Of a stretch of 64,000 nt of DNA, positions 1 through 64,000 are shown piece by piece. This DNA is from Thiorhodovibrio litoralis (GTDB lineage: Bacteria > Pseudomonadota > Gammaproteobacteria > Chromatiales > Chromatiaceae): positions 3,520,501-3,584,500 of the forward strand of contig NZ_CP121473.1 of assembly GCF_033954455.1 (NCBI RefSeq), read 5' to 3'. The position numbers were made by a program, and so were the translations under genes. Every line of letters starts with the position of its first letter. The stretch's first letter is position 1. The notes under the pieces are model-generated. The model saw only the letters and a list, made by a program, of their open reading frames with translations, did not search any database and was not told where the DNA came from.

Positions 1-643
1 GATCCGGTTCATTGGCCGTTGGTGAGGGGCCGCTTTGTTGCAGCCCGTTGGCATCGACCAGGGCGGTGATGGCGCCCAGGCGCTGGGCGGCGGCGAACTG
101 GGCGCTTTCCCACACCGAACCTTCGCTGCATTCGCCGTCGCCCAGCAGGCAATAGAGCCTGGCGTCGATGCCGTCGAAGCGGTTGGCCAGGGCCATGCCA
201 TTGATGATGGACAGTCCCTGGCCGAGGGATCCCGTGAGAGCAGGCACCCAGGGATTACGCGGAGATGGGTGCCCCTCGAGCGTGCTGTCGAGCTGGCGCA
301 AGGTTTCCGGGGACTCATCGAGGGCGCCGGCTTCGTGCAAGGCGGCCCAGAGAATCGGCGCCGCATGCCCCTTGGAGAGCAGAAAGCGGTCCTGATCACG
401 TCCGCCGGGGTCGCTGGGGTCCCAGCGCATGCGCTGGAAGAAGAGCGCGCTGACCAATTCCGCCGCCGAGAGCGCGGAAGTGGGATGGCCGGAACCCGCC
501 GTTGTCGTCATGCGCAGCACATGGGCGCGCAAGCGCGCGGCGGTGGCGGAAAGCGCCGGATCGACGACCGCGTCGGGCCGCGCGGACGCGGTCTCCGGCG
601 CAGCATCTCGACCGGGATCGTTGGAAGCGTGCGGGTCTGTCAT
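1..643 (-). CDS. tkt: Transketolase N-terminal part (runs off the window)
   Basis: Read on the minus strand from the ATG at 643 (MTDPHASND), an uninterrupted frame runs to the window edge. It shows transketolase thiamine-diphosphate domain motifs: GHPTSALSAAELVSALFF near residue 55, LSKGHAAPILWAALHEAG, a SLGQGLSIINGMALANR stretch, and the diphosphate-binding GDGECSEGSVWE. Transketolase moves two-carbon units in the pentose phosphate and Calvin cycles in the cytoplasm. It follows the DsrC-like gene on the same strand. Only about 214 residues are visible, so a split (N-terminal subunit only) transketolase cannot be distinguished from a full-length one. A decayed second copy of this same segment lies at 19249-19478. 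Confidence 0.88.
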   Translation of the reverse strand, partial: MTDPHASNDPGRDAAPETASARPDAVVDPALSATAARLRAHVLRMTTTAGSGHPTSALSAAELVSALFFQRMRWDPSDPGGRDQDRFLLSKGHAAPILWAALHEAGALDESPETLRQLDSTLEGHPSPRNPWVPALTGSLGQGLSIINGMALANRFDGIDARLYCLLGDGECSEGSVWESAQFAAAQRLGAITALVDANGLQQSGPSPTANEPD

Positions 644-801
644 AACTCCTCCGTCTTGCGATGGCGCCGATTGACGCCCTCGTTGAAACCCTCCACCTAA
701 GGCAGGTCTACCTCAGGCAGGTCTGCGGCAATCACGAGCTCGCCGTTCGCCAGCGCATCGTGACCGTGGGACTGGGGCACTGGACTGAGTGGGCCATCCG
801 C

Positions 802-1167
802 TCAGCGGGCGACACCAAAACCCTCATCCTGGGTGTAGGGCGGAATCGGCAGGCCGGCGATCTGAAGCCCCTGGAGGACTGGGCCTTGGGGGAACAATCG
901 GCGCAGATGACGACGCCCGCCCTGCTCGGCGAATTCGACGTCGAGGTGATCGGAGAGGTCACGACCGCTGCCTGGCATACCATGTTCGAGATAATGGTCG
1001 CGCAATATCGCGATCACCTGCCAGTGCGCATCGCTCATCCCGATACCCAGTGACTCGGCAATGCGATGACCCTCCTCGGGGGTCCAGTCTTCGAGTTCAA
1101 TCTGCCGGTCGGGGCGGCGGGGGCTTGAAGTATCAGGGTTGTCGATGATCTTTCCCGTGTCTGACAT
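802..1167 (-). CDS. DsrC/TusE-family protein without the redox cysteines (RspA-like)
   Basis: This 121-residue protein has the DsrC/TusE fold signature: ESLGIGMSDAHWQVIAILRDHY, SGRDLSDHLD, then GGRRHLRRLFPQGPVLQGLQ. DsrC carries trisulfide chemistry on one or two cysteines in its C-terminal arm, but here the arm reads PIPPYTQDEGFGVAR and the whole protein has no cysteine. Cysteine-free DsrC relatives have been called RspA and proposed to be regulatory; that role is not shown here. The start at 1167 is supported by AGAGGAAA upstream. A close paralogue of identical length lies at 35879-36244. It sits between yihY and transketolase on the same strand. Confidence 0.85.
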   Translation of the reverse strand: MSDTGKIIDNPDTSSPRRPDRQIELEDWTPEEGHRIAESLGIGMSDAHWQVIAILRDHYLEHGMPGSGRDLSDHLDVEFAEQGGRRHLRRLFPQGPVLQGLQIAGLPIPPYTQDEGFGVAR

Positions 1168-1313
1168 GATCCATTTCCTCTTTTTGCTTCATAAACGGGG
1201 TTGAGGAAGCAACCGCTGTGCCGATCCCGATGCGCTAGGGGCGAACCCCCGCCATCTCGCGCGCGAACAGGCGCTCCGCGCCGCCTCGGTCGGCGCGTCG
1301 CCGAGCCATCACA

Positions 1314-1347
1314 GGGGGATTTCCACCGCCGCCGGTGGAAATCCCCC
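1314..1347. repeat. Inverted repeat between yihY and the DsrC-like gene
   Basis: Two arms of 15 bases (GGGGGATTTCCACCG and its complement) flank a short loop. The structure could form a hairpin in the transcript leaving yihY. A related motif, CCGGTGGAAATGCCCC, recurs at 4983-5009. Confidence 0.7.
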
Positions 1348-1354
1348 GGACGCT

Positions 1355-2362
1355 TCACCCCGAACAATCCGCCCGTCTGTCATCGGGCAGCTTGTCCGCC
1401 ACCTCGGCGCCGCGGTCGCCGCGCGGGCGCGACGGGCCGATGGTGCTGTCGCGCGCGGTTTGACGCTCGGTTTCGGCATTGATGCAGGCGCCCAGAATCA
1501 CCGCCAGCGCCGAAAGGTACAGCCACAGAATCAACACGATGACGGCGCCCAATGAGCCGTAGGTCGCGCTGTAGGAACCGAAATTGGCGACATAGAAGGA
1601 AAATAGCCCGGATGCGCTCAGCCAGAGCACGCCGGCAACCAGGGAACCGACCGGCAGCCAGCGCCAGCGCGCGGCCCGGCGCGAGGGCCCAAAGCGATAC
1701 AACATGGCCAGCGCGAATAGCCCCACTGCGGCCAGCAGCGGCCAGCGCAGCCAAGCGGCCAGCACCTCGGATACGGCGCCGAAGCTGAGCAGATTGATCA
1801 ACACCGGCACGGCAACCGTTGCGACAATCGCCACGGCGAAGACCAGCACCAAAAAGAAGGTGAGCCCAAAGGCTTGCAGGTTGAGCAGAAAAAATCCCCG
1901 GCGCTCCTCCTCGTCGTAGGCGGCATTGAGCGCGATGATCAGCGCCCGGGTGCCGCGGGTCGCGCCCCACACCGAGAGGGCCACGGCCCCGGCCAGTCCC
2001 AGCCCAAGGGCTTGTTTAGGGCCGTCCACGGCACTGTCGAGCCGCGCCGCGATTAGGTCATGCACCTGCTGCGGGAAGAGCGCCCTCATGGCATCGAACT
2101 GCGAGCGGATCTGCGCCGCGTCGAACATCAGGTCGTAAGTGGTCACCAGCGCGGCGATCGCCGGAAACAGCCCCAGCAAACCATAGAAGCCAACGCCTGC
2201 GGCGATCAGGCTCAAATCCTCGCCGAAGAACCGTCGTGTCACCCGTTGCCCGATCCGCCACCATCCAAGCAGTGGGATCTGCACGGGTGTTGCGGCCTCT
2301 TCACCGGGAAAACCTGGGGCTTGAGGGTCATGGTCTGTGGTAGTGGTTGATGTGCTTTGCAT
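1355..2362 (-). CDS. yihY: YihY/BrkB family inner-membrane protein
   Basis: The 335-residue product has the YihY/virulence-factor-BrkB layout: a cytoplasmic N-terminus, then FGEDLSLIAAGVGFYGLLGLFP, several long hydrophobic helices, the ATRGTRALIIALNAAYDEEE segment, and the family end GSYSATYGSLGAVIVLILWLY. Length is usual for the family. The molecular function of YihY is not settled; it was once misassigned as ribonuclease BN. It is followed on the same strand by the DsrC-like gene and preceded by the CHAD gene. The last 30 residues are charged and probably cytoplasmic. Confidence 0.9.
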   Translation of the reverse strand: MQSTSTTTTDHDPQAPGFPGEEAATPVQIPLLGWWRIGQRVTRRFFGEDLSLIAAGVGFYGLLGLFPAIAALVTTYDLMFDAAQIRSQFDAMRALFPQQVHDLIAARLDSAVDGPKQALGLGLAGAVALSVWGATRGTRALIIALNAAYDEEERRGFFLLNLQAFGLTFFLVLVFAVAIVATVAVPVLINLLSFGAVSEVLAAWLRWPLLAAVGLFALAMLYRFGPSRRAARWRWLPVGSLVAGVLWLSASGLFSFYVANFGSYSATYGSLGAVIVLILWLYLSALAVILGACINAETERQTARDSTIGPSRPRGDRGAEVADKLPDDRRADCSG

Positions 2363-2507
2363 TGATGGGGTTCTCCAGCATGTGATCTATCACTCGGGTA
2401 CCGCCGAGACGTCATCACCAGAGTCCGGCCTGTCCGAGAGTCAGCAGCAATGCGTTTAGCAAGAACCGGTCCGATTGGATGAGCCAGTCGCGCTCCTCGA
2501 GCAGGTC

Positions 2508-3419
2508 CTAGCGTGCGTGCTGCCAGTAACTGCGCATGCGCCGCTCAAGGTGCTTGGGTTTCTCCGCGTATAGGCGCACGCCAAGCGCATGCGCCTGTTG
2601 GCGCAACTGCGCGCGACGCTGTGCCGCCAACGCCAAGAGGGTCTTTTCATTGTCACCGCTTGGGCTCAAGTCCTCGGCATCGGCGAGTGTTTGCTCGAGC
2701 ACTGCGATGTCGTGCGCGTCGCCAAGCCAGTCGCCAAGACGCTTGACCTCGCGATGCGTCGCCTTGAGCAGCTTCGGCCAAGCCGGGCGCAGCAGCCGAA
2801 TGTGATAGCGCAGGTATTTGGCGCGCTTGCGCCAGTCGTGAAAGGTTTCAACGCTTGGCTCGGCATCGGCCTTGGCCATTGCCCGGCGCCCGCGTTTGTA
2901 GGTTTTTGCCAGTCCGGGACCGATCAGCGGCCAACCCGCGTCCTCGTCGCTCACGCCCGGAAGCGACCAGGCCAGAACCCGCTCGCGCGCCTCGGCTAGA
3001 ACGGCCCCTGTCGCTTGGAGCTGATCACCCAGGGGCTGGATGTTTGCCGCGAGTCGCTCGTGATGGGATTCCAGCGCGCGGCGAATGGGCAGCAGGGATT
3101 CCGGCGCGAGGTTGGCGCGAAAGTGCGCAATCAAGGCGTCGAAGGTCTCGATCGCCGCCTCGGCGTCACGCAGCCGCGACAGTTCCGCCGCGACATCGCG
3201 GAATGCGGCGTTCTCCTGCTTGTAGAGTTCCGGCACCGCCGGTCGCACCAGCCGCAACAAACCGCGCAGCTTCTTGCAGTCCTTGCGAATTTCATGAACC
3301 CGTTCGGGGTCGCTGACCCCCGCGGTGTCAATCTGCCCGAGCGCATGATCGACGCGCTCCAGGGCAATGCGGCGAAGCTCGTCGTCGAGCGGTCGGGTCA
3401 GGTCAAATTCATAAGCCAT
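2508..3419 (-). CDS. CHAD domain protein
   Basis: A start at 3419 (MAYEFDLTRPLDDELRRIAL), with GGGAG upstream, gives 303 residues covering one complete CHAD domain. Conserved histidine/basic motifs are visible: VHEIRKDCKKLRGLLRLVRP near residue 42, LRDAEAAIETFDAL, FHDWRKRAKYLRYHIRLLRP near residue 195, and LGDWLGDAHDIAVL. CHAD domains are alpha-helical, bind polyphosphate through these basic helices, and often accompany CYTH triphosphatases. No CYTH gene is visible here. It lies just downstream of the PRC-barrel gene on the same strand and may be cotranscribed. Longer starts up to 3590 are open but lack family similarity. Confidence 0.9.
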   Translation of the reverse strand: MAYEFDLTRPLDDELRRIALERVDHALGQIDTAGVSDPERVHEIRKDCKKLRGLLRLVRPAVPELYKQENAAFRDVAAELSRLRDAEAAIETFDALIAHFRANLAPESLLPIRRALESHHERLAANIQPLGDQLQATGAVLAEARERVLAWSLPGVSDEDAGWPLIGPGLAKTYKRGRRAMAKADAEPSVETFHDWRKRAKYLRYHIRLLRPAWPKLLKATHREVKRLGDWLGDAHDIAVLEQTLADAEDLSPSGDNEKTLLALAAQRRAQLRQQAHALGVRLYAEKPKHLERRMRSYWQHAR

Positions 3420-3466
3420 GGTGGCGCTCCCGTCTAATGTGCAGGCCGCAAGGATCGAGGGACGGA

Positions 3467-4288
3467 TCAAGACGCGGCATAGGGACGGCCAACCGTGTCG
3501 TAGCGCACCACTTCCAGACGCGCATTGATCGGGACATTGGGATCGAACGGCGGCGCCTTGTCGATGAAATCGGCGGGCAGGTCCGCGCACACCTGGCGCG
3601 AGACCCAGTCGATGTCCGTGATGGTATCGACCGCAATTAGCACCTTTTTCGACAGCGGCAGCCGCGAGCTGTCCACTACCAGGGCGTAAAGCGCCCAGCT
3701 ACTGTCATCGACGATGAAGTCAACCACACGGCCAATCTTCTCGGGCTCCTCACCCTCGTCTTGCGCTTCACCGGCAAGCAGGCTGTAGCCGATCACCTCC
3801 CGCACCGAGCGCAGATGGACATCTTCCGTCTCTTTGGAAGGGTCAGAGTCTGATTCGCTGTCGTCAGCCACGGCTGCGCTCTCACCCACTACCGGCTCCA
3901 AGCGCGCATCCTGCGTACTGGTCAAGCTTGTGGGCACCGGAAAATCGCCCCACAGTCCGCTGCCCAGCCAATAATCCGGCAGCGCGTGGAAACTGTTGTA
4001 AGCTTGCTCGTAGCGGCGCGAAATCGGGGCATCGTCCTCCAGCGGCGGGCTTTGTTCGATCTGGTTCTGGGTGAGCTTCACCGGTAGACGCTGAAGTTGC
4101 CAGTCCGGGCTGTCGAGGTGTGCCGGTGAGATCAGCACCTGGCGCCCGGACAGCCAGCCACCGGTATCGGCCACCATGTAACGCAGCGTCCAGCGCTCGT
4201 CGTCGAACAGGAAATCCTTGCACCGCCCGATCGCACCATCAAGCGCTTCAAGACGATAGCCCTCGGGCTCGGACAAACTTCTGAGCAT
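3467..4288 (-). CDS. Tandem PRC-barrel domain protein
   Basis: The 273-residue protein holds two PRC-barrel units. The first, residues 1-75, reads EGYRLEALDGAIGRCKDFLF, then WTLRYMVADTG and RQVLISPAHL. The second, residues 160-240, reads VIGYSLLAGE, then IGRVVDFIVDDSSWALYALV and KKVLIAVDTI. An acidic linker (DDSESDSDPSKETEDV) separates them. PRC barrels are small beta domains used in photosynthetic reaction centre H subunits, RimM and many stress-associated soluble proteins. This one has no membrane segment, so it is a cytoplasmic PRC protein of unknown function. CGGAGG precedes the ATG at 4288. Confidence 0.88.
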   Translation of the reverse strand: MLRSLSEPEGYRLEALDGAIGRCKDFLFDDERWTLRYMVADTGGWLSGRQVLISPAHLDSPDWQLQRLPVKLTQNQIEQSPPLEDDAPISRRYEQAYNSFHALPDYWLGSGLWGDFPVPTSLTSTQDARLEPVVGESAAVADDSESDSDPSKETEDVHLRSVREVIGYSLLAGEAQDEGEEPEKIGRVVDFIVDDSSWALYALVVDSSRLPLSKKVLIAVDTITDIDWVSRQVCADLPADFIDKAPPFDPNVPINARLEVVRYDTVGRPYAAS

Positions 4289-4374
4289 AGCAACCTCCGT
4301 TGATCTGACGCGGATGACCGTGGCACCCGTCGCCGCGCTCCATTGATGACAGGTGCTCCACTGCTGTGCAGCAA

Positions 4375-4965
4375 TCAGGTGGTTTGCAGCAATCGGGCCA
4401 ACCGGGCAAGAACGTCTCTATCGGAAGCCTTACGATGCTCAAGTCGCTCCCGTGGGCGTAGCGATCCGACCAGCATCGGTTCATCTGCCCCAGGGCTCGG
4501 TGCATCTGCACCAGCAAAGGTAAAATGGAGGGGGAGGCGCGGGATGCCCGGCGTGCCGTCGCCATCAAAGATTTGCGTGCCCATATCCGAGACGCGGGTC
4601 ATCACCTCGAGATTCAACCGGCCGTTGTCCGGCACGTGAATATTGGGCATATCGCCAAGGTGCGGTCCGGCTTCGCGAAGATAGCCGTGTGCATTCAGTG
4701 TCTCGCTGGTGAGATGACCACGAGCGGATTAGAACGGCGGTTCACACACACCCGTTCCATGAAGATGAAAGGCATGCACGCCGCTCGGCAGGCCGTCAAG
4801 CTTTGCGTAAAGCAGTACCCCATTCGGAGTCTCGGCCATGGTGATTTCTCCGACCTTGCTGCCGTCGCGATCTTGCAGTTGGGTTTCGCCCAAGGTGGCT
4901 GCGGCGCCGGCCGGAAGGCTGAGTATCATTCCGAGGCAGGTCGCGCCCGCGAAGACTTTGCGACC
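4375..4965 (-). pseudogene. sodC: Decayed Cu/Zn superoxide dismutase
   Basis: On the minus strand a signal-peptide-like stretch ([21 protein letters not shown]) leads into SodC sequence: [20 protein letters not shown], then GVHAFHLHGTGVCEPPF with the copper ligands HLH. An in-frame TAA (about 4729) follows, replacing one codon. Beyond it the same frame resumes as SARGHLTSETLNAHGYLREA and GPHLGDMPNIHVPDNG with further ligands. The end is wrong: after QIFDGDG the usual catalytic C-terminus is replaced by unrelated sequence. The start codon is also missing, since a TGA lies immediately upstream. It therefore has three defects and is a relic of a periplasmic superoxide dismutase. Confidence 0.82.
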
Positions 4966-4982
4966 CCATCAAGGGTTCCTAT

Positions 4983-5009
4983 CCACCACCTCCGGTGGAA
5001 ATGCCCCGG
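4983..5009. repeat. Repeat-like motif at a remnant junction
   Basis: The stretch CCACC-ACCTCCGGTGG-AAATGCCCCGG resembles the inverted repeat at 1314-1347 and the GGGGCATTT core found in other spacers. It lies where the SodC relic (minus) meets the P-type ATPase relic (plus), which suggests that the junction arose at or through the repeat. Confidence 0.45.
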
Positions 5010-5335
5010 CGCTGGTGCAAGCCGATCTGGGGATCGCGATTGGCGCCGGCACGGATGTCGCGGTCGAGTCCGCTGACGTCGTGCTAGTCGAATCCGACCC
5101 CAGGCGCGTTGCCGATGTGATCGAGCTGTCCCGCGCCACCTACGCCAAGATGATCCAGAATCTGTTCTGGGCCAGCGGCTACAACGCCGCCGCCATCCCG
5201 CTCGCCGCCGGTGTCGGCTACGGCGCCGGCATTGTGCTGAGCCCAGCGCTCGGCGCGGCGCTGATGTCGCTGTCCACCGTGATCGTTGCCATCAATGCGA
5301 AGCTGCTCGGGCGCTTCAAGCCCTCGGTCGCCTGA
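4998..5335 (+). pseudogene. C-terminal remnant of a heavy-metal P-type ATPase
   Basis: Frame 2 reads [20 protein letters not shown], then [20 protein letters not shown] and [20 protein letters not shown], ending [10 protein letters not shown]. This is the end of the P domain (just after the GDGVND hinge) and the last two membrane helices of a CopA/P1B-type ATPase. About 110 residues of an expected 700 or more remain, with no start codon, and the join falls exactly in the repeat-like motif at 4983-5009. It is a fragment, not a functional transporter. The closest class is copper/silver, but the ion-binding CPC motif is not in the retained part. Confidence 0.85.
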
Positions 5336-5564
5336 AATTGTCACCGATTGCGTTGTCATATTTGACGACGGACAGCGTCGCCCTCCGCCTCTTAGCCGCG
5401 TTACATGCTGACCGGTAGGCAACAAGAAGTGACCACACCCTGGTGGTTTTTGCCTGTGTCTCTGGTTTAACGGAAAGACGATCGTCCAGAAATGACTTGA
5501 AACAATTTGATCGGCTGAGAGACAATGTATCTCAGCAAGGCACACTGTTAGGAAGGAGGTCATG

Positions 5565-5843
5565 ATGGCTACCACGTCGATGGTTCATGTGCGTATTGAC
5601 GAGCAGATCAAGGTGCAGGCCACGGAAACATTGGCGGCCATGGGATTATCGGTCTCCGATGCGGTTCGGGTTTTTCTAACCCGCGTAGTGGCTGATCAAC
5701 AGCTCCCGTTTGCGCTGAAGGTACCGAACGCAGAAACGCGCGCGGCCATGAGCGAGGCTGATGCCATCGCCAAGGCGCATCGTGCTCGTTTCGAGAGTGC
5801 TGAAGACCTGTTCGATGACCTCGAGAAAAACAGCGTCAAATAA
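5565..5843 (+). CDS. dinJ: RelB/DinJ-family antitoxin
   Basis: This short protein has the ribbon-helix-helix start of RelB/DinJ antitoxins (VHVRIDEQIKVQATETLAAM, GLSVSDAVRVFLTRV) and an acidic toxin-binding tail (ESAEDLFDDLEKNSVK). An AGGAGG sits just before two ATGs at 5562 and 5565; spacing favours 5565. DinJ binds and blocks the YafQ ribonuclease and represses its own operon. It overlaps the toxin gene by 29 bases. Base composition of the pair is visibly less GC-rich than the neighbours, as expected of an acquired module. Confidence 0.87.
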   Translation: MATTSMVHVRIDEQIKVQATETLAAMGLSVSDAVRVFLTRVVADQQLPFALKVPNAETRAAMSEADAIAKAHRARFESAEDLFDDLEKNSVK

Positions 5844-6144
5844 GCGCGCGTGGCTCCCGCGTGCCTCTGATTATTCGAGGAGTTTTCTTAAGGATTGGGT
5901 ACGTCTTACCAGGTCCGGGCGATTCGACATGAATCGCCTCAAGGAGGCGATGTTGCTGCTTATCGCTAACGACGCGCCGCTAGCGCCAGAATGGAAGGAT
6001 CATCCTTTAGAAGGCGAGTGGTCAGGGCACCGAGAGTGCCATATCGGTGGAGACTTTTTGCTGGCATACCGAATCGATGATGTTGGTAAACATGATCAAG
6101 TGATTTTTGTGCGCACAGGAACACATGCAGAATTGTTTAAGTAA
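5815..6144 (+). CDS. yafQ: YafQ-family mRNA interferase toxin
   Basis: Residues match the YafQ/RelE fold: YSRSFLKDWVRL, DMNRLKEAMLLLIANDAPL, WKDHPLEGEWSGHRECHIGG, DFLLAYRI and a C-terminal FVRTGTHAELF. The catalytic histidines expected in YafQ (in DHPL, REHI-type and TGTH motifs) are present. YafQ cleaves translating mRNAs on the ribosome. The start at 5815 lies inside the antitoxin gene and implies translational coupling; no separate ribosome site is obvious. It is the partner of the DinJ gene at 5565. Confidence 0.86.
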   Translation: MTSRKTASNKRAWLPRASDYSRSFLKDWVRLTRSGRFDMNRLKEAMLLLIANDAPLAPEWKDHPLEGEWSGHRECHIGGDFLLAYRIDDVGKHDQVIFVRTGTHAELFK

Positions 6145-6186
6145 GCAGTGGTCGTTATGTTCGTTGGCCGAGCACCTAACCGCGAC

Positions 6187-9100
6187 CTAGCCTGCGCGCT
6201 GGGCCTGGGGATCACGATCATCGCCGCGGCGCCAGATGTACAGCGCCGGGATCGCCAGCGTGGTCAGCAGCGTGGAGGAGATCAGGCCGAAAAACAGCGA
6301 TGTCGCCAGCCCCTTGAAGATCGGGTCGAGGATGATGAAGAGCGCGCCGATCATCGCCGTGACCGCCGTGAGCAGGATCGGGCGGAAACGTACCGCGCCG
6401 GCTTCAATCACTGCCTCGCGCACCCTGGCGCCAGCCTGCCGGCGTGACTCGATAAACTCGATCAAGAGCACGGAGTTGCGCACGACGATCCCGGCCAGAG
6501 CAATGAAGCCGATCATCGAGGTCGCGGTGAATTTGGCGCCGATGACCCAGTGACCGACCACGATGCCAAGCAGGGTCAAGGGCACGGGCAGCATGATCAC
6601 CAGCGGCAGCTTGAACCGACCGAAGTGACCGACCACCAGGGCATAAATCAGCACAAAGGCGCCGAGGAAGGCCAGCCCCATATCGCGGAAGGTGGTGTAA
6701 GTGATCTCCCATTCGCCGTGCCAGAGCAGCACCGGACGCTCGGGCGACACCGGCTGGCCGCGCAGCCGGACCGCGATATCGACATCGGCCGCCCGCAGTG
6801 CCTGCTGCACCTGCAGCATGCCGTAGAGCGGCGCCTCGCGCTTGCCGGCCAGCGTCGCCTGCACCATCACCAGGCTGCGCCCGTTGCGCCGAAACACCGG
6901 CCGCTCGGTCTGCGCGGACTCCAGGTTGACCACCTGAGCGAGTTCGACCAGCCCCTCGGCCGCGGCAACCGGGGCGGATAGCAGCGTGTCCAACTGGCCC
7001 CGATCACGGCGCCCTAGTTCAATGATGACAGGCCAAGCGCCGTGGGCCGCGCGCTCGGTGGTCGGCTCCAACGCGCGGCCGCCGAGCAGCAGGTCGAGTT
7101 CACGCAAGACCGCTCGCTCGGAGACGCCGAGGCGCTCCAAGGCCGCCTGATCGGGCCGCAGGTGCAGGCGCTCACGCCGCACGCCGATGCTGTCGTCGAT
7201 ATCGACGATGAAATCGACCTCGTTAAAGGCCGCGCGCACCGCGCGCGCGGCCGTGCGCCGGCTCTGTGGATCGGGACCATAGACCTCGGCCAACAGGGTC
7301 GCAAACACCGGTGGTCCTGGCGGCACCTCGACCACCTGGATCGCCGTGCCCCGCGGCGCCGGCACATCAGCGATGCGCTCGCGGATCGCCAAGGCGATGG
7401 CGTGGCTGCTGCGCTTGCGCTCGGCGGCCGGTGACAGGTTGACCTTGATGTCGCCCTGAAACGGCAGCTCGCGCAGATAGTACTGCCGGATCAGGCCATT
7501 AAAGTTAAACGGCGCCGAGGTGGCCACATAGCGCTGCAGGCTGGTGATCTCCGGCATCGGCGCCAGGCGGTTGCCGATAGCGCGCAGGACGCGGTCGGTC
7601 TGCTCGGCGGTGGCGTTCTCCGGCAAATCGACCACCACCTGGATCTCACGCTTGTCATCGAACGGCAGCAGCTTGACCGTCACCGCGGATACGGCGAACA
7701 GCGCGAAGGAAGCCAGGGTGGCGAGCAGCACGACCAGCAGGAACAGCGCCGCGCGCCGGCGGGTGCGCAGCACGGGCGCCGCCATACGTCGGTAAAGGGC
7801 GCCTAAGGGATCGCCGTCACCACGACCGGGTTGAGACTGGCGCAGCGGCAGACGCAGCCCGCGCAAGCGCAGTAGTAGCCAGGGCGTGGCGGTTAATGCC
7901 ACCGCCGTCGAGAAGATCACCGCCGCCGACGCATTGGCCGGGATCGGCGCCATATAGGGCCCCATCAGACCGGTTACCGCCAGCATCGGCAGCAGCGCCG
8001 CGATGATGGTCAGGGTCGAGATGAGGGTCGGGTTACCGACCTCATCGACAGCGCGCACCGCCATGGCCGCAGCCCGCGCGTGATCATCGGGGGGCTGTCC
8101 GCCCCAGTGCCGGGTGATGTTCTCCACCACCACGATGGCGTCGTCAACGAGGATGCCAATGGCAAAGATCAGCGCGAACAGACTGACCCGGTTGATGGTG
8201 TCGCCGAAGGCCCAGAGGGCGAAGAAGGTCAGCAAGATCGTGGTCGGGATCACCAGGGCGACAACAAGCGCCTCGCGCACCCCGACCGCCGCTGCGATCA
8301 GCACGACAATGGTTAGGGTCGCGCCGACCAGCTGCCACAGCAGCGCGCGGGCGTTGTCGCTGGCGCTTTGGCCATAGTTGCGGGTGATGCTCACCTCCAT
8401 GCCGGCGGGGATGATGTCCTTGCGCGCGGTCTCCAAGACCTGCAGCGCCGCCTCGGCCACCGCGACACCATTGGCCCCCGGGCGCTTGCCGATCGCCAGC
8501 ACCGCCGCCGGCCGCGCGGGCTGCAATGCGCCGTCCTCGGTGGTCTCCTGATGCCAAACCAGCGGTCCCGGCTGCGGCGGCGCGATCAGGGTCCGGGCCA
8601 GGTCGCGCACATAGACCGGGCGGCCGTCGCGGGTGGTGACCACCAGGTTGCCGAGGGTGCTGGGGTCGGCGAGTCCGCCGCCGAGCTTCAGTGCCTGACG
8701 CCCGGCCTGCGGCGAGAGCAGATCGCCGGGCGCCAGGGTCTCGTTGGCGGCGGCGATGCGCTCGACGAGTTCGCTGGCACTCACGCCCCAGCGGGCCAGT
8801 GCACTCGGGTCCGGTTCCACCCGCAGCTGCGTGCCGCCGGCGCCGACCAGGTAGGTCAGGCCCACGCGGTCGATGGTGGCCATGCGCCAGCGCAGCTCCT
8901 CGGCGATGTCCCAGGCATCGGCTCGGCTGTAACGCTCGGCGGCCGCTGCGGTTGGTGCGACGGTGAGCGTCACCACGGCCACGTCCTCAATGCCGCGAGC
9001 GACGATCAAGGGCTCGGGGATACCGGCCGGTCGGCGCTCGCCGTTGGCGCCGATGCGCTCGATCACGCGCAAGGCCGCATCATCGCTGCTGGTGCCGGGA

Positions 9101-9453
9101 TAGAAGCGCAGCGAAATCACCGCCTGGCCTTCGCGGCTGCGCGAGTAGACGTGGTCCACGCCCGCGATTCCGGTGACGATGTCCTCGACCGGGCGCGTGA
9201 TCGCCTCCACCACATCCTGCGCCGACAGTCCCGGCGCCGGCACGATCACCTCAACCAACGGCACCGGGATCTGCGGCTCCTCTTCGCGCGGCACCAGCGT
9301 GATACCCACGACACCGAGCACCACCGCAATCAGAATCAGGATCGGCGTCACCGGGTTGTCGATGAAAAAGGCGCTGATGCGCCCCGCCAGGCCCAAGGCG
9401 CCTGCCGACGGCTGCTCCTGATCCGATGGCTGAGGCTGGTCGCGTGCCGTCAT
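6187..9453 (-). CDS. RND-family efflux permease
   Basis: At 1088 residues this is a full-length AcrB/MexB-class permease. The N-terminal helix (FFIDNPVTPILILIAVVLG) is followed by a periplasmic porter domain, a six-helix block with the family motif GILVDDAIVVVENI near residue 440, a second porter domain, and a C-terminal helix block ending PALYIWRRGDDRDPQ. Such pumps use the proton gradient to export drugs, metals or lipids through an adaptor and an outer-membrane channel. Its ATG overlaps the adaptor stop by four bases, so the two are cotranslated. No outer-membrane channel gene is adjacent. Substrate cannot be told from sequence. Confidence 0.93.
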   Translation of the reverse strand: MTARDQPQPSDQEQPSAGALGLAGRISAFFIDNPVTPILILIAVVLGVVGITLVPREEEPQIPVPLVEVIVPAPGLSAQDVVEAITRPVEDIVTGIAGVDHVYSRSREGQAVISLRFYPGTSSDDAALRVIERIGANGERRPAGIPEPLIVARGIEDVAVVTLTVAPTAAAAERYSRADAWDIAEELRWRMATIDRVGLTYLVGAGGTQLRVEPDPSALARWGVSASELVERIAAANETLAPGDLLSPQAGRQALKLGGGLADPSTLGNLVVTTRDGRPVYVRDLARTLIAPPQPGPLVWHQETTEDGALQPARPAAVLAIGKRPGANGVAVAEAALQVLETARKDIIPAGMEVSITRNYGQSASDNARALLWQLVGATLTIVVLIAAAVGVREALVVALVIPTTILLTFFALWAFGDTINRVSLFALIFAIGILVDDAIVVVENITRHWGGQPPDDHARAAAMAVRAVDEVGNPTLISTLTIIAALLPMLAVTGLMGPYMAPIPANASAAVIFSTAVALTATPWLLLRLRGLRLPLRQSQPGRGDGDPLGALYRRMAAPVLRTRRRAALFLLVVLLATLASFALFAVSAVTVKLLPFDDKREIQVVVDLPENATAEQTDRVLRAIGNRLAPMPEITSLQRYVATSAPFNFNGLIRQYYLRELPFQGDIKVNLSPAAERKRSSHAIALAIRERIADVPAPRGTAIQVVEVPPGPPVFATLLAEVYGPDPQSRRTAARAVRAAFNEVDFIVDIDDSIGVRRERLHLRPDQAALERLGVSERAVLRELDLLLGGRALEPTTERAAHGAWPVIIELGRRDRGQLDTLLSAPVAAAEGLVELAQVVNLESAQTERPVFRRNGRSLVMVQATLAGKREAPLYGMLQVQQALRAADVDIAVRLRGQPVSPERPVLLWHGEWEITYTTFRDMGLAFLGAFVLIYALVVGHFGRFKLPLVIMLPVPLTLLGIVVGHWVIGAKFTATSMIGFIALAGIVVRNSVLLIEFIESRRQAGARVREAVIEAGAVRFRPILLTAVTAMIGALFIILDPIFKGLATSLFFGLISSTLLTTLAIPALYIWRRGDDRDPQAQRAG

Positions 9454-10598
9454 GGCGCAACCAGACGGTCGCCGGTGCGCAGACCCGAGAGGACGGTCAT
9501 CCGCGCACCCCGGCGCGCGCCGAGCTGGATCAAGGTTCGCCCGTGATCGGCACGCTCAACAAAGGTCAGACCATGGCGGACGCTGATCAGCCGCTCGGGC
9601 ACCAGGAACCGCTCGACCTCCTCCAGTCTCAGCCGGACTGCCACCCGACGCCCAAGCGGCAGCGGGGGTTGATCCTCGGGCAAGCGCAGGTCAGCCTCGA
9701 CCCGGCCTTGGTGCACTTGCGGATACAGGTGCACAAGTTCGGCCTCTTGCGGACCCGAGGCCGTCTCCAGGGTCAGCGCCATGGCTTCCTGAAGCCGGTC
9801 CAGGTGGCGCTCCGGCACGGCGACGCGAATCACCGCCGGCGCTGCGGCAATGCGCGCGATCAGAGCACCGGGCTGCATCTGACTGCCATTGGCGGGCATC
9901 ACCTCCATGACCCAGCCGGTGGCCGGCGCCGGGATGTCGCCGCGCCGGCGGCGCGCAAGCAGGGTGTCGACCTCGGAGTCGGCGGCGTCGACCGCGTTGT
10001 CAGCCGAGACGGCTGCCTCGCGGGCGTCGTCGAGATCAGCCTGACTCATCACCTGGTCGGCGTGAAGCTCCTCGGCGCGGGCCAGCGCCCGACGCGTGCG
10101 GTTTTGCCGGGTTTCGGCTTGGGCACGCTTCGCCTTGGCCACGGCAAGGCGCGCGTCGAGCTTCACCGGCTCCACCCGCGCGATGATCTGGCCATCCTCA
10201 ACCGGATCACCCTCATCGACAGCGAGATCGCGCAACAGACCGGCGATGCGCGCCCGCGCTTCCGGGCGCTCCACCGCACGCACCTGCGCATGCACGACAC
10301 GGCTCACAGCGACCCGTTCCGCCGCGACGAGGTAGCCTGTTTGATCGCTCTTGTCACCGCCCGTGCCGGCTTCTCCGCCAGCTTCTCCGCCAGCTTCTCC
10401 GCCAGTTTCGCTCCCAGCTTCTCTCCCAATTTCTCTCGCAGCCCCACTGCCGGAACCAGCGCCGTCCGTCGCGTCCGCCATGGCGGGCGCGACCATGACC
10501 AAGCCGGTCAGCAGCAGCGCCAGCCCGAGTAGGCGACATCCTGTCGCGCAAGGCTGACCAGGCTGCCGCTGCCTGGCTTGAGGCGGTATGGTTCGCAT
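9450..10598 (-). CDS. RND efflux periplasmic adaptor (HlyD/MFP family)
   Basis: The 382-residue product begins with a hydrophobic export segment (LLGLALLLTGLVMVAPAMA). A low-complexity Glu-Gly-Ala linker follows at about residues 58-81, then the adaptor core: ERPEARARIAGLLRDLAVDE, the lipoyl half-motif GDPVEDGQIIARVEP, a coiled-coil hairpin (residues 140-195), and PAPATGWVMEVMPANGS. Adaptors bridge the inner-membrane permease and an outer-membrane channel. It lies immediately upstream of the permease gene and overlaps it. The linker is encoded by tandem 12-base repeats and is probably length-variable. Confidence 0.9.
   Translation of the reverse strand: MRTIPPQARQRQPGQPCATGCRLLGLALLLTGLVMVAPAMADATDGAGSGSGAAREIGREAGSETGGEAGGEAGGEAGTGGDKSDQTGYLVAAERVAVSRVVHAQVRAVERPEARARIAGLLRDLAVDEGDPVEDGQIIARVEPVKLDARLAVAKAKRAQAETRQNRTRRALARAEELHADQVMSQADLDDAREAAVSADNAVDAADSEVDTLLARRRRGDIPAPATGWVMEVMPANGSQMQPGALIARIAAAPAVIRVAVPERHLDRLQEAMALTLETASGPQEAELVHLYPQVHQGRVEADLRLPEDQPPLPLGRRVAVRLRLEEVERFLVPERLISVRHGLTFVERADHGRTLIQLGARRGARMTVLSGLRTGDRLVAP
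10370..10441 (-). repeat. Tandem 12-base repeats inside the adaptor gene
   Basis: Six consecutive 12-base units occur, the first three identical (CTTCTCCGCCAG on the plus strand) and the next three degenerate. They encode repeated Gly-Gly-Glu-Ala and related tetrapeptides in the linker after the signal segment. In-frame expansion or contraction would change linker length without breaking the protein. Confidence 0.85.
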
Positions 10599-11311
10599 TG
10601 GGGTTGCTCCTTGTCTTGATTGCGGATTGGGTCTTGACTCCGGATGGGTCGTGACTGCTGATGGGTCTTAAAGGCGGATAGCTCTCGACTTCCCCGTAAT
10701 CACGGGGCTTGGTGCTGGCGTGATGCTAAAGGGTGTACGCATTCAGCGAGCCGAGACCCGATGATCCGAAGGCTTCGCCCGACTGCAAGCAGACACCGTG
10801 CCAGTTGACTATGCCGCCGGACGCCGAGCAGCCGGATCGTCGTGCGCCCGCGCTTGAGTAGTTCATAACAACCCGAATACGGTTTAAATCAACCGGGCTT
10901 TATCAACCCATTCGGCGCTGATTAACCAGCAACGCGAGACAGCGCGTGGTCGGATCGCTCGGCAAGCCGAACGGCGCCGTCTCAGATCAAAAATGATTCG
11001 CAAGAGGAGCCTAGGACGCAGACTGGGGGGTTTGAACCATCACCGGGGCATTTGCACCCGGTCGCTAGGAAGCAGCACCCGAACCCGGGCCGAGTGGATC
11101 GCTGCGGCGGCGACAGCCCATGCTAGCCTGGCTTGGCCTGAGCCGTGGCGCCGGCCTTTCTCACCACTGGCACCCGACGCGTTTTCGCCATCCGGCAACA
11201 TCGGCATCCTCTTTGCAGAGACTGGGTCGGCGCGGGCGCGTCCGATCAATTAAGGGACGCCGCCCGCGCCGCGACAATCCATGCATTCCGCTAAAGAAGG
11301 AGCCGAATCCC
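10599..11311. other. Long spacer with degenerate 17-base repeats
   Basis: No convincing gene is seen in these 713 bases between the divergent RND and encapsulin operons; the one sizeable plus-strand frame (10993-11253) lacks recognisable features. At about 10612-10680 there are four degenerate 17-base units of the form GGTCTTGACTCCGGATG. Around 10860-10940 the composition is more AT-rich (for example GGTTTAAATCAACC) and would suit promoters for both directions, but no consensus box can be assigned with confidence. Confidence 0.5.
11031..11060. repeat. Dispersed intergenic repeat, copy upstream of encapsulin operon
   Basis: The text TTGAACCATCACCGGGGCAT followed by TTGCACCCGG carries the family core CCGGGGCATTTGCACC. 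The same core, whole or with one or two changes, recurs near 19589, 21210, 32282, 35827, 37763 and 42021, always between genes. Confidence 0.65.
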
Positions 11312-11701
11312 ATGGCCGATTCGACCAATGGTCTTCACGAAGACCCTGCTGAACTCAGCGCACTGACCCGCGATATGCACCGCGCCCTGGTCTCTCTGCA
11401 GGAGGAGCTCGAGGCAGTCGACTGGTATCGCCAGCGCGCCGAGGCCTGTCGCGACGGTGAGTTGCGCGAGGTCCTGCTGCACAACATGCGCGAGGAGATC
11501 GAGCACAGCGCCATGGTGCTGGAGTGGCTGCGCCGCCGCGATGGGGAGTTCGACAACCAGCTGCGCACCTATCTGTTTAGCCAGGTGCCGATCACCGAGG
11601 CCGAGGACGCCGCCACCGAAAGCGAAGCCCCAGCGGGCGAAGCACCGGCGGGCGACGACGCTGGCGCACCCGCGTCACTGACCCTTGGCAGCCTGAAATA
11701 A
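11312..11701 (+). CDS. Encapsulated ferritin (EncFtn), encapsulin cargo
   Basis: This 129-residue protein matches the encapsulin-associated half-ferritin family. Two helices carry the ferroxidase residues: the glutamate in LQEELEAVDWYRQRAEA (about residue 33) and the E..H pair in MREEIEHSAMVLEWLRRRDG (about residues 62-66), followed by LRTYLFSQVPITEAE. An Ala/Glu/Pro-rich flexible linker leads to a C-terminal ASLTLGSLK, which matches the short encapsulin targeting peptide (consensus near LTVGSLR). EncFtn oxidises Fe(II) as a ring-shaped decamer and feeds the shell interior. AAGGAG precedes the ATG. It lies 20 bases upstream of the shell gene in one operon. Confidence 0.95.
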   Translation: MADSTNGLHEDPAELSALTRDMHRALVSLQEELEAVDWYRQRAEACRDGELREVLLHNMREEIEHSAMVLEWLRRRDGEFDNQLRTYLFSQVPITEAEDAATESEAPAGEAPAGDDAGAPASLTLGSLK

Positions 11702-11721
11702 CCCAACAGGGAGGAGCACTG

Positions 11722-12531
11722 ATGAGCGATTTGAACCGCAACGCCGCCGGACTGCCCGAATCGGTGTGGGAACGCATTGACGCGAGCGCGCTTGAAGCCG
11801 CCTCCGAGGTGCTGACCGGGCGCCGTTTCCTTGATCTTGATGGTCCTTATGGCATTGGCCTCACCAGCCTGGAGATCGGCCCGGAAGCGCGGGTCGATGC
11901 CGATGATGACGTCGACCTGGCCGCCACAATCGGCAGCCGCGCGCTGCCGGTGCCCATGGTGCAGCGCGCTTTCCACCTGAGCCGCCGCCGCGTCGAGGGC
12001 CATCTTGGACTGGGCCTGCCGCTCGACCTTCGCGCCGCCGAGGACGCGGCCGAGGCAGTCGCGCGGCGCGAGGAGCACATTATCTATCAGGGTGTCCCGG
12101 AGCTGGGACTCGAGGGGCTGCTGACGGCCAAGGGCCGCGCCAGCGCCAACTGCGGCGACTGGGTGCAGGTCGAGCAGGCCATCGATGATGTCCTGGGCGC
12201 CGTGAATCAGCTCGATGCGAACGGCTTCGGTGGCCCCTATGCGCTGGCACTTTCCCCGGCGCGTTATAACGCACTCTTTCGCCGTTACCAGGGCAGCGAC
12301 ATGCTCCAGGTCGACCACCTGCGCCGCCTCTGCGAGGCCGGTGTCTACAAGGCCGCGATCAACGGCGCGGTGCTGGTCGACCCACGGGTCGGCGAGCTGA
12401 AGCTCGGCCAGGACCTGCGGGTCGGCTTCGCCGCCAGCGATGGAATTCACCTGCAATTGTTCATTTCCGAAAGCCTGGTCTTTCTGCTCGATGACCCGCA
12501 GGCCATTTGCACGCTGGAAGAGACGAGCTGA
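11722..12531 (+). CDS. Encapsulin shell protein (family 1)
   Basis: The 269-residue product matches linocin-M18-type encapsulins with the HK97 fold: LPESVWERIDASALEAASEV near the start, then GRRFLDLDGPYGIGLTSLEI, the E-loop region, REEHIIYQGVPELGLEGLLT, the peptide DDVLGAVNQLDANGFGGPYA, and the end GIHLQLFISESLVFLL. Such proteins assemble into a hollow T=1 icosahedral shell that binds cargo through its targeting peptide; with EncFtn upstream the compartment should store iron. GGGAGGAG precedes the ATG. A decayed partial copy is at 33938-34155. Confidence 0.95.
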   Translation: MSDLNRNAAGLPESVWERIDASALEAASEVLTGRRFLDLDGPYGIGLTSLEIGPEARVDADDDVDLAATIGSRALPVPMVQRAFHLSRRRVEGHLGLGLPLDLRAAEDAAEAVARREEHIIYQGVPELGLEGLLTAKGRASANCGDWVQVEQAIDDVLGAVNQLDANGFGGPYALALSPARYNALFRRYQGSDMLQVDHLRRLCEAGVYKAAINGAVLVDPRVGELKLGQDLRVGFAASDGIHLQLFISESLVFLLDDPQAICTLEETS

Positions 12532-12651
12532 CCGCCATGAGCCGCCGAGCGGCGGTGGCCCGGGCACCTTGATGGCTGCTGGCCTGGCCTCTGCTCGGGT
12601 CGCCAGTATCGGTTTTTAGTATCAATCCTTTGTATCCGGAGGCCAGTTGTG

Positions 12652-13308
12652 ATGACCTCACTTCTCTCTTATCCCTGGATTCTGACGGCTTGGCTGTTAC
12701 TCGCGGGTGCGTCGCTGGTCACGCTGGCCGTCGATCTGCGTCGTGCCAATCCCGAGATCGCCGGCTTGATGCAATGGGTCTGGCTGCTGACAGTGGCCTA
12801 CTCCGGCCCGCTCGGCTTGGCCCTGTATTACTGGTCCGGGCGCAAACAGATCCCGCGCGATGATCTATGGCGACGCGCCTGCCGCTCCACCGCCCATTGC
12901 TATTCCGGCTGTGGAGGCGGGGAAATCGCCGGCGTTTTGATCGCCGCGGGTCTCCTGAGTCTTGGGAATCTGTGGGTCGCGGGGCTAAGCTTCCTGCTCG
13001 CCTATGTGGCCGGGTTCGCGCTCACCGCAGGCCCCTTGATCCAAGAGGGGGTGGCGACACGCCAAGCTCTGCGCGATGCCTTTATCACGGAAAGCGCCAG
13101 CATCACAGTGATGGAAATCACGGCAATCAGCGTCGATCTCGCCCTTGCCGGAAAGGCCACCATCGCCGAGCCCTTGTTCTGGAATTCCCTGATCATCTCG
13201 CTCAGTCTTGGCTTCGCTGCCGCCTATCCGGTCAACGCGCTGCTGATTCGCCTCGGCGTCAAGCAGGGGATGCATGATCCGAGGGCCATGGCGGCGCACG
13301 CCCATTGA
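12652..13308 (+). CDS. DUF4396-type multi-helix membrane protein
   Basis: About 218 residues. After two N-terminal membrane helices (WILTAWLLLAGASLVTLAVD, and VWLLTVAYSGPLGLALYYW) there is a conserved AHCYSGCGGGEIAGV segment, characteristic of DUF4396, and three or four further helices. The paired cysteine/histidine motif facing a helix suggests metal binding, but the function of the family is unknown. GGAGG is 9 bases before the ATG at 12652; a GTG at 12649 is an alternative start. It follows encapsulin by 120 bases on the same strand and may belong to the same transcript. Confidence 0.8.
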   Translation: MTSLLSYPWILTAWLLLAGASLVTLAVDLRRANPEIAGLMQWVWLLTVAYSGPLGLALYYWSGRKQIPRDDLWRRACRSTAHCYSGCGGGEIAGVLIAAGLLSLGNLWVAGLSFLLAYVAGFALTAGPLIQEGVATRQALRDAFITESASITVMEITAISVDLALAGKATIAEPLFWNSLIISLSLGFAAAYPVNALLIRLGVKQGMHDPRAMAAHAH

Positions 13309-13338
13309 CCGGCGCCATAACCAGGAGCACCCCATTCG

Positions 13339-15156
13339 ATGTCGCAGCAAGCCGTGAGTCTCTTCGCTGGTATCGGCGCGCTTTCCCTGGCGGCACACTG
13401 GCTCGCCTGGCGCCTGCGTCTGCCGGCCATTGTTTTTCTGCTCGCCGCCGGCATCGTCGCCGGCCCCCTCACGGGCTGGTTGAATCCGGATGCCCTGTTC
13501 GGCGAACTGTTGTTTCCCATCGTGTCCCTGGCGGTGGCGATCATCCTGTTCGAGGGCGGTCTGAGCCTGCATCTGCACGAGGTCCGCGGGCTGGAAGCGC
13601 CCGTGCGACGGCTGTTGACGCTCGGAGTGATAGTCACCTGGGCCAGCACCACGGCACTGGCCTGGTTCTTCGTCGATCTCTCACTCCCGCTGGCGGTGCT
13701 CTTCGGCGCCATGACCGTAGTCACCGGCCCCACCGTCATCGGGCCGCTGCTGCGCAGCGTGCGTCCGAGCCAAAAAGTCGCACGCGTGCTGCGTTGGGAG
13801 GGCATCGTCATCGACCCCATCGGGGCCTTGATCGCGGTGCTGGTGTTCGAGTTCGTGCTGAGCACCGGCGGCCAGGTCAGTCTGGGAGCTTCCCTGCTGA
13901 CCTTCGGGCTGCTGCTGATGGTCGGCCTGCTGATCGGCGCCTTGGCCGGCTGGGTCACCGGGGAGGTGCTGCGGCGCTTCTGGCTGCCTGGCTATCTGCA
14001 CATTCTCGCCACTCTGGTTGCGGCCATCGGCGTGTTTTATCTCGCCAACCAGATTCACGCCGAATCCGGGCTGCTGGCGGTCACGGTGATGGGCATCTGG
14101 CTGGCGAACATGCAAGGCGTTCCCCTGGACGACATCCTGCCGTTCAAGGAGAACCTCAGCCTGATGCTGATCTCCGGGCTCTTCGTGCTGCTGGCGGCGC
14201 GGCTGAACCCGGCGGCCATTCCGGCCCTGGGATGGGGTGTGGTCGGCTTGCTCTTCGGGATGCAGCTGCTCGGTCGGCCATTGGCGGTGCTGGCAAGCAC
14301 CTGGGGCACGTCGCTATCCTGGCCGGAGCGCGGACTGCTCGCCTGGATCGCGCCGCGCGGTATCGTGGCCGCCGCGGTCTCGGCACTGTTCGCGCTGCGC
14401 CTCGACGAAGCGGGCCACGCGGGCGCCGAGGCATTGGTTCCCCTGACCTTCCTGGTAATTTTGTTCACGGTCATCCTGCAAAGCGCCACGGCCAAGCCGC
14501 TCGCGGCCTTGCTCGGCGTGCGCGAGCCTCCACCGCGTGGCGTCTTGATTGTGGGAGCCAACCTGGTCGCGCGCGCGATCGGAGACGCCTTGCAGCGGCT
14601 GAACATCCCGGTGTTGCTCACCGACCCCAACTGGGACCAGATCGCGGAGGCGCGACTACAGGGCTTGCCCGCCTATTATGGCAACCCGACCTCCGAGCAC
14701 GCCGAGCTGAATCTGGAGCTGACCGGCCTGGGGCTGTTGTTCGCCCTCTCGCCGCGCGCTGATCTCAATACGCTGACCAGCCTGGAGTTCGGCAAGGTGT
14801 TCGGCCGCAACAAGGTCTATCGGCTGCCGCCGGGCGAGCGCGACCCGCGTTTGCCGGCGGAAATCCGCCGCCGCCATCGCCGCGACCAAACGCTGTTCGG
14901 AACCCAGATCACTTACGCCAAGCTCGCCAGCCTGCTAGGACAAGGGGCCGAGATCCGCATCACGACGCTCACCGCCATGTTCGCCTGGGAGGACTATCTC
15001 AAGGAACATCGGGGACAGGTGACCCCGTTGTTCGCGGTCAATCCACAGGGCAATATCCTGCCCTTTGATGGCAGTGACCAACCCCGACCGCACGCCGACT
15101 GGAAGGTGGTCGGGCTGGTTGGCTCGAGCGAGTCGGCAGATCAGGACGCTGACTGA
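13339..15156 (+). CDS. Cation:proton antiporter with C-terminal TrkA-N (RCK) domain
   Basis: The 605-residue protein starts with a 12-13 helix CPA1/KefB-type exchanger domain. Visible landmarks are LPAIVFLLAAGIVAGPLTGW, FEGGLSLHLHEVRG, MTVVTGPTVIGPLLRSVRPS and the catalytic-helix region WEGIVIDPIGALIAVLVFE. Helices continue to about residue 395. A nucleotide-binding RCK domain follows (GVLIVGANLVARAIGDALQR, then LLTDPNWDQIAEARLQGLPA). It exchanges Na+ or K+ for protons, probably gated by NAD(H)-type ligands. AGGAGCACCCC gives a good ribosome site. Confidence 0.9.
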   Translation: MSQQAVSLFAGIGALSLAAHWLAWRLRLPAIVFLLAAGIVAGPLTGWLNPDALFGELLFPIVSLAVAIILFEGGLSLHLHEVRGLEAPVRRLLTLGVIVTWASTTALAWFFVDLSLPLAVLFGAMTVVTGPTVIGPLLRSVRPSQKVARVLRWEGIVIDPIGALIAVLVFEFVLSTGGQVSLGASLLTFGLLLMVGLLIGALAGWVTGEVLRRFWLPGYLHILATLVAAIGVFYLANQIHAESGLLAVTVMGIWLANMQGVPLDDILPFKENLSLMLISGLFVLLAARLNPAAIPALGWGVVGLLFGMQLLGRPLAVLASTWGTSLSWPERGLLAWIAPRGIVAAAVSALFALRLDEAGHAGAEALVPLTFLVILFTVILQSATAKPLAALLGVREPPPRGVLIVGANLVARAIGDALQRLNIPVLLTDPNWDQIAEARLQGLPAYYGNPTSEHAELNLELTGLGLLFALSPRADLNTLTSLEFGKVFGRNKVYRLPPGERDPRLPAEIRRRHRRDQTLFGTQITYAKLASLLGQGAEIRITTLTAMFAWEDYLKEHRGQVTPLFAVNPQGNILPFDGSDQPRPHADWKVVGLVGSSESADQDAD

Positions 15157-15188
15157 ATGATTGATGCCTGGCGAACAGCTGACCACAA

Positions 15189-16220
15189 TCACCAGCTGAC
15201 CAGGGTCACGACGCCAGCCAGGTAAAAGACAAGCACGGCGACACTCTCGAAACCGATATTGGCAATCCCACGGCGCTCGCGCCGGACCAGGCCCAGCAGC
15301 AGGAAGGCTGTGAGCAGGATGGTGAGGCTGATGATGAACAGCGGCTGATCGCTGACCGCGTGGTAGATTGAGCCGTCGCGATAGGCCAGGTCGGCAAACA
15401 CCAGAAACAGCACGTCGAAGGTATTGCCGCCAATGATGCCGCCAACAGCGAGCGTCAGTGCGCCTTGACGCACCGCAGCCACTGCTGTCACCAGTTCCGG
15501 CAGCGAGGTCGCCACCGCCGTAAACAGGCTACCAACCACGGTCTGCGAGAGTCCTGTGTGACGCACCAGCCCGATACCAGAGGCGCCGACAGCCCAACCG
15601 GCCACGCCGATAATTGCGACCAGGACCAGAAACCATCGCCATGCCCGCCACGCCTCCCGCACGCCGGCCTGGGCTTCCTGGGGCGCATCCTCGCGCGTCT
15701 GTGCGGTCACTACCGGCTGCCACCCCGGCGCCGCGTTGGTGGCCGAGGCGAGCCTGAGCCCGAAGAGATAGATGACGAGGATTAGCACGGATGCGGGATG
15801 AACGCCCCACAGGGAAACGGCGGGTCCGGTCGCCGCCAGCAGGGGAAGTGCGAGCAAAGCGCACAGCAAGGCACCGTTGATCAGATTCGCCACCGAGGCC
15901 GCCGCATGCTCAAGATTCGCCGGCCGGTAGACCTTGTCGGCGATGACCAAGAAGGCCGTTTGCGCCGCGATGCCACCCACCGCGTTGCCCACCGCCAGGT
16001 CGGCACGACCGGCAAGGGCGGTGGTGATGGTTGCCACACTGCCGGGCAGCGAGGTCGCCGCGCCCAAGAGCACGGCGCCAAAGACCGCTTCGCCAAGGCC
16101 GGTGATATCAGCAAGTCGATCAGCGATGCGGGTGAGCCGCGTGCCAAGTAGCGCGATGACCAAGGTGCCGCCGCAGAACATCAGCAGCGTCAATGGCAGC
16201 GAAAACTGTTCTGGGTTCAT
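15189..16220 (-). CDS. CaCA-family sodium/calcium exchanger
   Basis: This 343-residue membrane protein has the two inverted alpha repeats of Na+/Ca2+ exchangers: [20 protein letters not shown] with [14 protein letters not shown] in the first half, and VVGSLFTAVATSLPELVTAV with AVGGIIGGNTFDVLFL in the second. About ten helices are evident, with a cytoplasmic loop between the halves. The first repeat lacks the common GSN signature (GGI instead), so ion selectivity is uncertain. It converges with the antiporter gene. A broken copy of its first repeat lies at 38886-39081. Confidence 0.88.
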   Translation of the reverse strand: MNPEQFSLPLTLLMFCGGTLVIALLGTRLTRIADRLADITGLGEAVFGAVLLGAATSLPGSVATITTALAGRADLAVGNAVGGIAAQTAFLVIADKVYRPANLEHAAASVANLINGALLCALLALPLLAATGPAVSLWGVHPASVLILVIYLFGLRLASATNAAPGWQPVVTAQTREDAPQEAQAGVREAWRAWRWFLVLVAIIGVAGWAVGASGIGLVRHTGLSQTVVGSLFTAVATSLPELVTAVAAVRQGALTLAVGGIIGGNTFDVLFLVFADLAYRDGSIYHAVSDQPLFIISLTILLTAFLLLGLVRRERRGIANIGFESVAVLVFYLAGVVTLVSW

Positions 16221-16341
16221 GTCAATGGAATACGACGGAAGTAGTCACCCGGCCAGCGCCGCGCCGGGCAATGCCAACACCAGGTCCGGAATCGCGCATT
16301 GGTGCAACAATCGCTTGTCCGAGAACCGCATGGTCATATCC

Positions 16342-17292
16342 TTATGATGCTGGTGAAACAGTTGAGGTTTTTCGGGTGTCGTCGCCTTCACCGGCATCCC
16401 AACTCAGAGAGGCCGCAAGCCCGAAGTGGTCCGATGGAAACAGCGCCAGCTGATCCGCGTCGATCGGCCGGGTTCCGATGAGTCGGATCGACTCCGGCGC
16501 CCAGCCCGGACGCGAGGCGCGCAACAGAACGCGATCGAAGCGAACCTGTTTTTCCTTGTTCTTGTGCAGCAGGCGCATGCGGTTGACGTCTGTGTTCTCG
16601 GTATAGCCCGGGTCATCGCCTCGCAGCTCGGCCCACAGGTCGCGGAAGTGGGCCTCGACGCGCGACTGTTCGCGCCGTTGCAAAGGATCAAAGTTGAAAT
16701 CCCCCATCAGCACGGCATGTTGAGCGTCGTGCAGACGGGGTAGCACGGTATCGAGTTGTTGCAGGCGCACCGGTGTCGCGCCTCCCGAGCTCTCGAGGTG
16801 CAGGTTGCCGATGCGCAGCGCCCGCTCGCCCGATCCGATCTCGGCGATCAGCAGCTTCCTCGCCTTCGCGCTGGGCAAGGGGTATAGGCCAAATCCGCGC
16901 ACCGGCAGTCGCGACAGGGTCAGCACCCCGTGCGGCTGCAGCGTCTCACCAGCAACGTCGGAAACGCCGAACTCATCACGGACCCAATCCGCCCTCAGGA
17001 TCCTCTCGAGGTGTCGCGGCATAACCTCTTGCAAGGTGATCACGTCCGCACGGCAGTCCCGAATGATGTCGAGCAGGGCGGCGAGGCGCTCGCGCCAGCG
17101 GAACTCCCCGAACCAGATGTTGAAGGTCACCAAGGTCAGGCGATCCGGGATCGCTGCTTGCTCATCCCGCTCCGGTTGCCAGGTGCCGCGGGCAGGATTG
17201 AAGCGGTAAGGCGCCAGGGTCTGAAACCGCGGCTCGGCCGGGTCCGCATCGGGCACGCCGGCAAGGCGCTTTATGATGCGCCTCCAGATCAT
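16342..17292 (-). CDS. Endonuclease/exonuclease/phosphatase (EEP) family protein
   Basis: The 316-residue protein has the EEP signature in order: [36 protein letters not shown] with the metal-binding glutamate, [29 protein letters not shown] with the catalytic D-x-N, and a terminal [11 protein letters not shown] holding the catalytic histidine. The arrangement resembles the TDP2-like branch that hydrolyses phosphodiesters in DNA adducts or small metabolites; the substrate cannot be fixed. Its ATG overlaps the stop of the 6-phosphogluconate dehydrogenase gene, so the two are translated from one message. Confidence 0.86.
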
Positions 17293-18827
17293 GCGGGGGC
17301 CGCCGGCTCGCTCTGAGGCCGGTCGGGGTCAGGCCAGTCGAGATGGAAAAAGCGCCCGCGCGCCTGATCAACCCGCTCATAGGTGTGGGCACCGAAATAA
17401 TCGCGCTGGGCCTGGAGCAGATTCTGCGGCAGGCGCGCGCAGCGGTAGCTGTCGTAATAGGCCAGCGAGGCGCTAAAGGTCGGCACCGGCACGCCGTGCT
17501 GAGCGGCCAAGGCGACCACCTTGCGCCAGTTGGATTGGGCGCGATCGATCGCGTCTTTGAAGTAGGGATCCAATAGCAGATTGGGCAGATCGGGGTCGCG
17601 CCGATAGGCCTCGGTGATCTTCTGCAGGAAGACCGCACGAATGATGCAGCCCCCGCGCCAGATCTGCGCGATCTCGCCAAAGTCGAGCGACCAGCCATAC
17701 TCGGCCTGGGCCGCGCGCATCAGTTGGAAGCCCTGGGCGTAGGAGCAGATCTTAGCGCAGTAGAGTGCGTCCTGGATCGCCTCCAGCAAGGCGTTGCGAT
17801 CATCCTCTGACACCTCGCTGAGCGGATGGCCAACTGGACCGGCGAGCCTCTCGGCGGCGGCGGTGCGCTCGTCCTTGAAAGCGCTGATGCAGCGAGCGAA
17901 CACCGCCTCGGCAATGGTGGGTGCCGCTACGCCCAGATCCAGCGCATTGATGCTGGTCCACTTGCCGGTACCCTTCTGGCCGGCCGCGTCGAGCACGATA
18001 TTGACCAAGGGCGCGCCTGTAACGGGGTCGGTTTGCTGGAGGATATCGGCGGTGATCTCCACGAGGTAGGAGTCGAGCACGCCTTTGTTCCAACGGGCGA
18101 AGGTCTCGCCGATCGCAGCCGGACGCATGCCAAGGAGGCGCTGCATCAGGTCATAAGCCTCGCAGATCATCTGCATGTCGCCATATTCGATGCCGTTGTG
18201 CACCATTTTGACGTAATGGCCGGCACCGTCTGGTCCGATGTAAGCGGCACAGGGCTCGCCCCCTGCGACCGGCTTGCCGGGTTGAGCGCCGAGCAGCGGC
18301 TTGCCGGTGTCGGGATCGACCTTGGCGGCGATCGCTCTCCAGATCGGCGCAATCTCGCGCCAGGCATCTTCCCGTCCGCCCGGCATCAGCGAGGGACCGA
18401 AACGCGCGCCCTCCTCGCCTCCGGAAACCCCGCTGCCGATGAAACGCAGATCGCGCTCGGCGAGCTGCTGCTCGCGTGCGATGGTATCGGTCCATTTGGA
18501 ATTGCCGCCGTCGATGAGAATGTCGCCGTCCTCAAGCAATGGCGCGAGTTGGTCGATCACGGCATCGGTGCCGCTCCCCGCCTTGACCATCAGAATGATC
18601 TTGCGCGGCCGTGCGAGGGATTGCACCAGTGCCTCAAGCGTTGCGCAGCCGACCAGCCCTCCCGGGGTGTCCGGATGGGTGTCAACAAACGCCTGCATCT
18701 TCTCGGTGGTGCGGTTGTAGACCGAGACGCGAAAGCCATGATCGGCAATATTCAGGGCCAGATTCTGGCCCATGACGGCCAGGCCTACGAGGCCGATCGC
18801 GGAGGGTTGAGCGTTGACTGTCATCAT
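17289..18827 (-). CDS. gnd: 6-phosphogluconate dehydrogenase (decarboxylating)
   Basis: From the start at 18827 ([20 protein letters not shown]) the product has 512 residues, slightly longer than the usual 470. Motifs are clear: the NADP fold [18 protein letters not shown] and VYNRT, the substrate/catalytic [20 protein letters not shown], and [20 protein letters not shown] with catalytic lysine. It oxidises 6-phosphogluconate to ribulose 5-phosphate, giving NADPH. The pentose-phosphate context is reinforced by the transketolase remnant about 0.4 kb upstream. It is the first gene of an overlapping pair with the EEP gene. An extended start up to 18893 has no family support. Confidence 0.94.
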
Positions 18828-18931
18828 GCGTTTGCCTGGAGGCTCTGCCTCGGTTGTTGATCCCTGAACGAACGCGCTTTCACACGGGGCCACGCCAATG
18901 CGAGCGCAGCACTTGAATCACACTCATGGCC

Positions 18932-19219
18932 TCACCCCTGTTTGGTTGGTGTCGGATGGGCTTCAGCGCCTGATCCCAGGCGCTCGAGCGCCTGCAGCAC
19001 GGCGGCGAGCTGCTCGCTGGCCTGGCAGGGATCATCGGCCGCCAGGTCACTGGTCATGGATTCTTCATCCGCCACCAATTTTTCGCGCAGGTCGAGCTCC
19101 CATTGATGCAGATGGGTGATCTTGTCCTCCCGGCTCAAATCCTCGCGCGCCAACAGCACATCGGGATTCGGGCAGGGCATCGCATTTGTATCGCTTTGGG
19201 TGGCGTGCATCGCCGTCAT
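18932..19219 (-). CDS. Small conserved protein of unknown function
   Basis: 95 residues from a start at 19219, backed by CGGAGG seven bases upstream. Sequence is helical and charged: DVLLAREDLSREDKITHLHQ, WELDLREKLVADEESM, then ASEQLAAVLQALERLG. Short proteins with this LSxxxKixxLxxWExDxRExxVAxEE pattern are known as conserved hypotheticals; no function is established. It lies upstream of gnd on the same strand. It is distinct from the longer frame that reaches 19564, which crosses the transketolase relic. Confidence 0.72.
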   Translation of the reverse strand: MTAMHATQSDTNAMPCPNPDVLLAREDLSREDKITHLHQWELDLREKLVADEESMTSDLAADDPCQASEQLAAVLQALERLGSGAEAHPTPTKQG

Positions 19220-19248
19220 AGGTCCTCCGTTGCGTTTTGGTTGAATCG

Positions 19249-19478
19249 ACTTTCCGACACTCCGCCTTCGCTGCACTAGCCATCGCCCAGCAGACAATAG
19301 AGCCGGGCGTGGATACCGTCGCAGCGATTGGCCAGAGCCAGGCCATTGACGATGGACAGCCCCTGGCCGAGGGATCCTGTCAGAGCGGGCACCCAGGGGT
19401 TGCGCGGGTAAGAATGCCCTTCGATCGTGCTGTCGAGTTGGCGCAAGCTCTCGCGGGATTCGTCGAGGGCGCCGCTCT
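19249..19478 (-). pseudogene. Transketolase fragment, decayed second copy
   Basis: This stretch aligns base for base with 108-340 of the window, the segment encoding the thiamine-diphosphate part of transketolase. The minus-strand reading includes LGQGLSIVNGLALANRCDGI and HARLYCLLGDG, but GDGE is broken by a stop and both ends are missing. Most positions agree by eye with the copy at the window start. The rest of the gene is absent on either side. It lies between the 95-residue small gene and the dispersed repeat at 19589. Confidence 0.85.
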
Positions 19479-19871
19479 AACAGGTGGCCTGCAAGGATCA
19501 AAGGCAAAGGACATGCCAGCAAAAGCGCAAGCGGCAGAACAGTGCGATCAGGCGCAGCCAACACCCCGCTGAGGCAGCCCGTTGGGCTTCAACCACCGGG
19601 GCATCTCAACCGTCGCCGGGGGAAAAGCCCCGTCTGCTCCCTGCGGCGTGAACCGCCGAAGAAAGCCGCCGTGCCAGCGCCGCGCCGGTTTGCGTGACTC
19701 TGCGGTGCCTTCGCGGGGCAGTCCCGAGTCTCGGCATGGGGTTTGCTTAGTTCCCAGAAATCGTTGACTGCATCGCGCGCAGTCGTACATTCATCTGCTC
19801 TCGATGATCGCGCGACGGCGCCATGAACCACTCATTTCGATCGATTCATTTCATCTTTCAGGAGAAATCCT
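19479..19871. other. Spacer with repeat copy, no gene seen
   Basis: No supported gene. The segment carries the dispersed repeat (AACCACCGGGGCATCTCAAC at 19591-19610, followed by a CGCCGGGG stretch) and the upstream region of the DJ-1 gene. The AT-richer stretch around 19740-19860 is a plausible promoter area. Confidence 0.45.
19589..19627. repeat. Dispersed intergenic repeat next to transketolase relic
   Basis: Core text ACCGGGGCATCTCAACCG followed by TCGCCGGGGG; it matches the CCGGGGCATTTGCACC family at most positions. It lies 111 bases from the end of the transketolase remnant. Confidence 0.55.
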
Positions 19872-20390
19872 ATGCGCGCACTCACCATCAGCGCCGACCA
19901 ATTCGAAGATACCGAGCTCACCGCCCCGGTCTCCGCACTGCGGCTGGGAGGCGTTGAGGTGGATGTCGCCTGTCCTGGCGGCGGCACCATCACCGGCAAG
20001 GAGGGAACCGCCATCGCCAGCGATTTCGATATCACCGAGGTTGACCCGAACGACTACGCACTCCTACTGCTGCCCGGTGGACGAGCCCCGGCGGCCTTGC
20101 GTAAGGATCCGACAGTGCTCGATCTCGCTCGCCACTGGATGGATGCGGACAAACCCGTCGCCGCGATCTGTCACGGACCGCAGATCCTGATCTCGGCCGA
20201 ACGTGTGCACAAACGTGAGATGACCTGCTATCCCGCCGTCGCCGACGAACTCCAGGCCGCCGGCGCGCATTATCGCGACGAGCCGGTGGTCACCGACGGC
20301 AAGCTCGTCACCTCGCGCGAGCCCGGCGATCTGCCGATGTTCATCACCCAAATGCTGCGCGTCCTGGATGTCCCCTCGACCGCCGCTTAG
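19872..20390 (+). CDS. DJ-1/PfpI family protein
   Basis: The 172-residue product shows the PfpI/DJ-1 fold: RALTISADQFEDTELTAPV, YALLLLPGGRAPAALRKDP, and the nucleophile elbow PVAAICHGPQILISA with the reactive cysteine and adjacent histidine, then LVTSREPGDLPMFITQMLRV. Members act as cysteine hydrolases, glyoxalases/deglycases or chaperone-like stress proteins; which one cannot be decided here. CAGGAGAAATCCT gives a good ribosome site. It is followed by the superoxide dismutase gene on the same strand, consistent with an oxidative or carbonyl stress role. Confidence 0.9.
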   Translation: MRALTISADQFEDTELTAPVSALRLGGVEVDVACPGGGTITGKEGTAIASDFDITEVDPNDYALLLLPGGRAPAALRKDPTVLDLARHWMDADKPVAAICHGPQILISAERVHKREMTCYPAVADELQAAGAHYRDEPVVTDGKLVTSREPGDLPMFITQMLRVLDVPSTAA

Positions 20391-20520
20391 CGCCCGGGCA
20401 GCCACTCCGCCCATTCATTCCCCGGTCTCGTTTGCGACGCGATGGGGAGGATCAGCGCACCGCGTTCCCTAACCCGGAACGATCCCAAGACCCAAACAAT
20501 CCCACGAACGGAGCATCACC

Positions 20521-21120
20521 ATGACCCATCAACTTCCTGATCTACCCTACCCCACCGATGCCCTGGCGCCGCACATCTCGGCCGAAACCCTATCGCTGCA
20601 CCACGGCAAGCATCATGCGACCTATGTCAACAAGCTCAATGGACTGATCGACGGCACCGAATGGGCTGATCGACCGCTGCACGAGATTGCGGCCACGGCC
20701 TCAGGCGGCATTTTCAACAACGGCGCCCAGGCGTGGAATCATGCCTTTTACTGGCAATGCCTGAGTCCAAACGGCGGCGGCGAGCCCGAAGGAGAACTGG
20801 CCGGCGCCATCACGCGCGACTTCGGCGATATCGGGAGTTTGCGCGAACAGTTCTCCAATGCCCTGACCACCCTGTTCGGCTCCGGCTGGGTCTGGCTCGC
20901 GCGCGATGCCGATGGCCGGCTGCACATTCAAGCCACCAGCAATGCCGGTAATCCGCTAACCGAGGGCCACCAGCCGATCCTGACCTGCGACATGTGGGAA
21001 CACGCCTACTACGTCGATTACCGCAACGAGAAGGCGCGCTACGTCGAGGCATTCTGGAACCTGGTGAACTGGGAATTCGCTGCCAAGAACATGGGCGCCG
21101 ACGAGCCTTTCAGTCCGTGA
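20521..21120 (+). CDS. sodB: Iron superoxide dismutase
   Basis: 199 residues, normal for the Fe/Mn family. Metal ligands are in [17 protein letters not shown] (first His), [13 protein letters not shown] (second His) and [17 protein letters not shown] (Asp and His). The glutamine in the NNGAQAWNH segment is the feature typical of iron rather than manganese enzymes. It dismutates superoxide in the cytoplasm. It lies 130 bases after the DJ-1 gene; ACGGAGCATCACC precedes the ATG. With SodC decayed at 4.4-5.0 kb, this is the only intact superoxide dismutase in the window. Confidence 0.95.
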
Positions 21121-21134
21121 TGCCCGCACGGTCG

Positions 21135-21165
21135 CCGGCGCCAGGCGCGATACTGATGGCGCCGG
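21135..21165 (+). terminator. Hairpin after sodB
   Basis: CCGGCGCCA at 21135-21143 pairs with TGGCGCCGG at 21157-21165 across a 13-base loop, starting 14 bases after the sodB stop. No T-run follows, so intrinsic termination is uncertain. Confidence 0.4.
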
Positions 21166-21195
21166 TGCCAGGCACTGAGATGGCGTTTGGAGTGG

Positions 21196-21237
21196 TGAAT
21201 TGACACCAGCACCGGGGCATAAGCCCCAATCACCCCG
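21196..21237. repeat. Dispersed intergenic repeat between sodB and RND operon
   Basis: Reads GAATTGACACCAGCACCGGG followed by GCATAAGCCCCAATCACCCC; it carries the GGGGCAT core and self-complementary GGGGC/GCCCC arms that could form a small hairpin. Confidence 0.5.
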
Positions 21238-21348
21238 GCGTTGCGCTTCCGCCTGCGCGCCGGCCTGCGCACCGAGCCGCCAACTCGTCATCTGGCGCGA
21301 TCCCTGCATCCGCCGTTCCATCGGTCTTACTACAGGAGCGCGAATACG

Positions 21349-22524
21349 GTGTTCAGCGATCATTCCTTGCTTGGGCGTCGGCTTTTGTCGGCAGTCTTAC
21401 TGACTCTGTTGGTACTGACTCTGTTGGCCTTCTCGCCAGCGGATATCTTTCAACTGGGCCCAAGCGGGGCGCGGGCCAGCCAGACCTCCGCTGACGAGTC
21501 CACTGACGGTGCCTTGGGCAAGCAGGCATCGCAGGGGCGCCCGCCGGCCCCAGTCGAGGTCGTCCCGGTCGAGCGCGCCCGGGTCGAAAGTCGCCTAGAC
21601 GCGACTGGCACCCTGCGCGCACCGGAGGAGCTGATGCTCAAATCGCGCGGACGCGGCCGGGTCGCCGAGTTGCGCTTCCGCGAGGGCAAGCCGGTTTCAG
21701 CCGGCGACACCTTGCTGCGTCTGGAGCGTGATCGCGCCGAGGCGGCGGTGCGGGAAGCGGCCGCGACCCTGAGCCAGGCCGAGAACGCCCAGGCGCGGTT
21801 GCAGGAACTCAGCGGGCGCGACTTCGTCTCCACCCAGGAACAGGAGCAAGCTGCCGCGACCACCGCACAGGCGCTGGCGGCCTTACAGCTGGCGCGCGAG
21901 GATCTGCGCGACCGCACGCTGATCGCACCCTTCGACGGGGTGATGGGCGAGCGCCTGGTCAGCCCCGGGGAATTGCTTGAGCCAAGCACCCCGATCGCGC
22001 GCTTGCAGCAGCTTGATCCGCTCGACCTCGCGCTCGACCTGCCCGGCACCGTGTTGGGCCAAGTCGCCCATGGCGCCGAGGTGCGCGCGACCACGCCGGC
22101 CTTTCCTGACGAGACCTTCCGTGGCGCCGTGCGTTTCATCACCCCGCGCGTCGACCCAGATACCGGCACCCTCAGGCTCGAGGCGCGCTTTCCAAACCCA
22201 GAGCGCCGGCTGAAACCCGGGTTGTTCATGCGCGCACGCCTGATCACCGGGCGCCGAGACCTGTTGCGGGTGCCTGAGCAAGCCGTGGTCGCCGAGGGGC
22301 CAAGCGAGCATCTGTTCGTCCTCCAAGCCGGCGCGGGCGAATCGACCCGCGTCGCGCGTCGCACGGTCGCAACGGGTCTGCGCCGTGACGGCTGGGTGGA
22401 GATTCGCGACGGAGTCAATGAGGGTGAACGGGCGGTCGTCGCCGGTGTGCAAAGCCTGCGCGACGGGCGCGCGGTGCGCGTCGCCAAACCCGATGCGCCC
22501 ATGCCGGCGGGAGCGGACCAATGA
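21349..22524 (+). CDS. RND efflux periplasmic adaptor (HlyD/MFP family), second system
   Basis: A GTG start at 21349 is chosen because AGGAG precedes it and it begins just before a membrane anchor ([17 protein letters not shown]). The 391-residue product then shows [20 protein letters not shown], lipoyl halves [20 protein letters not shown] and [20 protein letters not shown], an alpha-hairpin between them, and the beta barrel with [20 protein letters not shown]. It bridges the permease encoded next and an outer-membrane channel that is not in the window. It overlaps the permease gene by four bases. The upstream frame to 21241 has no family similarity. Confidence 0.9.
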
Positions 22525-25500
22525 AACTCACCACCCTCGCCGTCACCCGTCCGGTGGTGGCCAGCGTGCTGTCGCTGCTGATTCTGTTGATCGGCACGGC
22601 GGCGGTGTTGAATCTGCCGGTGCGCGAATATCCGGATGTCGATGATCCCACGGTGACCGTCACTGTGCGCTACCCCGGGGCCTCGGCGGCGGTGGTGGAG
22701 CGCGAGGTCGGCGAGCCGATCGAGGAAGCGGTCAGCGGCATCGACGGCGTGCGCCAGCTTCGCGCCAATGCGCGTGACGGGCGCGCGCGCATCGAGGTGG
22801 AGTTCGCGCTCGATCGCGACCTGGATCTGGCCGCCGCCGATGTGCGCGAGCGGGTCAGCTCGGTGCGCAACAGCCTGCCGGATCAGGCCGAGGCGCCGCG
22901 CATCGCCCAGCGCTCGCTGAGCGCCCAGGTGGTGATGTGGCTGGTGCTGACCAGCGACAGCCTCGATCGGCTCCAGCTCTCGGATCTGGCCGAGCGCCAC
23001 CTGGTCGACAGCCTTTCGACCGTTCCGGGCGTGGCGCGGGTGTTGTTCGGCGGGGAGCGCCGCTATGCGCTGCGCGTGCATTTGGATGTCAGCAAGCTGA
23101 ACGCCCATGAGGTCACGGTGCTGGATGTCGAGCGCGCCCTGCGCGCGCGCAATCTGGAGCTGCCCGCCGGGCGGTTGATCTCCGAGGGACGGGAGATGAC
23201 CCTGCGCACCCTGACCGAGCTGAAACGCCCCGAGGCCTTTCGCGATTTGATCCTGGCCGAGCGCGACGGCGCCGAGATCCGCCTCGGCGAGGTCGCCGAA
23301 ATTGAGTACGGCCCCGAGACCGAGCGCACCGCCGTGCGCCTGAACGGCGAGCCGGGCATCGGGCTGGGCATTGTGCGCCAGTCGGGAGCCAACCTGGTGG
23401 CCGTTTCCCATGGCGTGCGCGCCAAGCTGGAAACGCTCAAGAACCGGCTCCCCGACGCGGTGGCGCTCGACATTCCCTATGATGCCGCGACCTTCGTCGA
23501 GGCATCCATCCGCCAGATTCTCTCGACCCTGCTGCTGACCATTGCGTTGGTCATCGCGGTGGTCTTTCTGACACTCGGCTCGTGGCGTGCGACCCTGGTG
23601 CCGGCAGTAACCCTGCCCGCCTCAGTGGTCGGTGCCTTCATCCTGCTGTGGGCGCTGGGCTTTTCCATCAATGTGCTGAGTCTGCTGGCGCTGATTCTGG
23701 CCATCGGCCTGCTGGTGGATGATGCCATTGTGGTCGGCGAGAATGTGTTTCGCTTCTCCGAGCAGGGCAAACCGCGGCTGCTGGCGGCCGATCTGGGCGC
23801 CGGCGAGGTGGCCTTCGCGGTCATCGCCACCACCACGGTGCTGCTGGCGGTGATCGCCCCGCTCGGCTTTCTCGGTGGCGATGCCGGGCGGCTGTTCGGG
23901 GAATTCGCGGCCGGACTGGGCGGCGCACTGGCGCTGTCCTCGCTGGTGGCCCTGACCGCTGGGGTCAGCGTAGCGGCGCGGCTAATCGATGCCGAGCGCA
24001 TCGCCGCCAGCGGGTTGCGCATGCGGGTCGGCGGAGTAATCGAGCGGCTCGGCGGCGGCTATCAACGGATGCTGGGTGTCACGCTCAAGGCACGTTGGCT
24101 GGTGCTGGCCGTGGCTCTGGCACTAATCGCCGCGCTGGTTGGACTCTATCGCGAGCTGCCGCGAGAATTGTCGCCGCGCGAGGACCGCGGCACCATCTTT
24201 ATCCCGGTCAGCGCGCCCGAGGGCACCACGCTGGATGGCATGCTGGAGGTGCTGCGCGAGATCGAGGGGCTGGTGCAACCGCTGCTCGGTCCCGATGGTC
24301 CCGGGCGCCATGTGATCTCCCTGGTCGCCCCGCGCAGCGCGGGTCAGGGACCGGTGAATTCCGGCATTGTCATCCTCAAGCTCAAGGACTGGAGCGAACG
24401 CGCGCTGAGCCAATTCGCGGTCACCGAGCAACTGCTGCCTAAGCTGGCGAGCGTGGCCGGCGCCCAGGCCTTCGCGATCAATCCACCCAGTCTGGGCGGC
24501 GGCAGTTTCGAGCAGCCGATTCAAATGGCGCTGACCGGCGCCGACCTCGATGAGGTCCATGCACTGGCCCAGCAGGTGCTGGCCGAAGCGCGGAAAATGC
24601 CCGAGATTGCCCAGGCGCGGCTGGATTATCAGCCGACCAATCCGCAACTGCGCATTCGCGTCGACCGTGACCGCGCGGCGGCGCTCGGGGTGTCGCTCGT
24701 CGACATCGGGCGCAGCCTGCAAATTCTGATCGGCGGTGAGGACATCACCGACTTTGCCATCGATGCCGAGACCTATGAGGTGATGGTGCGCGCGCGCGAC
24801 GCCGACCGCGCGGTGCCGAACGACCTGGATCGGGTTGAGGTGCGCGCCGACGACGGCACCCTGGTGCGGCTGTCCGGGTTGATCGACACCGAGCTGGTCG
24901 GCCGTGCCGCCGAGCGACTGCGCATCGACCGGCGCGCGGCGGTGACCCTGAAGGCCTCGCTGGCGGGCGGCGCGGCCCTCGGCGATGTGCTCGATGAACT
25001 GCAAGCCCGGGCCAAGCCGCTGCTGCCGGCGGATGTGGAAATTCGCTGGCTGTCGGTCAGTCAGGACTATCAGCGCTCGGGCCGAACCTTCCTGCTCGCG
25101 TTCGCGCTGGCGCTGGGGATCGTCTACCTGGTGCTGGCGGCGCAGTTCGAGAGCTTCGTACAACCGCTGGTGTTGCTGGCCGGAGTGCCCCTGGCGCTGC
25201 TCGGCGCCCTGGTCGCGCTCTGGCTCGGCGGCGGCTCGATTAACCTCTATGCGCAGATCGGCTTCATTCTGGTGATCGGACTGATGGCGAAGAATGCCAT
25301 CCTGCTGGTGGAGTTCGTCAATCAGCTGCGCGACCGCGGTGAATCCTTGGAACAGGCGCTGATGCAAGCCGCGCGGGTGCGCTTTCGGCCGATTTTAATG
25401 ACCTCAGTGGCCACCCTGTTCGGCGCCCTGCCCTTGGCGCTGGCGGTGGGTCCGGGCGCCGAGAGCCGGCGCATCATTGGGCTGACCATTCTCGGCGGCA

Positions 25501-25631
25501 TCCTGGCCGCGACACTGCTGACGCTCTTTCTGGTGCCGGTGCTCTATCGGCTGCTGGTTCGGCACAGCCGCCCGCGTGAGGCGCTGGCGCGGGAGCTGGC
25601 AGCACAGCGGCAGGCGGCGGAGGCGGACTGA
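22521..25631 (+). CDS. RND-family efflux permease, second system
   Basis: 1036 residues with the complete HAE1-type architecture: first helix LAVTRPVVASVLSLLILLIG, a porter domain, GLLVDDAIVVGENVFRFSEQ in helix 4, a second porter domain from about residue 560, GLMAKNAILLVEFVNQLRDR and a final helix LLTLFLVPVLYRLLVRHSRP. It should export hydrophobic compounds or metals by proton antiport. The gene order adaptor, permease, then the ZIP transporter with no gap suggests one transcript. It differs clearly from the permease at 6187-9453, so these are two systems rather than a recent duplication. Confidence 0.94.
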   Translation: MKLTTLAVTRPVVASVLSLLILLIGTAAVLNLPVREYPDVDDPTVTVTVRYPGASAAVVEREVGEPIEEAVSGIDGVRQLRANARDGRARIEVEFALDRDLDLAAADVRERVSSVRNSLPDQAEAPRIAQRSLSAQVVMWLVLTSDSLDRLQLSDLAERHLVDSLSTVPGVARVLFGGERRYALRVHLDVSKLNAHEVTVLDVERALRARNLELPAGRLISEGREMTLRTLTELKRPEAFRDLILAERDGAEIRLGEVAEIEYGPETERTAVRLNGEPGIGLGIVRQSGANLVAVSHGVRAKLETLKNRLPDAVALDIPYDAATFVEASIRQILSTLLLTIALVIAVVFLTLGSWRATLVPAVTLPASVVGAFILLWALGFSINVLSLLALILAIGLLVDDAIVVGENVFRFSEQGKPRLLAADLGAGEVAFAVIATTTVLLAVIAPLGFLGGDAGRLFGEFAAGLGGALALSSLVALTAGVSVAARLIDAERIAASGLRMRVGGVIERLGGGYQRMLGVTLKARWLVLAVALALIAALVGLYRELPRELSPREDRGTIFIPVSAPEGTTLDGMLEVLREIEGLVQPLLGPDGPGRHVISLVAPRSAGQGPVNSGIVILKLKDWSERALSQFAVTEQLLPKLASVAGAQAFAINPPSLGGGSFEQPIQMALTGADLDEVHALAQQVLAEARKMPEIAQARLDYQPTNPQLRIRVDRDRAAALGVSLVDIGRSLQILIGGEDITDFAIDAETYEVMVRARDADRAVPNDLDRVEVRADDGTLVRLSGLIDTELVGRAAERLRIDRRAAVTLKASLAGGAALGDVLDELQARAKPLLPADVEIRWLSVSQDYQRSGRTFLLAFALALGIVYLVLAAQFESFVQPLVLLAGVPLALLGALVALWLGGGSINLYAQIGFILVIGLMAKNAILLVEFVNQLRDRGESLEQALMQAARVRFRPILMTSVATLFGALPLALAVGPGAESRRIIGLTILGGILAATLLTLFLVPVLYRLLVRHSRPREALARELAAQRQAAEAD

Positions 25632-26429
25632 ATGGACATTGCCGTGATCGCGCCGGCGCTGCTGCTGACCTTTCTGGCCGGGCTGGCGACAGCAATCGGC
25701 ATTGTCATTGCCTTCTTCGCGCCGCCAACCAACCTGCGGTTCCTGTCGGTGGCGCTGGGCTTTTCCGCCGGCGTGATGATCTATGTGTCCTTCGTGGAGC
25801 TCTTTCCCTCCGCCAGCACGGCGCTCGAAGGCCTGGTCAGTTCCGCGCACAGCATTGCCGTCGCCGCCCTCTTTGCCGGCATGCTGGTGGCCGCCGCCCT
25901 GGATCGTCTGGTGCCGCTCGGCTACAACCCGCACGAGATGCGCGTGCCCGACGCCAGCCCGACCCAGGCAGGCAAGGCCGACCAGTTGATGCGCGTTGGC
26001 CTGCTGAGCGCACTCAGCATCACGCTGCACAACCTACCCGAGGGGCTGGCCACCTTCCTGACCTCGCTTGAGGATCTGCATCTTGGCCTGCCGGTGGCGA
26101 TCGCGGTGGGCATTCACAATATCCCCGAAGGCATCGCCATCTCGGTGCCGGTCTATTACGCGACCGCAAGCCGCGCGCAAGCCTTCGGGTGGTCTGCGCT
26201 CTCGGGATTGTCAGAACCGCTCGGCGCCTTGCTCGGCCTGCTGGTAGTCGCCACTGTCTGGTCGGATATCCTGCTTGGCTTGTCGTTGGCCGCAGTCGCC
26301 GGGATCATGATTTTCATCGCCTTCGATGTGCTGCTGCCGGCGGCCGAGACCTACGGCGAGCACCATCTGGCCGTCTACGCCCTGGTCGCCGGCATGGCTG
26401 TGATGGCGCTCAGTCTGCTGTTGCTATAG
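25632..26429 (+). CDS. zupT: ZIP-family divalent metal transporter
   Basis: The 265-residue protein matches ZupT: eight helices with the metal-site motifs LHNLPEGLATFLTSLED in helix 4 and IHNIPEGIAISVPVYYATAS in helix 5, and a loop with histidine in the middle. ZupT imports Zn2+, Fe2+, Mn2+ and related ions. Its ATG directly follows the TGA of the RND permease, implying coupling. A metal importer translated with an exporter is unusual and may mean that the RND operon concerns metals or that the genes share stress control. Confidence 0.92.
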   Translation: MDIAVIAPALLLTFLAGLATAIGIVIAFFAPPTNLRFLSVALGFSAGVMIYVSFVELFPSASTALEGLVSSAHSIAVAALFAGMLVAAALDRLVPLGYNPHEMRVPDASPTQAGKADQLMRVGLLSALSITLHNLPEGLATFLTSLEDLHLGLPVAIAVGIHNIPEGIAISVPVYYATASRAQAFGWSALSGLSEPLGALLGLLVVATVWSDILLGLSLAAVAGIMIFIAFDVLLPAAETYGEHHLAVYALVAGMAVMALSLLLL

Positions 26430-26480
26430 ACAAAGAGCCGCCAACACGAAAGCTCGCCGATACCGACAGCCGAGCTTCCC

Positions 26481-26633
26481 GTGAAAGCTCCTCGGCTACT
26501 GCCGACCGGGTTGTTGTTGCTGTGTCTGCTCGGCGAGCCGATCGCTGCGGCTGACTCGGTCGGCCTAGCGCCGCCCGATCGCCGCGTTGCCCTTGGCGAC
26601 TATCGCGATGGCGAGACGCCGCCGCGCGCGTGA
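26481..26633 (+). CDS. Possible short exported peptide or truncated gene
   Basis: A GTG at 26481 opens 50 residues with a clear signal-peptide look (LLPTGLLLLCLLGEPIAAAD) followed by only about 25 residues (LAPPDRRVALGDYRDGETPP). No ribosome site is evident. It may be the 5' end of an exported-protein gene cut off by the rearrangement that also truncated the PAS gene from the opposite side. Function unknown. Confidence 0.3.
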   Translation: MKAPRLLPTGLLLLCLLGEPIAAADSVGLAPPDRRVALGDYRDGETPPRA

Positions 26634-26674
26634 CCAGGCCGCCGCTGGGCAGCTGTTAGCGGCTGAACAAACCT

Positions 26675-27790
26675 GCGGATAAACGGGTTGGGTAGCCCAG
26701 TCAGGGTGTCGAAGTTGGCCTGGCGCCAGACCAGCTCCTCGGTTTTCTTGCGATCGGTGATATCGGAGAACACCGAGACGTATTGATTGAGCGCACCCTG
26801 GCTATCGTGAATGGCGTTGATGCTGAGCCATTTGGGGTACAGGGTACCGTCCTTGCGCCGATCCCAGATTTCGCCCTCCCAGTGTCAGGAACAATGCAAG
26901 GACGCCCACATGACGTCATAGAAGGTGCGATCATGACGCCCGGAGGCGAAGACCTTGGGGTCCTTTCCACGCACGTCTTCGACGGTGTAACCCGTGATCT
27001 GCACGGCGGCCGGGTTGATCGTAACGATGCGGTTGTCGGCATCCGTGACCACCACCGCCTGATCCATGGTGTCAAACACCTGGGCGGCCAACTCCAGGCG
27101 ACTTTCCTGAATCACCCGCTCGCTGATATCTTCAACGAAGACAAATAATCGCCCTCCCTGCACGCGCGAGTAGCTGGTCACCACCTCCACCGACCACAGG
27201 CTGCCGTCCTTGCGACGATGTTTGCTGCGAAAGCGGTCGGAGCCATTGTGGATGATCCAGGCGATATGGCTGGCGGTTTCCCCCGGTTGCTCCGCAGCCT
27301 CGATAGCGGGGATACTCATCGTCAAAAACTCATCGCGACTGTAGCCGGACAGCTTCAGATAGGCCGCGTTGACTTCCAGGAAACGCCCGCCCATGTCCAC
27401 CATCCAATACCCCAGAGTCGTGGTCTTGATGGCGGCCTCATAGGTCTCGACACCTTCGTGCAGCTGCGCCTCCAGCTGCTTGCGCTCGGTGATGTCGCGC
27501 ACCACGCCGAAGAACATCAACTCGCCAGCGACTTGGAAGCAGCGGGAATTGAGTTCGACCGGCATGACCGAACCGTCCTTGCGATAGTGGGCGGTCTCAA
27601 AGGTGGCCTGCCCCTGTTGCTCGATCGCAGCCAACCGCTGCGGTACCTGAAGCGCGAATTGCGGAGAATCGAGCGCGGCGACCGACTGCCCAATGAGTTC
27701 GTCCTTGCGATAGCCCAGGCGGTGATGAAACACAGGATTGCAGTCGACAATCAGGCCCTGGCGATTCACCACCAGCACGCCATCGGTCAT
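26675..27790 (-). pseudogene. PAS-repeat diguanylate cyclase gene, truncated and interrupted by a stop
   Basis: The minus-strand frame from 27790 encodes PAS domains in series (TDGVLVVNRQGLIVDCNPVF, VETYEAAIKTTTLGYWMVDM, VFDTMDQAVVVTDADNRIVT), each followed by a PAC segment such as FFGVVRDITERKQLEAQL. After LHCS there is an in-frame TGA near 26885. The same frame then resumes with HWEGEIWDRRKDGTLYPKWL and VFSDITDRKKTEELVWRQAN, reaching the first GGDEF residues FDTLTGLPN before all similarity stops. The 5' end is cut by the transposon at about 27.8 kb. It is a non-functional c-di-GMP sensor gene. Confidence 0.85.
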
Positions 27791-27945
27791 GGCTGAGCGT
27801 AATCACGATAATTGCGGGACCCATTTCCAAGCCATTTGAAGGACATGGAATGCGTGTGGGATCACGGGGGCCGTTACTGGCCGACAGCGGGAAGCCGGAA
27901 TCGTGAACCACGCTCCCCCCCTGAGGGGGGAGAGACGCAGCGGGT

Positions 27946-28755
27946 TCAGTTGCCTCTAGCGCTCTGGCGAATGGCGCGAGCGAGGGTGTAGCGGGCATAG
28001 CGCTCGGCATCGGCTCCGCGACGCGGGGACGCGCGCTCGAGCAAGCGCTGGTAGACCGTGGTCGGTGCAAGGCCCGCCTCAAGAGCGCCGCAGACCCAGC
28101 CCCATTCGCGGGCGGATTCGGACGGATCCCCGGTGGATAAGCGCGCCCGTGGAGCGCAGTTGACGACTGGCGGCGGAGCCGGAGCCATCGTTGGCAAGGC
28201 CGGAGTTGGATCCCAGACGCGCTCCTGCGGGCTTGGTCGCCGAAGGACATTGACCCACTCCCCGCCACGCTTGGCATTCTTCATCCCGGCGAGCCGACCG
28301 AGGTGCTCACCGGAGACCGAGCCCGGATCGGCGCCAACGCGCGGGATCAGCCAACGCTGCACATCACAGCGCTGCGCCTCATCGAGCGCGCGGGTCAGCC
28401 GTAGCCACAGGTGGCAGCCCCCGAGCGTCGAAGTCTGCACCACCAGGGCCGCATAGTGCCGAGCGATGCGCTGCGCCATCGGCCGTGCGACATCATCGAG
28501 AAACACCATTGGCCAGGGATAGCCGCGGGCTGGACGGATATAAATATCGGCCTGTTGGACATTGCGCGCTCTGGCCAGCCCCAACGGAAGCTGATCCAAA
28601 GAGCGATCATGGAACCACAGCATCGTCGCCTTGGCGGTGCGCACCGCCAAATCGGCACGCACGATGCCAGCGTCGTGCCATGCCTCAAGCATCACGGCGG
28701 TGTGTCTTGCCGCTGTCATGGCCTGGTGCGGGCGCTCAGCGCTCAAGCGGCTCAT
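27946..28755 (-). CDS. RepB-primase-like (archaeo-eukaryotic primase type) protein of a transposon
   Basis: 269 residues. The central part matches the RepB/AEP primase pattern: ADIYIRPARGYPWPMVFLDD (acidic metal-site strand), ALVVQTSTLGGCHLWLRL (the S-x-H-like strand, here GCHLWL), and a GSVSGEHLGRLAGMKNAKRG segment like the (W)RLPGFTNRK box of mobilisable-plasmid primases. The C-terminal third (WGWVCGALEAGL, YARYTLARAIRQSARG) is helical. The family makes primers in plasmid replication; its job in this transposon is unknown. The start ATG overlaps the ATPase stop by one base. Confidence 0.68.
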   Translation of the reverse strand: MSRLSAERPHQAMTAARHTAVMLEAWHDAGIVRADLAVRTAKATMLWFHDRSLDQLPLGLARARNVQQADIYIRPARGYPWPMVFLDDVARPMAQRIARHYAALVVQTSTLGGCHLWLRLTRALDEAQRCDVQRWLIPRVGADPGSVSGEHLGRLAGMKNAKRGGEWVNVLRRPSPQERVWDPTPALPTMAPAPPPVVNCAPRARLSTGDPSESAREWGWVCGALEAGLAPTTVYQRLLERASPRRGADAERYARYTLARAIRQSARGN

Positions 28756-29606
28756 CAGGCGCCCGCCCTGGCACTCGGGCGTTGGCGGGCGTTGCCCGCC
28801 GCTGAACCAAACACCTCAAGGTAGAGTTGTTCATCGAGCTGCGCGCGTTCGAGCCGAGCAGCCTGCGCCAGCAATTCTGCCGCCATGGTCGTGAGCACGC
28901 GATAATTGCCCAACGCATGCTCAGCGAGCGTCTTCATCAGCCCTGCGCTCATCAGACTCGCATTGCCGGCACTGTGTTGTAAATGCTCCAGGCAGGCGAC
29001 CAGCGCCTCGCGACTGGCATACTCCATACTCAGGCGCGTACGGATACGACTGCCCAGCGGCAGCAACTCCTCACGGCGCAGCTTGGTCGCCAGGCGGCCA
29101 TCGCCGGCCAGGATCACGCTCAACAACGTGCGCGAATCGAACTGCATGGAGGTCAGCAGACGCAGCTCATTGAGCACCGTCGGATGCATCTCCTGCGCCT
29201 CGTCGATGAGCAACACCGGGCGCAACAGCGTCGTCTCCAGATGCGCCAGCCAGCGCTCGCGCAGGATCTTGAAGCCACCCCAGCGGTTATGGGGCTTGAG
29301 GTCAACGGCGAACAGATCGCCCATCTCGCGGTAGAAGTCCGCCACCTTCGAGCTGGGATGCGTGAGCGCCCCAACGCTGATATCGGGCAGCTGGCGCAGA
29401 CGCTCATCGAGCAGGCGCAGTACCGCACTCTTGCCGGTACCCGGATCACCTTGAATGAGCGCAAAACCGCCTTCGCGGATCAGGCTCTGCTCGATGCGCC
29501 AGCAAAACTGCTCCACCGGCGCGCTGCGATGCAGTGCCGCCGTCGGCAGCTCCGGGGAGAACGGATTGAACTTCAGTCCATAGAGGGCCAGCAGGGTCTT
29601 GTTCAT
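28755..29606 (-). CDS. Transposition AAA ATPase (TniB/ExeA-like)
   Basis: 283 residues. A Walker A motif GDPGTGKSAVLRLLDERL lies near residue 55, Walker B LRPVLLIDEAQEMHPTVLNE near residue 135, sensor 1 LLSVILAGDGRLATKL, and an arginine-rich LGSRIRTRLSMEYASREALV. The N-terminus LYGLKFNPFSPELPTAALHR is typical of ExeA-like ATPases in transposons. Such proteins choose target DNA and activate the transposase. It overlaps the transposase stop by four bases and the primase-like start by one, so all three are cotranslated. Confidence 0.9.
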   Translation of the reverse strand: MNKTLLALYGLKFNPFSPELPTAALHRSAPVEQFCWRIEQSLIREGGFALIQGDPGTGKSAVLRLLDERLRQLPDISVGALTHPSSKVADFYREMGDLFAVDLKPHNRWGGFKILRERWLAHLETTLLRPVLLIDEAQEMHPTVLNELRLLTSMQFDSRTLLSVILAGDGRLATKLRREELLPLGSRIRTRLSMEYASREALVACLEHLQHSAGNASLMSAGLMKTLAEHALGNYRVLTTMAAELLAQAARLERAQLDEQLYLEVFGSAAGNARQRPSARAGA

Positions 29607-31060
29607 CGACTGGATTCCAGGTCATCGTGTTTTGGCAGATAGGCCGGCGGCAGACCGGTGGCGGCATACTCGGCGAGCAAGTCGCGCAGCAACGGTGGCA
29701 GCGTCGTGGCGCGTTGTGATGGCGGTGGCGGTGCGCCGGCGGGCTCAAGGCGCCGACGCTGCCCGGAGGCATTGGCGGCTTTATCGAGGGGATAGAGGCG
29801 GCAGAGGATGGCGCCCGAGTGGGGATCAACCACGTCCACAGCACTCAGATCCCAGCGGGCATAAGCGATATGCAGTTGCTCAAGGTGACGCAAGCGCGCC
29901 GGCACCTCGAAGCGCTTGCCCGCCAGGCTGAGCGTCCCATCGCTGCGGCGCTGACGGCGTTGGACGCGACAACGAAAAGCGGCGCGGACCTGCTCGCTGT
30001 CCGGACAGGGGCGCCCCACGTTGGGCGCATCGAGAAGACGCGCAAGCGGCGTGGCGGCGGTCTCACTGTGGACCTTGCGGTGGTACTCCTGCTCCACCCA
30101 CGCCTGAGTGAGGGTGTTGAGCCGCTGCAGGCTCAGCTCCTCCAGCCCCTTAAGCATCGCCATCAGGCGGCCTTCCAGCGTGGCCCAGAAGCGCTCCTGC
30201 TTGGCGTTCTGATACGGGCTGTACGGCAGGGTCGGCTCGTGGAGGATGCCCAGCGCATGCAATCCGGCGGTGAATTCCTCGGCCTGCATTGCCGCGCCGT
30301 TATCGCTCATCAGGGCGCGCGGCAGCCCGCGCTTGTGCAACGCCTGTCCCAGACCATGCACCAAGGTCTCGGTGGTCTCATCGAGGTACCACTGCAGATG
30401 GCAGATCAGGCGCGAGTGATCGTCGATGACCGCCAGCAGCAGGGGCTTGACCCAGACGCCACCCCGGGTGAGGACGTTGCGCGAGCCATGATGAAAGTCC
30501 AGATGCCACAAGGCATGGACATACTGGGCTTCATAGCTGCGCACCTCGCAGGCCTCCAGGCGCCGCGCGGCCTGCTCGGCCCCGGGTGTCTTGCGCGCCG
30601 GGACACGCCGGCGGTGCAGGCCCGCGCGCTTCATGAAGCGGCGCACGGTGGCATAGGAGGGCAGCGGCCCCAGGGTTTCATCGCCCGCGCACAAGGCGGC
30701 GAGGTTGTCGTAATGCAGCTGCACCGTCCAACCGGGGTAGTCGCGGTATTGCGCCTGTACGGCCTCCATCAGGCGCGGGCTCAGCGCGCGCTGCTCCCCG
30801 GCATCGCTGCGCCGGCGCGGGCGCAGTGCGGTCACCGGGTCTTGGGCATCGCGTGCGAGGTAATACCAGCGCTCCAAGGTCCCAAAGCTAAAACTGACCG
30901 CCCGCCCAGTCACCGGATGACGCCATGACTTGGCCGCCAGCGCCTTCAGCCGCGCGCCCAGCGCGTTCGCCGGCGCAGGATCAGCCAATAAAGGACCAAT
31001 AATGGCAAAGCGCAACCGCGCCCAACCATCGGGATCACCGAGGCCGTTGTCATCGGACAT
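29603..31060 (-). CDS. DDE transposase, Mu/TniA-like
   Basis: 485 residues. After a helix-turn-helix N-terminal part (RRFMKRAGLHRRRVP), the integrase core carries the catalytic triad: D in LWHLDFHHGSRNVLT, D in RALMSDNGAAMQAEEF, and E in YQNAKQERFWATLEGRLMAM. A Mu-type C-terminal beta barrel follows (GKRFEVPARLRHLEQLHIAY, DVVDPHSGAILCRLYPLDKA). It should cut and join the element ends. The stop overlaps the ATPase start. A related zinc-ribbon gene lies 93 bases upstream. The frame is uninterrupted, so the element may still be active. Confidence 0.9.
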   Translation of the reverse strand: MSDDNGLGDPDGWARLRFAIIGPLLADPAPANALGARLKALAAKSWRHPVTGRAVSFSFGTLERWYYLARDAQDPVTALRPRRRSDAGEQRALSPRLMEAVQAQYRDYPGWTVQLHYDNLAALCAGDETLGPLPSYATVRRFMKRAGLHRRRVPARKTPGAEQAARRLEACEVRSYEAQYVHALWHLDFHHGSRNVLTRGGVWVKPLLLAVIDDHSRLICHLQWYLDETTETLVHGLGQALHKRGLPRALMSDNGAAMQAEEFTAGLHALGILHEPTLPYSPYQNAKQERFWATLEGRLMAMLKGLEELSLQRLNTLTQAWVEQEYHRKVHSETAATPLARLLDAPNVGRPCPDSEQVRAAFRCRVQRRQRRSDGTLSLAGKRFEVPARLRHLEQLHIAYARWDLSAVDVVDPHSGAILCRLYPLDKAANASGQRRRLEPAGAPPPPSQRATTLPPLLRDLLAEYAATGLPPAYLPKHDDLESSR

Positions 31061-31153
31061 TCGTCTTCACCTCCCAGTTGTTTCACACATCACCGGGAGT
31101 CTAGAAGGCGCCGCCCAGCGGCGCGATGAGGTCTTCTGCGGGTTGGCGTTGCC

Positions 31154-31723
31154 CTACAGCAAGCCTGTCGCTGTCGTGCTCGGGGCGATCAATATCAGCA
31201 GTTGCACGACGCGCTCGGACAACGCTTTTGCGCTCAATTTTTCCAGCAGGGATCCTGGCAGGTGCTCGGTGGCGATCGGCGGCATCAACAGACCAGCCAA
31301 GGATCGAAAGCAGCGGGTTTGCACAAACTGCTCACGCCACCAGTGCTGCCACCGCCGCAGGGTTTGGACGGTGACACCAAGCGTCTTGATCAAGCGCCGG
31401 CGACGCGATGCGCTCAGTCCGTCATGCAGGGCCGAAATCAGCACGACGATGACCCCGAGATAGACCTTGCGGCCCAGAAACCGAACGGAAGGCGGGGTGC
31501 TGCGCCGCCGGCACCCGTCCGCGGCACAGCAGAAACTCAGACGGCTCTGGTAGCTCTCATCCAAGACGCCACGCACAACACCTCGGGGCTTACGCGGATA
31601 ACGGGCGCTGTGCAACGCACCACCGCAGTCACAGCCGCCCGCGCGGACTTCCTCGGCAATCGACTCGTCGATCCGGGTGAGCAGTTGGTAAAAGTTCGTG
31701 TCGGCAAGAAAGGCGTGACACAC
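31154..31723 (-). CDS. Zinc-ribbon accessory protein of the transposon
   Basis: 189 residues. The N-terminal half has a C-x-C...C-C...C arrangement (GGCDCGGALHSARYPRKPRG, then RLSFCCAADGCRRRSTPPSV) that looks like a zinc ribbon. A hydrophobic helix follows (VYLGVIVVLISALHDGL), then a helix-turn-helix-like region (LIKTLGVTVQTLRRWQHWWR). Uncharacterised proteins of this sort accompany such transposons; a DNA-binding or regulatory role is a guess. Overlap with a hairpin upstream (31763-31805) may control it. Confidence 0.6.
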   Translation of the reverse strand: MCHAFLADTNFYQLLTRIDESIAEEVRAGGCDCGGALHSARYPRKPRGVVRGVLDESYQSRLSFCCAADGCRRRSTPPSVRFLGRKVYLGVIVVLISALHDGLSASRRRRLIKTLGVTVQTLRRWQHWWREQFVQTRCFRSLAGLLMPPIATEHLPGSLLEKLSAKALSERVVQLLILIAPSTTATGLL

Positions 31724-31762
31724 TGGGACTGTCTCCTGGTTTTTGGCGAAATTCGGAGACAG

Positions 31763-31805
31763 CCCTCTCGGACAACTTGCGTCAAGTTGTTTGAGGGGGT
31801 TTTTT
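31763..31805 (+). terminator. Strong hairpin with T-run near the right transposon end
   Basis: Stem ACAACTTG/CAAGTTGT around a CGT loop, extended by CCCTC/GAGGG outer pairs, is followed on the plus strand by a T-run (31800-31805). It would terminate plus-strand transcripts running out of the element, which carries only minus-strand genes. On the minus strand it lies just upstream of the zinc-ribbon gene, without a T-run, and could fold in read-through RNA. Confidence 0.6.
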
Positions 31806-31860
31806 GTTTTCCCTCACTGAATTTGCTCAGAATCGCGGCCGATTCCCGCAAATAGTCTGC

Positions 31861-32450
31861 TCAGGCTCATCATGGCATTGAACAAAATGGCATGGAGGTC
31901 GTGCGTTGAGTCCAGATTGAGAAGCGTTGTCGGAGTGAACAAGCAAGGGACTCCTTGGCTGACTGGAGTCACCGACGATCGACAGAAGCCATTCCAAGGG
32001 CAAGCAGCTGAGTGCCTCAAAAACCCTGCAAATCACCAGGGCTTAGGTTTACTGTTTGATCGACAGCCAAATTGAGTGGCAGCCGAAGGATCTTCCCGGC
32101 GTCTTTGCGCAAGCCTCACCGCTGCGAGATGTCTAGCACTCTTGCACCTGGTCACGAGCAGATGAAAGGCAGAAGTCAGGCCAGCCTGGAGAGACCTGCT
32201 GGCACCGGGCATCCGCAAGGTTCGAGGGCGCCCCCCCGGGGATGCTGGCGCCCAAGCGAGATCGGTTGTTCTGCCCCAATGCCCGGGGCATTTACACCAA
32301 GCCGAACGGCTGCCCCTTGACTGTCGAGAAGTTAGGCGAGCCGCCCATGCTTCATCTTCCGGCCTTTGATCCACTGCGCCATGAGGAATGCCGCGCGTCG
32401 GCCGGTGCGCAATCCATGCGGCGCGGCGATGTCGGAATCGAAAAAGAAAC
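31861..32450. other. Spacer without recognised gene
   Basis: About 590 bases outside the transposon with several short open frames on both strands, none with a ribosome site and recognisable protein features. It contains a degraded dispersed repeat at 32282-32298 (CCCGGGGCATTTACACC). Confidence 0.4.
32282..32298. repeat. Dispersed intergenic repeat, degraded copy
   Basis: CCCGGGGCATTTACACC differs from the core CCGGGGCATTTGCACC at one position. Confidence 0.55.
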
Positions 32451-32510
32451 GGCATGGCGGTTGCTGAATCGGCATGGCGGTTGCTGAATCGGCATGGCGG
32501 TTGCTATAGG
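32451..32510. repeat. Three tandem 20-base repeats upstream of the BON gene
   Basis: Two perfect units of GGCATGGCGGTTGCTGAATC (32451-32470 and 32471-32490) are followed by a third unit altered in its last five bases (GGCATGGCGGTTGCTATAGG). There are no spacers between them. They end about 100 bases before the BON gene start. Confidence 0.9.
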
Positions 32511-32612
32511 TTGCTCAGCACGCAGTCGCAACTGGCGACTGCACCGGCCTACTCTGGCCGACTCGCGCAATGTTCAACAGCCAATTTTCAACATCTTCCG
32601 GGAGTCCGAACG

Positions 32613-33479
32613 ATGACCAAGCACAACCTTCACCATGACAAGACCAACGCCGTGCTCGCCACCGCCCTGCTCGCGGGGCTATCCCTGACCTCAACACTGC
32701 AGGCCGAAAGCCGGCTGCCGGAGACCGGCAAGCGCATTCCAGGCACGGACATCGCGCTGGAAGCGCGTCTGAGCACAGCCTACGCATTGAATGAATACCT
32801 CAATCCTTTCGACCTGCGCGTCGATGTGGAAAAAGGCCGCGTGACCTTGCGCGGCTCGGTGCCGAGCGATGTCCAGCGCTGGCTGGCTGAGCGCTTGGCG
32901 CAAAATTTTGGGCCCGCCGCAGGCGTCGACAGCCAACTCAAGGTGGAGCCGGTCATCGGCGACGCCACGCCGAGCGAACTCTATCGCCTCGTCGAGGACA
33001 CCAATATCACCACACGTGTGCAGCTGCGACTGTTGTGGAATCAAACCACCGGGGATCAGCCGATTCGGGTCAGCACCTCGGATGGTCGCGTACAGTTGAC
33101 CGGCAGCGCGAGCAGCGAGAAGGCACGCGCGAGTGCTGAGACTCTGGCGGCCATGACCACCGGGGTGCGCGCGGTGGAGAATGCCCTTGAGGTCAAGCCT
33201 GAAGCCGAGGCTTCGGCGTCAGACACCCAGGCGCACTTGACGCTCGACCGAACCGATGCCGGCATCGCCCAGCGCTTGCGCAACAGCCTGCACTTCGACA
33301 CCCGCGTGCCAGCGCGCGACATTGACGCCGAGGTGCGCGACGGCGCCGCCATCCTCAAAGGTCAGGTCGAAAGCGAGGCCCAGCGCGCGCAGGCCGGCAC
33401 CATCGCCAGCCGTCTGATTGGCGTCAACAGCGTGGATAATCGGCTGTTGGTGGAGACCCAGCGGGAGCAACAGGGCTAG
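32613..33479 (+). CDS. Periplasmic BON-domain protein
   Basis: 288 residues from the ATG at 32613 (GGGAG upstream). A signal peptide ([19 protein letters not shown]) is followed by three BON domains, each with the glycine-centred pattern: [40 protein letters not shown] and [23 protein letters not shown] domains bind phospholipids and protect the envelope under osmotic or other stress (compare OsmY). The longer frame upstream to 32388 is unsupported and passes through the tandem repeats. Confidence 0.88.
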
Positions 33480-33499
33480 ATCAGGGCTTTTCATCGCCT

Positions 33500-33867
33500 A
33501 TGCAAAGGTCCGGCGAGACCCTGCGGGTGCAGGCCGAAGAGGCCGATACCCGCTTCGCGCAGGTCGCTGGCTTGGACAACGCCAAGACCGATCTGCGCGA
33601 GATTGTCCACTATCTCGCCGAGCCAGAGCGCTTCAGCGTGCTCCTCGGCACTACCTTGCCTAAGGGGGTCATGCTGGTGTGGCCGCCCGGCACCGGCAAG
33701 ACCTTGCTCGCGCGGGCGGTGGCTGGCGAGACGGGCGTGCCCTTCTTTAGCACCAGCGGCTCGGAGTTCGTGGAGATGTTCGTCGGTGTGGGCGCCTCGC
33801 GGGCGGGTGCGCGATCTACTCAAGGACGCCAAGGAGCAACGCCCGTGTGTAATCTTTATTTGAATTG
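33500..33867 (+). pseudogene. FtsH protease fragment with frameshift
   Basis: The first frame reads [40 protein letters not shown] (Walker A, with WPP for the usual GPP), and [20 protein letters not shown], all from the FtsH AAA domain. After that an extra base shifts the frame; the next frame continues [20 protein letters not shown] and stops before Walker B. The membrane part, the rest of the AAA domain and the zinc-protease domain are missing. It is a relic of an FtsH-type stress protease. Confidence 0.85.
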
Positions 33868-33898
33868 AATCGCAGTGATTGACGCCCAGGAGAAACCG

Positions 33899-34155
33899 AT
33901 GCCCTACGAAGACAAAACCGATCTGCCCGATACAGTGCGCGGCGCGAGGAGCTCGTCATTTACCAGGGTGTCCCGGAACAGGGACTGGAGGGGCTGCTGA
34001 CGGCCCAGGGCCGCGCCAGCGCCAACTGCGGCGACTGGGTGCAGACTGCGGCGACTGGGTGCAGGTCGAGCAGGCCATTGATGATGTCCTGACCGCCGTG
34101 AATCGGCTCGACGCGAACGGCTTCGGTGGACCCTAAGCCCTGGCGCTTTCTCCGG
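33899..34155 (+). pseudogene. ChaB N-terminus fused to encapsulin debris
   Basis: An ATG with AGGAG upstream starts MPYEDKTDLPDTVR, the hallmark N-terminus of ChaB proteins. Exactly there the sequence switches to encapsulin, from ARREELVIYQGVPEQGLEGL (about residue 112 of the intact shell at 11722) through ANCGDWVQ and TAVNRLDANGFGGP, ending at a stop near 34136 with similarity to about 34155. A 20-base duplication (34025-34044 repeated at 34045-34064) lies in the middle. It cannot encode a functional shell. It records a join of two genes and a second, lost encapsulin locus. Confidence 0.85.
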
Positions 34156-34156
34156 T

Positions 34157-34381
34157 TCATGTGGAGGAATTCGATTCGCCGCCAGGGCGCGGGGGCTGTT
34201 CCGCGCGCCTCCCCGCGCGCCATAGGTCATGACAGCGCGCTGAGCAGAACGCCAGGGTGTAGTCAGCCCCTTCCGGGTGGAGCACTTCATCCGGGGGTAT
34301 CTCGTGGCGGCAATGTGTGCAGGACAGCGTCTGCGGCCAGCGGGGCTGGTCGGGGCTGTGGTCGTCAGTCGGGATCATCAT
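34157..34381 (-). CDS. Small zinc-ribbon protein (DUF3330-like)
   Basis: From ATG ATG at 34381 (GGAGGGAAGAGG upstream) a 74-residue protein has a four-cysteine ribbon: LSCTHCRHEIPPDEVLHPEG and DYTLAFCSARCHDLWRA. This pattern fits the DUF3330 family of small metal-binding proteins. It overlaps the end of the MBL-rhodanese gene by 17 bases, which suggests translational coupling to that sulfur enzyme. Function unknown. Confidence 0.72.
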   Translation of the reverse strand: MMIPTDDHSPDQPRWPQTLSCTHCRHEIPPDEVLHPEGADYTLAFCSARCHDLWRAGRRAEQPPRPGGESNSST

Positions 34382-35804
34382 TTGTTCCTCTTCCCTCCTT
34401 TGCTTCATTGCCTCGCGCGTTCATCGGCAGGTCTTCGGCCTCCCATCCGGTCATGCCGCCCAGCACGTTGTAGACCTCCCGATGGCCGCGCGCCTTGAGC
34501 ACGCTGGCCGCGACCGAGGAGCGAAAACCGCTGCCGCAGATGGCCGCGACCGGGCGGTCTTTGGGCAGTTCGCCGGCGCGGACGGTCAGTTCGGCACCGG
34601 TGAGGTGGTGGGCACCGGCGATATGACCGGCGCTCCATTCGCCCGGCTGGCGCACGTCGAGCACCAGCAGTTGCTTGTCCTGGGCTAACGCACGGGCCAG
34701 TTGGCGAACCGTCCACTGCGGTAGCACCTCAATGGATTTGCCGGCCGTGCGCCACGCCAACATCCCGCCGGCGAGCCAGCCGCGCGGCAGCGGGTAGCCG
34801 ATGCGCAACAACTGCCAGCAAACCTCCCACAGATCCTCGGCGCGATCAAGCACCAACACGAGCTCGGACTCGGGTGCCAGGACGCTGCCCGCCCAGGTGG
34901 CAAAACTGTTACCGACCCCAACATTGATGGCCCTAGGAATGTGCGCCGAGAAGGCTTCGGGCGCGCGGCAATCGAGCACGGTGGCGCCCTGGGCGCGCGC
35001 CTGCTCGAACTCCTCGACGCCGAGCGGCGGCGGGTCGGCCAATACGCCGAGCAGCGGCGGCCCGGCGCTGTTGAGCTGACGCATCCGCGGCCAATAAGGT
35101 GGGACGGCGGGCAAGTCGGTGAGATCCATGCACTGATGCACGAAGTCGTCGGCGGACGACAGGTTACTCAGTAGTTGGTTCATGCGCCGCTCGTAGCCGA
35201 TCGTAGTCGACAGTCGGCTGCCGATGTTGCCCCCGCACAGCGAGCCGGCCACATGGGTGGGGAATACCTCGACAAAATCAGGCAGCGGCAGGATTTTGTG
35301 CTGCAGGGTTTGGCAGAAGGCTTCGGCCCCACGGCGGGTTTCGTCTTCACCGCCGAGCAAATCGGGCCGCGCCAGATCCCCGACCAGCAAGGCGCCGCCG
35401 GAGAACAGCATGGCCGGTTCCTCGCCGCGCGAGCGGTCGGTGACCAGCAGACTGATATGCTCGGGCGTATGCCCTGGGGTGTGCATCAGCTCAAAGCGCA
35501 CCTCGCCCATGTCGAGCCGCTCGCCGTCATCCATGGAACGCACCGGATAGCCGACCTCGGCACGGGCGCCGGCCAGCAGTTGCACCTCGCCGCGCTCGGG
35601 CAGCTCGCAAATGCCGCTCAGGTAGTCGTTGTGCTGATGGCTGTCGCAGGCATAGCGAATGCGCATGCCCTGCTCGCGTGCTGCGGCGAAATAGGTCTCA
35701 ACGTCGCGGCGCACGTCGAGCACCAAGGCCTCACCGGTGTCCTCGGAACCCACCAGGTAGGAGGCATGGCCGAGACTGGGAAGATAGAACTGTTTGAAAA
35801 ACAT
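34365..35804 (-). CDS. MBL-fold persulfide dioxygenase-like protein with two rhodanese domains
   Basis: 479 residues. Residues 1-230 form a metallo-beta-lactamase domain of the ETHE1/persulfide-dioxygenase type, with the metal motif YACDSHQHNDYLSGICEL, LMHTPGHTPEHISLLV and VEVFPTHVAGSLCGG. Two rhodanese domains follow. The first (about 265-355) has LVLVLDRAEDLW where the active cysteine would be, so it is probably inactive. The second (about 370-465) has the loop VAAICGSGFRSSVAASV with the catalytic cysteine. Such fusions oxidise glutathione persulfide and transfer sulfane sulfur. AGGGAG precedes the ATG. The DsrC-like gene lies just upstream on the same strand. Confidence 0.9.
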   Translation of the reverse strand: MFFKQFYLPSLGHASYLVGSEDTGEALVLDVRRDVETYFAAAREQGMRIRYACDSHQHNDYLSGICELPERGEVQLLAGARAEVGYPVRSMDDGERLDMGEVRFELMHTPGHTPEHISLLVTDRSRGEEPAMLFSGGALLVGDLARPDLLGGEDETRRGAEAFCQTLQHKILPLPDFVEVFPTHVAGSLCGGNIGSRLSTTIGYERRMNQLLSNLSSADDFVHQCMDLTDLPAVPPYWPRMRQLNSAGPPLLGVLADPPPLGVEEFEQARAQGATVLDCRAPEAFSAHIPRAINVGVGNSFATWAGSVLAPESELVLVLDRAEDLWEVCWQLLRIGYPLPRGWLAGGMLAWRTAGKSIEVLPQWTVRQLARALAQDKQLLVLDVRQPGEWSAGHIAGAHHLTGAELTVRAGELPKDRPVAAICGSGFRSSVAASVLKARGHREVYNVLGGMTGWEAEDLPMNARGNEAKEGRGTNDDPD

Positions 35805-35826
35805 CGCAGGGCTCCCTGTGGTTGGA

Positions 35827-35860
35827 CCAATTGCACCGGCAGCTGGGGCAAATACCCCAA
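35827..35860. repeat. Dispersed intergenic repeat upstream of MBL-rhodanese gene
   Basis: Reads AATTGCACCGGCAGCTGGGG then CAAATACCCCAA; complementary orientation of the GGGGTATTTGCACC core, with GGGG/CCCC arms. Confidence 0.5.
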
Positions 35861-35878
35861 CTCGTTCGGTTGATCGCG

Positions 35879-36244
35879 TCAGCGGGCGACGCCAAAGCCC
35901 TCATCTTCGGTGTAGGGCGGAATCGGCAAACCAGCAATCTTCAGGCCCTGTAACACCGGCCCTTGAGGAAACAGGCGACGCAGATGCCGGCGCCCACCCT
36001 GCTCGGCGAATGCGGCGTCAAGGTGATCGGACAGATCCCGCCCGCTCGTGGGCATGCCCTGTTCGAGGTAATGGGCGCGCAAGATTTCAATCACCCGCCA
36101 ATGGTCGTCGCTCATCGTGATCCCGAGCGACTCGGCGGTGCGCTGGCCGTCGGCGGGACTCCAGTGCGCAAGCTCGACCTCGCGGTCGGCGGGGCGCGGG
36201 CTTGAGGTATCCGGGTTGTCGATGACCTTATTCACATCTGTCAT
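35879..36244 (-). CDS. DsrC/TusE-family protein without redox cysteines, second copy
   Basis: 121 residues from the ATG at 36244 (MTDVNKVIDNPDTSSPRPAD). It matches the protein at 802-1167 along its whole length, with the same end RLFPQGPVLQGLKIAGLPIP and PPYTEDEGFGVAR and again no cysteine. Most differences are in the N-terminal third. Conservation of a cysteine-free pair argues that the arm has kept a non-catalytic role, such as binding a partner or DNA; this is inference. It lies next to the MBL-rhodanese sulfur gene on the same strand. Confidence 0.85.
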   Translation of the reverse strand: MTDVNKVIDNPDTSSPRPADREVELAHWSPADGQRTAESLGITMSDDHWRVIEILRAHYLEQGMPTSGRDLSDHLDAAFAEQGGRRHLRRLFPQGPVLQGLKIAGLPIPPYTEDEGFGVAR

Positions 36245-36824
36245 AGGTTGTCTCCTCAGTCTTTCTGGAACAATGGGTTGATCGACTTGCAAGAAGCAAC
36301 CGCCGTGCCGTTCCCGGGACGCCCACCCGCGCAAGCTTGCGCTTGGGCGACCGGACAATCTTGGCATCTGAGTTGCAAAAACCGCTGAAGGAAACCGCTT
36401 CGTCCGTTTTTTCGTTGCCTTGTTCTCCGGCGGGCGCGCGTCCCGCACTCGCCGCTGATGCCTGCGCCGCTGATCCAACCGGGTCCGACCCCAAGGAGTT
36501 TCGCCGCTGCATGCCCCCTGCGTGCAGTTCCACCTCAGTGATATCCATTTCGGACTGGAGGGCCAGTGCGCATGATTGGCCCCGGCACCCTGTCGCGGCG
36601 GGTGCATTGAACCAGTGACGGTGGATATGCCCCGCCATCAGGGCGACGCGTGGCGTGGTTTGAGCCCTGACGGGTTCTGGCACGGCTTCTGCAGCGCTTT
36701 CCGCTATCTTTGGTCCATTCCGCATCGAGCGGTATTGCCTTCCATCCCACCGGGATGAGGTTCAAGGAAGGCTTTCAGGGCCTGTGGGGCTCGCCGCGCA
36801 ACACACAAAATCGGGAGGTCGCTG
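36245..36824. other. Spacer between DsrC-like copy 2 and DUF2189 gene
   Basis: No supported gene. The minus-strand frame reaching 36725 is an extension of the DsrC-like frame without features. A CGCAAGCTTGCG palindrome occurs near 36340. The region must hold divergent promoters; GGGAGG at its right end is the ribosome site of the DUF2189 gene. Confidence 0.4.
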
Positions 36825-37667
36825 ATGAGTACCTATGTTCTCTCCACCGCTCACCTGCCTCAACGCAGGTTTCAGATTCACCACAAGCCCTGGCGCCAGC
36901 CCTTCCAATGGCTTGAGGACGGCTGGGCGGATCTCCGCGCCGCGCCGGTCATCAGCCTGGTCCATGGGCTGATCATCGGCTTGCTGGTGGCCGCACTCGG
37001 TCGTTGGTTGGGTGCGAGCGAGCCGTTTTATCTGGTGCCCTTCGCCTTTGGCGGATTCTTGATCATCGCGCCGGTGCTCGCGCTGAGTTTGTTGGCGCTG
37101 GCCAAACAACGCGAGGATGGCCCGGGCGAGGATGCCGCCAAACCACCACTGTCGGCGCTCGCGCTGCTCTCCCGCAATGCCTCGGCGCTTGGCCTCTTTG
37201 GCCTGTTTCTGCTGCTGGTGTTCATCAATTGGGTCATGCTGTCCAATCTGCTGTTCGGCGGTGTCTTTCATGAGCTGATGCCGACCTACGAACAGGTACG
37301 ACCCTTGCCGGTGATGTTCGCCGAGAGTTGGCCTTTCGCGCTGGTCTTCGGCGGTTTGGCGCTGATCCTCGCGGCCTTGGTGTTTCGCGCCAGCGCCCTG
37401 GCGCTGCCGCTGATGGTGGACCACAAGATCGACCCGTTCAATGCCGCTTTCGCCAGTTGGCGGGCAGTGGGTGAGAACGCGGCCAGCATGGCCCTGTGGG
37501 CCTTGCTTCTGGCGCTGCTCACCGGCCTTGGTCTGCTGACGTTTGGCCTGGGATTCATTGTGCTCATGCCTTGGATGGCCAATGCATCCTGGCACGGGTA
37601 CCGCGATATCATCAGGCTCCAGGCGGGCGAGGATGGGAACCAGCAGCGCGCTTCCGAGCCCAGTTAG
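36825..37667 (+). CDS. DUF2189 membrane protein
   Basis: 280 residues. After a soluble N-terminus (FQIHHKPWRQPFQWLEDGWA, typical of DUF2189) there are five or six membrane helices: SLVHGLIIGLLVAALGRWLG, FGGFLIIAPVLALSLLALAK, LGLFGLFLLLVFINWVMLSN, FALVFGGLALILAALVFRAS and a last pair around GLGLLTFGLGFIVLMPWMAN. The pattern ASWHGYRDII near the end is also family-typical. DUF2189 proteins are conserved integral membrane proteins of unknown function, common in photosynthetic and denitrifying proteobacteria. GGGAGG precedes the ATG. Confidence 0.86.
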   Translation: MSTYVLSTAHLPQRRFQIHHKPWRQPFQWLEDGWADLRAAPVISLVHGLIIGLLVAALGRWLGASEPFYLVPFAFGGFLIIAPVLALSLLALAKQREDGPGEDAAKPPLSALALLSRNASALGLFGLFLLLVFINWVMLSNLLFGGVFHELMPTYEQVRPLPVMFAESWPFALVFGGLALILAALVFRASALALPLMVDHKIDPFNAAFASWRAVGENAASMALWALLLALLTGLGLLTFGLGFIVLMPWMANASWHGYRDIIRLQAGEDGNQQRASEPS

Positions 37668-38022
37668 CATGTCTGGCTTCTCTCCCTTGATGACGCGTGC
37701 CGGCAGGCTGCAAATGGAGCCGACTGCGAGCGGCTCTCACACAACAGCCTCGGCGGCTCGCTTTGGGCAAAAGCCCCACCCCCGGTGCAAGCGCCCCACT
37801 CCCTCGCCACTTCACCAGGTCGCGACCCTCCTTGGATCTGACCAATCACCATCACGGGCACCAGCAGCCAAGCCCGCCCTGACGGGCCTCTCGGCGCGCT
37901 TGGCGAAGGCGATCAGAGAAATTGGCACGCGTTCTGCTGCCAAGTCGGCGAGTGCCCCGACCCTTGCCGACGACCGTGCAAAGGTCGGGGGGAAACCGCA
38001 AAAACCAAACAGGAGCTGTTTT
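37668..38022. other. Spacer before the OB-fold gene
   Basis: No supported gene in 355 bases; the open frame reaching back to 37543 is out of frame with DUF2189 and has no ribosome site. A repeat copy lies at 37763-37797 (GGGCAAAAGCCCC then CCCGGTGCAAGCGCCCC). Confidence 0.4.
37763..37797. repeat. Dispersed intergenic repeat, reverse orientation
   Basis: Reads TTGGGCAAAAGCCCCACCCC then CGGTGCAAGCGCCCC. On the opposite strand this gives GGGGCGCTTGCACCGGGGG, close to the family core. Confidence 0.5.
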
Positions 38023-38754
38023 ATGCCTAAGACGCGCCAGACACGCCTGCAATCACTCATCACCGCGACACTGACCACTAGCACCCTCGCCGCCGGTCTG
38101 CTCGGCGCGGCCGGGGCCGCACAGGCGATGAATCCCTACGCGCAGCCCGATGAGGCCTGGATCAGCCTGAGCGGCACGGTGGATTCGGTGTCCCCAGATA
38201 TCTTCACGCTTGATTATGGCGACGGCAGCATCTTCGTTGAAATGGATGACGGTGACCGCGATGGCGATGCCTACAAGCTGATCCCGGGCGATAAGGTCAC
38301 GGTGACCGGGCGCATCGACGATGATCTGTTCGAGTCGACCTCCATTGAGGCCAGCAGCGTCTATCTTGAAAAGCTCGGCTCCACCTTTTATGCCAGCGCG
38401 GCGGATGAAGAGGATCTGTTCATCACCGTCACCACGCCGATCGTGATTGCTCAAACCACGGTGGTCGGCACCGTCGAGAAGGTGGGCGACAATCAGTTCC
38501 GCGTCGATACCGGCCAGCAGGATGTCAATGTGATGACCGCTGGCATGGGCTATGACCCGCTTGATGATGAAGGCTATCAGAAGGTCGAGGCCGGCGATCG
38601 CGTGCATGTCACCGGCCAGCTGGACGAGGACTTCTTCACCGCGCCCGAACTGATGGCTGAGAGCATCGTGGTGCTGGAGGATGCCAGCAAGCAGCCGGGC
38701 CAGCAGAGCAAGCAGAAAGCGGACACGACCGATCAGGGCAGCGATCAAAGCTGA
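38023..38754 (+). CDS. Periplasmic tandem OB-fold protein (YgiW/NirD-like)
   Basis: 243 residues from the ATG at 38023 (AGGAG upstream). A signal peptide ([21 protein letters not shown]) precedes two repeated OB-like beta domains: [20 protein letters not shown] ... [20 protein letters not shown], and [20 protein letters not shown] ... [20 protein letters not shown]. The repeats are strongly acidic. A Gln/Lys-rich tail ends the protein. Periplasmic bacterial OB-fold (BOF) proteins bind cationic ligands or metals and respond to stress; the ligand here is unknown. Confidence 0.72.
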
Positions 38755-38885
38755 TCGGCTGCTGGCTGGCGACGGCCAATAACAACAGGGGCGGCGCTGG
38801 CCACGGGCGCCGACCCGGATGCATCCGCATGCATTCCGCTACCTTCTCTTTGACAGGCTCCTTGACAGGCGCCCTGCTGTGGTTC

Positions 38886-39081
38886 GGTCTCGGCGAAGCG
38901 GTGTTCGGTGCTGTGCTGCTGGGCGCCACCACCCCTCTGCCGGGCAGTGTCGCCTCCCTGGCCGGTGATCCGGATCTGGCGGTGAGTAATACCGTCGGTG
39001 GCATTGCCGCCCAGACCGTTTTTTGTGCTGGTTGCGGATGTTGTCGACCGCCGGGCCAATCTTGAGCACGCCGCCGCCTAG
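38886..39081 (+). pseudogene. CaCA exchanger fragment
   Basis: The frame reads [20 protein letters not shown], then [20 protein letters not shown] and AAQTVF, matching the first alpha repeat of the exchanger at 15189-16220, with a small deletion where the intact gene has TITTALAGRADLAVGN. A frameshift follows; a neighbouring frame continues [17 protein letters not shown] to a stop at 39081, matching [17 protein letters not shown]. About 65 of 343 residues remain. It lies between the OB-fold and CBS genes. Confidence 0.85.
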
Positions 39082-39270
39082 GTGACTCTTGATGGACGGT
39101 GCATTTGCAGAGCCTATCCGGGTATTCGAACCAAGGTGCCGGCAGACGCTGAGGCTTTCGGCTCAAGGAAAGCGCTGGCATCTCCCTTGCTTTCGTTCAA
39201 GTGTACAAGGCGATCGCAGGCTCACGATTCAACCAGTCCAGCCACCCTCGGAGAAACAGGAGAACCACCC

Positions 39271-39747
39271 ATGCAAGTCCAAGATGTCATGACCTCGAAT
39301 GTTCGCGCCATCTCCCACAACGCCTCCATAGGCGAAGCCGCCACGCTGATGCGTGATCAAAATGTCGGCTTTCTGCCGGTGACCGATGAGAACCCCGATG
39401 GGAACCAGGTGGTCGGCACCCTGACCGACCGCGACATCACGGTACGCGGCCTCGCCGCCGGTTTTCCGCCGGAGACGGCCGTCGGCGAGGTGATGAGCGC
39501 CGGGGTGGATTTCCAATACGCCGATGCCGATCTGCAAGCCGCAGCTCAGTTGATGCAAGCGCGCCAGGTGCGCCGCTTGGTGGTCTTGGATCAGTCCAAC
39601 CGCTGCGTCGGTGTGGTGTCGCTCGGTGATATCAGTGTTGGCAGCGGCGACCCGGTACTCGGCGGGGCCACGCTCAAGGGGATTTCCGAGGACAGTCCCA
39701 CGTCCCCGGCGTCGGCGCAGCCCAGCCCGGCGGCCCCCGTGGCTTAG
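39271..39747 (+). CDS. CBS-domain pair protein
   Basis: 158 residues from the ATG at 39271 (GGAGAA upstream). Two CBS motifs are visible: MTSNVRAISHNASIGEAATL ... GFLPVTDENPDGNQVVGTLT DRDI, and MSAGVDFQYADADLQAAAQL ... RRLVVLDQSNRCVGVVSLGD. An unstructured Ser/Pro/Ala-rich tail follows. Stand-alone CBS pairs bind adenine nucleotides and act as energy or redox sensors. It is followed by a small gene and the tetraheme cytochrome on the same strand. Confidence 0.9.
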   Translation: MQVQDVMTSNVRAISHNASIGEAATLMRDQNVGFLPVTDENPDGNQVVGTLTDRDITVRGLAAGFPPETAVGEVMSAGVDFQYADADLQAAAQLMQARQVRRLVVLDQSNRCVGVVSLGDISVGSGDPVLGGATLKGISEDSPTSPASAQPSPAAPVA

Positions 39748-39852
39748 CGTAGCGGTCCACGCGCGGCTAGGCCACGACGCCCATCGCAGTCTCGCGCCAC
39801 CGCCTCGCATCGCAGGCGGCGCGCGCCCCTTTCTCACCACCAGGAGTTCCCT

Positions 39853-40095
39853 ATGTTTGTGAAGGACGCCCCCAGCGACAAGCTCGTCGAAGTACTCAGC
39901 TTGCGCGATCTGTTCAACCCACTGCACCCCCAGGTGATTGGCCGCTTTCACGTCGGCGAGGAAGCCCAGGATCCGGAGAAATTCAACAAGGAGACACTGT
40001 GTTTTCTCTCTGGCGAGCCATTCCCGCGCTGCTGGACCGACCCCCATTACCGCGATGCGGAGGTCGAGCGCGTCAGTCAGGCCACCAGCGTTTGA
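39853..40095 (+). CDS. Small conserved protein of unknown function
   Basis: 80 residues with a clear ribosome site (CCAGGAGTTCCCT). Sequence: DKLVEVLSLRDLFNPLHPQV, IGRFHVGEEAQDPEKFNKET, LCFLSGEPFPRCWTDPHYRD. The two cysteines and the RCWTDPHYR end look conserved-protein-like, but I cannot name a family. It lies 15 bases before the tetraheme cytochrome gene and is probably cotranscribed with it. Confidence 0.6.
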   Translation: MFVKDAPSDKLVEVLSLRDLFNPLHPQVIGRFHVGEEAQDPEKFNKETLCFLSGEPFPRCWTDPHYRDAEVERVSQATSV

Positions 40096-40110
40096 TTCAG
40101 GAGGTCTTCC

Positions 40111-40692
40111 ATGCTAAAGCGATTGACCAACCGTCTCTTTCTTTTCATTGCGCTGCTGCTCGTGCTGGTCCCTGCGGTGATGGCGCTCTCCTGGATCGGC
40201 ACCGAGACGGTCTTACAGGAAACCGCCGATGCTGAGTTCTGCGGCAGCTGTCACAGTATGACGCCCTTTGTTGAAACCCATGCCGAGGATGTGCATGGCG
40301 GTAACAACGCCGGCGGCGTGGTCGCCAACTGCGCCGACTGTCATTTACCGCATACGCGAGCGCAGGATTATCTGCACGCTAAGATCCGCACCGGCGTGCA
40401 TGATGTGCTTGCGCAAGGCACCGCCTGGCTGCACCCGGTCGATTGGCTCGCCAAGCGCGAGGAACGCGATCAGTTCGTCTATGATTCCGGCTGCCTGACC
40501 TGCCATAGCGCACTGAAGAATGCCTCCAAGGGCGATCCAGCCGCGCTCGCTGCGCACAAAGGTTATTTTTCCGACCAAGCGCTCGGCAGTTGCGTGAGCT
40601 GCCATGCCCAGGTTGGCCACAAGGATCTGCGCGCCGCCCTCGCGGAGCATTTCGATCATGTACCGCCCGCCCGCGCTTTTGCTGAACAATGA
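40111..40692 (+). CDS. NapC/NirT-family tetraheme cytochrome c
   Basis: 193 residues. A membrane anchor (LFLFIALLLVLVPAVMALSW) is followed by four CxxCH haem motifs: FCGSCHSM near residue 45, CADCHLPH near 75, CLTCHSAL near 130 and CVSCHAQV near 160. Length and spacing fit the NapC/NirT family, which passes electrons from membrane quinol to periplasmic reductases. GGAGG precedes the ATG. Its terminal reductase partner is not in the window. The stop overlaps the lipid kinase start by four bases. Confidence 0.92.
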   Translation: MLKRLTNRLFLFIALLLVLVPAVMALSWIGTETVLQETADAEFCGSCHSMTPFVETHAEDVHGGNNAGGVVANCADCHLPHTRAQDYLHAKIRTGVHDVLAQGTAWLHPVDWLAKREERDQFVYDSGCLTCHSALKNASKGDPAALAAHKGYFSDQALGSCVSCHAQVGHKDLRAALAEHFDHVPPARAFAEQ

Positions 40693-41744
40693 CCCAGACC
40701 GAATCCAACAAGGACAAGATGAGGGCGCACCCGCCCGCACCGGAGCGCCGCAGTGCAACCGCGACTGAAGAATCCGGGTTTTGGTCCCAGTGGACCAGCG
40801 GCGATTCTCGATCCGGGCGGGTGCTGGCGATCTTCAATCCGACCGCCGGCGACACCCCGGCCGCACGCGACGCGCAGACCGCCCTGCTCGAGCGCCTGCG
40901 AACCGATCTGTCCACCCATGGCCTGGGACTCGAGCCCATGGCCTTCGAGCCCACGCATTTGCGCCACGCCATGCAAGCGCGCTTGTGCGGCGATCTGCGC
41001 GCCATCTTCGTCTTCGGTGGCGATGGCACCGTGCTGGCCGTTGTCGAGGCACTGGAAGGTGCCCAAGTTCCGCTGGCCATCCTGCCGCAGGGCACCATGA
41101 ACTGGCTTGCACGCGACCTCGGGCTCCCTCCCGATCCCGAACAGGCGTTGGCGGCACTAATGAACCCTACCCAGCGCCAGATTGACATCGGTCAGGTCAA
41201 TGGCCACCCCTTCCTCTGTGCCTGCATGGTAGGCGTTGCCGCGCTACTGGCGCGTTATCGCGAGCAACGCCGGCAACAATCCCGCTGGCGGCGTTGGCCG
41301 GCACTCTTCGTCAAGGCACTCAGGCTGTGGGGGCGTTATCCGCACTTGCGCCTGAACCTGGTCGCGGAAGGCAAGAGCCAGCGGCTGCGCTCGCGCACCC
41401 TGGTGGTGGTGAACAACCGCCTGGAGCCGGCCTTGCGTCTGTTGCCGGCTCGCCCTCACCTGGACGAAGGCGTTCTTGCGCTTTATGCCATGCGCCGTGC
41501 CACTCTGAAGCGCCTGCGCTTGTTGCTCGCGCGTTTGATGACCGGAGCCTGGAGCATGGAGGATGTGCTCCTGAGCGAGACGGGCAAGACGCTGTGCGTT
41601 GAGTTGCCCGGCATCACCCGTCTGCCGGTGCTCTTGGATGGTGAAATTCGGCGGCTCAACCCACCCTTAAACTTCAACATCAAGGCCCGCGCGATACCCG
41701 TGCTCGTGCCCGCCTGTCCAAACTCGACCAATCCTCTCGCGTGA
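40689..41744 (+). CDS. Diacylglycerol/sphingosine-type lipid kinase
   Basis: 351 residues with the DAGK catalytic fold: RVLAIFNPTAGDTPAARDAQ, the nucleotide-binding IFVFGGDGTVLAVVEALEGA, LAILPQGTMNWLARDLGLPP, and a C-terminal beta half including RTLVVVNNRLEPALRLLPAR and LDGEIRRLNPPLNFNIKAR. The family phosphorylates diacylglycerol or related lipids. The overlap with the cytochrome gene implies one transcript, though no functional link is known. Confidence 0.85.
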   Translation: MTQTESNKDKMRAHPPAPERRSATATEESGFWSQWTSGDSRSGRVLAIFNPTAGDTPAARDAQTALLERLRTDLSTHGLGLEPMAFEPTHLRHAMQARLCGDLRAIFVFGGDGTVLAVVEALEGAQVPLAILPQGTMNWLARDLGLPPDPEQALAALMNPTQRQIDIGQVNGHPFLCACMVGVAALLARYREQRRQQSRWRRWPALFVKALRLWGRYPHLRLNLVAEGKSQRLRSRTLVVVNNRLEPALRLLPARPHLDEGVLALYAMRRATLKRLRLLLARLMTGAWSMEDVLLSETGKTLCVELPGITRLPVLLDGEIRRLNPPLNFNIKARAIPVLVPACPNSTNPLA

Positions 41745-42257
41745 CTCTCAGTCCGGCGCATTTATAAACCCGAGCAGCCGGTACGCGGTCGGCTCACAGC
41801 TCGCTTTGCCGAAAGACAGAACTGTTGAAGTCGGCACGCCAACGCCGTATTACTCCGCTTCGCCCCCCAAAATTTCGACAGGGTTGAACATGACGACGGT
41901 CTGCTTGTTGCCGCCAGTCCGATGGCCTGAGGCGGGTCACACCCTCCAAGCGTTCTCGCATGGCGGCGCGACCCTGGTCGAGGCATTCCCCGCTAAGGCG
42001 CCAGGCCTTGGTGGAGAGCACCCGGGGTATTTGCACCGCTACCGGGGCATTTGCACCGCCTCGGGCGGATTGAACCGACCGGGACGACTGCGCTTGCAGC
42101 AGGAGACGACTGAGGTTGCAGCAGAACCTGTGTCAGTTGCTGGCGCGCATTGCTCTTCACGCTGTCGCGTCACGCTTTAACCCGGCTTTGGCGCGATGCT
42201 TGCTTTTCCCTTCGACATGGACTTGCCCATCGCCAGTCGCCACGCAGGGATTCTCGG
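41745..42257. other. Spacer with tandem dispersed repeats
   Basis: No supported gene in about 510 bases. It contains two adjacent repeat copies at 42021-42058. The plus frame reaching 42180 has no ribosome site or recognisable domain. Confidence 0.4.
42021..42058. repeat. Two adjacent copies of the dispersed repeat
   Basis: CCGGGGTATTTGCACCG is followed directly by CTA and then CCGGGGCATTTGCACCG. The second is the clearest full core in the window; the first differs at one base. Confidence 0.8.
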
Positions 42258-42883
42258 ATGCGCGATTCCTCCAATCAGCTCTCGCGACTGCTCGCGCACA
42301 TGCAGCCGACCGTCTTCCTCGGCTCGGCGGCGCTGGTGTTGGGCTTTGTCATTTTTGGCACTGCCTGGCCGCAGGCGGCGCAAAGCGCCTTCGGCGCCGT
42401 TCAGCGCGGAATCATCACCAACTTTGGCTGGCTCTATATTCTCGGTGCCACGGGGTTGTTGGTCTTTGTACTGGAGCTGTTGATCAGTCCCTATCGCCAC
42501 ATTCGCCTCGGCGGCGACCAGACCGAGCCGGAGTTCGGCAATCTGGCCTGGTTCGCCATGCTGTTTAGCGCCGGCATGGGCACCGGGTTGGTGTTCGGCC
42601 CGACCGTGTTTCAGATCAAGCTGCTCATTTCATCCACCGGTGCCTACTTGGAGGAGCTGATCGACACCAGCCTATGGCTGGAGCTGCGCCCGGACACCAA
42701 CCCGGACAGTCGCTGGCAGGCGGATTGGACGCTGTTCTATTGGAGCTGGTGGATGATATGGTCACCTCGGGGCTGCCGATGACGGTATTGCTCTTGGTGA
42801 CGGCCTGGGGCCTGCTCCGTGCCTTGCGCGCGGATGCCGCGGCGCATGGGGTTCCGAGAAAATCCGCGCTGCGCGGGGAGTAA
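42258..42883 (+). pseudogene. BCCT transporter remnant with internal deletions
   Basis: From the ATG at 42258 the frame matches the start of a betaine/carnitine/choline transporter: MQPTVFLGSAALVLGFVIFG, GAVQRGIITNFGWLYILGAT, LAWFAMLFSAGMGTGLVF. It then jumps to a mid-protein segment, SSTGAYLEELIDTSLWLELR and WQADWTLFYWSWWMIWSP, and in another frame to a C-terminal piece, TSGLPMTVLLLVTAWGLLRA. About 200 of more than 500 residues remain and the binding-site helices are gone. It is a deletion relic of an osmoprotectant importer. Confidence 0.82.
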
Positions 42884-42942
42884 TGCAATGCGCTATGCGT
42901 ATTTATTGCACTCACGCCTCGGCCACCGAGGCGCGCGAGACA

Positions 42943-43140
42943 ATGACCAAGTTCTTGGTCATCATCGTGATCGCGGTGAGTCTGGAAGCGCTGGTGTTCA
43001 TCCTCGGCGCGGCCAATGATCATCTCAGCCTGTTGGTTTACCCGGCCATCTTGCTGACGACAGCAGCTGGGCTGGTGGCCGCTTTAGCGCTGTATCTGCG
43101 CCTGAGCAGTTCCGCGGAGCAACGCTTGCCACGGCGATGA
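42943..43140 (+). CDS. Small two-helix membrane protein
   Basis: 65 residues from the ATG at 42943 with two predicted membrane helices (FLVIIVIAVSLEALVFILGA and LVYPAILLTTAAGLVAALAL). No strong ribosome site is seen. It may be an accessory of the BCCT transporter now decayed upstream. Function unknown; the gene call itself is moderate. Confidence 0.45.
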   Translation: MTKFLVIIVIAVSLEALVFILGAANDHLSLLVYPAILLTTAAGLVAALALYLRLSSSAEQRLPRR

Positions 43141-43284
43141 TGGTCGCAATGCAGGGCTTGCCCCGTTGACCTTGACCAACGCCTGACTGTGTCGATACGC
43201 CAGCAAAGGTGGGAAGCCAATTGCTGGTCCCCGGCCGGCTCATCAACCAATTCCGCACCACAAGCAGACTTGCAGGAGGAAGCG

Positions 43285-43746
43285 ATGTTTGAGATCAGAT
43301 CAGCAGCTAAGGGCTGGCTGCTTGCGCTCCTCGTATCGGCGCCGTTTGGTGCCGCAGCGGCCGCGGATGCCCCCTGGGGACCGGCCGCTCGCGCGAGCAA
43401 AGCAAACTATGCGCCGCAGAAGGTTGTCTACGACGTCGCGGTCTCCGATAGAGATGCGCTCGAGGGCGTGATCGACCGGGTCAGCTATCTGAACAACCTC
43501 TACGGCGCCGACCCATTCAATGCCTCGATCGTGGTCATTCTCCACGGTGACGAAATCCCGTTCTTTGCGATCGCGAACTTTCCCAAAAATGAAGAGTTGG
43601 TGCGCCGGGCGCAGAGCCTCACGCTCGCCGCGCAGGCACATGGGTTCAAGCCCAAAGACATCCATGGGTTCGTCAAGATGGTGCCCATGGCAGACGCGGA
43701 ACTGATCACACTGCAGCAGGAGGATGGCTATGCCTACATGCGTTGA
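43285..43746 (+). CDS. Periplasmic DsrE-like protein
   Basis: 153 residues from the ATG at 43285 (AGGAGG upstream). A signal peptide (WLLALLVSAPFGAAAAADA) is followed by the DsrE-like fold: KVVYDVAVSDRDALEGVIDR, IVVILHGDEIPFFAIANFPK, and a terminal GFVKMVPMADAELITLQQED. DsrE-type proteins handle sulfane sulfur, but the export signal and the lack of a conserved cysteine point to the periplasmic branch of unknown function. The last 17 bases overlap the MBL gene. Confidence 0.8.
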   Translation: MFEIRSAAKGWLLALLVSAPFGAAAAADAPWGPAARASKANYAPQKVVYDVAVSDRDALEGVIDRVSYLNNLYGADPFNASIVVILHGDEIPFFAIANFPKNEELVRRAQSLTLAAQAHGFKPKDIHGFVKMVPMADAELITLQQEDGYAYMR

Positions 43747-44758
43747 CCCAATTCGAAGCGCCACCCTGGCACTGGCCACCGCGGCGGTGACCACCGCGCC
43801 AATGCCGATGGCCGAGGCGGTTGAGACCCCGTACGGTGCCGTCAGTCTGCCATTTGAGCTGCGCCGGGTTCCAGACAGCCCGGTCTACTATGTTGTTGGC
43901 CGCTCTGGCGTGCCGGATACCGTCAATGAGGGCCATACCTCGAATGCCGGATTCGTCGTCACCGACGACGGAGTTGTGGTGTTCGACGCCCTCGGCACGC
44001 CCGCGCTCGGCTATCGACTGCTCCAGCGAATTCAGGCGATCACGGACCAACCTATTGCGCGCATCATCGTCAGCCATTACCACGCAGATCATATTTACGG
44101 CCTGCAGGCATTCGCGGAGCACGCCGGCGATCCAGAAGTCTGGGCCCAACTTCACGCGCTCGACTACCTCGGCGGCACCCGCGCCAGTCAGGGCGAAGCC
44201 GCGCAGCGCCGGCTCGCGCAGCGCCGGGAGGCGCTGTTTCCCTGGGTGGATGAGACGACCCACATCGTCGCACCGGATGTTGTCTTCGAACAGGCAGTCC
44301 GGTTCGAGCTCGGCGGAGTCAACTTCGAGGTTCGGCACATGGGCCCAGCGCATGCGCCGGGTGACTCGGCGATGTTCGTCGAGGATTACGGTGTTTTCTT
44401 TAGCGGCGACGTCATCTACGACGGGCGTATTCCGTTTCTCGACAGTCCCGAAACGGATATCGAGCAGTGGGTCGCAGGATTGGACGCCATCGCGGCGCTC
44501 GACGACGAGGTCCGCGCGATCATTCCGGGCCATGGCTCCTTATCCAAAAAGCCGCAGGAAGCAGTTGCCTTTACCCGTGGGTATATCACCGACGTTAAGG
44601 ACGCGATGCGATCAGCCGTCGAGGATTTCGTGCCGTTCGACCAGGCCTACTCAGACACTGACTGGTCAAAGTACGCCGACATGCCCGCGTTCGACGCGAG
44701 TCACCGTGGGAATGCCTATCGCGTTTACCTGGAGCAAGAAGCAGAATTGCTTCAGTAA
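43730..44758 (+). CDS. Exported MBL-fold hydrolase (quinoprotein-relay / SoxH-like)
   Basis: 342 residues from the ATG at 43730, six bases after AGGAGG (43724 is an alternative ATG). An N-terminal export segment (ALATAAVTTAPMPMAEA) precedes a metallo-beta-lactamase domain: FVVTDDGVVVFDALGTPALG, the zinc motif IIVSHYHADHIYGLQAFAEH, MGPAHAPGDSAMFVEDYGVF, FSGDVIYDGRIPFL and IIPGHGSLS. These fit periplasmic MBL proteins found with sulfur-oxidation or quinoprotein systems. Coupling to the DsrE-like gene suggests a joint role in periplasmic sulfur or redox chemistry; that is inference. Confidence 0.85.
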   Translation: MPTCVDPIRSATLALATAAVTTAPMPMAEAVETPYGAVSLPFELRRVPDSPVYYVVGRSGVPDTVNEGHTSNAGFVVTDDGVVVFDALGTPALGYRLLQRIQAITDQPIARIIVSHYHADHIYGLQAFAEHAGDPEVWAQLHALDYLGGTRASQGEAAQRRLAQRREALFPWVDETTHIVAPDVVFEQAVRFELGGVNFEVRHMGPAHAPGDSAMFVEDYGVFFSGDVIYDGRIPFLDSPETDIEQWVAGLDAIAALDDEVRAIIPGHGSLSKKPQEAVAFTRGYITDVKDAMRSAVEDFVPFDQAYSDTDWSKYADMPAFDASHRGNAYRVYLEQEAELLQ

Positions 44759-44790
44759 CGTCATCCGGTCTTGGCGTGCTTCCCTGCCCG

Positions 44791-45196
44791 CTACGCGAGC
44801 GCTAACCACATCTGGCGAGAAGGCCCCTTCTGCCCGTGGTCACACTTGCGCACCCGATAGCGCAGCGTCTCGCGGGTAGTGCCGAGCATGCGCGCGGCAG
44901 CGGTAACGTTGCGCGCGCTGCGCTCGAGCGCGGTCTGGATGATATACCGATCCATGTCCTCGAGCGCCATGGAGCCGTTGAGCGGGATGATCAGTCGGTC
45001 ACCTTCCACGCCGGGTCCGGAGCTCGCCCGTGAGCTTGGCGCTGGCACGCAGAATCACCTGCAAGCGCTCGGCGATCTCGGAATCCGGCTGTTCCAGGAC
45101 CAGGCTTTCACAGACCAGATCAATGGCACCAAGGGGGCTGCGCTGTCGGTGTGCTAACTCCCGTGCCTGCTCGGTCACCAGTGCCAGGCATTCGAG
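44791..45196 (-). pseudogene. Two-component system remnant (histidine kinase piece plus Fis-type HTH piece)
   Basis: On the minus strand one frame ends with LVTEQARELAHRQRSPLGAI and DLVCESLVLEQPDSEIAERL, resembling the phosphoacceptor helix of a histidine kinase. A different frame then gives LEDMDRYIIQTALERSARNV and TAAARMLGTTRETLRYRVRK, the Fis-type helix-turn-helix of an NtrC-class regulator. The kinase ATPase domain, receiver and sigma-54 AAA domains are missing between them. It looks like a deletion joining the start of a sensor gene to the end of its regulator gene. Confidence 0.68.
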
Positions 45197-45527
45197 ATCG
45201 GCGAGACAGCCATGCGAGCGCCGCCAGTCACGATCAGGGCCCGCGCCAGCGACTTGCCCTTGGGTTTGTTCGCAACGCACCGATTCGCGCCCCGGGCCTC
45301 GCCTTGGATCGCGCCCTACCGGCGCCGACCGCTCGGCGGTACCGTCTCCTCTCATGTGTGTTTTGGGCTCCATCGGTTCAATTTCATCAAGACTGATCTG
45401 CTCCTGTAGGTGATCTTAGAGCCCAGTTTTCCGCGCGCTTTCATGGTGGTTTGCCATCTGCTGAGCCACTTCGAGTTGACCGCCATTTCTGAGGTATTCG
45501 GTGATTCCTGTCACGCGAACGCGGCAC

Positions 45528-46013
45528 TTAAACACCGGCGTAGTCGGCAGGCTCCTGGAACTCGCGCTTCTGCCCGCAAAAGCTGTTGTACAGCTGCCGA
45601 TGTCGCGCGAGTCCATACTCATCCTCCCTTGTCTCATAGGCGCGAACCCAGTCGATCAGGTTGTCCAGGTTCGCGTTCTGCGCCGCTGGAGAGGGATATT
45701 TTTCCGGCTCCCAAGGACGCGAGCGGCAATGCGCGACACAGACCTCGATACCGGGGTTAAGGAAAATCAGTTCCTCGCATTCAGCCAAGATGGGCGCGAG
45801 AATATCGGCGTAGCAGCCTTCGATAATCCAGCTCTCATGCGTGGCGATAAAGCGGCGCACGTCCGCGATACTGTCCGCGAGCGGACGCCGTGCCGGGCCA
45901 TCCGCGAAGGCGACGGTATCGAGCGACAGGCAAGCAGCCGGCTCGCGGGCGAGTCGTTTCCTGGAGAAGGTGCTCTTGCCGGAACCGGCATTACCCAGAA
46001 GAATGATTTTCAC
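45528..46013 (-). CDS. P-loop nucleoside/nucleotide kinase-like protein
   Basis: 161 residues from a GTG at 46013 with GAGGA upstream (MKIILLGNAGSGKSTFSRKR). The Walker A motif GNAGSGKST, a lid-like Arg-rich region (HCRSRPWEPEKYPS) and WIIEGCYADIL place it with small adenylate/shikimate-kinase-like ATPases (AAA_17-type). The substrate is unknown. A TTG twelve bases upstream is a possible but weaker start. Sequence downstream (45410-45527) is less GC-rich and holds no gene. Confidence 0.78.
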   Translation of the reverse strand: MKIILLGNAGSGKSTFSRKRLAREPAACLSLDTVAFADGPARRPLADSIADVRRFIATHESWIIEGCYADILAPILAECEELIFLNPGIEVCVAHCRSRPWEPEKYPSPAAQNANLDNLIDWVRAYETREDEYGLARHRQLYNSFCGQKREFQEPADYAGV

Positions 46014-46084
46014 GTTTATCCTCAACAGCTAAGGTCCGCGAGACAGCGGCGCTGATGCGGTCTCGTCGACATCGGGAAGCAATC

Positions 46085-46318
46085 ATGGCGGTTATTCTCT
46101 GGCTTGTCATCGCCGCCTGGTCCTTTCACTGCATGGATCTGGTTTCGAGTGATTGGCTCAGGTGCGCCTTCTGTCCAATTCTGTTCGGAATAGCCATCCT
46201 TGCGCTGCTGGTCAAGCTCGTCTCCCGCTTGGGGCCGGGAGCTGGCGACGGATTCGGCGGCGATGGTGGGGATTGGTTCGACGGCGGCGGTGATGGAGGC
46301 GATGGCGGCGGTGATTGA
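46085..46318 (+). CDS. Small membrane protein with Gly-Asp tail
   Basis: 77 residues from the ATG at 46085. Two hydrophobic helices (MAVILWLVIAAWSFHCMDLV, FCPILFGIAILALLVKLV) are followed by a low-complexity Gly/Asp tail (GFGGDGGDWFDGGGDGGDGG). Such Gly-rich tails occur on several small membrane proteins of unknown function. It is divergent from the P-loop gene. Function unknown. Confidence 0.6.
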   Translation: MAVILWLVIAAWSFHCMDLVSSDWLRCAFCPILFGIAILALLVKLVSRLGPGAGDGFGGDGGDWFDGGGDGGDGGGD

Positions 46319-46348
46319 GAACCCATCCACCTCACCGCCTTGCTTGGC

Positions 46349-47545
46349 TCATCCCTTCACGCACACCACCTGCTTCAAGGTATGCACCACCTCGACCAGG
46401 TCGCTCTGGTTTGCCATGACCTGGTCGATGTCCTTGTAGGCGCCAGGGATTTCATCGAGCACGCCTTTGTCCTTGCGGCAGACCACGCCTTGGGTTTGGG
46501 CTTCCAGGTCGGCTGGCTTGAACTGTTTTTCGGCGGCGGTCCGGCTCATCCGCCGCCCCGCTCCGTGGGCACAGGAGCAGAAGCTCTCGGGGTTGCCCTT
46601 GCCGCGCACGATGTAGCTCTTCGCGCCCATGCTGCCGGGGATGATGCCAAGATCGCCTTCGCGCGCACGGATGGCGCCCTTGCGGGTGACCCAGACATTG
46701 GCGCCGAAGTGGTTCTCGCGATCCACATAGTTGTGGTGGCAGTTGACCACTTCCTCGGTCACGCGAAACTCGGGCAGATGCCGCGCCAGCGCAGCGAGTA
46801 CCAGGCGCATCATCTGGTCGCGATTCTCGCGCGCATAGGCCTGCGCCCAGGAGACCGCCTCGACATAGTCGTCGAAGTGCTCGGTGCCCTCGGGCAGATA
46901 GGCCAGGTCCCGGTCCGGCAGCTGAATCATCCAGCGCTCCATGTCGCGCCGGGCCAGCTCGATGAAGTAATGGCCGATGGCGTTGCCAATCCCGCGACTG
47001 CCAGAATGCAGCATCACCCAGACGCGGTTGGACTCATCCAGACAGACCTCGATGAAGTGATTGCCCCCACCCAGGGTCCCGATCTGGTTGACCCAGTTGG
47101 AGAAGCGCCCGAAGGCCTTGAGCAGTTGCGGGTGCTTGTCGGTCATCGCCTTGAGCGGCGCGGCGAAGGGCTCGGCGGCGTCGTTCAGCGCGCGGTCGTC
47201 TTTGTGCTGCGCGCGCCCGACCGGCACATCGCGGCTGATCTGGTCGAAGAGCTTCTTTAGTCCCTTCTCGTCGATCTGCTCGGCGGTCAACGAGGTGCGT
47301 GCGGCGGCCATGCCGCAGCCGATATCGACACCGACGGCGGCTGGGATGATGGCCTTGTCGGTCGCGATGACGCTACCGATGGTGGCGCCGATACCCAGAT
47401 GCACATCGGGCATGGCGGCGACATGATGGTGGATGAAGGGCAGGGTCGAGATATTGACGAGCTGCGCTTGCGAGCGCGCATCGATATCGTCGGTCCAGAC
47501 CTTGACGGGCTTCTCGCCCTCGGTGAATACCTGCCGGATGGGCAT
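46349..47545 (-). CDS. rtcB: RNA-splicing ligase RtcB
   Basis: 398 residues from the ATG at 47545 (GAGGAGG upstream). The RtcB metal and guanylylation motifs are present: MPDVHLGIGATIGSVIATDK, AAVGVDIGCGMAAARTSL with the metal-binding cysteine, GTLGGGNHFIEVCLDESN, MLHSGSRGIGNAIGHYF, VVNCHHNYVDRENHFGANV and FCSCAHGAGRRMSR with the guanylylated histidine. RtcB joins 2',3'-cyclic phosphate and 5'-OH RNA ends in repair. No RtcA or RtcR neighbour is present. The longer frame to 47656 is unsupported. Confidence 0.93.
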   Translation of the reverse strand: MPIRQVFTEGEKPVKVWTDDIDARSQAQLVNISTLPFIHHHVAAMPDVHLGIGATIGSVIATDKAIIPAAVGVDIGCGMAAARTSLTAEQIDEKGLKKLFDQISRDVPVGRAQHKDDRALNDAAEPFAAPLKAMTDKHPQLLKAFGRFSNWVNQIGTLGGGNHFIEVCLDESNRVWVMLHSGSRGIGNAIGHYFIELARRDMERWMIQLPDRDLAYLPEGTEHFDDYVEAVSWAQAYARENRDQMMRLVLAALARHLPEFRVTEEVVNCHHNYVDRENHFGANVWVTRKGAIRAREGDLGIIPGSMGAKSYIVRGKGNPESFCSCAHGAGRRMSRTAAEKQFKPADLEAQTQGVVCRKDKGVLDEIPGAYKDIDQVMANQSDLVEVVHTLKQVVCVKG

Positions 47546-48132
47546 ATTGTCCTCCTCGCCGCCTGTGAACGGCCTGGTTGATCCGGCGCATCTTGGAACA
47601 AGATCGACGCCGAGATCACATGACCGCCATTGGCTATGATGGGCCAAGACAGCCAAACCAAGGCGGGGATGGCGTTGCGAACAGCAGGTTTCGGGATGGA
47701 AGCCTGGACACTCCGGTGTTGCTCAACCCCGCCAGATCGGCTGACGGGGTGACCGGTCAGGCGATCAGCACGTGCGCGCTGGTGTTTTGCCGAAGGATCG
47801 GCGGTTGAATGGGCAGCGACGCCGTGATGTGCGGGGGTGATGGACAGGGAAGGCGCCGGACACATCATGCGCGCGCCGGAGCACCGCGCCGCCTGATATC
47901 GAATCGGTGACGGTCGATGGGATGGCGACGGTGAGCATGGTGAGACGCAAGGCGTTATCCTGACATCGGAGCATCATGTAAACGGCTGCCTGGAGACATC
48001 CGCGAGAGCGGAAGTCTAGACCCGATGTCTTTGCCCCGCAAGCGGCGAAGAACCGGGAGCATCAGGCTCTTATTCATCGATAGGATTTGGCTCGCGCGCA
48101 TCCGCCTGTGATGGGGATAAGGAGACACAGCC
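47546..48132. other. Spacer without recognised gene
   Basis: About 590 bases between rtcB (minus) and the 140-residue plus-strand gene. Short open frames on both strands show no domain or ribosome site. It must contain the rtcB promoter; no sigma-54 element of the RtcR type could be identified with confidence. Confidence 0.4.
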
Positions 48133-48555
48133 ATGACCGACCCGCGACTGATTCTTTATCACACCCAAGCAATCAGCGCGCGCACGCGCTTTGTGCGCTT
48201 CGATCATGGCGGCATCTGCGGGTTTCGCGTCCTGCCCGTGGGAATCAGCCTGGCCGATCCCGGCAACCAAGCCTCGCGGACGCTGGTCTCGCATCCAGCC
48301 TTCTTGCTGCGCGCGGCTGAGAAACAACTGCGCTTGCCCAGGGATACTGTAGAAGTGCATCCCCGTTTTCGTGCCGAGTTGCCGTCACCGCACGGCACCA
48401 TCGAGGTCATGCTGGCCCGGTTTACCACCCTGGACCCACCCTTCGCGGAGGTTGAGGCCATCGGCGGCACCTTCATCGCTTTGACCGAAGCGCGCGGACT
48501 GCCGCCGGTGGAGTTGGAATTGCTGCGACGGGCCTATGAACAGGTTCTCGGTTAG
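48133..48555 (+). CDS. Conserved hypothetical protein
   Basis: 140 residues with a good ribosome site (AAGGAGACACAGCC). Visible pieces include LILYHTQAISARTRFVRFDH, FRAELPSPHGTIEVMLARFT and a helical C-terminus LPPVELELLRRAYEQVLG. There is no signal peptide, membrane helix or recognised catalytic motif. The coding look is good but I cannot name a family. It converges with the NifX-like gene. Confidence 0.62.
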   Translation: MTDPRLILYHTQAISARTRFVRFDHGGICGFRVLPVGISLADPGNQASRTLVSHPAFLLRAAEKQLRLPRDTVEVHPRFRAELPSPHGTIEVMLARFTTLDPPFAEVEAIGGTFIALTEARGLPPVELELLRRAYEQVLG

Positions 48556-48612
48556 CGGGCAATGTGCGCCGGATTTTGCAAACGGCTGCCAAACGCGGGG
48601 TAAGGCGCCATC

Positions 48613-48948
48613 TCAGTCGCACGCCTGTCGGCGCGCATAGTCATGCAAGGCCACCTCAATCGGCTCGTTGGCATAATCGGATACCGCCCGAACCCCCATC
48701 GCCGCCAGCTTCGCCCGAGGGGGCTCGCCGATCATGGCGACCAGCACTGCCTGACAGTCGGCGAGCGCATTGAGAATGCCTCCAAGGGCTGACTTCATGG
48801 ATTGGCCGGCCACACAGTATTGCTCGATGCCGCGCCTTTCCAGGAAGGTTGTCGTCTCGCCGCTGAGGTCGTAGACCCAAAATTCCCTGGCATGGCCAAA
48901 ATGCGTATCAATGGTCAGGCCATCGTTGGTGGCAATAGCAACTTTCAT
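48613..48948 (-). CDS. NifX/NifB C-terminal-like (dinitrogenase cofactor-type) protein
   Basis: 111 residues: MKVAIATNDGLTIDTHFGHA, REFWVYDLSGETTTFLERR, LGGILNALADCQAVLVAMIG and GVRAVSDYANEPIEVALHDY. This is the NifX/NafY/NifB-C fold, which binds iron-molybdenum-cofactor precursors or other Fe-S clusters. The H in THFGHA is the usual ligand position. No nif genes are nearby, so a role in nitrogenase is not implied; members also occur in unrelated Fe-S contexts. Confidence 0.82.
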   Translation of the reverse strand: MKVAIATNDGLTIDTHFGHAREFWVYDLSGETTTFLERRGIEQYCVAGQSMKSALGGILNALADCQAVLVAMIGEPPRAKLAAMGVRAVSDYANEPIEVALHDYARRQACD

Positions 48949-49054
48949 TGGTTTCTCTGCATCTTCATGCCCTTTTCAGTCGACCCGGCCGATACGCGGA
49001 ACGGCTGCCATGCAAGGTCTCGACCCGACGACGAGCAACCGTGCAGGCGGTTCC

Positions 49055-50587
49055 TCAGCGCCGTAGAAGTCGCCCGTCGACTCCGGCATTCAACGTATCT
49101 TGCTGGCGGAAGGCCTCGGTCACCATATCCAACACAAGACGTCCGGTCGCGGTGGCATCCGAGAGATCCTTGAGCTCGGCATAGCCGTCGCCGCCGGCGG
49201 CAAGGAAATCCGGCATCACCAGTCGATACTTGGCCGTGATGTCCAGCGGCTCACCACCGACCTGCACCGATTGGGCCTGGCCGTCTGCGATCACCAGACG
49301 GATTCCGGAAACCTGGAGAAAGCCTCCTGGGTCATCCTGCGGATCGAGCGCGGCGGAACGGTTCAGCACCTGCTGGAGCGTGGCACCGCTGAGGGTGGCG
49401 GTGACCAGTTCGTTGCCGAACGGGAAAGCCTCATGGATGTCGCGAATGCGGACCTCACCGGCCGGGAGGCTAGCACGGAAGGTACCAGCGTTGAACAAGG
49501 CCACGTCGGCCCCGGTCAGGGCGCGGGCCAGGTCGCCCACCCAATCGCCAAAGTTGCTCTCGGTGCGGCGAATGACCGCACGGCTGGCGTCGAGCACCTG
49601 GGCGTTGTGCCCAACGACCACCTCGATCTCCTCGGCCAGGCGCGCATTCAGTTCAGCCACGCCGGTGGCGATCCTGGCGTCCTCCGGGATGCTGTTGTCG
49701 ACCGGGATTACCCGGTAGTCTTGGATGTCGATCTGTCCGTCTTGAACCACGAGGTCCATCCGACCCAGATACTGTCCGCGCGAACCGGCTTGGACAATCG
49801 CCACCCCATGTTCAATTTCCGGCTGCCTGAGCAGGCGATGATTGTGGCCACCAACGATGAGGTCGATCCCGGGGACGCTGTGGGCGAGTTGGCGGTCTGC
49901 TTTGAGACCCAGATGCGACAACACGACCACCAGATCGGCGCGCGCGCGCAGCCAGGGCAGCCAGCCGGCGGCGATGTCGGCGGGCGGCATCATGCGAATC
50001 CCGCTGGTGTTGCGCGGATGGGTGGTGGTGGTCAATTCCTCCGTCACCAAGCCAAGGATGCCGATGCGCGGGCCGCCAGCTGGGTGCAGCACCACAGTCG
50101 CGGGCGTCGGAAAAGGCACTGGGGAGGCATCGAGGTTGGCGGCCAGGATCGGAAAGCCGGCGGTGTCTAGGCGCTCGCGGAATACTGCCTGACCGTAGTC
50201 CAGTTCATGATTGCCCATAACGGCGGCATCCACGCCCATGTCGGTCAGGAACTCGATGTCTGGCGCGCCGAGGAAGATCGTCGAGGTGACCGTCCCCTGG
50301 AGTAGGTCACCGCCAAACAGCAGGATCACCGGCCGGGTCGGTTCCTCGGCGCGGATGGACTGCACCAGCCAGGCAAGACGCGCGATGCCTCCCAGTTGCT
50401 TGCGGCTGGCCCCATCCCCTGTCGGATCGTCCACCGGATCCAGCTGACCGTGGAAGTCATTGAAATGCAGAATGGTCAGTGGCAACGCCTCATCGGCCCA
50501 GGTTGGTCTCGCGGCCAGCGTGAGCGCGACGATCAGGGCAATGATGAGATGCCGGGGCATTGGGTTTCGGGCGGTTGACAGGATCAT
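49055..50587 (-). CDS. Periplasmic 5'-nucleotidase / metallophosphatase (UshA-like)
   Basis: 510 residues from 50587 (50560 also possible). A signal peptide (HLIIALIVALTLAARPTWA) leads to the calcineurin-like domain: LTILHFNDFHGQLDPVDDPT, VILLFGGDLLQGTVTSTIFL, AAVMGNHELDYGQAVFRERL, VVVLSHLGLKADRQL and DLIVGGHNHRLLRQPEIEHG. The C-terminal 5'-nucleotidase domain follows (ESNFGDWVGDLARALTGADV, ALFNAGTFRASLPAGEVRIR, FLAAGGDGYAELKDLSDATA). It hydrolyses external nucleotides or sugar nucleotides. It follows the DUF2499/DUF3593 gene by four bases. Confidence 0.9.
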   Translation of the reverse strand: MILSTARNPMPRHLIIALIVALTLAARPTWADEALPLTILHFNDFHGQLDPVDDPTGDGASRKQLGGIARLAWLVQSIRAEEPTRPVILLFGGDLLQGTVTSTIFLGAPDIEFLTDMGVDAAVMGNHELDYGQAVFRERLDTAGFPILAANLDASPVPFPTPATVVLHPAGGPRIGILGLVTEELTTTTHPRNTSGIRMMPPADIAAGWLPWLRARADLVVVLSHLGLKADRQLAHSVPGIDLIVGGHNHRLLRQPEIEHGVAIVQAGSRGQYLGRMDLVVQDGQIDIQDYRVIPVDNSIPEDARIATGVAELNARLAEEIEVVVGHNAQVLDASRAVIRRTESNFGDWVGDLARALTGADVALFNAGTFRASLPAGEVRIRDIHEAFPFGNELVTATLSGATLQQVLNRSAALDPQDDPGGFLQVSGIRLVIADGQAQSVQVGGEPLDITAKYRLVMPDFLAAGGDGYAELKDLSDATATGRLVLDMVTEAFRQQDTLNAGVDGRLLRR

Positions 50588-50591
50588 GGGT

Positions 50592-51266
50592 TCATTCAGT
50601 GACAGCTTCGATCTGAGCCGAACGCAATTTCCGATAGGCGCCGAGCGCAATGAGAAAATTGCTGACTGACAGCAGACTTTCGCTCGCCCCGTGCAGCGCG
50701 TCAGCGTGGGACAGGCTCGGCAGGCCGAGTTGGACGGTCGCCAGCCGCATTGCGGCAATCGCCCCGGCGACGAACACCAGCAGGAACCAGAAGCCCGCGA
50801 TGCTCAATGGCGAGAACAGACCGGGCGTTTGGCGGTGCACCACCACCAGCAGCGCCAGAAAGCCGAGATAGGCCAGGTTCGCGCCGGGTAGCAAGGCGGT
50901 CATGCCATCAGCCACCCACAGCCGGCTGACGCCCCACATCATACCAATCACGAACACCATAGCGGCGAACCAACCCACCCGGACTCGTTCGGTGCGCACC
51001 ATCAGAAAGGTTGCCGATAGCAGCGCAAGACTGCCGAGGAAGGTCATCAGACGCGCCCCTTCCAGCAGCCAATGGGCACGATCGCCACTGGCATGGAAAC
51101 TTAGGACCATGAGCCCTGCGGCCAGGTGCGGGAGCATGGCGTAGGCAAAGCGCCGAACCTGCGGAAAGCCTGCCACGACCGCATAGCGATGAAAGAACAG
51201 CAGGGCCGCCAGCCATTCGCTGACCGTCAGCAGATGAATGATGGCCGTGGGCAGTGACAGCAGCAT
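50592..51266 (-). CDS. Membrane protein combining DUF2499-like and DUF3593-like halves
   Basis: 224 residues with about seven membrane helices. The first half (LSLPTAIIHLLTVSEWLAAL, FFHRYAVVAGFPQVRRFAYA, MLPHLAAGLMVLSFHASGDR) resembles DUF2499. The second (GANLAYLGFLALLVVVHRQT, GFWFLLVFVAGAIAAMRLAT, ADALHGASESLLSVSNFLIA) resembles DUF3593. In cyanobacteria and plastids these are known mainly as two proteins of unknown function. This match is by pattern recall and needs a profile search. It is the first gene of a tight pair with the nucleotidase. Confidence 0.68.
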   Translation of the reverse strand: MLLSLPTAIIHLLTVSEWLAALLFFHRYAVVAGFPQVRRFAYAMLPHLAAGLMVLSFHASGDRAHWLLEGARLMTFLGSLALLSATFLMVRTERVRVGWFAAMVFVIGMMWGVSRLWVADGMTALLPGANLAYLGFLALLVVVHRQTPGLFSPLSIAGFWFLLVFVAGAIAAMRLATVQLGLPSLSHADALHGASESLLSVSNFLIALGAYRKLRSAQIEAVTE

Positions 51267-51386
51267 GATTGCGCATTAAGGTCGCTGATCAGACGCGCCA
51301 GTCTAGCATCCACGTTGCACGCCGAATGGGACCGTCAGCATGCGATGGGCGAATGCAGCCACCTTCTCCTGAGCACGGATGAATCC

Positions 51387-52940
51387 ATGATCGACCCGCA
51401 TCGCTCTGCGCCCTCCCCCGCCGAACGCTCCCTCGCCGCTGGCGACAACCGCCGCTTCCTCGGTCATCCGAGCGGGCTGGCGATGCTGTTCAATGTCGAG
51501 TTGTGGGAGCGTTTCTCCTACTACGGCATGCGGGCCATTTTGGCCTACTACCTCTATGCCGCCATGGCCGAAGGCGGGCTGGGGCTGGATCAGACCACCG
51601 CCGCCGTGGTGGTGGCCACCTATGGCGCGTCGGTCTATCTGCTGGCGGTGGTCGGCGGCTTTCTCGCCGATCGCCTGCTCGGCGCGCGGCGCACGACGCT
51701 CTATGGCGGCATTGTCATCATGGCCGGCCACCTGTGCATGGCGGTGCCGGGCATTCCGGCCTTCTCCTGGCTCGGACTTGCCCTGATCGCGCTGGGCACT
51801 GGGTTTCTCAAGCCGAACATCTCGACCATGGTCGGTGCGCTCTATACCGCCTCTGACCCGCGTCGTGACGCCGGCTTTCAGTTGTTCTACATGGCAATCA
51901 ACATCGGCGGCCTGCTGGCGCCGCTGGTGGTGGCCTTTTTGCGGCACCGCTGGGGCTTTCATGCCGGTTTTGCCACCGCAGCGGCTGGGATGGGCGTGGC
52001 CTTGCTGGTCTATGTCCTGTTTACTCGCACTCTACATGGTGCGGGGAACGCCGTGCCCAATCCACTCCCGCCCGCCGCGCGGCGACGCTTGCCTTGGCTG
52101 GCCGGGGCGCTCTTGCTGGGGACCGGGCTGCTCTACCTGCTGACCGGCCTCTGGCATGGCGGGGAGGCGAGCGCCCAGGCCGCGCGCGTCAATGATGTGG
52201 TCTTCGTGATGGCGATTGCGGCCTCCCTTTACTATTTCCGTGCGATGCTGCGCCATCCCCTGTCCAGCGCGACGGATCGGCGGCATGTGCGGGCCTATCT
52301 CCCGCTGTTCATTGGCGCCTGCTTCTTCTGGATGGTCTTTGAGCAAGCCGCCGGCTACATGGCGCTCTTTGCCGAGGCCAATACAAAGTTGGCGCTCGGT
52401 TCCTTCCAGATTGATCCCGAGTGGTACCAGTCGGTCAATCCGGTCAGCATCCTGCTGCTCGCGCCGTTGTTTGGCTGGCTCTTCACCCGCCGCGCCGGGC
52501 GTTTTCCCTCGACGCCGATGAAGTTCGCCAGCGCGGTGCTGTTGATCGGGCTCTCAGCGGGGATCATGTCTTGGCTGTTTGCCGCTTACCCCGCCGATGG
52601 GCCGGTGAAAGCCGCCTTTTGGATGCTGGCCGGGGTCTTCGTGCTGCAAACGCTGGCGGAGTTGATGCTCTCCCCGGTCGGGCTTTCGGCGACCACCGCC
52701 CTGGCCCCGGCGCATTTCGCCAGCCAGGTGATGAGTCTGTGGTTTCTGACTCTGGCGGTCGGTCAAGGACTGGCCGGGCAGATTATCCAGTTCACCCATG
52801 GCCAATCGCCGGCGCAGTCCTATCTGATCAATGCGGTGCTGACCCTCGGCATCGCCCTGGTGCTCTTTGCCGTTGTGCCCTGGACGCGCCGGCAGATGCA
52901 GGATATCGAGGAGGCGCGGCGGTTGGTGGTGCGGGGTTGA
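51387..52940 (+). CDS. POT-family peptide:proton symporter
   Basis: 517 residues from the ATG at 51387. The POT signature is clear: LFNVELWERFSYYGMRAILA (ExxERFSYYG), FLADRLLGARRTTLYGGIVI, GTGFLKPNISTMVGALYTAS, RDAGFQLFYMAINIGGLLAP and FFWMVFEQAAGYMALFAEAN in the second half. About 14 helices are evident. It imports di- and tripeptides with protons. The frame extends back to 51315 but without similarity. Confidence 0.92.
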   Translation: MIDPHRSAPSPAERSLAAGDNRRFLGHPSGLAMLFNVELWERFSYYGMRAILAYYLYAAMAEGGLGLDQTTAAVVVATYGASVYLLAVVGGFLADRLLGARRTTLYGGIVIMAGHLCMAVPGIPAFSWLGLALIALGTGFLKPNISTMVGALYTASDPRRDAGFQLFYMAINIGGLLAPLVVAFLRHRWGFHAGFATAAAGMGVALLVYVLFTRTLHGAGNAVPNPLPPAARRRLPWLAGALLLGTGLLYLLTGLWHGGEASAQAARVNDVVFVMAIAASLYYFRAMLRHPLSSATDRRHVRAYLPLFIGACFFWMVFEQAAGYMALFAEANTKLALGSFQIDPEWYQSVNPVSILLLAPLFGWLFTRRAGRFPSTPMKFASAVLLIGLSAGIMSWLFAAYPADGPVKAAFWMLAGVFVLQTLAELMLSPVGLSATTALAPAHFASQVMSLWFLTLAVGQGLAGQIIQFTHGQSPAQSYLINAVLTLGIALVLFAVVPWTRRQMQDIEEARRLVVRG

Positions 52941-53098
52941 CCAATCAGGGGACTGGCAGGCGTCGGTGGAGCGCTTGATCTTGCCGGACGCTTGATCCTA
53001 GCGATGCCAAATGAATTGGAGTGCCTTGGTCGTGGTCGAAAATCTTGCCACTGTGAGTTCTTTTTGGTTCGAGATCGCCAGAAGGAGACGTTTCGTAC

Positions 53099-53115
53099 AT
53101 CCCCCATTGGGGGAT
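53099..53115. repeat. Palindrome ATCCCCCATTGGGGGAT
   Basis: A perfect 17-base palindrome with a single central base. A similar one (CTTCCCCCAATGGGGGAAG) lies inside the Rha gene near 54625-54652. Confidence 0.75.
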
Positions 53116-53212
53116 ATACGCTCTGTCTGCATCTACTTAGCGAGTGGATACCGAGGTTGCATCAGGCCGACCGGGCGGCTCAAGGATGGCGCGCCCTAGG
53201 TTGAGAATCCAA

Positions 53213-53235
53213 GGGGGACGGTTTCGCCGTACCCC
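53213..53235. repeat. Hairpin with TTTCG loop, copy 1
   Basis: GGGGGACGG then TTTCG then CCGTACCCC forms a hairpin. The inner ACGGTTTCGCCGT motif recurs at 53422-53438. There is no T-run, so it is not an obvious terminator. Confidence 0.6.
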
Positions 53236-53421
53236 TACAGCTCGGCGTCTCAATCTTGGGCACGGCTCATTGCGATGTCACTTGCAGGCTGGCGGTGACT
53301 GAGTCGTCGATGGCTACCCAATCCCTCGGCCATAATTCAATCAGGCCGGTGAAGGAGGCGGGAAGCCCGCTGTTCGAAGAACGGACCAAGCTGTCGTCCG
53401 CAACGAAGGTACTCAGGGATG

Positions 53422-53438
53422 GCCACGGTTTCGCCGTG
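53422..53438. repeat. Hairpin with TTTCG loop, copy 2
   Basis: CCACGGTTTCGCCGTGG is a 6-pair stem with a TTTCG loop, sharing ACGGTTTCGCCGT with the hairpin at 53213-53235. Confidence 0.6.
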
Positions 53439-54142
53439 GGCATGGCCGGGGGATGGGCGAAGCGCCGGTCTTCTAACAAGGCGTAATCGACAAGCTTGAC
53501 GCACATTGGTGAAACATCAGATCGAGCGCAGAGCCTCTATCGTTGCTTCTCTCGATAAGGCATTGAAGTTAAATATGATTCATTATTGGATCATCTCGAC
53601 GTCCGCGAAGAACCTCAGGCTGGCGTCGTTCGAGATTAACGCACGGAGCTTTGATTTTTTTGGCCAACCCCGTGAGTCACCGCCAGCGAAGCTCCTTGTT
53701 CCCGGCAAAACGGCCAGGGCGCAGAATGCGCCGCTGCGTAGAAGGTGACCGGCAGCGGCAGGAAATGATTGTCTGGCCGCACGGTTGCCCCCGAGCGATA
53801 CCAGACCATGTAGTGCCAGAGTGGACGCGCCATGGTCTTGATCATGCAAGGTCCATGCAAGGACAGCCTTCTTGGCTGCGAATCGGCGCACAGCTTTCGC
53901 GCCTCTCGATCAAAGCGCGCCCGACGACAGATCAGCGCGCAAGCGGCCCCTCATGCGGGGTAGACGTGAGTAACCAATCGAAGTGGTTGTCCTCGGCGAT
54001 CCGACACAGTGCCATGTTTCCGGCGCTGTCGATCCGCAAACCAGCGGAGTTGATGGCCCCTCTGGCGGCCGCCGTGATCGCGGGATTGAGCGATTTCCTC
54101 GCCGCTTGCGCGCGGCGCTGTCACAATTCTGACAGGCAGGCG

Positions 54143-54787
54143 TTAGCCCGCAAGCGAGAACACCTCATCCAGCACATCGATGGGGTAACTGTTGACCGAA
54201 CCAAAGCGCTCGTCTGGAATACTGCCGATACGCTCACCGCGCTCCCGCGCGAGTTTGGCGGCGACAATCCCTTTCTGGCGCGATTCCGAGATCGGCAGCC
54301 GAATACCCTGTTGCTTCATGTAGGCGGTGATGGTCCGATAGCCCGTATCGCTGCCCATCAAATCGACCCGCTGTTCGAGTCTCGCGATCCGCTCCGCTTG
54401 TTCGGCTTGCTCGCGCTCCACTGCCAACATGGCCTCACCGTGCGCAATGAGGATCTCGGCTGGCGAGCGCGGGCCGGCCTGCTGCTGCTCAAGCTCCTGC
54501 CAGCGATCCACCAGACGGCCAGTAAACTCGGGAGAGAGTTGCGCGACGACGACAAAGCTATCACGCTTCTGTTCGGTCGTGAAAATGTAGGCGCGACTCT
54601 TTCGTTGGTGTCCAGCGGCATTCACAAAGGGGACTTCCCCCAATGGGGGAAGTCGAATTACACCCCGCTTGGCGATGCGTTCAATGCTCTGCATCACCTT
54701 GTCATGTCGGGATTCGACCAGGGCGGCGATCTCACGGCTATTCATGGATGGACCCTGGACGTGCAGAATCGAGAGTGGCTGATTCAT
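54143..54787 (-). CDS. Rha-family phage regulatory-type protein
   Basis: 214 residues from the ATG at 54787. The first 110 match the phage Rha family: MNSREIAALVESRHDKVMQS, GVIRLPPLGEVPFVNAAGHQ, RKSRAYIFTTEQKRDSFVVV, AQLSPEFTGRLVDRWQELEQ. A coiled-coil linker (EQAEQAERIARLEQRVD) and a C-terminal antirepressor-like part (GYRTITAYMKQQGIRLPISE) follow. Rha proteins regulate prophage genes. It has no other phage neighbour, only the TraB remnant and an IS downstream. A CCCCCAATGGGGG palindrome lies inside the gene. Confidence 0.75.
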   Translation of the reverse strand: MNQPLSILHVQGPSMNSREIAALVESRHDKVMQSIERIAKRGVIRLPPLGEVPFVNAAGHQRKSRAYIFTTEQKRDSFVVVAQLSPEFTGRLVDRWQELEQQQAGPRSPAEILIAHGEAMLAVEREQAEQAERIARLEQRVDLMGSDTGYRTITAYMKQQGIRLPISESRQKGIVAAKLARERGERIGSIPDERFGSVNSYPIDVLDEVFSLAG

Positions 54788-54889
54788 GTTGGTATCTCGT
54801 TCGTTTCTCAATCGTCGACTATTCGCCAAGGATGTTTCGATTCCAGAGTGGGCCGCTGCGGTGAACGGGTTCGACGCAGATCCATGCGC

Positions 54890-55615
54890 TTACTGAAGCT
54901 TCAGCCCCACGCCCCGGTTCAAAATGACCTCCACCCCGCGCCCGGCATCGACCTCAAGCACCGGGAAGATGGTCTCGGCCAGATCCAGGTAATACTCGGC
55001 CAGGCGATCCAGCGCCTTGCCGGTCCCTGAAATGGCCGCGCCTTGCAGGGCCTGTCCGGAGAAGACTTGCTGGTAGGGCATGGTGGTTCCACCAGTGGCG
55101 ACCGAGGCGACCGGCACGGTGCTGAACAGTTGGCTGAAGCCCTGCATGAAACTCACCTGCATGGCCCGTCCGATGACCTGGCCTTGCTTGTTGACCAGTC
55201 GCCCGCGCACGCCGACCTTGCCGTCCTCGCCGACGGCATAGCCATCGATGGCGACCTCAATGGTTCGCCCGTCGCGGCGCACGCAGTTGATCGACTCGGC
55301 GCGCAGATAAACCCGTTCGGAGCCCAGATCCCCGTAGCCGCCGACCAGCAGGAAGCATTCGCGGATATCGGCGCGGAAGCGGTTGGGCAGGATGGCGTTG
55401 TCTTTCAGCCGCAGCAGCGCTGGATAGGGATCCTGACGCGCGGTGCGACCGTTGGGGGCATCCATGCCGGAGAGCAAGACGCCTTGCAGAATGCTGCCGG
55501 CGGGAATGCGCACCTCGGGGATGGCGTCCTCGGGGGTGTTGGCCTTGCCGGCAGCGGCTTCAGCCCTGACGCATAACCACTCGCCCCCACAGGTGGCAAG
55601 GCCTGAGGGGCGGGC
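54890..55615 (-). pseudogene. traB: TraB conjugation protein, 5'-truncated
   Basis: The minus frame reads VRIPAGSILQGVLLSGMDAP, then DNAILPNRFRADIRECFLLV, then GGYGDLGSERVYLRAESINC, VRGRLVNKQGQVIGRAMQVS and FSQLFSTVPVASVATGGTTM. These come from the C-terminal outer-membrane-reaching half of F-type TraB (a VirB10 relative). The N-terminal membrane anchor and coiled coil are missing, and the frame upstream of about 55580 belongs to the insertion sequence end. No other tra genes are in the window. It is the relic of an integrated conjugative element or plasmid. Confidence 0.85.
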
Positions 55616-55707
55616 GGAAAAAATGTTTTCGCAAAAGCGGCTAGACAAAGCCCGCGCGTGATGCCAGAATCGATCCTGAGTCACTCCCGCGAAGAGATTG
55701 TCAGCGC

Positions 55708-56625
55708 ATGCACGATGAAGCTCGAACAACTTGGCGGCAAGGAGGTCGGGACATCACGCCCGAGGATCTGGCCTACATTCGCACCTTCGCCGAACGTTTC
55801 CCCGGATTATCGCGCACGGAGCTCACTGCCACCCTGTGCGAACACCTCGATTGGCTCACGCCCGCGGGCCGGCCAAAGTTTCAGGCCTGCTCCAAGCTGC
55901 TCGCGCGTCTGGAAGCGGCCGGGCAGTTGCGCCGCCCGGCTCTGGATGAACGCTTCAGTCATCCCGGCCCGCACGCGCGGGCCGCACCGGTCGCTCGCGC
56001 TCCCCGGCAGCGCCGATCCGTGGTGAGTTCCCTGTCGGCGCTTGCACCGGTGCACCTGCGCCTGGTCAGTGACCGAGCCGATGAGCACCGCTTCAATGAC
56101 GCCCTCGCGCAGTGTCATCCTCTGGGCTATAAAAAACCCTTCGGCTATTGGGCACGCTACTTGATCGAATCCAGCGAGCATTGGCTGGGCTGCGTGCTTC
56201 TGAGCGGTGCCGCCAAAGCCCTGACGGCGCGCGACCATTGGATTGGGTGGAGCGAGCGCCAGCGCCTGGCGAATCTGCCCTGGGTGGTCAACAACAGCCG
56301 TTTTCTCATCTTCCCAGGCGTTGAGGTGCCCCATCTTGCCAGTCATGTGCTTGGGCAACTGGCTCGGCAGATCGGTGAGGACTGGCACGCCTGTTGGGGC
56401 TACCGCCCGCTGCTGCTGGAGACCTTCGTCGACCCCGAGCGCTTTCGCGGCAGCTGTTACCGCGCCGCCGGTTGGACGCTGCTGGGACACACCAGCGGCA
56501 GAGGCCTGGTGCGGCCGGGGAAAACCTACCACACCCGCCCCAAGCTGATGTTTGCCAAGCCCTTGCAGGCGGAGTTTCGAACCCTGTTGTGCTCCCATCA
56601 ACTGCGAGGTCAAAGCGCGCCATGA
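55708..56625 (+). CDS. DUF4338 (Druantia DruA-type) protein of an insertion sequence
   Basis: 305 residues. An N-terminal helical region (FAERFPGLSRTELTATLCEH, LDWLTPAGRPKFQACSKLLA) is followed by the DUF4338 core: AQCHPLGYKKPFGYWARYLI, LGCVLLSGAAKALTARDHWI, NLPWVVNNSRFLIFPGVEVP, CWGYRPLLLETFVDPERFRG and CYRAAGWTLLGHTSGRGLVR. DUF4338 is the domain of DruA in the Druantia anti-phage system, but many copies ride in insertion sequences beside a transposase, as here. The biochemical activity is unknown. Its stop overlaps the next start (ATGA). Confidence 0.86.
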   Translation: MHDEARTTWRQGGRDITPEDLAYIRTFAERFPGLSRTELTATLCEHLDWLTPAGRPKFQACSKLLARLEAAGQLRRPALDERFSHPGPHARAAPVARAPRQRRSVVSSLSALAPVHLRLVSDRADEHRFNDALAQCHPLGYKKPFGYWARYLIESSEHWLGCVLLSGAAKALTARDHWIGWSERQRLANLPWVVNNSRFLIFPGVEVPHLASHVLGQLARQIGEDWHACWGYRPLLLETFVDPERFRGSCYRAAGWTLLGHTSGRGLVRPGKTYHTRPKLMFAKPLQAEFRTLLCSHQLRGQSAP

Positions 56626-58165
56626 GCAAACCCAGCCGGCGTCCGGGACGCGAGGAAATCAAAGCGCACGCGAGAAAAAAAAAGACCAACACAAGCGCTT
56701 GCGCCAACAGCAGCGTGAAGCGGGACTGAGTCCGCCGCCGAGCGCTACCCCGTCCAATCGCACCTGCCCTTTCCGCGACAACACCGAGGAACGCGCGGCG
56801 CGCACCGAGGCGGTGACGACACTGATCTTGATCATGCGCCAGATGCTGCCGATCCTGCTCAAACGCTTCGGCAAGATCCCCGATCCACGTCACCCCAAGA
56901 AGGTCAAACACAAACTCACCGTCCTGATGCTCTATGGGATCCTGGTGTTTGTGTTTCAGTATGGCTCACGACGCGCGAGCAATGGGGAGCTTACCCGGCC
57001 GATGTTCGAGGCCAACCTGCGGTTGCTCTTCCCGCAACTCGACGCCCTTCCTCACGCCGATACGCTGTTTCGCCTGCTCGCGCGCATCGATGTCAACGCC
57101 ATCGCCCACGCGCATCTTGAGCTCATCCAGCGCCTGATCCGCAACAAGACCTTCTCGCGCTACCTGATCAATAATTGTTACCCCATCGGGATCGATGGCT
57201 CGCAGAAACTCGCTTTTCCCACGCTGTGGGATGAGCATTTATCCCAACGCCGTGTCGGTCCCAAGGTGGACCCCGACAGCGACGAGGAGCAGGACTATCA
57301 GTACTACGTCTATGTGCTGGAGGCGAGCCTGTGCTTCCGTAACGGGATGGTGATTCCGTTGATGAGCGAGTTCCTTGAGTTTGCCCCAGAGCAGGGCGAG
57401 CAGCGCAAGCAGGACTGCGAGACCAAGGCCTTTCACCGTCTGGCCGAACGCATCAAAAACGCCTTTCCCCGTCTGCCGGTGATGGTGTTGCTCGATGGGC
57501 TCTATGCCAATGGCCCGATCATGGAACGCTGTCGTTCCTACCACTGGGATTTTATGATCGTGCTTAAGGATGGCTCGCTGCCAACTGTCTGGGAAGAGTA
57601 TCGCAGCTTGGCCCACGAGCACCCGGAGCATCGCTGCGAACAGACATGGGGCGAGCGCCAGCAGCAATTTCAGTGGGTCAACGCGATTCGCTACGAGTAT
57701 GGACCCAATGGCAAGAAGTTCCTTGAGGTCCATGTGGTGAGTTGCCACGAACACTGGCAGGTGGTGGACCCCAAGACTGCGGAGATCATCACCAAGCACG
57801 CCTGCCATGTCTGGCTCTCCTCGCGCCCCCTCAGCCGGCTCAATGTGCATACCCGCTGCAACCTCGGGGCGCGCTACCGCTGGGGCATCGAAGGGGCGTT
57901 TTTGGTCGAAAAGCACCAGGGCTACGGCTACGAACATGCCTTCGCCAAGCAGTGGAACGCGATGAAGGGCTATCATTTGCTGATGCGTCTGGCGCATCTG
58001 ATCAACACCCTGGCACGCTTCTCCAAGGCGCTCGCGGCGCTATTCGTGGAGCTTGGGGTGCAGGCCACCATCGGCTTCATCCGCAATACCCTCACCGGCC
58101 CTTGGCTCGATCCCCAAGAGGTGGAGCAGCGCCTGCAACGACCGTTTCGATTACGCTTGCTCTGA
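56622..58165 (+). CDS. DDE transposase made by a -1 frameshift
   Basis: The ATG at 56622 (overlapping the DUF4338 stop) opens a short frame, KPSRRPGREEIKAHARKK, that would end after 35 codons at 56729. A -1 slip on A AAA AAG at 56678-56684 joins it to a long frame with KDQHKRLRQQQREAGLSPPP, then ILLKRFGKIPDPRHPKKVKH, NNCYPIGIDGSQKLAFPTLW, LPVMVLLDGLYANGPIMERC and NLGARYRWGIEGAFLVEKHQ. These three blocks hold candidate D, D and E catalytic residues of an IS4-like fold. The fusion would be about 514 residues. An internal start is the alternative. Confidence 0.8.
56678..56684 (+). promoter_or_regulatory. Slippery heptamer A AAA AAG
   Basis: Within a run of nine A residues (56675-56683), the zero-frame codons of the small leader read AAA AAA AAG. 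The heptamer A AAA AAG is the classic bacterial -1 frameshift site used by dnaX and many insertion sequences. Slipping back one base enters the transposase frame. An upstream Shine-Dalgarno-like stimulator is not obvious. Confidence 0.75.
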
Positions 58166-58263
58166 GCTCAATATCGCCAGGAGTCTACCGCTTGCTCACA
58201 GCGCAGGCGGCGGCCCCCTATGGCCAAGAGGTCCTGCGGCAGCGATTTTTTCTCCGGCAGGCT

Positions 58264-58680
58264 CCGTCACACGGGCGCCAATGTTCGGTTTTCACCCCAC
58301 TCGGCGCGAAATCTTCTCGAAATTCCTGGTCCAGCGCCTTGGTCTGGTAAGTCGTGCGTCAGGGCTGTCCCGGTGCTCGCAAACTTGACTGAGGCGTCTT
58401 TTGTTCCGCCCCTGTCTCTGGGACATGCCGGTTTTGTCCACAGACATAGCATCTCAGCATTTTGCCGCGCATTCGCATGACCGGGGACGGTTGCTCGAAT
58501 GCGGCTTCCTCGACCTCTAGCCAGCCGGCCAGTGTGGGGAGATCGCTACATCGCACAAAACCTCCACACATGAATCAGACGCCTTCCGTTTACTGTTGAC
58601 GCACGAGCTTACCAGCGCCGCACCCGTGCTATTGTGGCGGCCCGCAATACCGCGACTGACTGGTTAGGAGGGTCGATTTC
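58264..58680. other. Spacer after the insertion sequence
   Basis: No supported gene in about 415 bases. Short frames lack domains. The last 100 bases hold the upstream region of the oxidoreductase gene, ending with TAGGAGGGTCGATTTC as its ribosome site. Confidence 0.4.
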
Positions 58681-59292
58681 ATGCGTATTGCTCTGTTTGG
58701 TGCAACCGGCGGGACCGGGCGCGAGGTACTTTCACAGGCCCTAGCGCAGGGCCATAGCATCCAAGCCTTGGTGCGCGATCCAACCCGCGTGCCTGCGCCG
58801 AGTGGTCTCACGCTGATTCCCGGTGATGTCCTGGATGCGACCGCGACCCGGCAGTGCATTACGGGGACAGATGCTGTGATTTGCGTGCTGGGCTCCAAGC
58901 CGAAACAGCCGCCGATCGAGGCGCGCGGCACGGCGGTCATTCTCGAGGCCATGAAAGCGAGTGCTGTTCGCCGGCTGATTGCCGTCACATCCATGGGCGT
59001 CGGCGACAGTCGTCGTCAGCTCAATCCGCTGTTTCGCTGGATCATGGACCTGAGTCTCAAGGCCATCATGCAGGCGAAAGCGGAGCAGGAGCAGCTGATC
59101 CGCGCCAGTGGTCTTGACTGGACCATTGTGCGCCCAGGCGGGCTCACCAATGGTCCGCGCACCGGGACCTATCGCCATGGTCTGGATAAATCCATCAAGG
59201 GTAGGCGTATCAGTCGCGCGGATGTCGCCGAGTTCGTCCTCGCCCAGCTAGATGATCGCCACTACTGGCAGAAGACGCCGGCAGTGACTTGA
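58681..59292 (+). CDS. NAD(P)-binding oxidoreductase/epimerase-like protein
   Basis: 203 residues. The NAD(P) fold begins MRIALFGATGGTGREVLSQA and continues LTLIPGDVLDATATRQCITG, DAVICVLGSKPKQPPIEARG, VRRLIAVTSMGVGDSRRQLN and EQEQLIRASGLDWTIVRPGG. This is the atypical short-chain (NAD(P)H-binding, biliverdin-reductase-B-like) group, with no clear Tyr-x-x-x-Lys pair. GGAGG precedes the ATG. Substrate unknown; members act as redox-sensing or repair proteins. Confidence 0.85.
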   Translation: MRIALFGATGGTGREVLSQALAQGHSIQALVRDPTRVPAPSGLTLIPGDVLDATATRQCITGTDAVICVLGSKPKQPPIEARGTAVILEAMKASAVRRLIAVTSMGVGDSRRQLNPLFRWIMDLSLKAIMQAKAEQEQLIRASGLDWTIVRPGGLTNGPRTGTYRHGLDKSIKGRRISRADVAEFVLAQLDDRHYWQKTPAVT

Positions 59293-59493
59293 ATCCCCGG
59301 TGGGCGATCGACCAACTTGGAGCGGGTTAACCAGTGTTTCCTCAGGACCGTCCTGGCGTTAAAGCCTGACAGTGCAGGTGTTGCCAGTGCTCGGGCGCGC
59401 CGGGTCACGCAGAGGGTTAACCATTTCGCCAGATCACCAATAGGCTCCCGGCGTCCTTGCTCATAGTCTTGCGTAATTACATAATCACCCCGC

Positions 59494-61959
59494 TCACGAT
59501 CCCCCTGTCTCTGGCCAGTTCTCCACTAGGCGCTCAAGCTCGGCTGGCGTAACGGCTGGTGCGTACAGATACCCCTGGCATTCGTCGCAGCCGGCGGCGC
59601 GGAGGAACTGGCGCTGGCCTTCGTTCTCCACGCCTTCGGCGATGACCCGCAGGTTGAGTGAATGGGCTAGGTTGATGACGGCTGTGGCGATGGCGGCATC
59701 GCTTTCATCCTCCGGAATATCGCGCACGAAGGATTGGTCGATCTTGAGCCGGTGGATGGGAAAACGCTTGAGATAGCCAAGGCTGGAGTAGCCGGTGCCG
59801 AAATCGTCGATCGCGAGCTTGATGCCAAGCTCCGCGAGGGCGTTGAGTCTGAGCAGGGTATCGTCGGCATGCTGGATGAGAATCGACTCGGTAAGCTCAA
59901 GCTCGAGTTGTTCCGGCGGCAGTGTGCTGGTCTCGAGCAGTTCCATCAGTGACTCGACGAAGCCAGCCTGATGGAACTGTAGCGCTGACACATTCACGGA
60001 CAAGGTCAGCTTGAGTCCGAGTGCGTTCCAGTGCTCGCCCTGGCGAATGGCCTCGCGCAGCACCCAGGCCCCGAGTGGGATGATGAAACCGGTTTCTTCG
60101 GCAATTGGGATGAACTGATCGGGCGGGACCACCCCCATCACCGGATCGGTCCAGCGCAGCAGGGCCTCGGCACCGATGACCTCGCCGTTGCGCAGATCAA
60201 TCTGCGGCTGATAGGCCAGGTGAATCCGCTGCTGACCGAGCGCCTCGCGCAGCGCATGCTCGACCTTCACCCGAGTGAGCAGATCAAGGTTCATCTGCCG
60301 CCGGTAGAAGCGGAAATCCCCGCGCCCGCGCTCTTTGACGTGGTACATGGCGCTGTCGGCGTTCTTGATCAGGTCATCCAGGGTTTCGCCGTCCTCCGGG
60401 TAGATTGCCACGCCAATGCTGCACCCCATGGAGAATTCCATGCCGTCGATCGCGAACGGCCGTGCCATGACTTCCAACAGCCGCCGCGCGGTGCGCTCTG
60501 CACCATAGCTGTCGGTCTGATGCAACAGCAGGACGAATTCATCGCCACCAATGCGCGCGGTGGTATCGACCCGGCGCAGGCAGCTGGTGATGCGCTGCGC
60601 GACTTCGATCAGCACCTGATCACCAAACATGTGCCCGAGCGAGTCGTTGATCTGCTTGAAGCGGTCGAGGTCGATGAAAAGCACCGCGAAGCGCGAGCTA
60701 TCGCGGCGGGCGAGACTGATGGCGAACTCGATGCGCTCGCTCAGGCGCACGCGGTTGGGCAGACCGGTGAGCGCATCGTTGTAGGCCAGTTGCTCAATGC
60801 GCTCGCGCGCGGCGACTGTTTCTGACAAATCTTTCGCGAAGCTGACGTAATTCGCCGGCCTGCCCTGGCTGTCCGGTACCCGCACAATGGACACCAGACA
60901 GGGAAGGGTCTTGCCATCCTTGCGCTGCAGTAGGTTCTCTCCCTGCCAGTATCCTTCTTGAGCGAGCGCGCGCGAGACGGTATTGGAGGAATCCTGATCG
61001 CGCCACAACGGCAGGATGCGGTTCAGCGGCTGTCCGATCAGTTCGTTCGCGCCGAAGCCGCTGGAATGTGCACAGACCGGGTTCACCGCTTCGATCACCA
61101 AGCCGGGGTTGGTGACAAAAATGGCATCCAGGCTGGCATCAAACACCCGCGCGGCAAGCTTTAGCCGCTTCTCATCCGCCAACTGCTGGGTAATATCGCG
61201 GAAGGAGTACACCCGGCCAATGGGATTGCCACGCGCGAACTGCGGCAAGGTCACGCGCTCAAGCACGCGCTCCTGCGACAGCGCGATGATGTCGGTCGCC
61301 TCAAGCAGCGGGTCTTCGTTGATGGCAAGGATGCGCGCGGTATAGGTCGCGGCGTCCTGCACCATGCGCGCCATCCAGTCGTAGATGCCGGCGTCGTTGC
61401 GCTCGGTCAACAACGCCTCGGGCAGGCGCCACAGTTCGGCAAAGCGCTGGTTGAAACTGCGGATACCGCCTTGAAGGTCAGTGACCAGAATGCCGTCGGC
61501 GGTGGACTCAAGCGTTGCGCGCAGTTCCGCGACCAGCTTTTCGAGCTCGGTCTCGACGGCCTGACGCTCGCTTTGATCGGTCATGCCGACAAAATAATGC
61601 GTCGCCTGCTCGCGGCAGCGTACCTGACTCACGCGCCGCAGCACTGTCACCACAGCGCCATCCGCGCGCCGCACCAAGGTCTCCGAAAGCAGATCCTGGG
61701 GTCGGCCGGCGGCCACGTCCTCCCAGAAAAAGACGTCTTCCGGCGTCGCGGCCAGATCGATGATGGGTCGCCCGATCAGCTGCTGGACAGCACTACCGAA
61801 CAAGCGCGCAGCGGCCTCATTGGCAGCAACAATCCGCAGCGCGAACGGGCTGACCACCAGGACGGCTTCGATCAGACCATCGATCGCGCTTTGCCACATG
61901 GCGACACAATCCATCGAACTGGCGTCGTCTGGCGGCGAAGGCACGGCGGGCGGCATCAT
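59494..61959 (-). CDS. PAS-GGDEF-EAL protein (c-di-GMP turnover)
   Basis: 821 residues from the ATG at 61959. Three PAS regions (first around AIDGLIEAVLVVSPFALRIV, second around LRATLESTADGILVTDLQGG, third around KLAARVFDASLDAIFVTNPG) precede a GGDEF domain with the intact signature ARIGGDEFVLLLHQTDSYGA. An EAL domain follows with VIGAEALLRWTDPVMGVVPP, AIDDFGTGYSSLGYLKRFPI and VIAEGVENEGQRQFLRAAGC. Both active sites look complete, so synthesis and hydrolysis are both possible. The start overlaps the HD-GYP stop (ATGA), so the two are cotranslated. Confidence 0.93.
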   Translation of the reverse strand: MMPPAVPSPPDDASSMDCVAMWQSAIDGLIEAVLVVSPFALRIVAANEAAARLFGSAVQQLIGRPIIDLAATPEDVFFWEDVAAGRPQDLLSETLVRRADGAVVTVLRRVSQVRCREQATHYFVGMTDQSERQAVETELEKLVAELRATLESTADGILVTDLQGGIRSFNQRFAELWRLPEALLTERNDAGIYDWMARMVQDAATYTARILAINEDPLLEATDIIALSQERVLERVTLPQFARGNPIGRVYSFRDITQQLADEKRLKLAARVFDASLDAIFVTNPGLVIEAVNPVCAHSSGFGANELIGQPLNRILPLWRDQDSSNTVSRALAQEGYWQGENLLQRKDGKTLPCLVSIVRVPDSQGRPANYVSFAKDLSETVAARERIEQLAYNDALTGLPNRVRLSERIEFAISLARRDSSRFAVLFIDLDRFKQINDSLGHMFGDQVLIEVAQRITSCLRRVDTTARIGGDEFVLLLHQTDSYGAERTARRLLEVMARPFAIDGMEFSMGCSIGVAIYPEDGETLDDLIKNADSAMYHVKERGRGDFRFYRRQMNLDLLTRVKVEHALREALGQQRIHLAYQPQIDLRNGEVIGAEALLRWTDPVMGVVPPDQFIPIAEETGFIIPLGAWVLREAIRQGEHWNALGLKLTLSVNVSALQFHQAGFVESLMELLETSTLPPEQLELELTESILIQHADDTLLRLNALAELGIKLAIDDFGTGYSSLGYLKRFPIHRLKIDQSFVRDIPEDESDAAIATAVINLAHSLNLRVIAEGVENEGQRQFLRAAGCDECQGYLYAPAVTPAELERLVENWPETGGS

Positions 61960-63197
61960 GCGCCCTTGGTGCCTTGTTCTGGCTGGCGCGCGCGCTCGAA
62001 AAAGTAGCACATGCGCTGGCGGGGAGAGAGATAATCAAACACATTTCGCGGCAACTGCACCGGCTTAATGCTAGCGCGAATGCCAAGCTCGGGCTGGTCC
62101 TCGAGGTCAACCGCCAGCGCTACTTCTGGCGGCACCCGCGACTCGTAGATGATCACCCTCGGCTTGAGCGGCCTGGCGGCATTGACCGACACTACCAGGG
62201 CATAGCGATCATCGGTCAGCTGGACCACGGACCCGGGCGGATACACGCCCATCATGCGAACAAAAACACCCAGGATGGCCGGGTCGAATTTCTCCCGCGC
62301 CTGCGCGAACATCAACGACAGCGCCCGGTGCGGTGTCATCGCCGCAACCGGGTTCGCCGGATTGCACAAGGCATCGTAATGATTCACCAGACTGACGATG
62401 CGCGCAGAGTAAAGCAAGGCGTCACCTTGCAGGCGTTTGGGGTAGCCGCTCCCATCCATGTATTCGTGATGTTGGGCGATGATGGCGCGTGCCTGCGTGC
62501 CCACTTGCATCCGCGCGGCCAGATCGGCGCCGAATTCAACGTGCTGCTGCAGCAGGCTGCGCTCGGTCGGCGTCAGGTGCTCGTCACGCCAACGAATGCG
62601 CGGCGGGAGTTCCATCTTGCCGATATCGTGCAGCAACGCCCCGACTCCCAGGCATTGCAGCGCCTTGGCATCGAGGCCAAGCCGCTGGCCGAGCAGCAAC
62701 GAGATCACCATGACATTGACGGCATGCAGGGACGAGCTCTCGCCGGCATTTTCCGACAGCAGGCGAATCATCGACTCACCCTGATCGAGCAGATTCTCCA
62801 CCAGGCCACCGACCATGGCCTCGGTTTGCGCTTTCGCCTCCTGAGGCCGGTCTTTGGCCTGCTTGAGAATGTCCCGATAGGCGCGCGAGGCCTGGCTGAA
62901 CTCCCGGTCGCAGCGCGCCAGACTGGCGCGCTCGGCAAGCAGCAACTCTCGTTCCGGATCATGTGCCGGCTCCGCTGCCGCTGCCGGCTGCACCGCGGCT
63001 TCGGCCAGTTCACTGTGCTCCGGCGACCAGCGCAGGCGCTTCAGCCCCAGGCCCTGAATAGTCTCGATCTGGCTCTGTGAGATAATTTTGAAGTTGTTCA
63101 GCGCGAAAGGATGGCCCATCCATCCGAGATCGAGATAGACGTACATCCCGACGCGCAACTGATCAACCTCGATGAATTTTGCCTGTTGCTCGCTCAC
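61956..63197 (-). CDS. DUF3391 plus HD-GYP phosphodiesterase
   Basis: 413 residues from a GTG at 63197 with GGGAG upstream; an ATG at 63251 is an alternative. The N-terminus is a DUF3391 domain (KFIEVDQLRVGMYVYLDLGW, FKIISQSQIETIQGLGLKRL). The HD-GYP domain has LHAVNVMVISLLLGQRLGLD, GVGALLHDIGKMELPPRIRW and IIAQHHEYMDGSGYPKRLQG with the HD and GYP signatures. It hydrolyses c-di-GMP to GMP. It is paired with the GGDEF-EAL gene in one operon and is divergent from the antiporter. Confidence 0.9.
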   Translation of the reverse strand: MSEQQAKFIEVDQLRVGMYVYLDLGWMGHPFALNNFKIISQSQIETIQGLGLKRLRWSPEHSELAEAAVQPAAAAEPAHDPERELLLAERASLARCDREFSQASRAYRDILKQAKDRPQEAKAQTEAMVGGLVENLLDQGESMIRLLSENAGESSSLHAVNVMVISLLLGQRLGLDAKALQCLGVGALLHDIGKMELPPRIRWRDEHLTPTERSLLQQHVEFGADLAARMQVGTQARAIIAQHHEYMDGSGYPKRLQGDALLYSARIVSLVNHYDALCNPANPVAAMTPHRALSLMFAQAREKFDPAILGVFVRMMGVYPPGSVVQLTDDRYALVVSVNAARPLKPRVIIYESRVPPEVALAVDLEDQPELGIRASIKPVQLPRNVFDYLSPRQRMCYFFERARQPEQGTKGA

Positions 63198-63407
63198 AGC
63201 GCGGGTGGGTCTCCCAAATTTTTCGTGAATCTCACAATGACGAACCCGCATCAGGCGATCGGGACCAATCGACCCAAAAAACGTCCTACCGGTATTTTAT
63301 GATATCAGCCAAAACCCGCACTGGACTACATGCGCGGCGGCAAGCCCGGTTTCACCTGACCTCAGGTAAACTGGCGCTGATGCGGGCGACTTGCAGGAAC
63401 TTCACCT

Positions 63408-64000
63408 ATGAATCTTTTTGATGTTATCGCGGTACTGATTTCCCTGTCGGCGGTTTTCAGCTGGTTCAATGCGCGATTTTTGAAACTGCCAACCGCCATC
63501 GGTTTGATGATGATGGCACTGGCGCTATCGCTCGTTTTGCTGCTGCCGTTGCCACTGAGCGAATATATCGCGCTGGACGCGCGGGCACTCCTTGCAAGCG
63601 TGGATTTCAATGCAACCTTGTTGCATGGCATGCTGAGTTTTCTGCTTTTTGCCGGCGCGCTGCATGTTGATATCCACGACCTGACCCAATACCGCAGATC
63701 CATTGCCACCTTAGCCACGCTTGGCGTTTTTTTGGCCACCCTGATCATTGGCGTATCTGCTTATCTGGTCTTCCTGCTGCTCGGCTTCGACATCCCCTTC
63801 ATCTACTGCCTCTTGTTCGGCGCGCTCATTTCTCCAACGGACCCGATCGCCGTGCTCGGCGTACTCAAAAGCGCTGGGGCACCGAAAAGCCTTGAGACCA
63901 AGATTACCGGGGAGTCCTTGTTCAACGACGGTGTCGCCGTCGTGCTTTTCATGGTGCTGTTCGAGATCGCCATCGGCGGCCAGGAGATGCGAGCGCGTGA
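63408..64000 (+). CDS. Na+/H+ antiporter (NhaP/CPA1), partial
   Basis: The frame from the ATG at 63408 runs off the window after 197 residues. Helices and CPA1 motifs are visible: FNARFLKLPTAIGLMMMALA, FNATLLHGMLSFLLFAGALH, LLFGALISPTDPIAVLGVLK and ETKITGESLFNDGVAVVLFM, the ion-binding helix. CPA1 antiporters exchange Na+ for H+ at the inner membrane. The C-terminus is unseen. It differs from the antiporter at 13339, which has a TrkA-N domain. Confidence 0.88.
   Translation, partial: MNLFDVIAVLISLSAVFSWFNARFLKLPTAIGLMMMALALSLVLLLPLPLSEYIALDARALLASVDFNATLLHGMLSFLLFAGALHVDIHDLTQYRRSIATLATLGVFLATLIIGVSAYLVFLLLGFDIPFIYCLLFGALISPTDPIAVLGVLKSAGAPKSLETKITGESLFNDGVAVVLFMVLFEIAIGGQEMRAR

Follow-up and report, generated by a model that had tools for sequence, protein, structure and literature searches.

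DruA has been described as a component of the Druantia type I defense system (PMC7251935), and in the published passages considered here, DruE is the protein common to Druantia types I to III, with DruA belonging to type I (PMC13316683). The statement in the first-pass annotation of this DNA that DruA defines Druantia is thus to be corrected. The DruA domain, DUF4338, is also annotated as a GNAT domain in the part considered of a further paper (PMC10853773), while the passages dealing with DruA as a defense component state no activity for it. In the open-access literature (PMC), we found no paper that deals with DruA as part of an insertion sequence or with DruA together with Mom. With respect to frame changes within transposase genes, passages on IS elements of Deinococcus and Nostoc provide a precedent for transcriptional slippage on runs of eight or nine A (PMC1088944), and a varying shift direction at a frame-junction A-run is given as a criterion for programmed transcriptional realignment [PMC3711429, as excerpted].

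The window, i.e., the whole 64-kb stretch of DNA analyzed here, carries a mobile insertion sequence with a two-gene operon in which a DruA gene is followed by a transposase gene [Table 1]. The single element with these two genes had been recognized in the first-pass annotation; its borders had been set too narrowly (55611–58263), and the copies place the true ends at 55561–58367. The genome contains three full copies. Two of them, those outside the window, are each flanked by a 9-bp target duplication (TCTGCTTTT and GGTGGGTGC, one each), and no target duplication was found at the flanks of the window copy. Terminal inverted repeats, together with target duplication in two of the three genomic copies, mark the unit as an insertion sequence, and transposition is probably of the cut-and-paste type. 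The 13-bp end has two exact matches in the window, which are the element's own ends; with up to two mismatches, there are three matches vs 3.9 expected by chance, i.e., inexact matches are no commoner than chance, and hence only the two exact copies count. Seven relatives were checked for such ends. Identical ends are present in L124 and L128, those of L126 differ by one base from the ends of the window element, L148 has a variant, and such ends were not found in L125, L127, and L130. In Candidatus Accumulibacter ACC003, all 17 copies with ends examined show 9-bp duplications around the DruA-bearing unit (20 loci in total, L151, L155, and L156 being left out of the end check). An Rfam scan of the window returned nothing at gathering scores.

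Table 1 Features of the DruA-bearing insertion sequence (positions refer to the window)
Feature	Position	Strand	Basis
Complete insertion sequence, 2807 bp	55561..58367	+	Matched end to end by two other full copies of the genome
Left terminal inverted repeat CAGCCCTGACGCA	55561..55573	+	13 bp, perfect inverse of 58355-58367
DruA-domain (DUF4338) protein, 305 aa	55708..56625	+	Pfam DruA 99.9 bits
N-terminal helical, winged-helix-like part (predicted), residues 1-75	55708..55932	+	AlphaFold2 model
Mom-like GNAT-fold domain (predicted), residues 112-263	56041..56496	+	Foldseek rank 1 8bv8; hhalign probability 95
ATGA overlap, DruA stop/transposase start	56622..56625	+	Sequence
Frame-0 start of transposase gene, 35 aa without slip	56622..56729	+	Sequence; stop at 56729
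A9 slippage tract (putative)	56675..56683	+	Sequence; 7-9 A run near the same place in 11/11 out-of-frame junctions
DDE transposase, 493 codons, -1 frame	56684..58165	+	Open frame to stop ending 58165; Pfam DDE_Tnp_1_assoc and DDE_Tnp_1
Right terminal inverted repeat	58355..58367	-	Exact inverse of left end

As noted in the first-pass annotation, the TGA of the DruA gene overlaps an ATG; the resulting ATGA is present in all 18 junctions examined and would couple translation of the DruA and transposase genes. The predicted in-frame heptamer A AAA AAG is also there (56678–56684), 56 bases past this ATG and within a run of nine A, and a -1 shift gives access to the DDE transposase frame, for which about 500 residues had been estimated and 493 codons are open. 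However, the shift does not link DruA with the transposase, as had been proposed. It connects a 20-codon stub with the transposase, and since it sits inside the transposase gene, the two proteins are not joined as one here. On the + strand of the window, the A9 tract is the sole run of at least seven A, and the dinucleotide composition predicts 0.02 runs of at least nine. A frame change is needed in 11 of the 18 junctions, each of which has a run of seven to nine A, while the other seven are in frame and none of them has an A-run. The comparison suggested earlier, i.e., whether relatives lack the heptamer and have an in-frame start, hence gives a divided answer: distant relatives are in frame without the run, whereas near ones retain it.

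The length of the run (A7, A8, or A9) and the required direction both vary among relatives. A -1 shift is needed in the genus of the window, in L127, and in L132, while L124, L128, L126, and L125 need +1, and a -1 shift there meets a stop. The family therefore shows the pattern expected for programmed transcriptional realignment, in which a run of A lies where the two frames meet and the direction of the shift is not constant. Because the kept A-run varies in these two respects, slippage during transcription is a better explanation than a -1 shift of the ribosome, and judged from the sequences, full-length transposase most likely arises only by slipping of RNA polymerase on the nine A. This would keep the transposase scarce relative to DruA. 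The mechanism originally put forward, programmed -1 ribosomal frameshifting on a conserved A AAA AAG heptamer, appears unlikely to us, although it is a possible route for the members that need -1. All five copies of the genus that were read, the window copy included, have the heptamer in frame, and A AAA AAC could serve L127 and L132, but the four +1 relatives do not fit, and no structure beyond that of shuffled sequences was detected downstream of the run in the four of 11 members folded (100 bases each; z 0.35, -1.55, -0.46, and -0.55; the value -1.55, for L124, was equaled or passed by 15 of 200 shuffles). Of the features expected for such frameshifting, the in-frame slippery heptamer is thus present, while a conserved direction is absent and a stimulatory structure was not seen in these four.

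The frame break could also have arisen by chance mutation or represent a phase-variable tract, the transposase being a pseudogene or switched by DNA slippage. The different run lengths in different lineages and an additional break further downstream in three of the 11 A-run members (L071, L096, and L132) are in keeping with this idea. Nevertheless, A9 is found in all three copies of the genome and in two copies from another genome of the genus, -1 and +1 are needed in separate lineages whose transposases are otherwise open, and none of the 11 A-run members is in frame. We consider this explanation very improbable, and slippage by RNA polymerase remains our preferred reading.

DruA is a constant component of the element and is under purifying selection. 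The dN/dS ratio for DruA is 0.14–0.26 among family members (six measurable pairs of seven), and that of the transposase 0.08–0.18 (six pairs). The two proteins have diversified together (Mantel r 0.92 for 10 rows, with none of 5000 permutations as high). Moreover, in 30 of 35 family loci, which were picked by their transposase, DruA lies upstream of the transposase; in the other five, the region is absent or the locus partial. The proposal that DruA belongs to the machinery of the element is consequently backed. The DruA tree is unrooted and cannot tell whether the DruA domain arose in transposons.

The association extends beyond this family. The genome has 30 DruA loci, 28 of which are accompanied by transposases of four types [Tn5-type, 21; window family, 3; fused to ISAs1-type, 3; IS66, 1]. 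In five other genomes, DruA is fused to the front of a Tn5-type transposase, and fusions in the same order exist with ISAs1-type and IS66 transposases and with another DDE_Tnp_1 protein. Among 76 nonredundant DruA rows, the partners are the window family (19), Tn5 (20), IS66 (13), and ISAs1 (9), with 15 unlabeled, a table biased in that part of the loci were chosen by their transposase and rows with fewer than 150 profile positions were dropped (defense-type DruAs among them), and in which the window-family labels of L104, L113, and L155 are doubtful. Three of the 15 unlabeled rows have Pfam transposase partners, as neighbors in L206 and L214 and as a fusion in L205, and 12 stay unlabeled. In viral contigs, four DruA loci are present on three contigs, among them L214, with an overlapping single-gene IS66 transposase; none of the viral contigs carries the element's transposase, and phage records gave no DruA match at E 1e-5. 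Two plasmid records have DruA, both from Candidatus Thiodictyon syntrophicum, and in pTs417 the match lies within a protein annotated as an ISAs1 family transposase. The recurrence of this partner with several jumping-gene families suggests that it helps all of them in moving DNA.

Would DruA instead be a passenger, useful to host or element through defense against phages or rival elements, with no part in transposition? Its place in Druantia type I (PMC7251935 and PMC13316683, in part) and the presence of a defense-type DruA elsewhere in the same genome (PADLOC 391 bits) point that way. The protein in the window, however, has a Pfam DruA score well above the cut-off of 27 bits, while PADLOC DruA matches it only at E 0.011, and it does not qualify as a defense-type DruA. 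No further gene of a known defense type is present in the element, and both the ATGA overlap in every junction examined and the in-frame fusions ahead of transposases of several families argue against a passenger, which we regard as improbable. A Druantia system at the element itself was considered and ruled out by the weak PADLOC match and the distance to the DruE helicase (PF09369): none was found beside DruA, and the genome has a single PF09369 match, which lies about 38 kb away (3616483–3616803).

What, then, might DruA do? The AlphaFold2 model has strands at residues 9–11 and 14–16 and helices at 18–30, 36–46, and 58–70, which suggests a winged-helix-like N-terminal part. The first-ranked Foldseek match is phage Mu Mom (8bv8; E 1.4e-5, TM-score 0.61 by target length). 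An hhalign comparison of Mom with the 76 DruA rows gave a probability of 95 (E 4e-8), and with a profile of 14 DruAs a probability of 51. Single proteins match Mom weakly, PHROG Mom at E 0.0025. Six of the 14 members matched Pfam Mom at E <= 1 (best E 0.0015), and apart from DruA itself, Mom is the only Pfam family that two or more of them match; the DruA of the window scores 11.2 bits (E 0.28), below the gathering threshold of 27.1. PDB searches with the single sequence or the 14-row profile returned nothing meaningful, Mom included, and aligning the Mom and DruA sequences directly with each other gave no useful information.

The aligned residues (Mom/DruA) are H48/H137, R101/R198, S114/S212, D139/D242, G146/G248, Y149/Y251, and G158/G260, of which the R101/R198 pairing comes from one hhalign alignment only, the alignment with 76 rows having a gap there. 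Among these rows, which were selected by an IS-type profile and do not include defense-type DruAs, R198 and S212 are invariant (76/76), and H137 (73/76) and Y251 (73/75) nearly so. S212 aligns with the serine changed to alanine in the inactive Mom crystal 8bv8; H48, R101, D139, and Y149 are likewise active-site residues of Mom. Position 242 is D in 44, E in 29, and Q in two of 75 rows, and since it is often E instead of D, the DruA site is not identical to that of Mom. By fold and active-site residues, although not by Pfam gathering score, the C-terminal half of DruA is hence predicted to adopt a Mom-type GNAT fold that retains most of the active-site residues of Mom.

The Foldseek scores of ordinary acetyltransferases are near that of Mom (E 3.1e-5 vs 1.4e-5), so acylation of a protein or small molecule by DruA is possible. 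DruA could accordingly be a GNAT-fold DNA-binding or protein-acylating factor that modifies no bases and guides, assembles, or acylates the transposase. Its helical N-terminal part, the position of its fusions in front of the DNA-binding domain of the transposase, and the ordinary acyltransferases that make up most of the Foldseek matches listed agree with such a role. On the other hand, Mom is the best PDB match and the one additional Pfam family recurring among the 14 members, and the Mom serine is invariant. We view this alternative as plausible, with the balance somewhat against it. The reading that we favor, with a little better than even confidence, is a mobile element in which DruA would be a Mom-like, DNA-acting transposition helper and the transposase would be produced by A9 slippage. 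DruA would then act on the ends of the element or on donor or target DNA, either modifying bases as Mom does or binding DNA as a descendant of a modifying enzyme, and would thereby help, time, or protect transposition.

More tentatively, and with less confidence than in either of these, the DruA family might be a Mom-related DNA-modifying module captured repeatedly, as an overlapping gene or an N-terminal fusion, by DDE transposases of different families. Its carriers would chemically mark their own or target DNA and so license or shield transposition, and Druantia type I and Dnd/Ssp-like defense would reuse the module for the reading or writing of marks on DNA that invades the cell. If DruA is a Mom relative repeatedly recruited by transposases, it gains a testable chemistry, a second home outside defense, and a reason for regarding the family name "Druantia protein DruA" as misleading where genomes are rich in transposons. 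In that case, one of the simplest types of mobile element would also have a helper of a new kind.

The transposase carries DDE_Tnp_1_assoc and DDE_Tnp_1, a pairing typical of ISAs1. Its fold is probably that of Tn5: the six Foldseek matches with E <= 0.001 comprise five entries of the Tn5 transposase and 1b7e, a "transposase inhibitor" that we take to be the Tn5 inhibitor, a match made tentative by the low-confidence model (mean pLDDT 58.9). The window element thus resembles ISAs1-type and IS50/Tn5-type elements in the Pfam domains and Tn5-like model of its transposase, with DruA being a partner in other elements as well, but it differs from both in that no NCBIfam transposase model is over its cut-off (IS1380, 20.9 vs 180 bits). 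With the slippage elements of Deinococcus and Nostoc, as far as described in the passages considered (PMC1088944), it shares a run of eight or nine A at the transposase frame junction whose length varies among relatives; unlike these, it slips after a 20-codon stub, in an operon that opens with DruA. Druantia type I DruA belongs to the same Pfam family (PF14236) as the window protein, which differs in its far weaker PADLOC match relative to the defense-type copy. Finally, with phage Mu Mom, an adenine modification enzyme (named methylcarbamoylase in 8bv8), DruA shares its best fold match, a profile match (E 4e-8), and most of the aligned active-site residues, while the added N-terminal part, an identity of 11%, and a home in insertion sequences set it apart.

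The DruA (DUF4338) reading frame, the ATGA overlap between its stop and the transposase start, the A AAA AAG heptamer and a DDE transposase in the -1 frame were all found as the first-pass annotation had described them. Together they form an insertion sequence of 2,807 bp, bounded by a perfect 13-bp inverted repeat, CAGCCCTGACGCA. The host genome, a single contig of 5.47 Mb, holds two additional copies (99.5% and 99.0% identity), concordant across the whole length, and a fragment with 85% identity to the right end. Target duplications of 9 bp flank both of these copies; comparison of the flanks showed none at the window copy. The left end of the latter splits a TrbI-like gene for conjugation (Pfam 126.7 bits), and on its right side lies unrelated sequence; a rearrangement of the region since the insertion is therefore probable. 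The conjugation gene is adjoined by one whose product resembles the phage regulator Rha (Phage_pRha in Pfam, 30.6 bits).

Features of the element and its left flank (window positions)
Feature	Position	Strand	Remark
Rha-like phage regulatory protein	54143-54829	-	
TrbI/TraB-like conjugation gene	54890-55560	-	cut by the element's left end
Insertion sequence	55561-58367		
DruA reading frame	55708-56625		305 aa
ATGA overlap	56622-56625		
A9 run	56675-56683		

DruA lies upstream of the transposase at 30 of the 35 loci of this transposase family in named genomes; the five exceptions either have no upstream region (L132, L154) or are truncated or partial matches (L150, L157, L158). Of the 20 loci in Accumulibacter ACC003, 17 had their ends examined, and each of these copies has a 9-bp duplication. 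The dN/dS ratios are 0.14-0.26 for DruA and 0.08-0.18 for the transposase (each from six pairs, with saturation in a seventh). DruA and the transposase also diverge in step, their pairwise distances correlating at r 0.92 (10 rows), as expected for genes travelling together. The family occurs in 49/204 genomes of the order, 16/274 of the class and 17/398 of the phylum, each count including the window's own genome. One of the 17 Accumulibacter copies (L142) carries an extra insert of ~1.9 kb, apparently inside the DruA gene, with its target duplication intact.

The ATGA overlap is found at 18 of 18 junctions examined. These were drawn from family loci, with additional near-identical Accumulibacter copies left out, and they are not independent, three being copies from the window genome and two from a second genome of its genus. 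At 11 junctions the transposase and the ATG of the overlap are in different frames, and all 11 have a run of 7-9 A; at the seven where they share a frame, none has. The direction of the frame change varies: -1 is needed in the window's genus (A9G), Hydrogenovibrio UBA650 (A8C) and MAG B38 (L132; A9C), and +1 in Lamprobacter, Halochromatium salexigens and MAG CSMAG_2860 (all A8C) and in MAG Bpl_19 (A7C). The junction of Lamprobacter modestohalophilus recurs in a genome of the same family, so a host among the Chromatiaceae is probable. An additional downstream break is present in the B38 copy and in both second-genome copies of the window's genus (L071, L096). No structure 3′ of the A-run stands out in the four of 11 sequences folded (strongest L124, z -1.55). 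A poly-A tract that is kept while the shift direction changes is described in PMC3711429 as the hallmark of transcriptional realignment, and PMC1088944 reports A8/A9 variation in related insertion sequences as such realignment. In this probable scenario, DruA would be translated first and at full length, ribosomes would restart at the overlapping ATG, and full transposase would arise only from transcripts with an altered A count; the expected output would thus be much DruA and little transposase.

DruA is also associated with other transposases. The window genome has 31 Pfam DruA matches at 30 loci, three of which are copies of the present element. Twenty identical-scoring loci and one variant precede an IS50/Tn5-type transposase, which at L061 matches Tnp_DNA_bind, DDE_Tnp_1 and Dimer_Tnp_Tn5 (Pfam) and again overlaps DruA by ATGA. 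Both ends lie within the locus at 19 of the 20, with an exact 9-bp duplication at 15, a match shifted by one base at three and none at one. At three further loci DruA is fused to an ISAs1-type transposase, and one remnant resembles these fusions; at one locus DruA lies behind an IS66 transposase gene and shares 4 bases with it, and one locus holds a defence-type DruA. In other genomes, in-frame DruA fusions precede Tn5-type transposases (L105, L164, L203, L207, L208), an ISAs1-type transposase (L106), part of an IS66 type (L201) and another DDE_Tnp_1 protein (L205). On a viral contig (L214, 1961-4332), DruA has a 4-base overlap with a single-gene IS66-type transposase. A DruA tree of 76 rows (74 different), built by a quick method with "unlabelled" treated as one partner label, needs 16 partner-label changes versus 44.9 with shuffled labels, a contrast that near-copies inflate (by group: Tn5 3, ISAs1 3, window family 6, IS66 7, unlabelled 13). 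We therefore read the pattern as several captures, then long association.

The defence-type DruA of the window genome (L060, 136-3540; genome 240015-241313) shares one 1,243-aa frame with an SspF/DndF-like ATPase part. At L098, L100, L101, L102, L159 and L183, a full-length DruA (~390-415 aa) adjoins a NurA-domain protein (identified by Pfam at L098 and L100-L102, by phmmer at L159 and L183); these loci are apparently not insertion sequences and are possibly defensive.

The AlphaFold2 model of DruA (14 sequences; pLDDT 80.8, pTM 0.73) shows a GNAT fold preceded by a helical N-terminal part. Its top PDB match is Mom, the adenine modification enzyme of phage Mu (E 1.4e-5), and the remaining matches listed comprise another chain of Mom and acyltransferases (next best E 3.1e-5). 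Mom is the only Pfam family besides DruA to match at least two members of the 14 (6/14, best E 0.0015), and in PHROG both DruAs that were scanned match a Mom-like family alone (E 0.0025 and 0.0046). Comparison of the DruA and Mom profiles gave a probability of 51 at E 1.5e-4 from 14 rows and of 95 at E 4e-8 from 76 rows, versus at most 0.4 for control Mom profiles (one reversed, eight shuffled). Speaking against the kinship, the 14-row profile did not pick out Mom among PDB sequences. Searches of the open-access PMC library yielded no paper on DruA in insertion sequences or on DruA–Mom kinship. Among the IS-type rows, R198 and S212 (window DruA numbering) are invariant (76/76), while H137 is kept in 73/76 and Y251 in 73/75; at position 242, 44 of 75 rows have D and 29 have E. 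R198 aligns with Mom R101 in one alignment and meets a gap in the 76-row alignment. S212 aligns with the Mom serine that is replaced by alanine in a crystal titled inactive mutant, and 57/75 rows share the N of Mom at position 255. The fusion of DruA to transposases of several families suggests that its act would be needed at the transpososome, and the kinship with Mom suggests that DruA may act on DNA, perhaps by marking the ends, the donor or the target.
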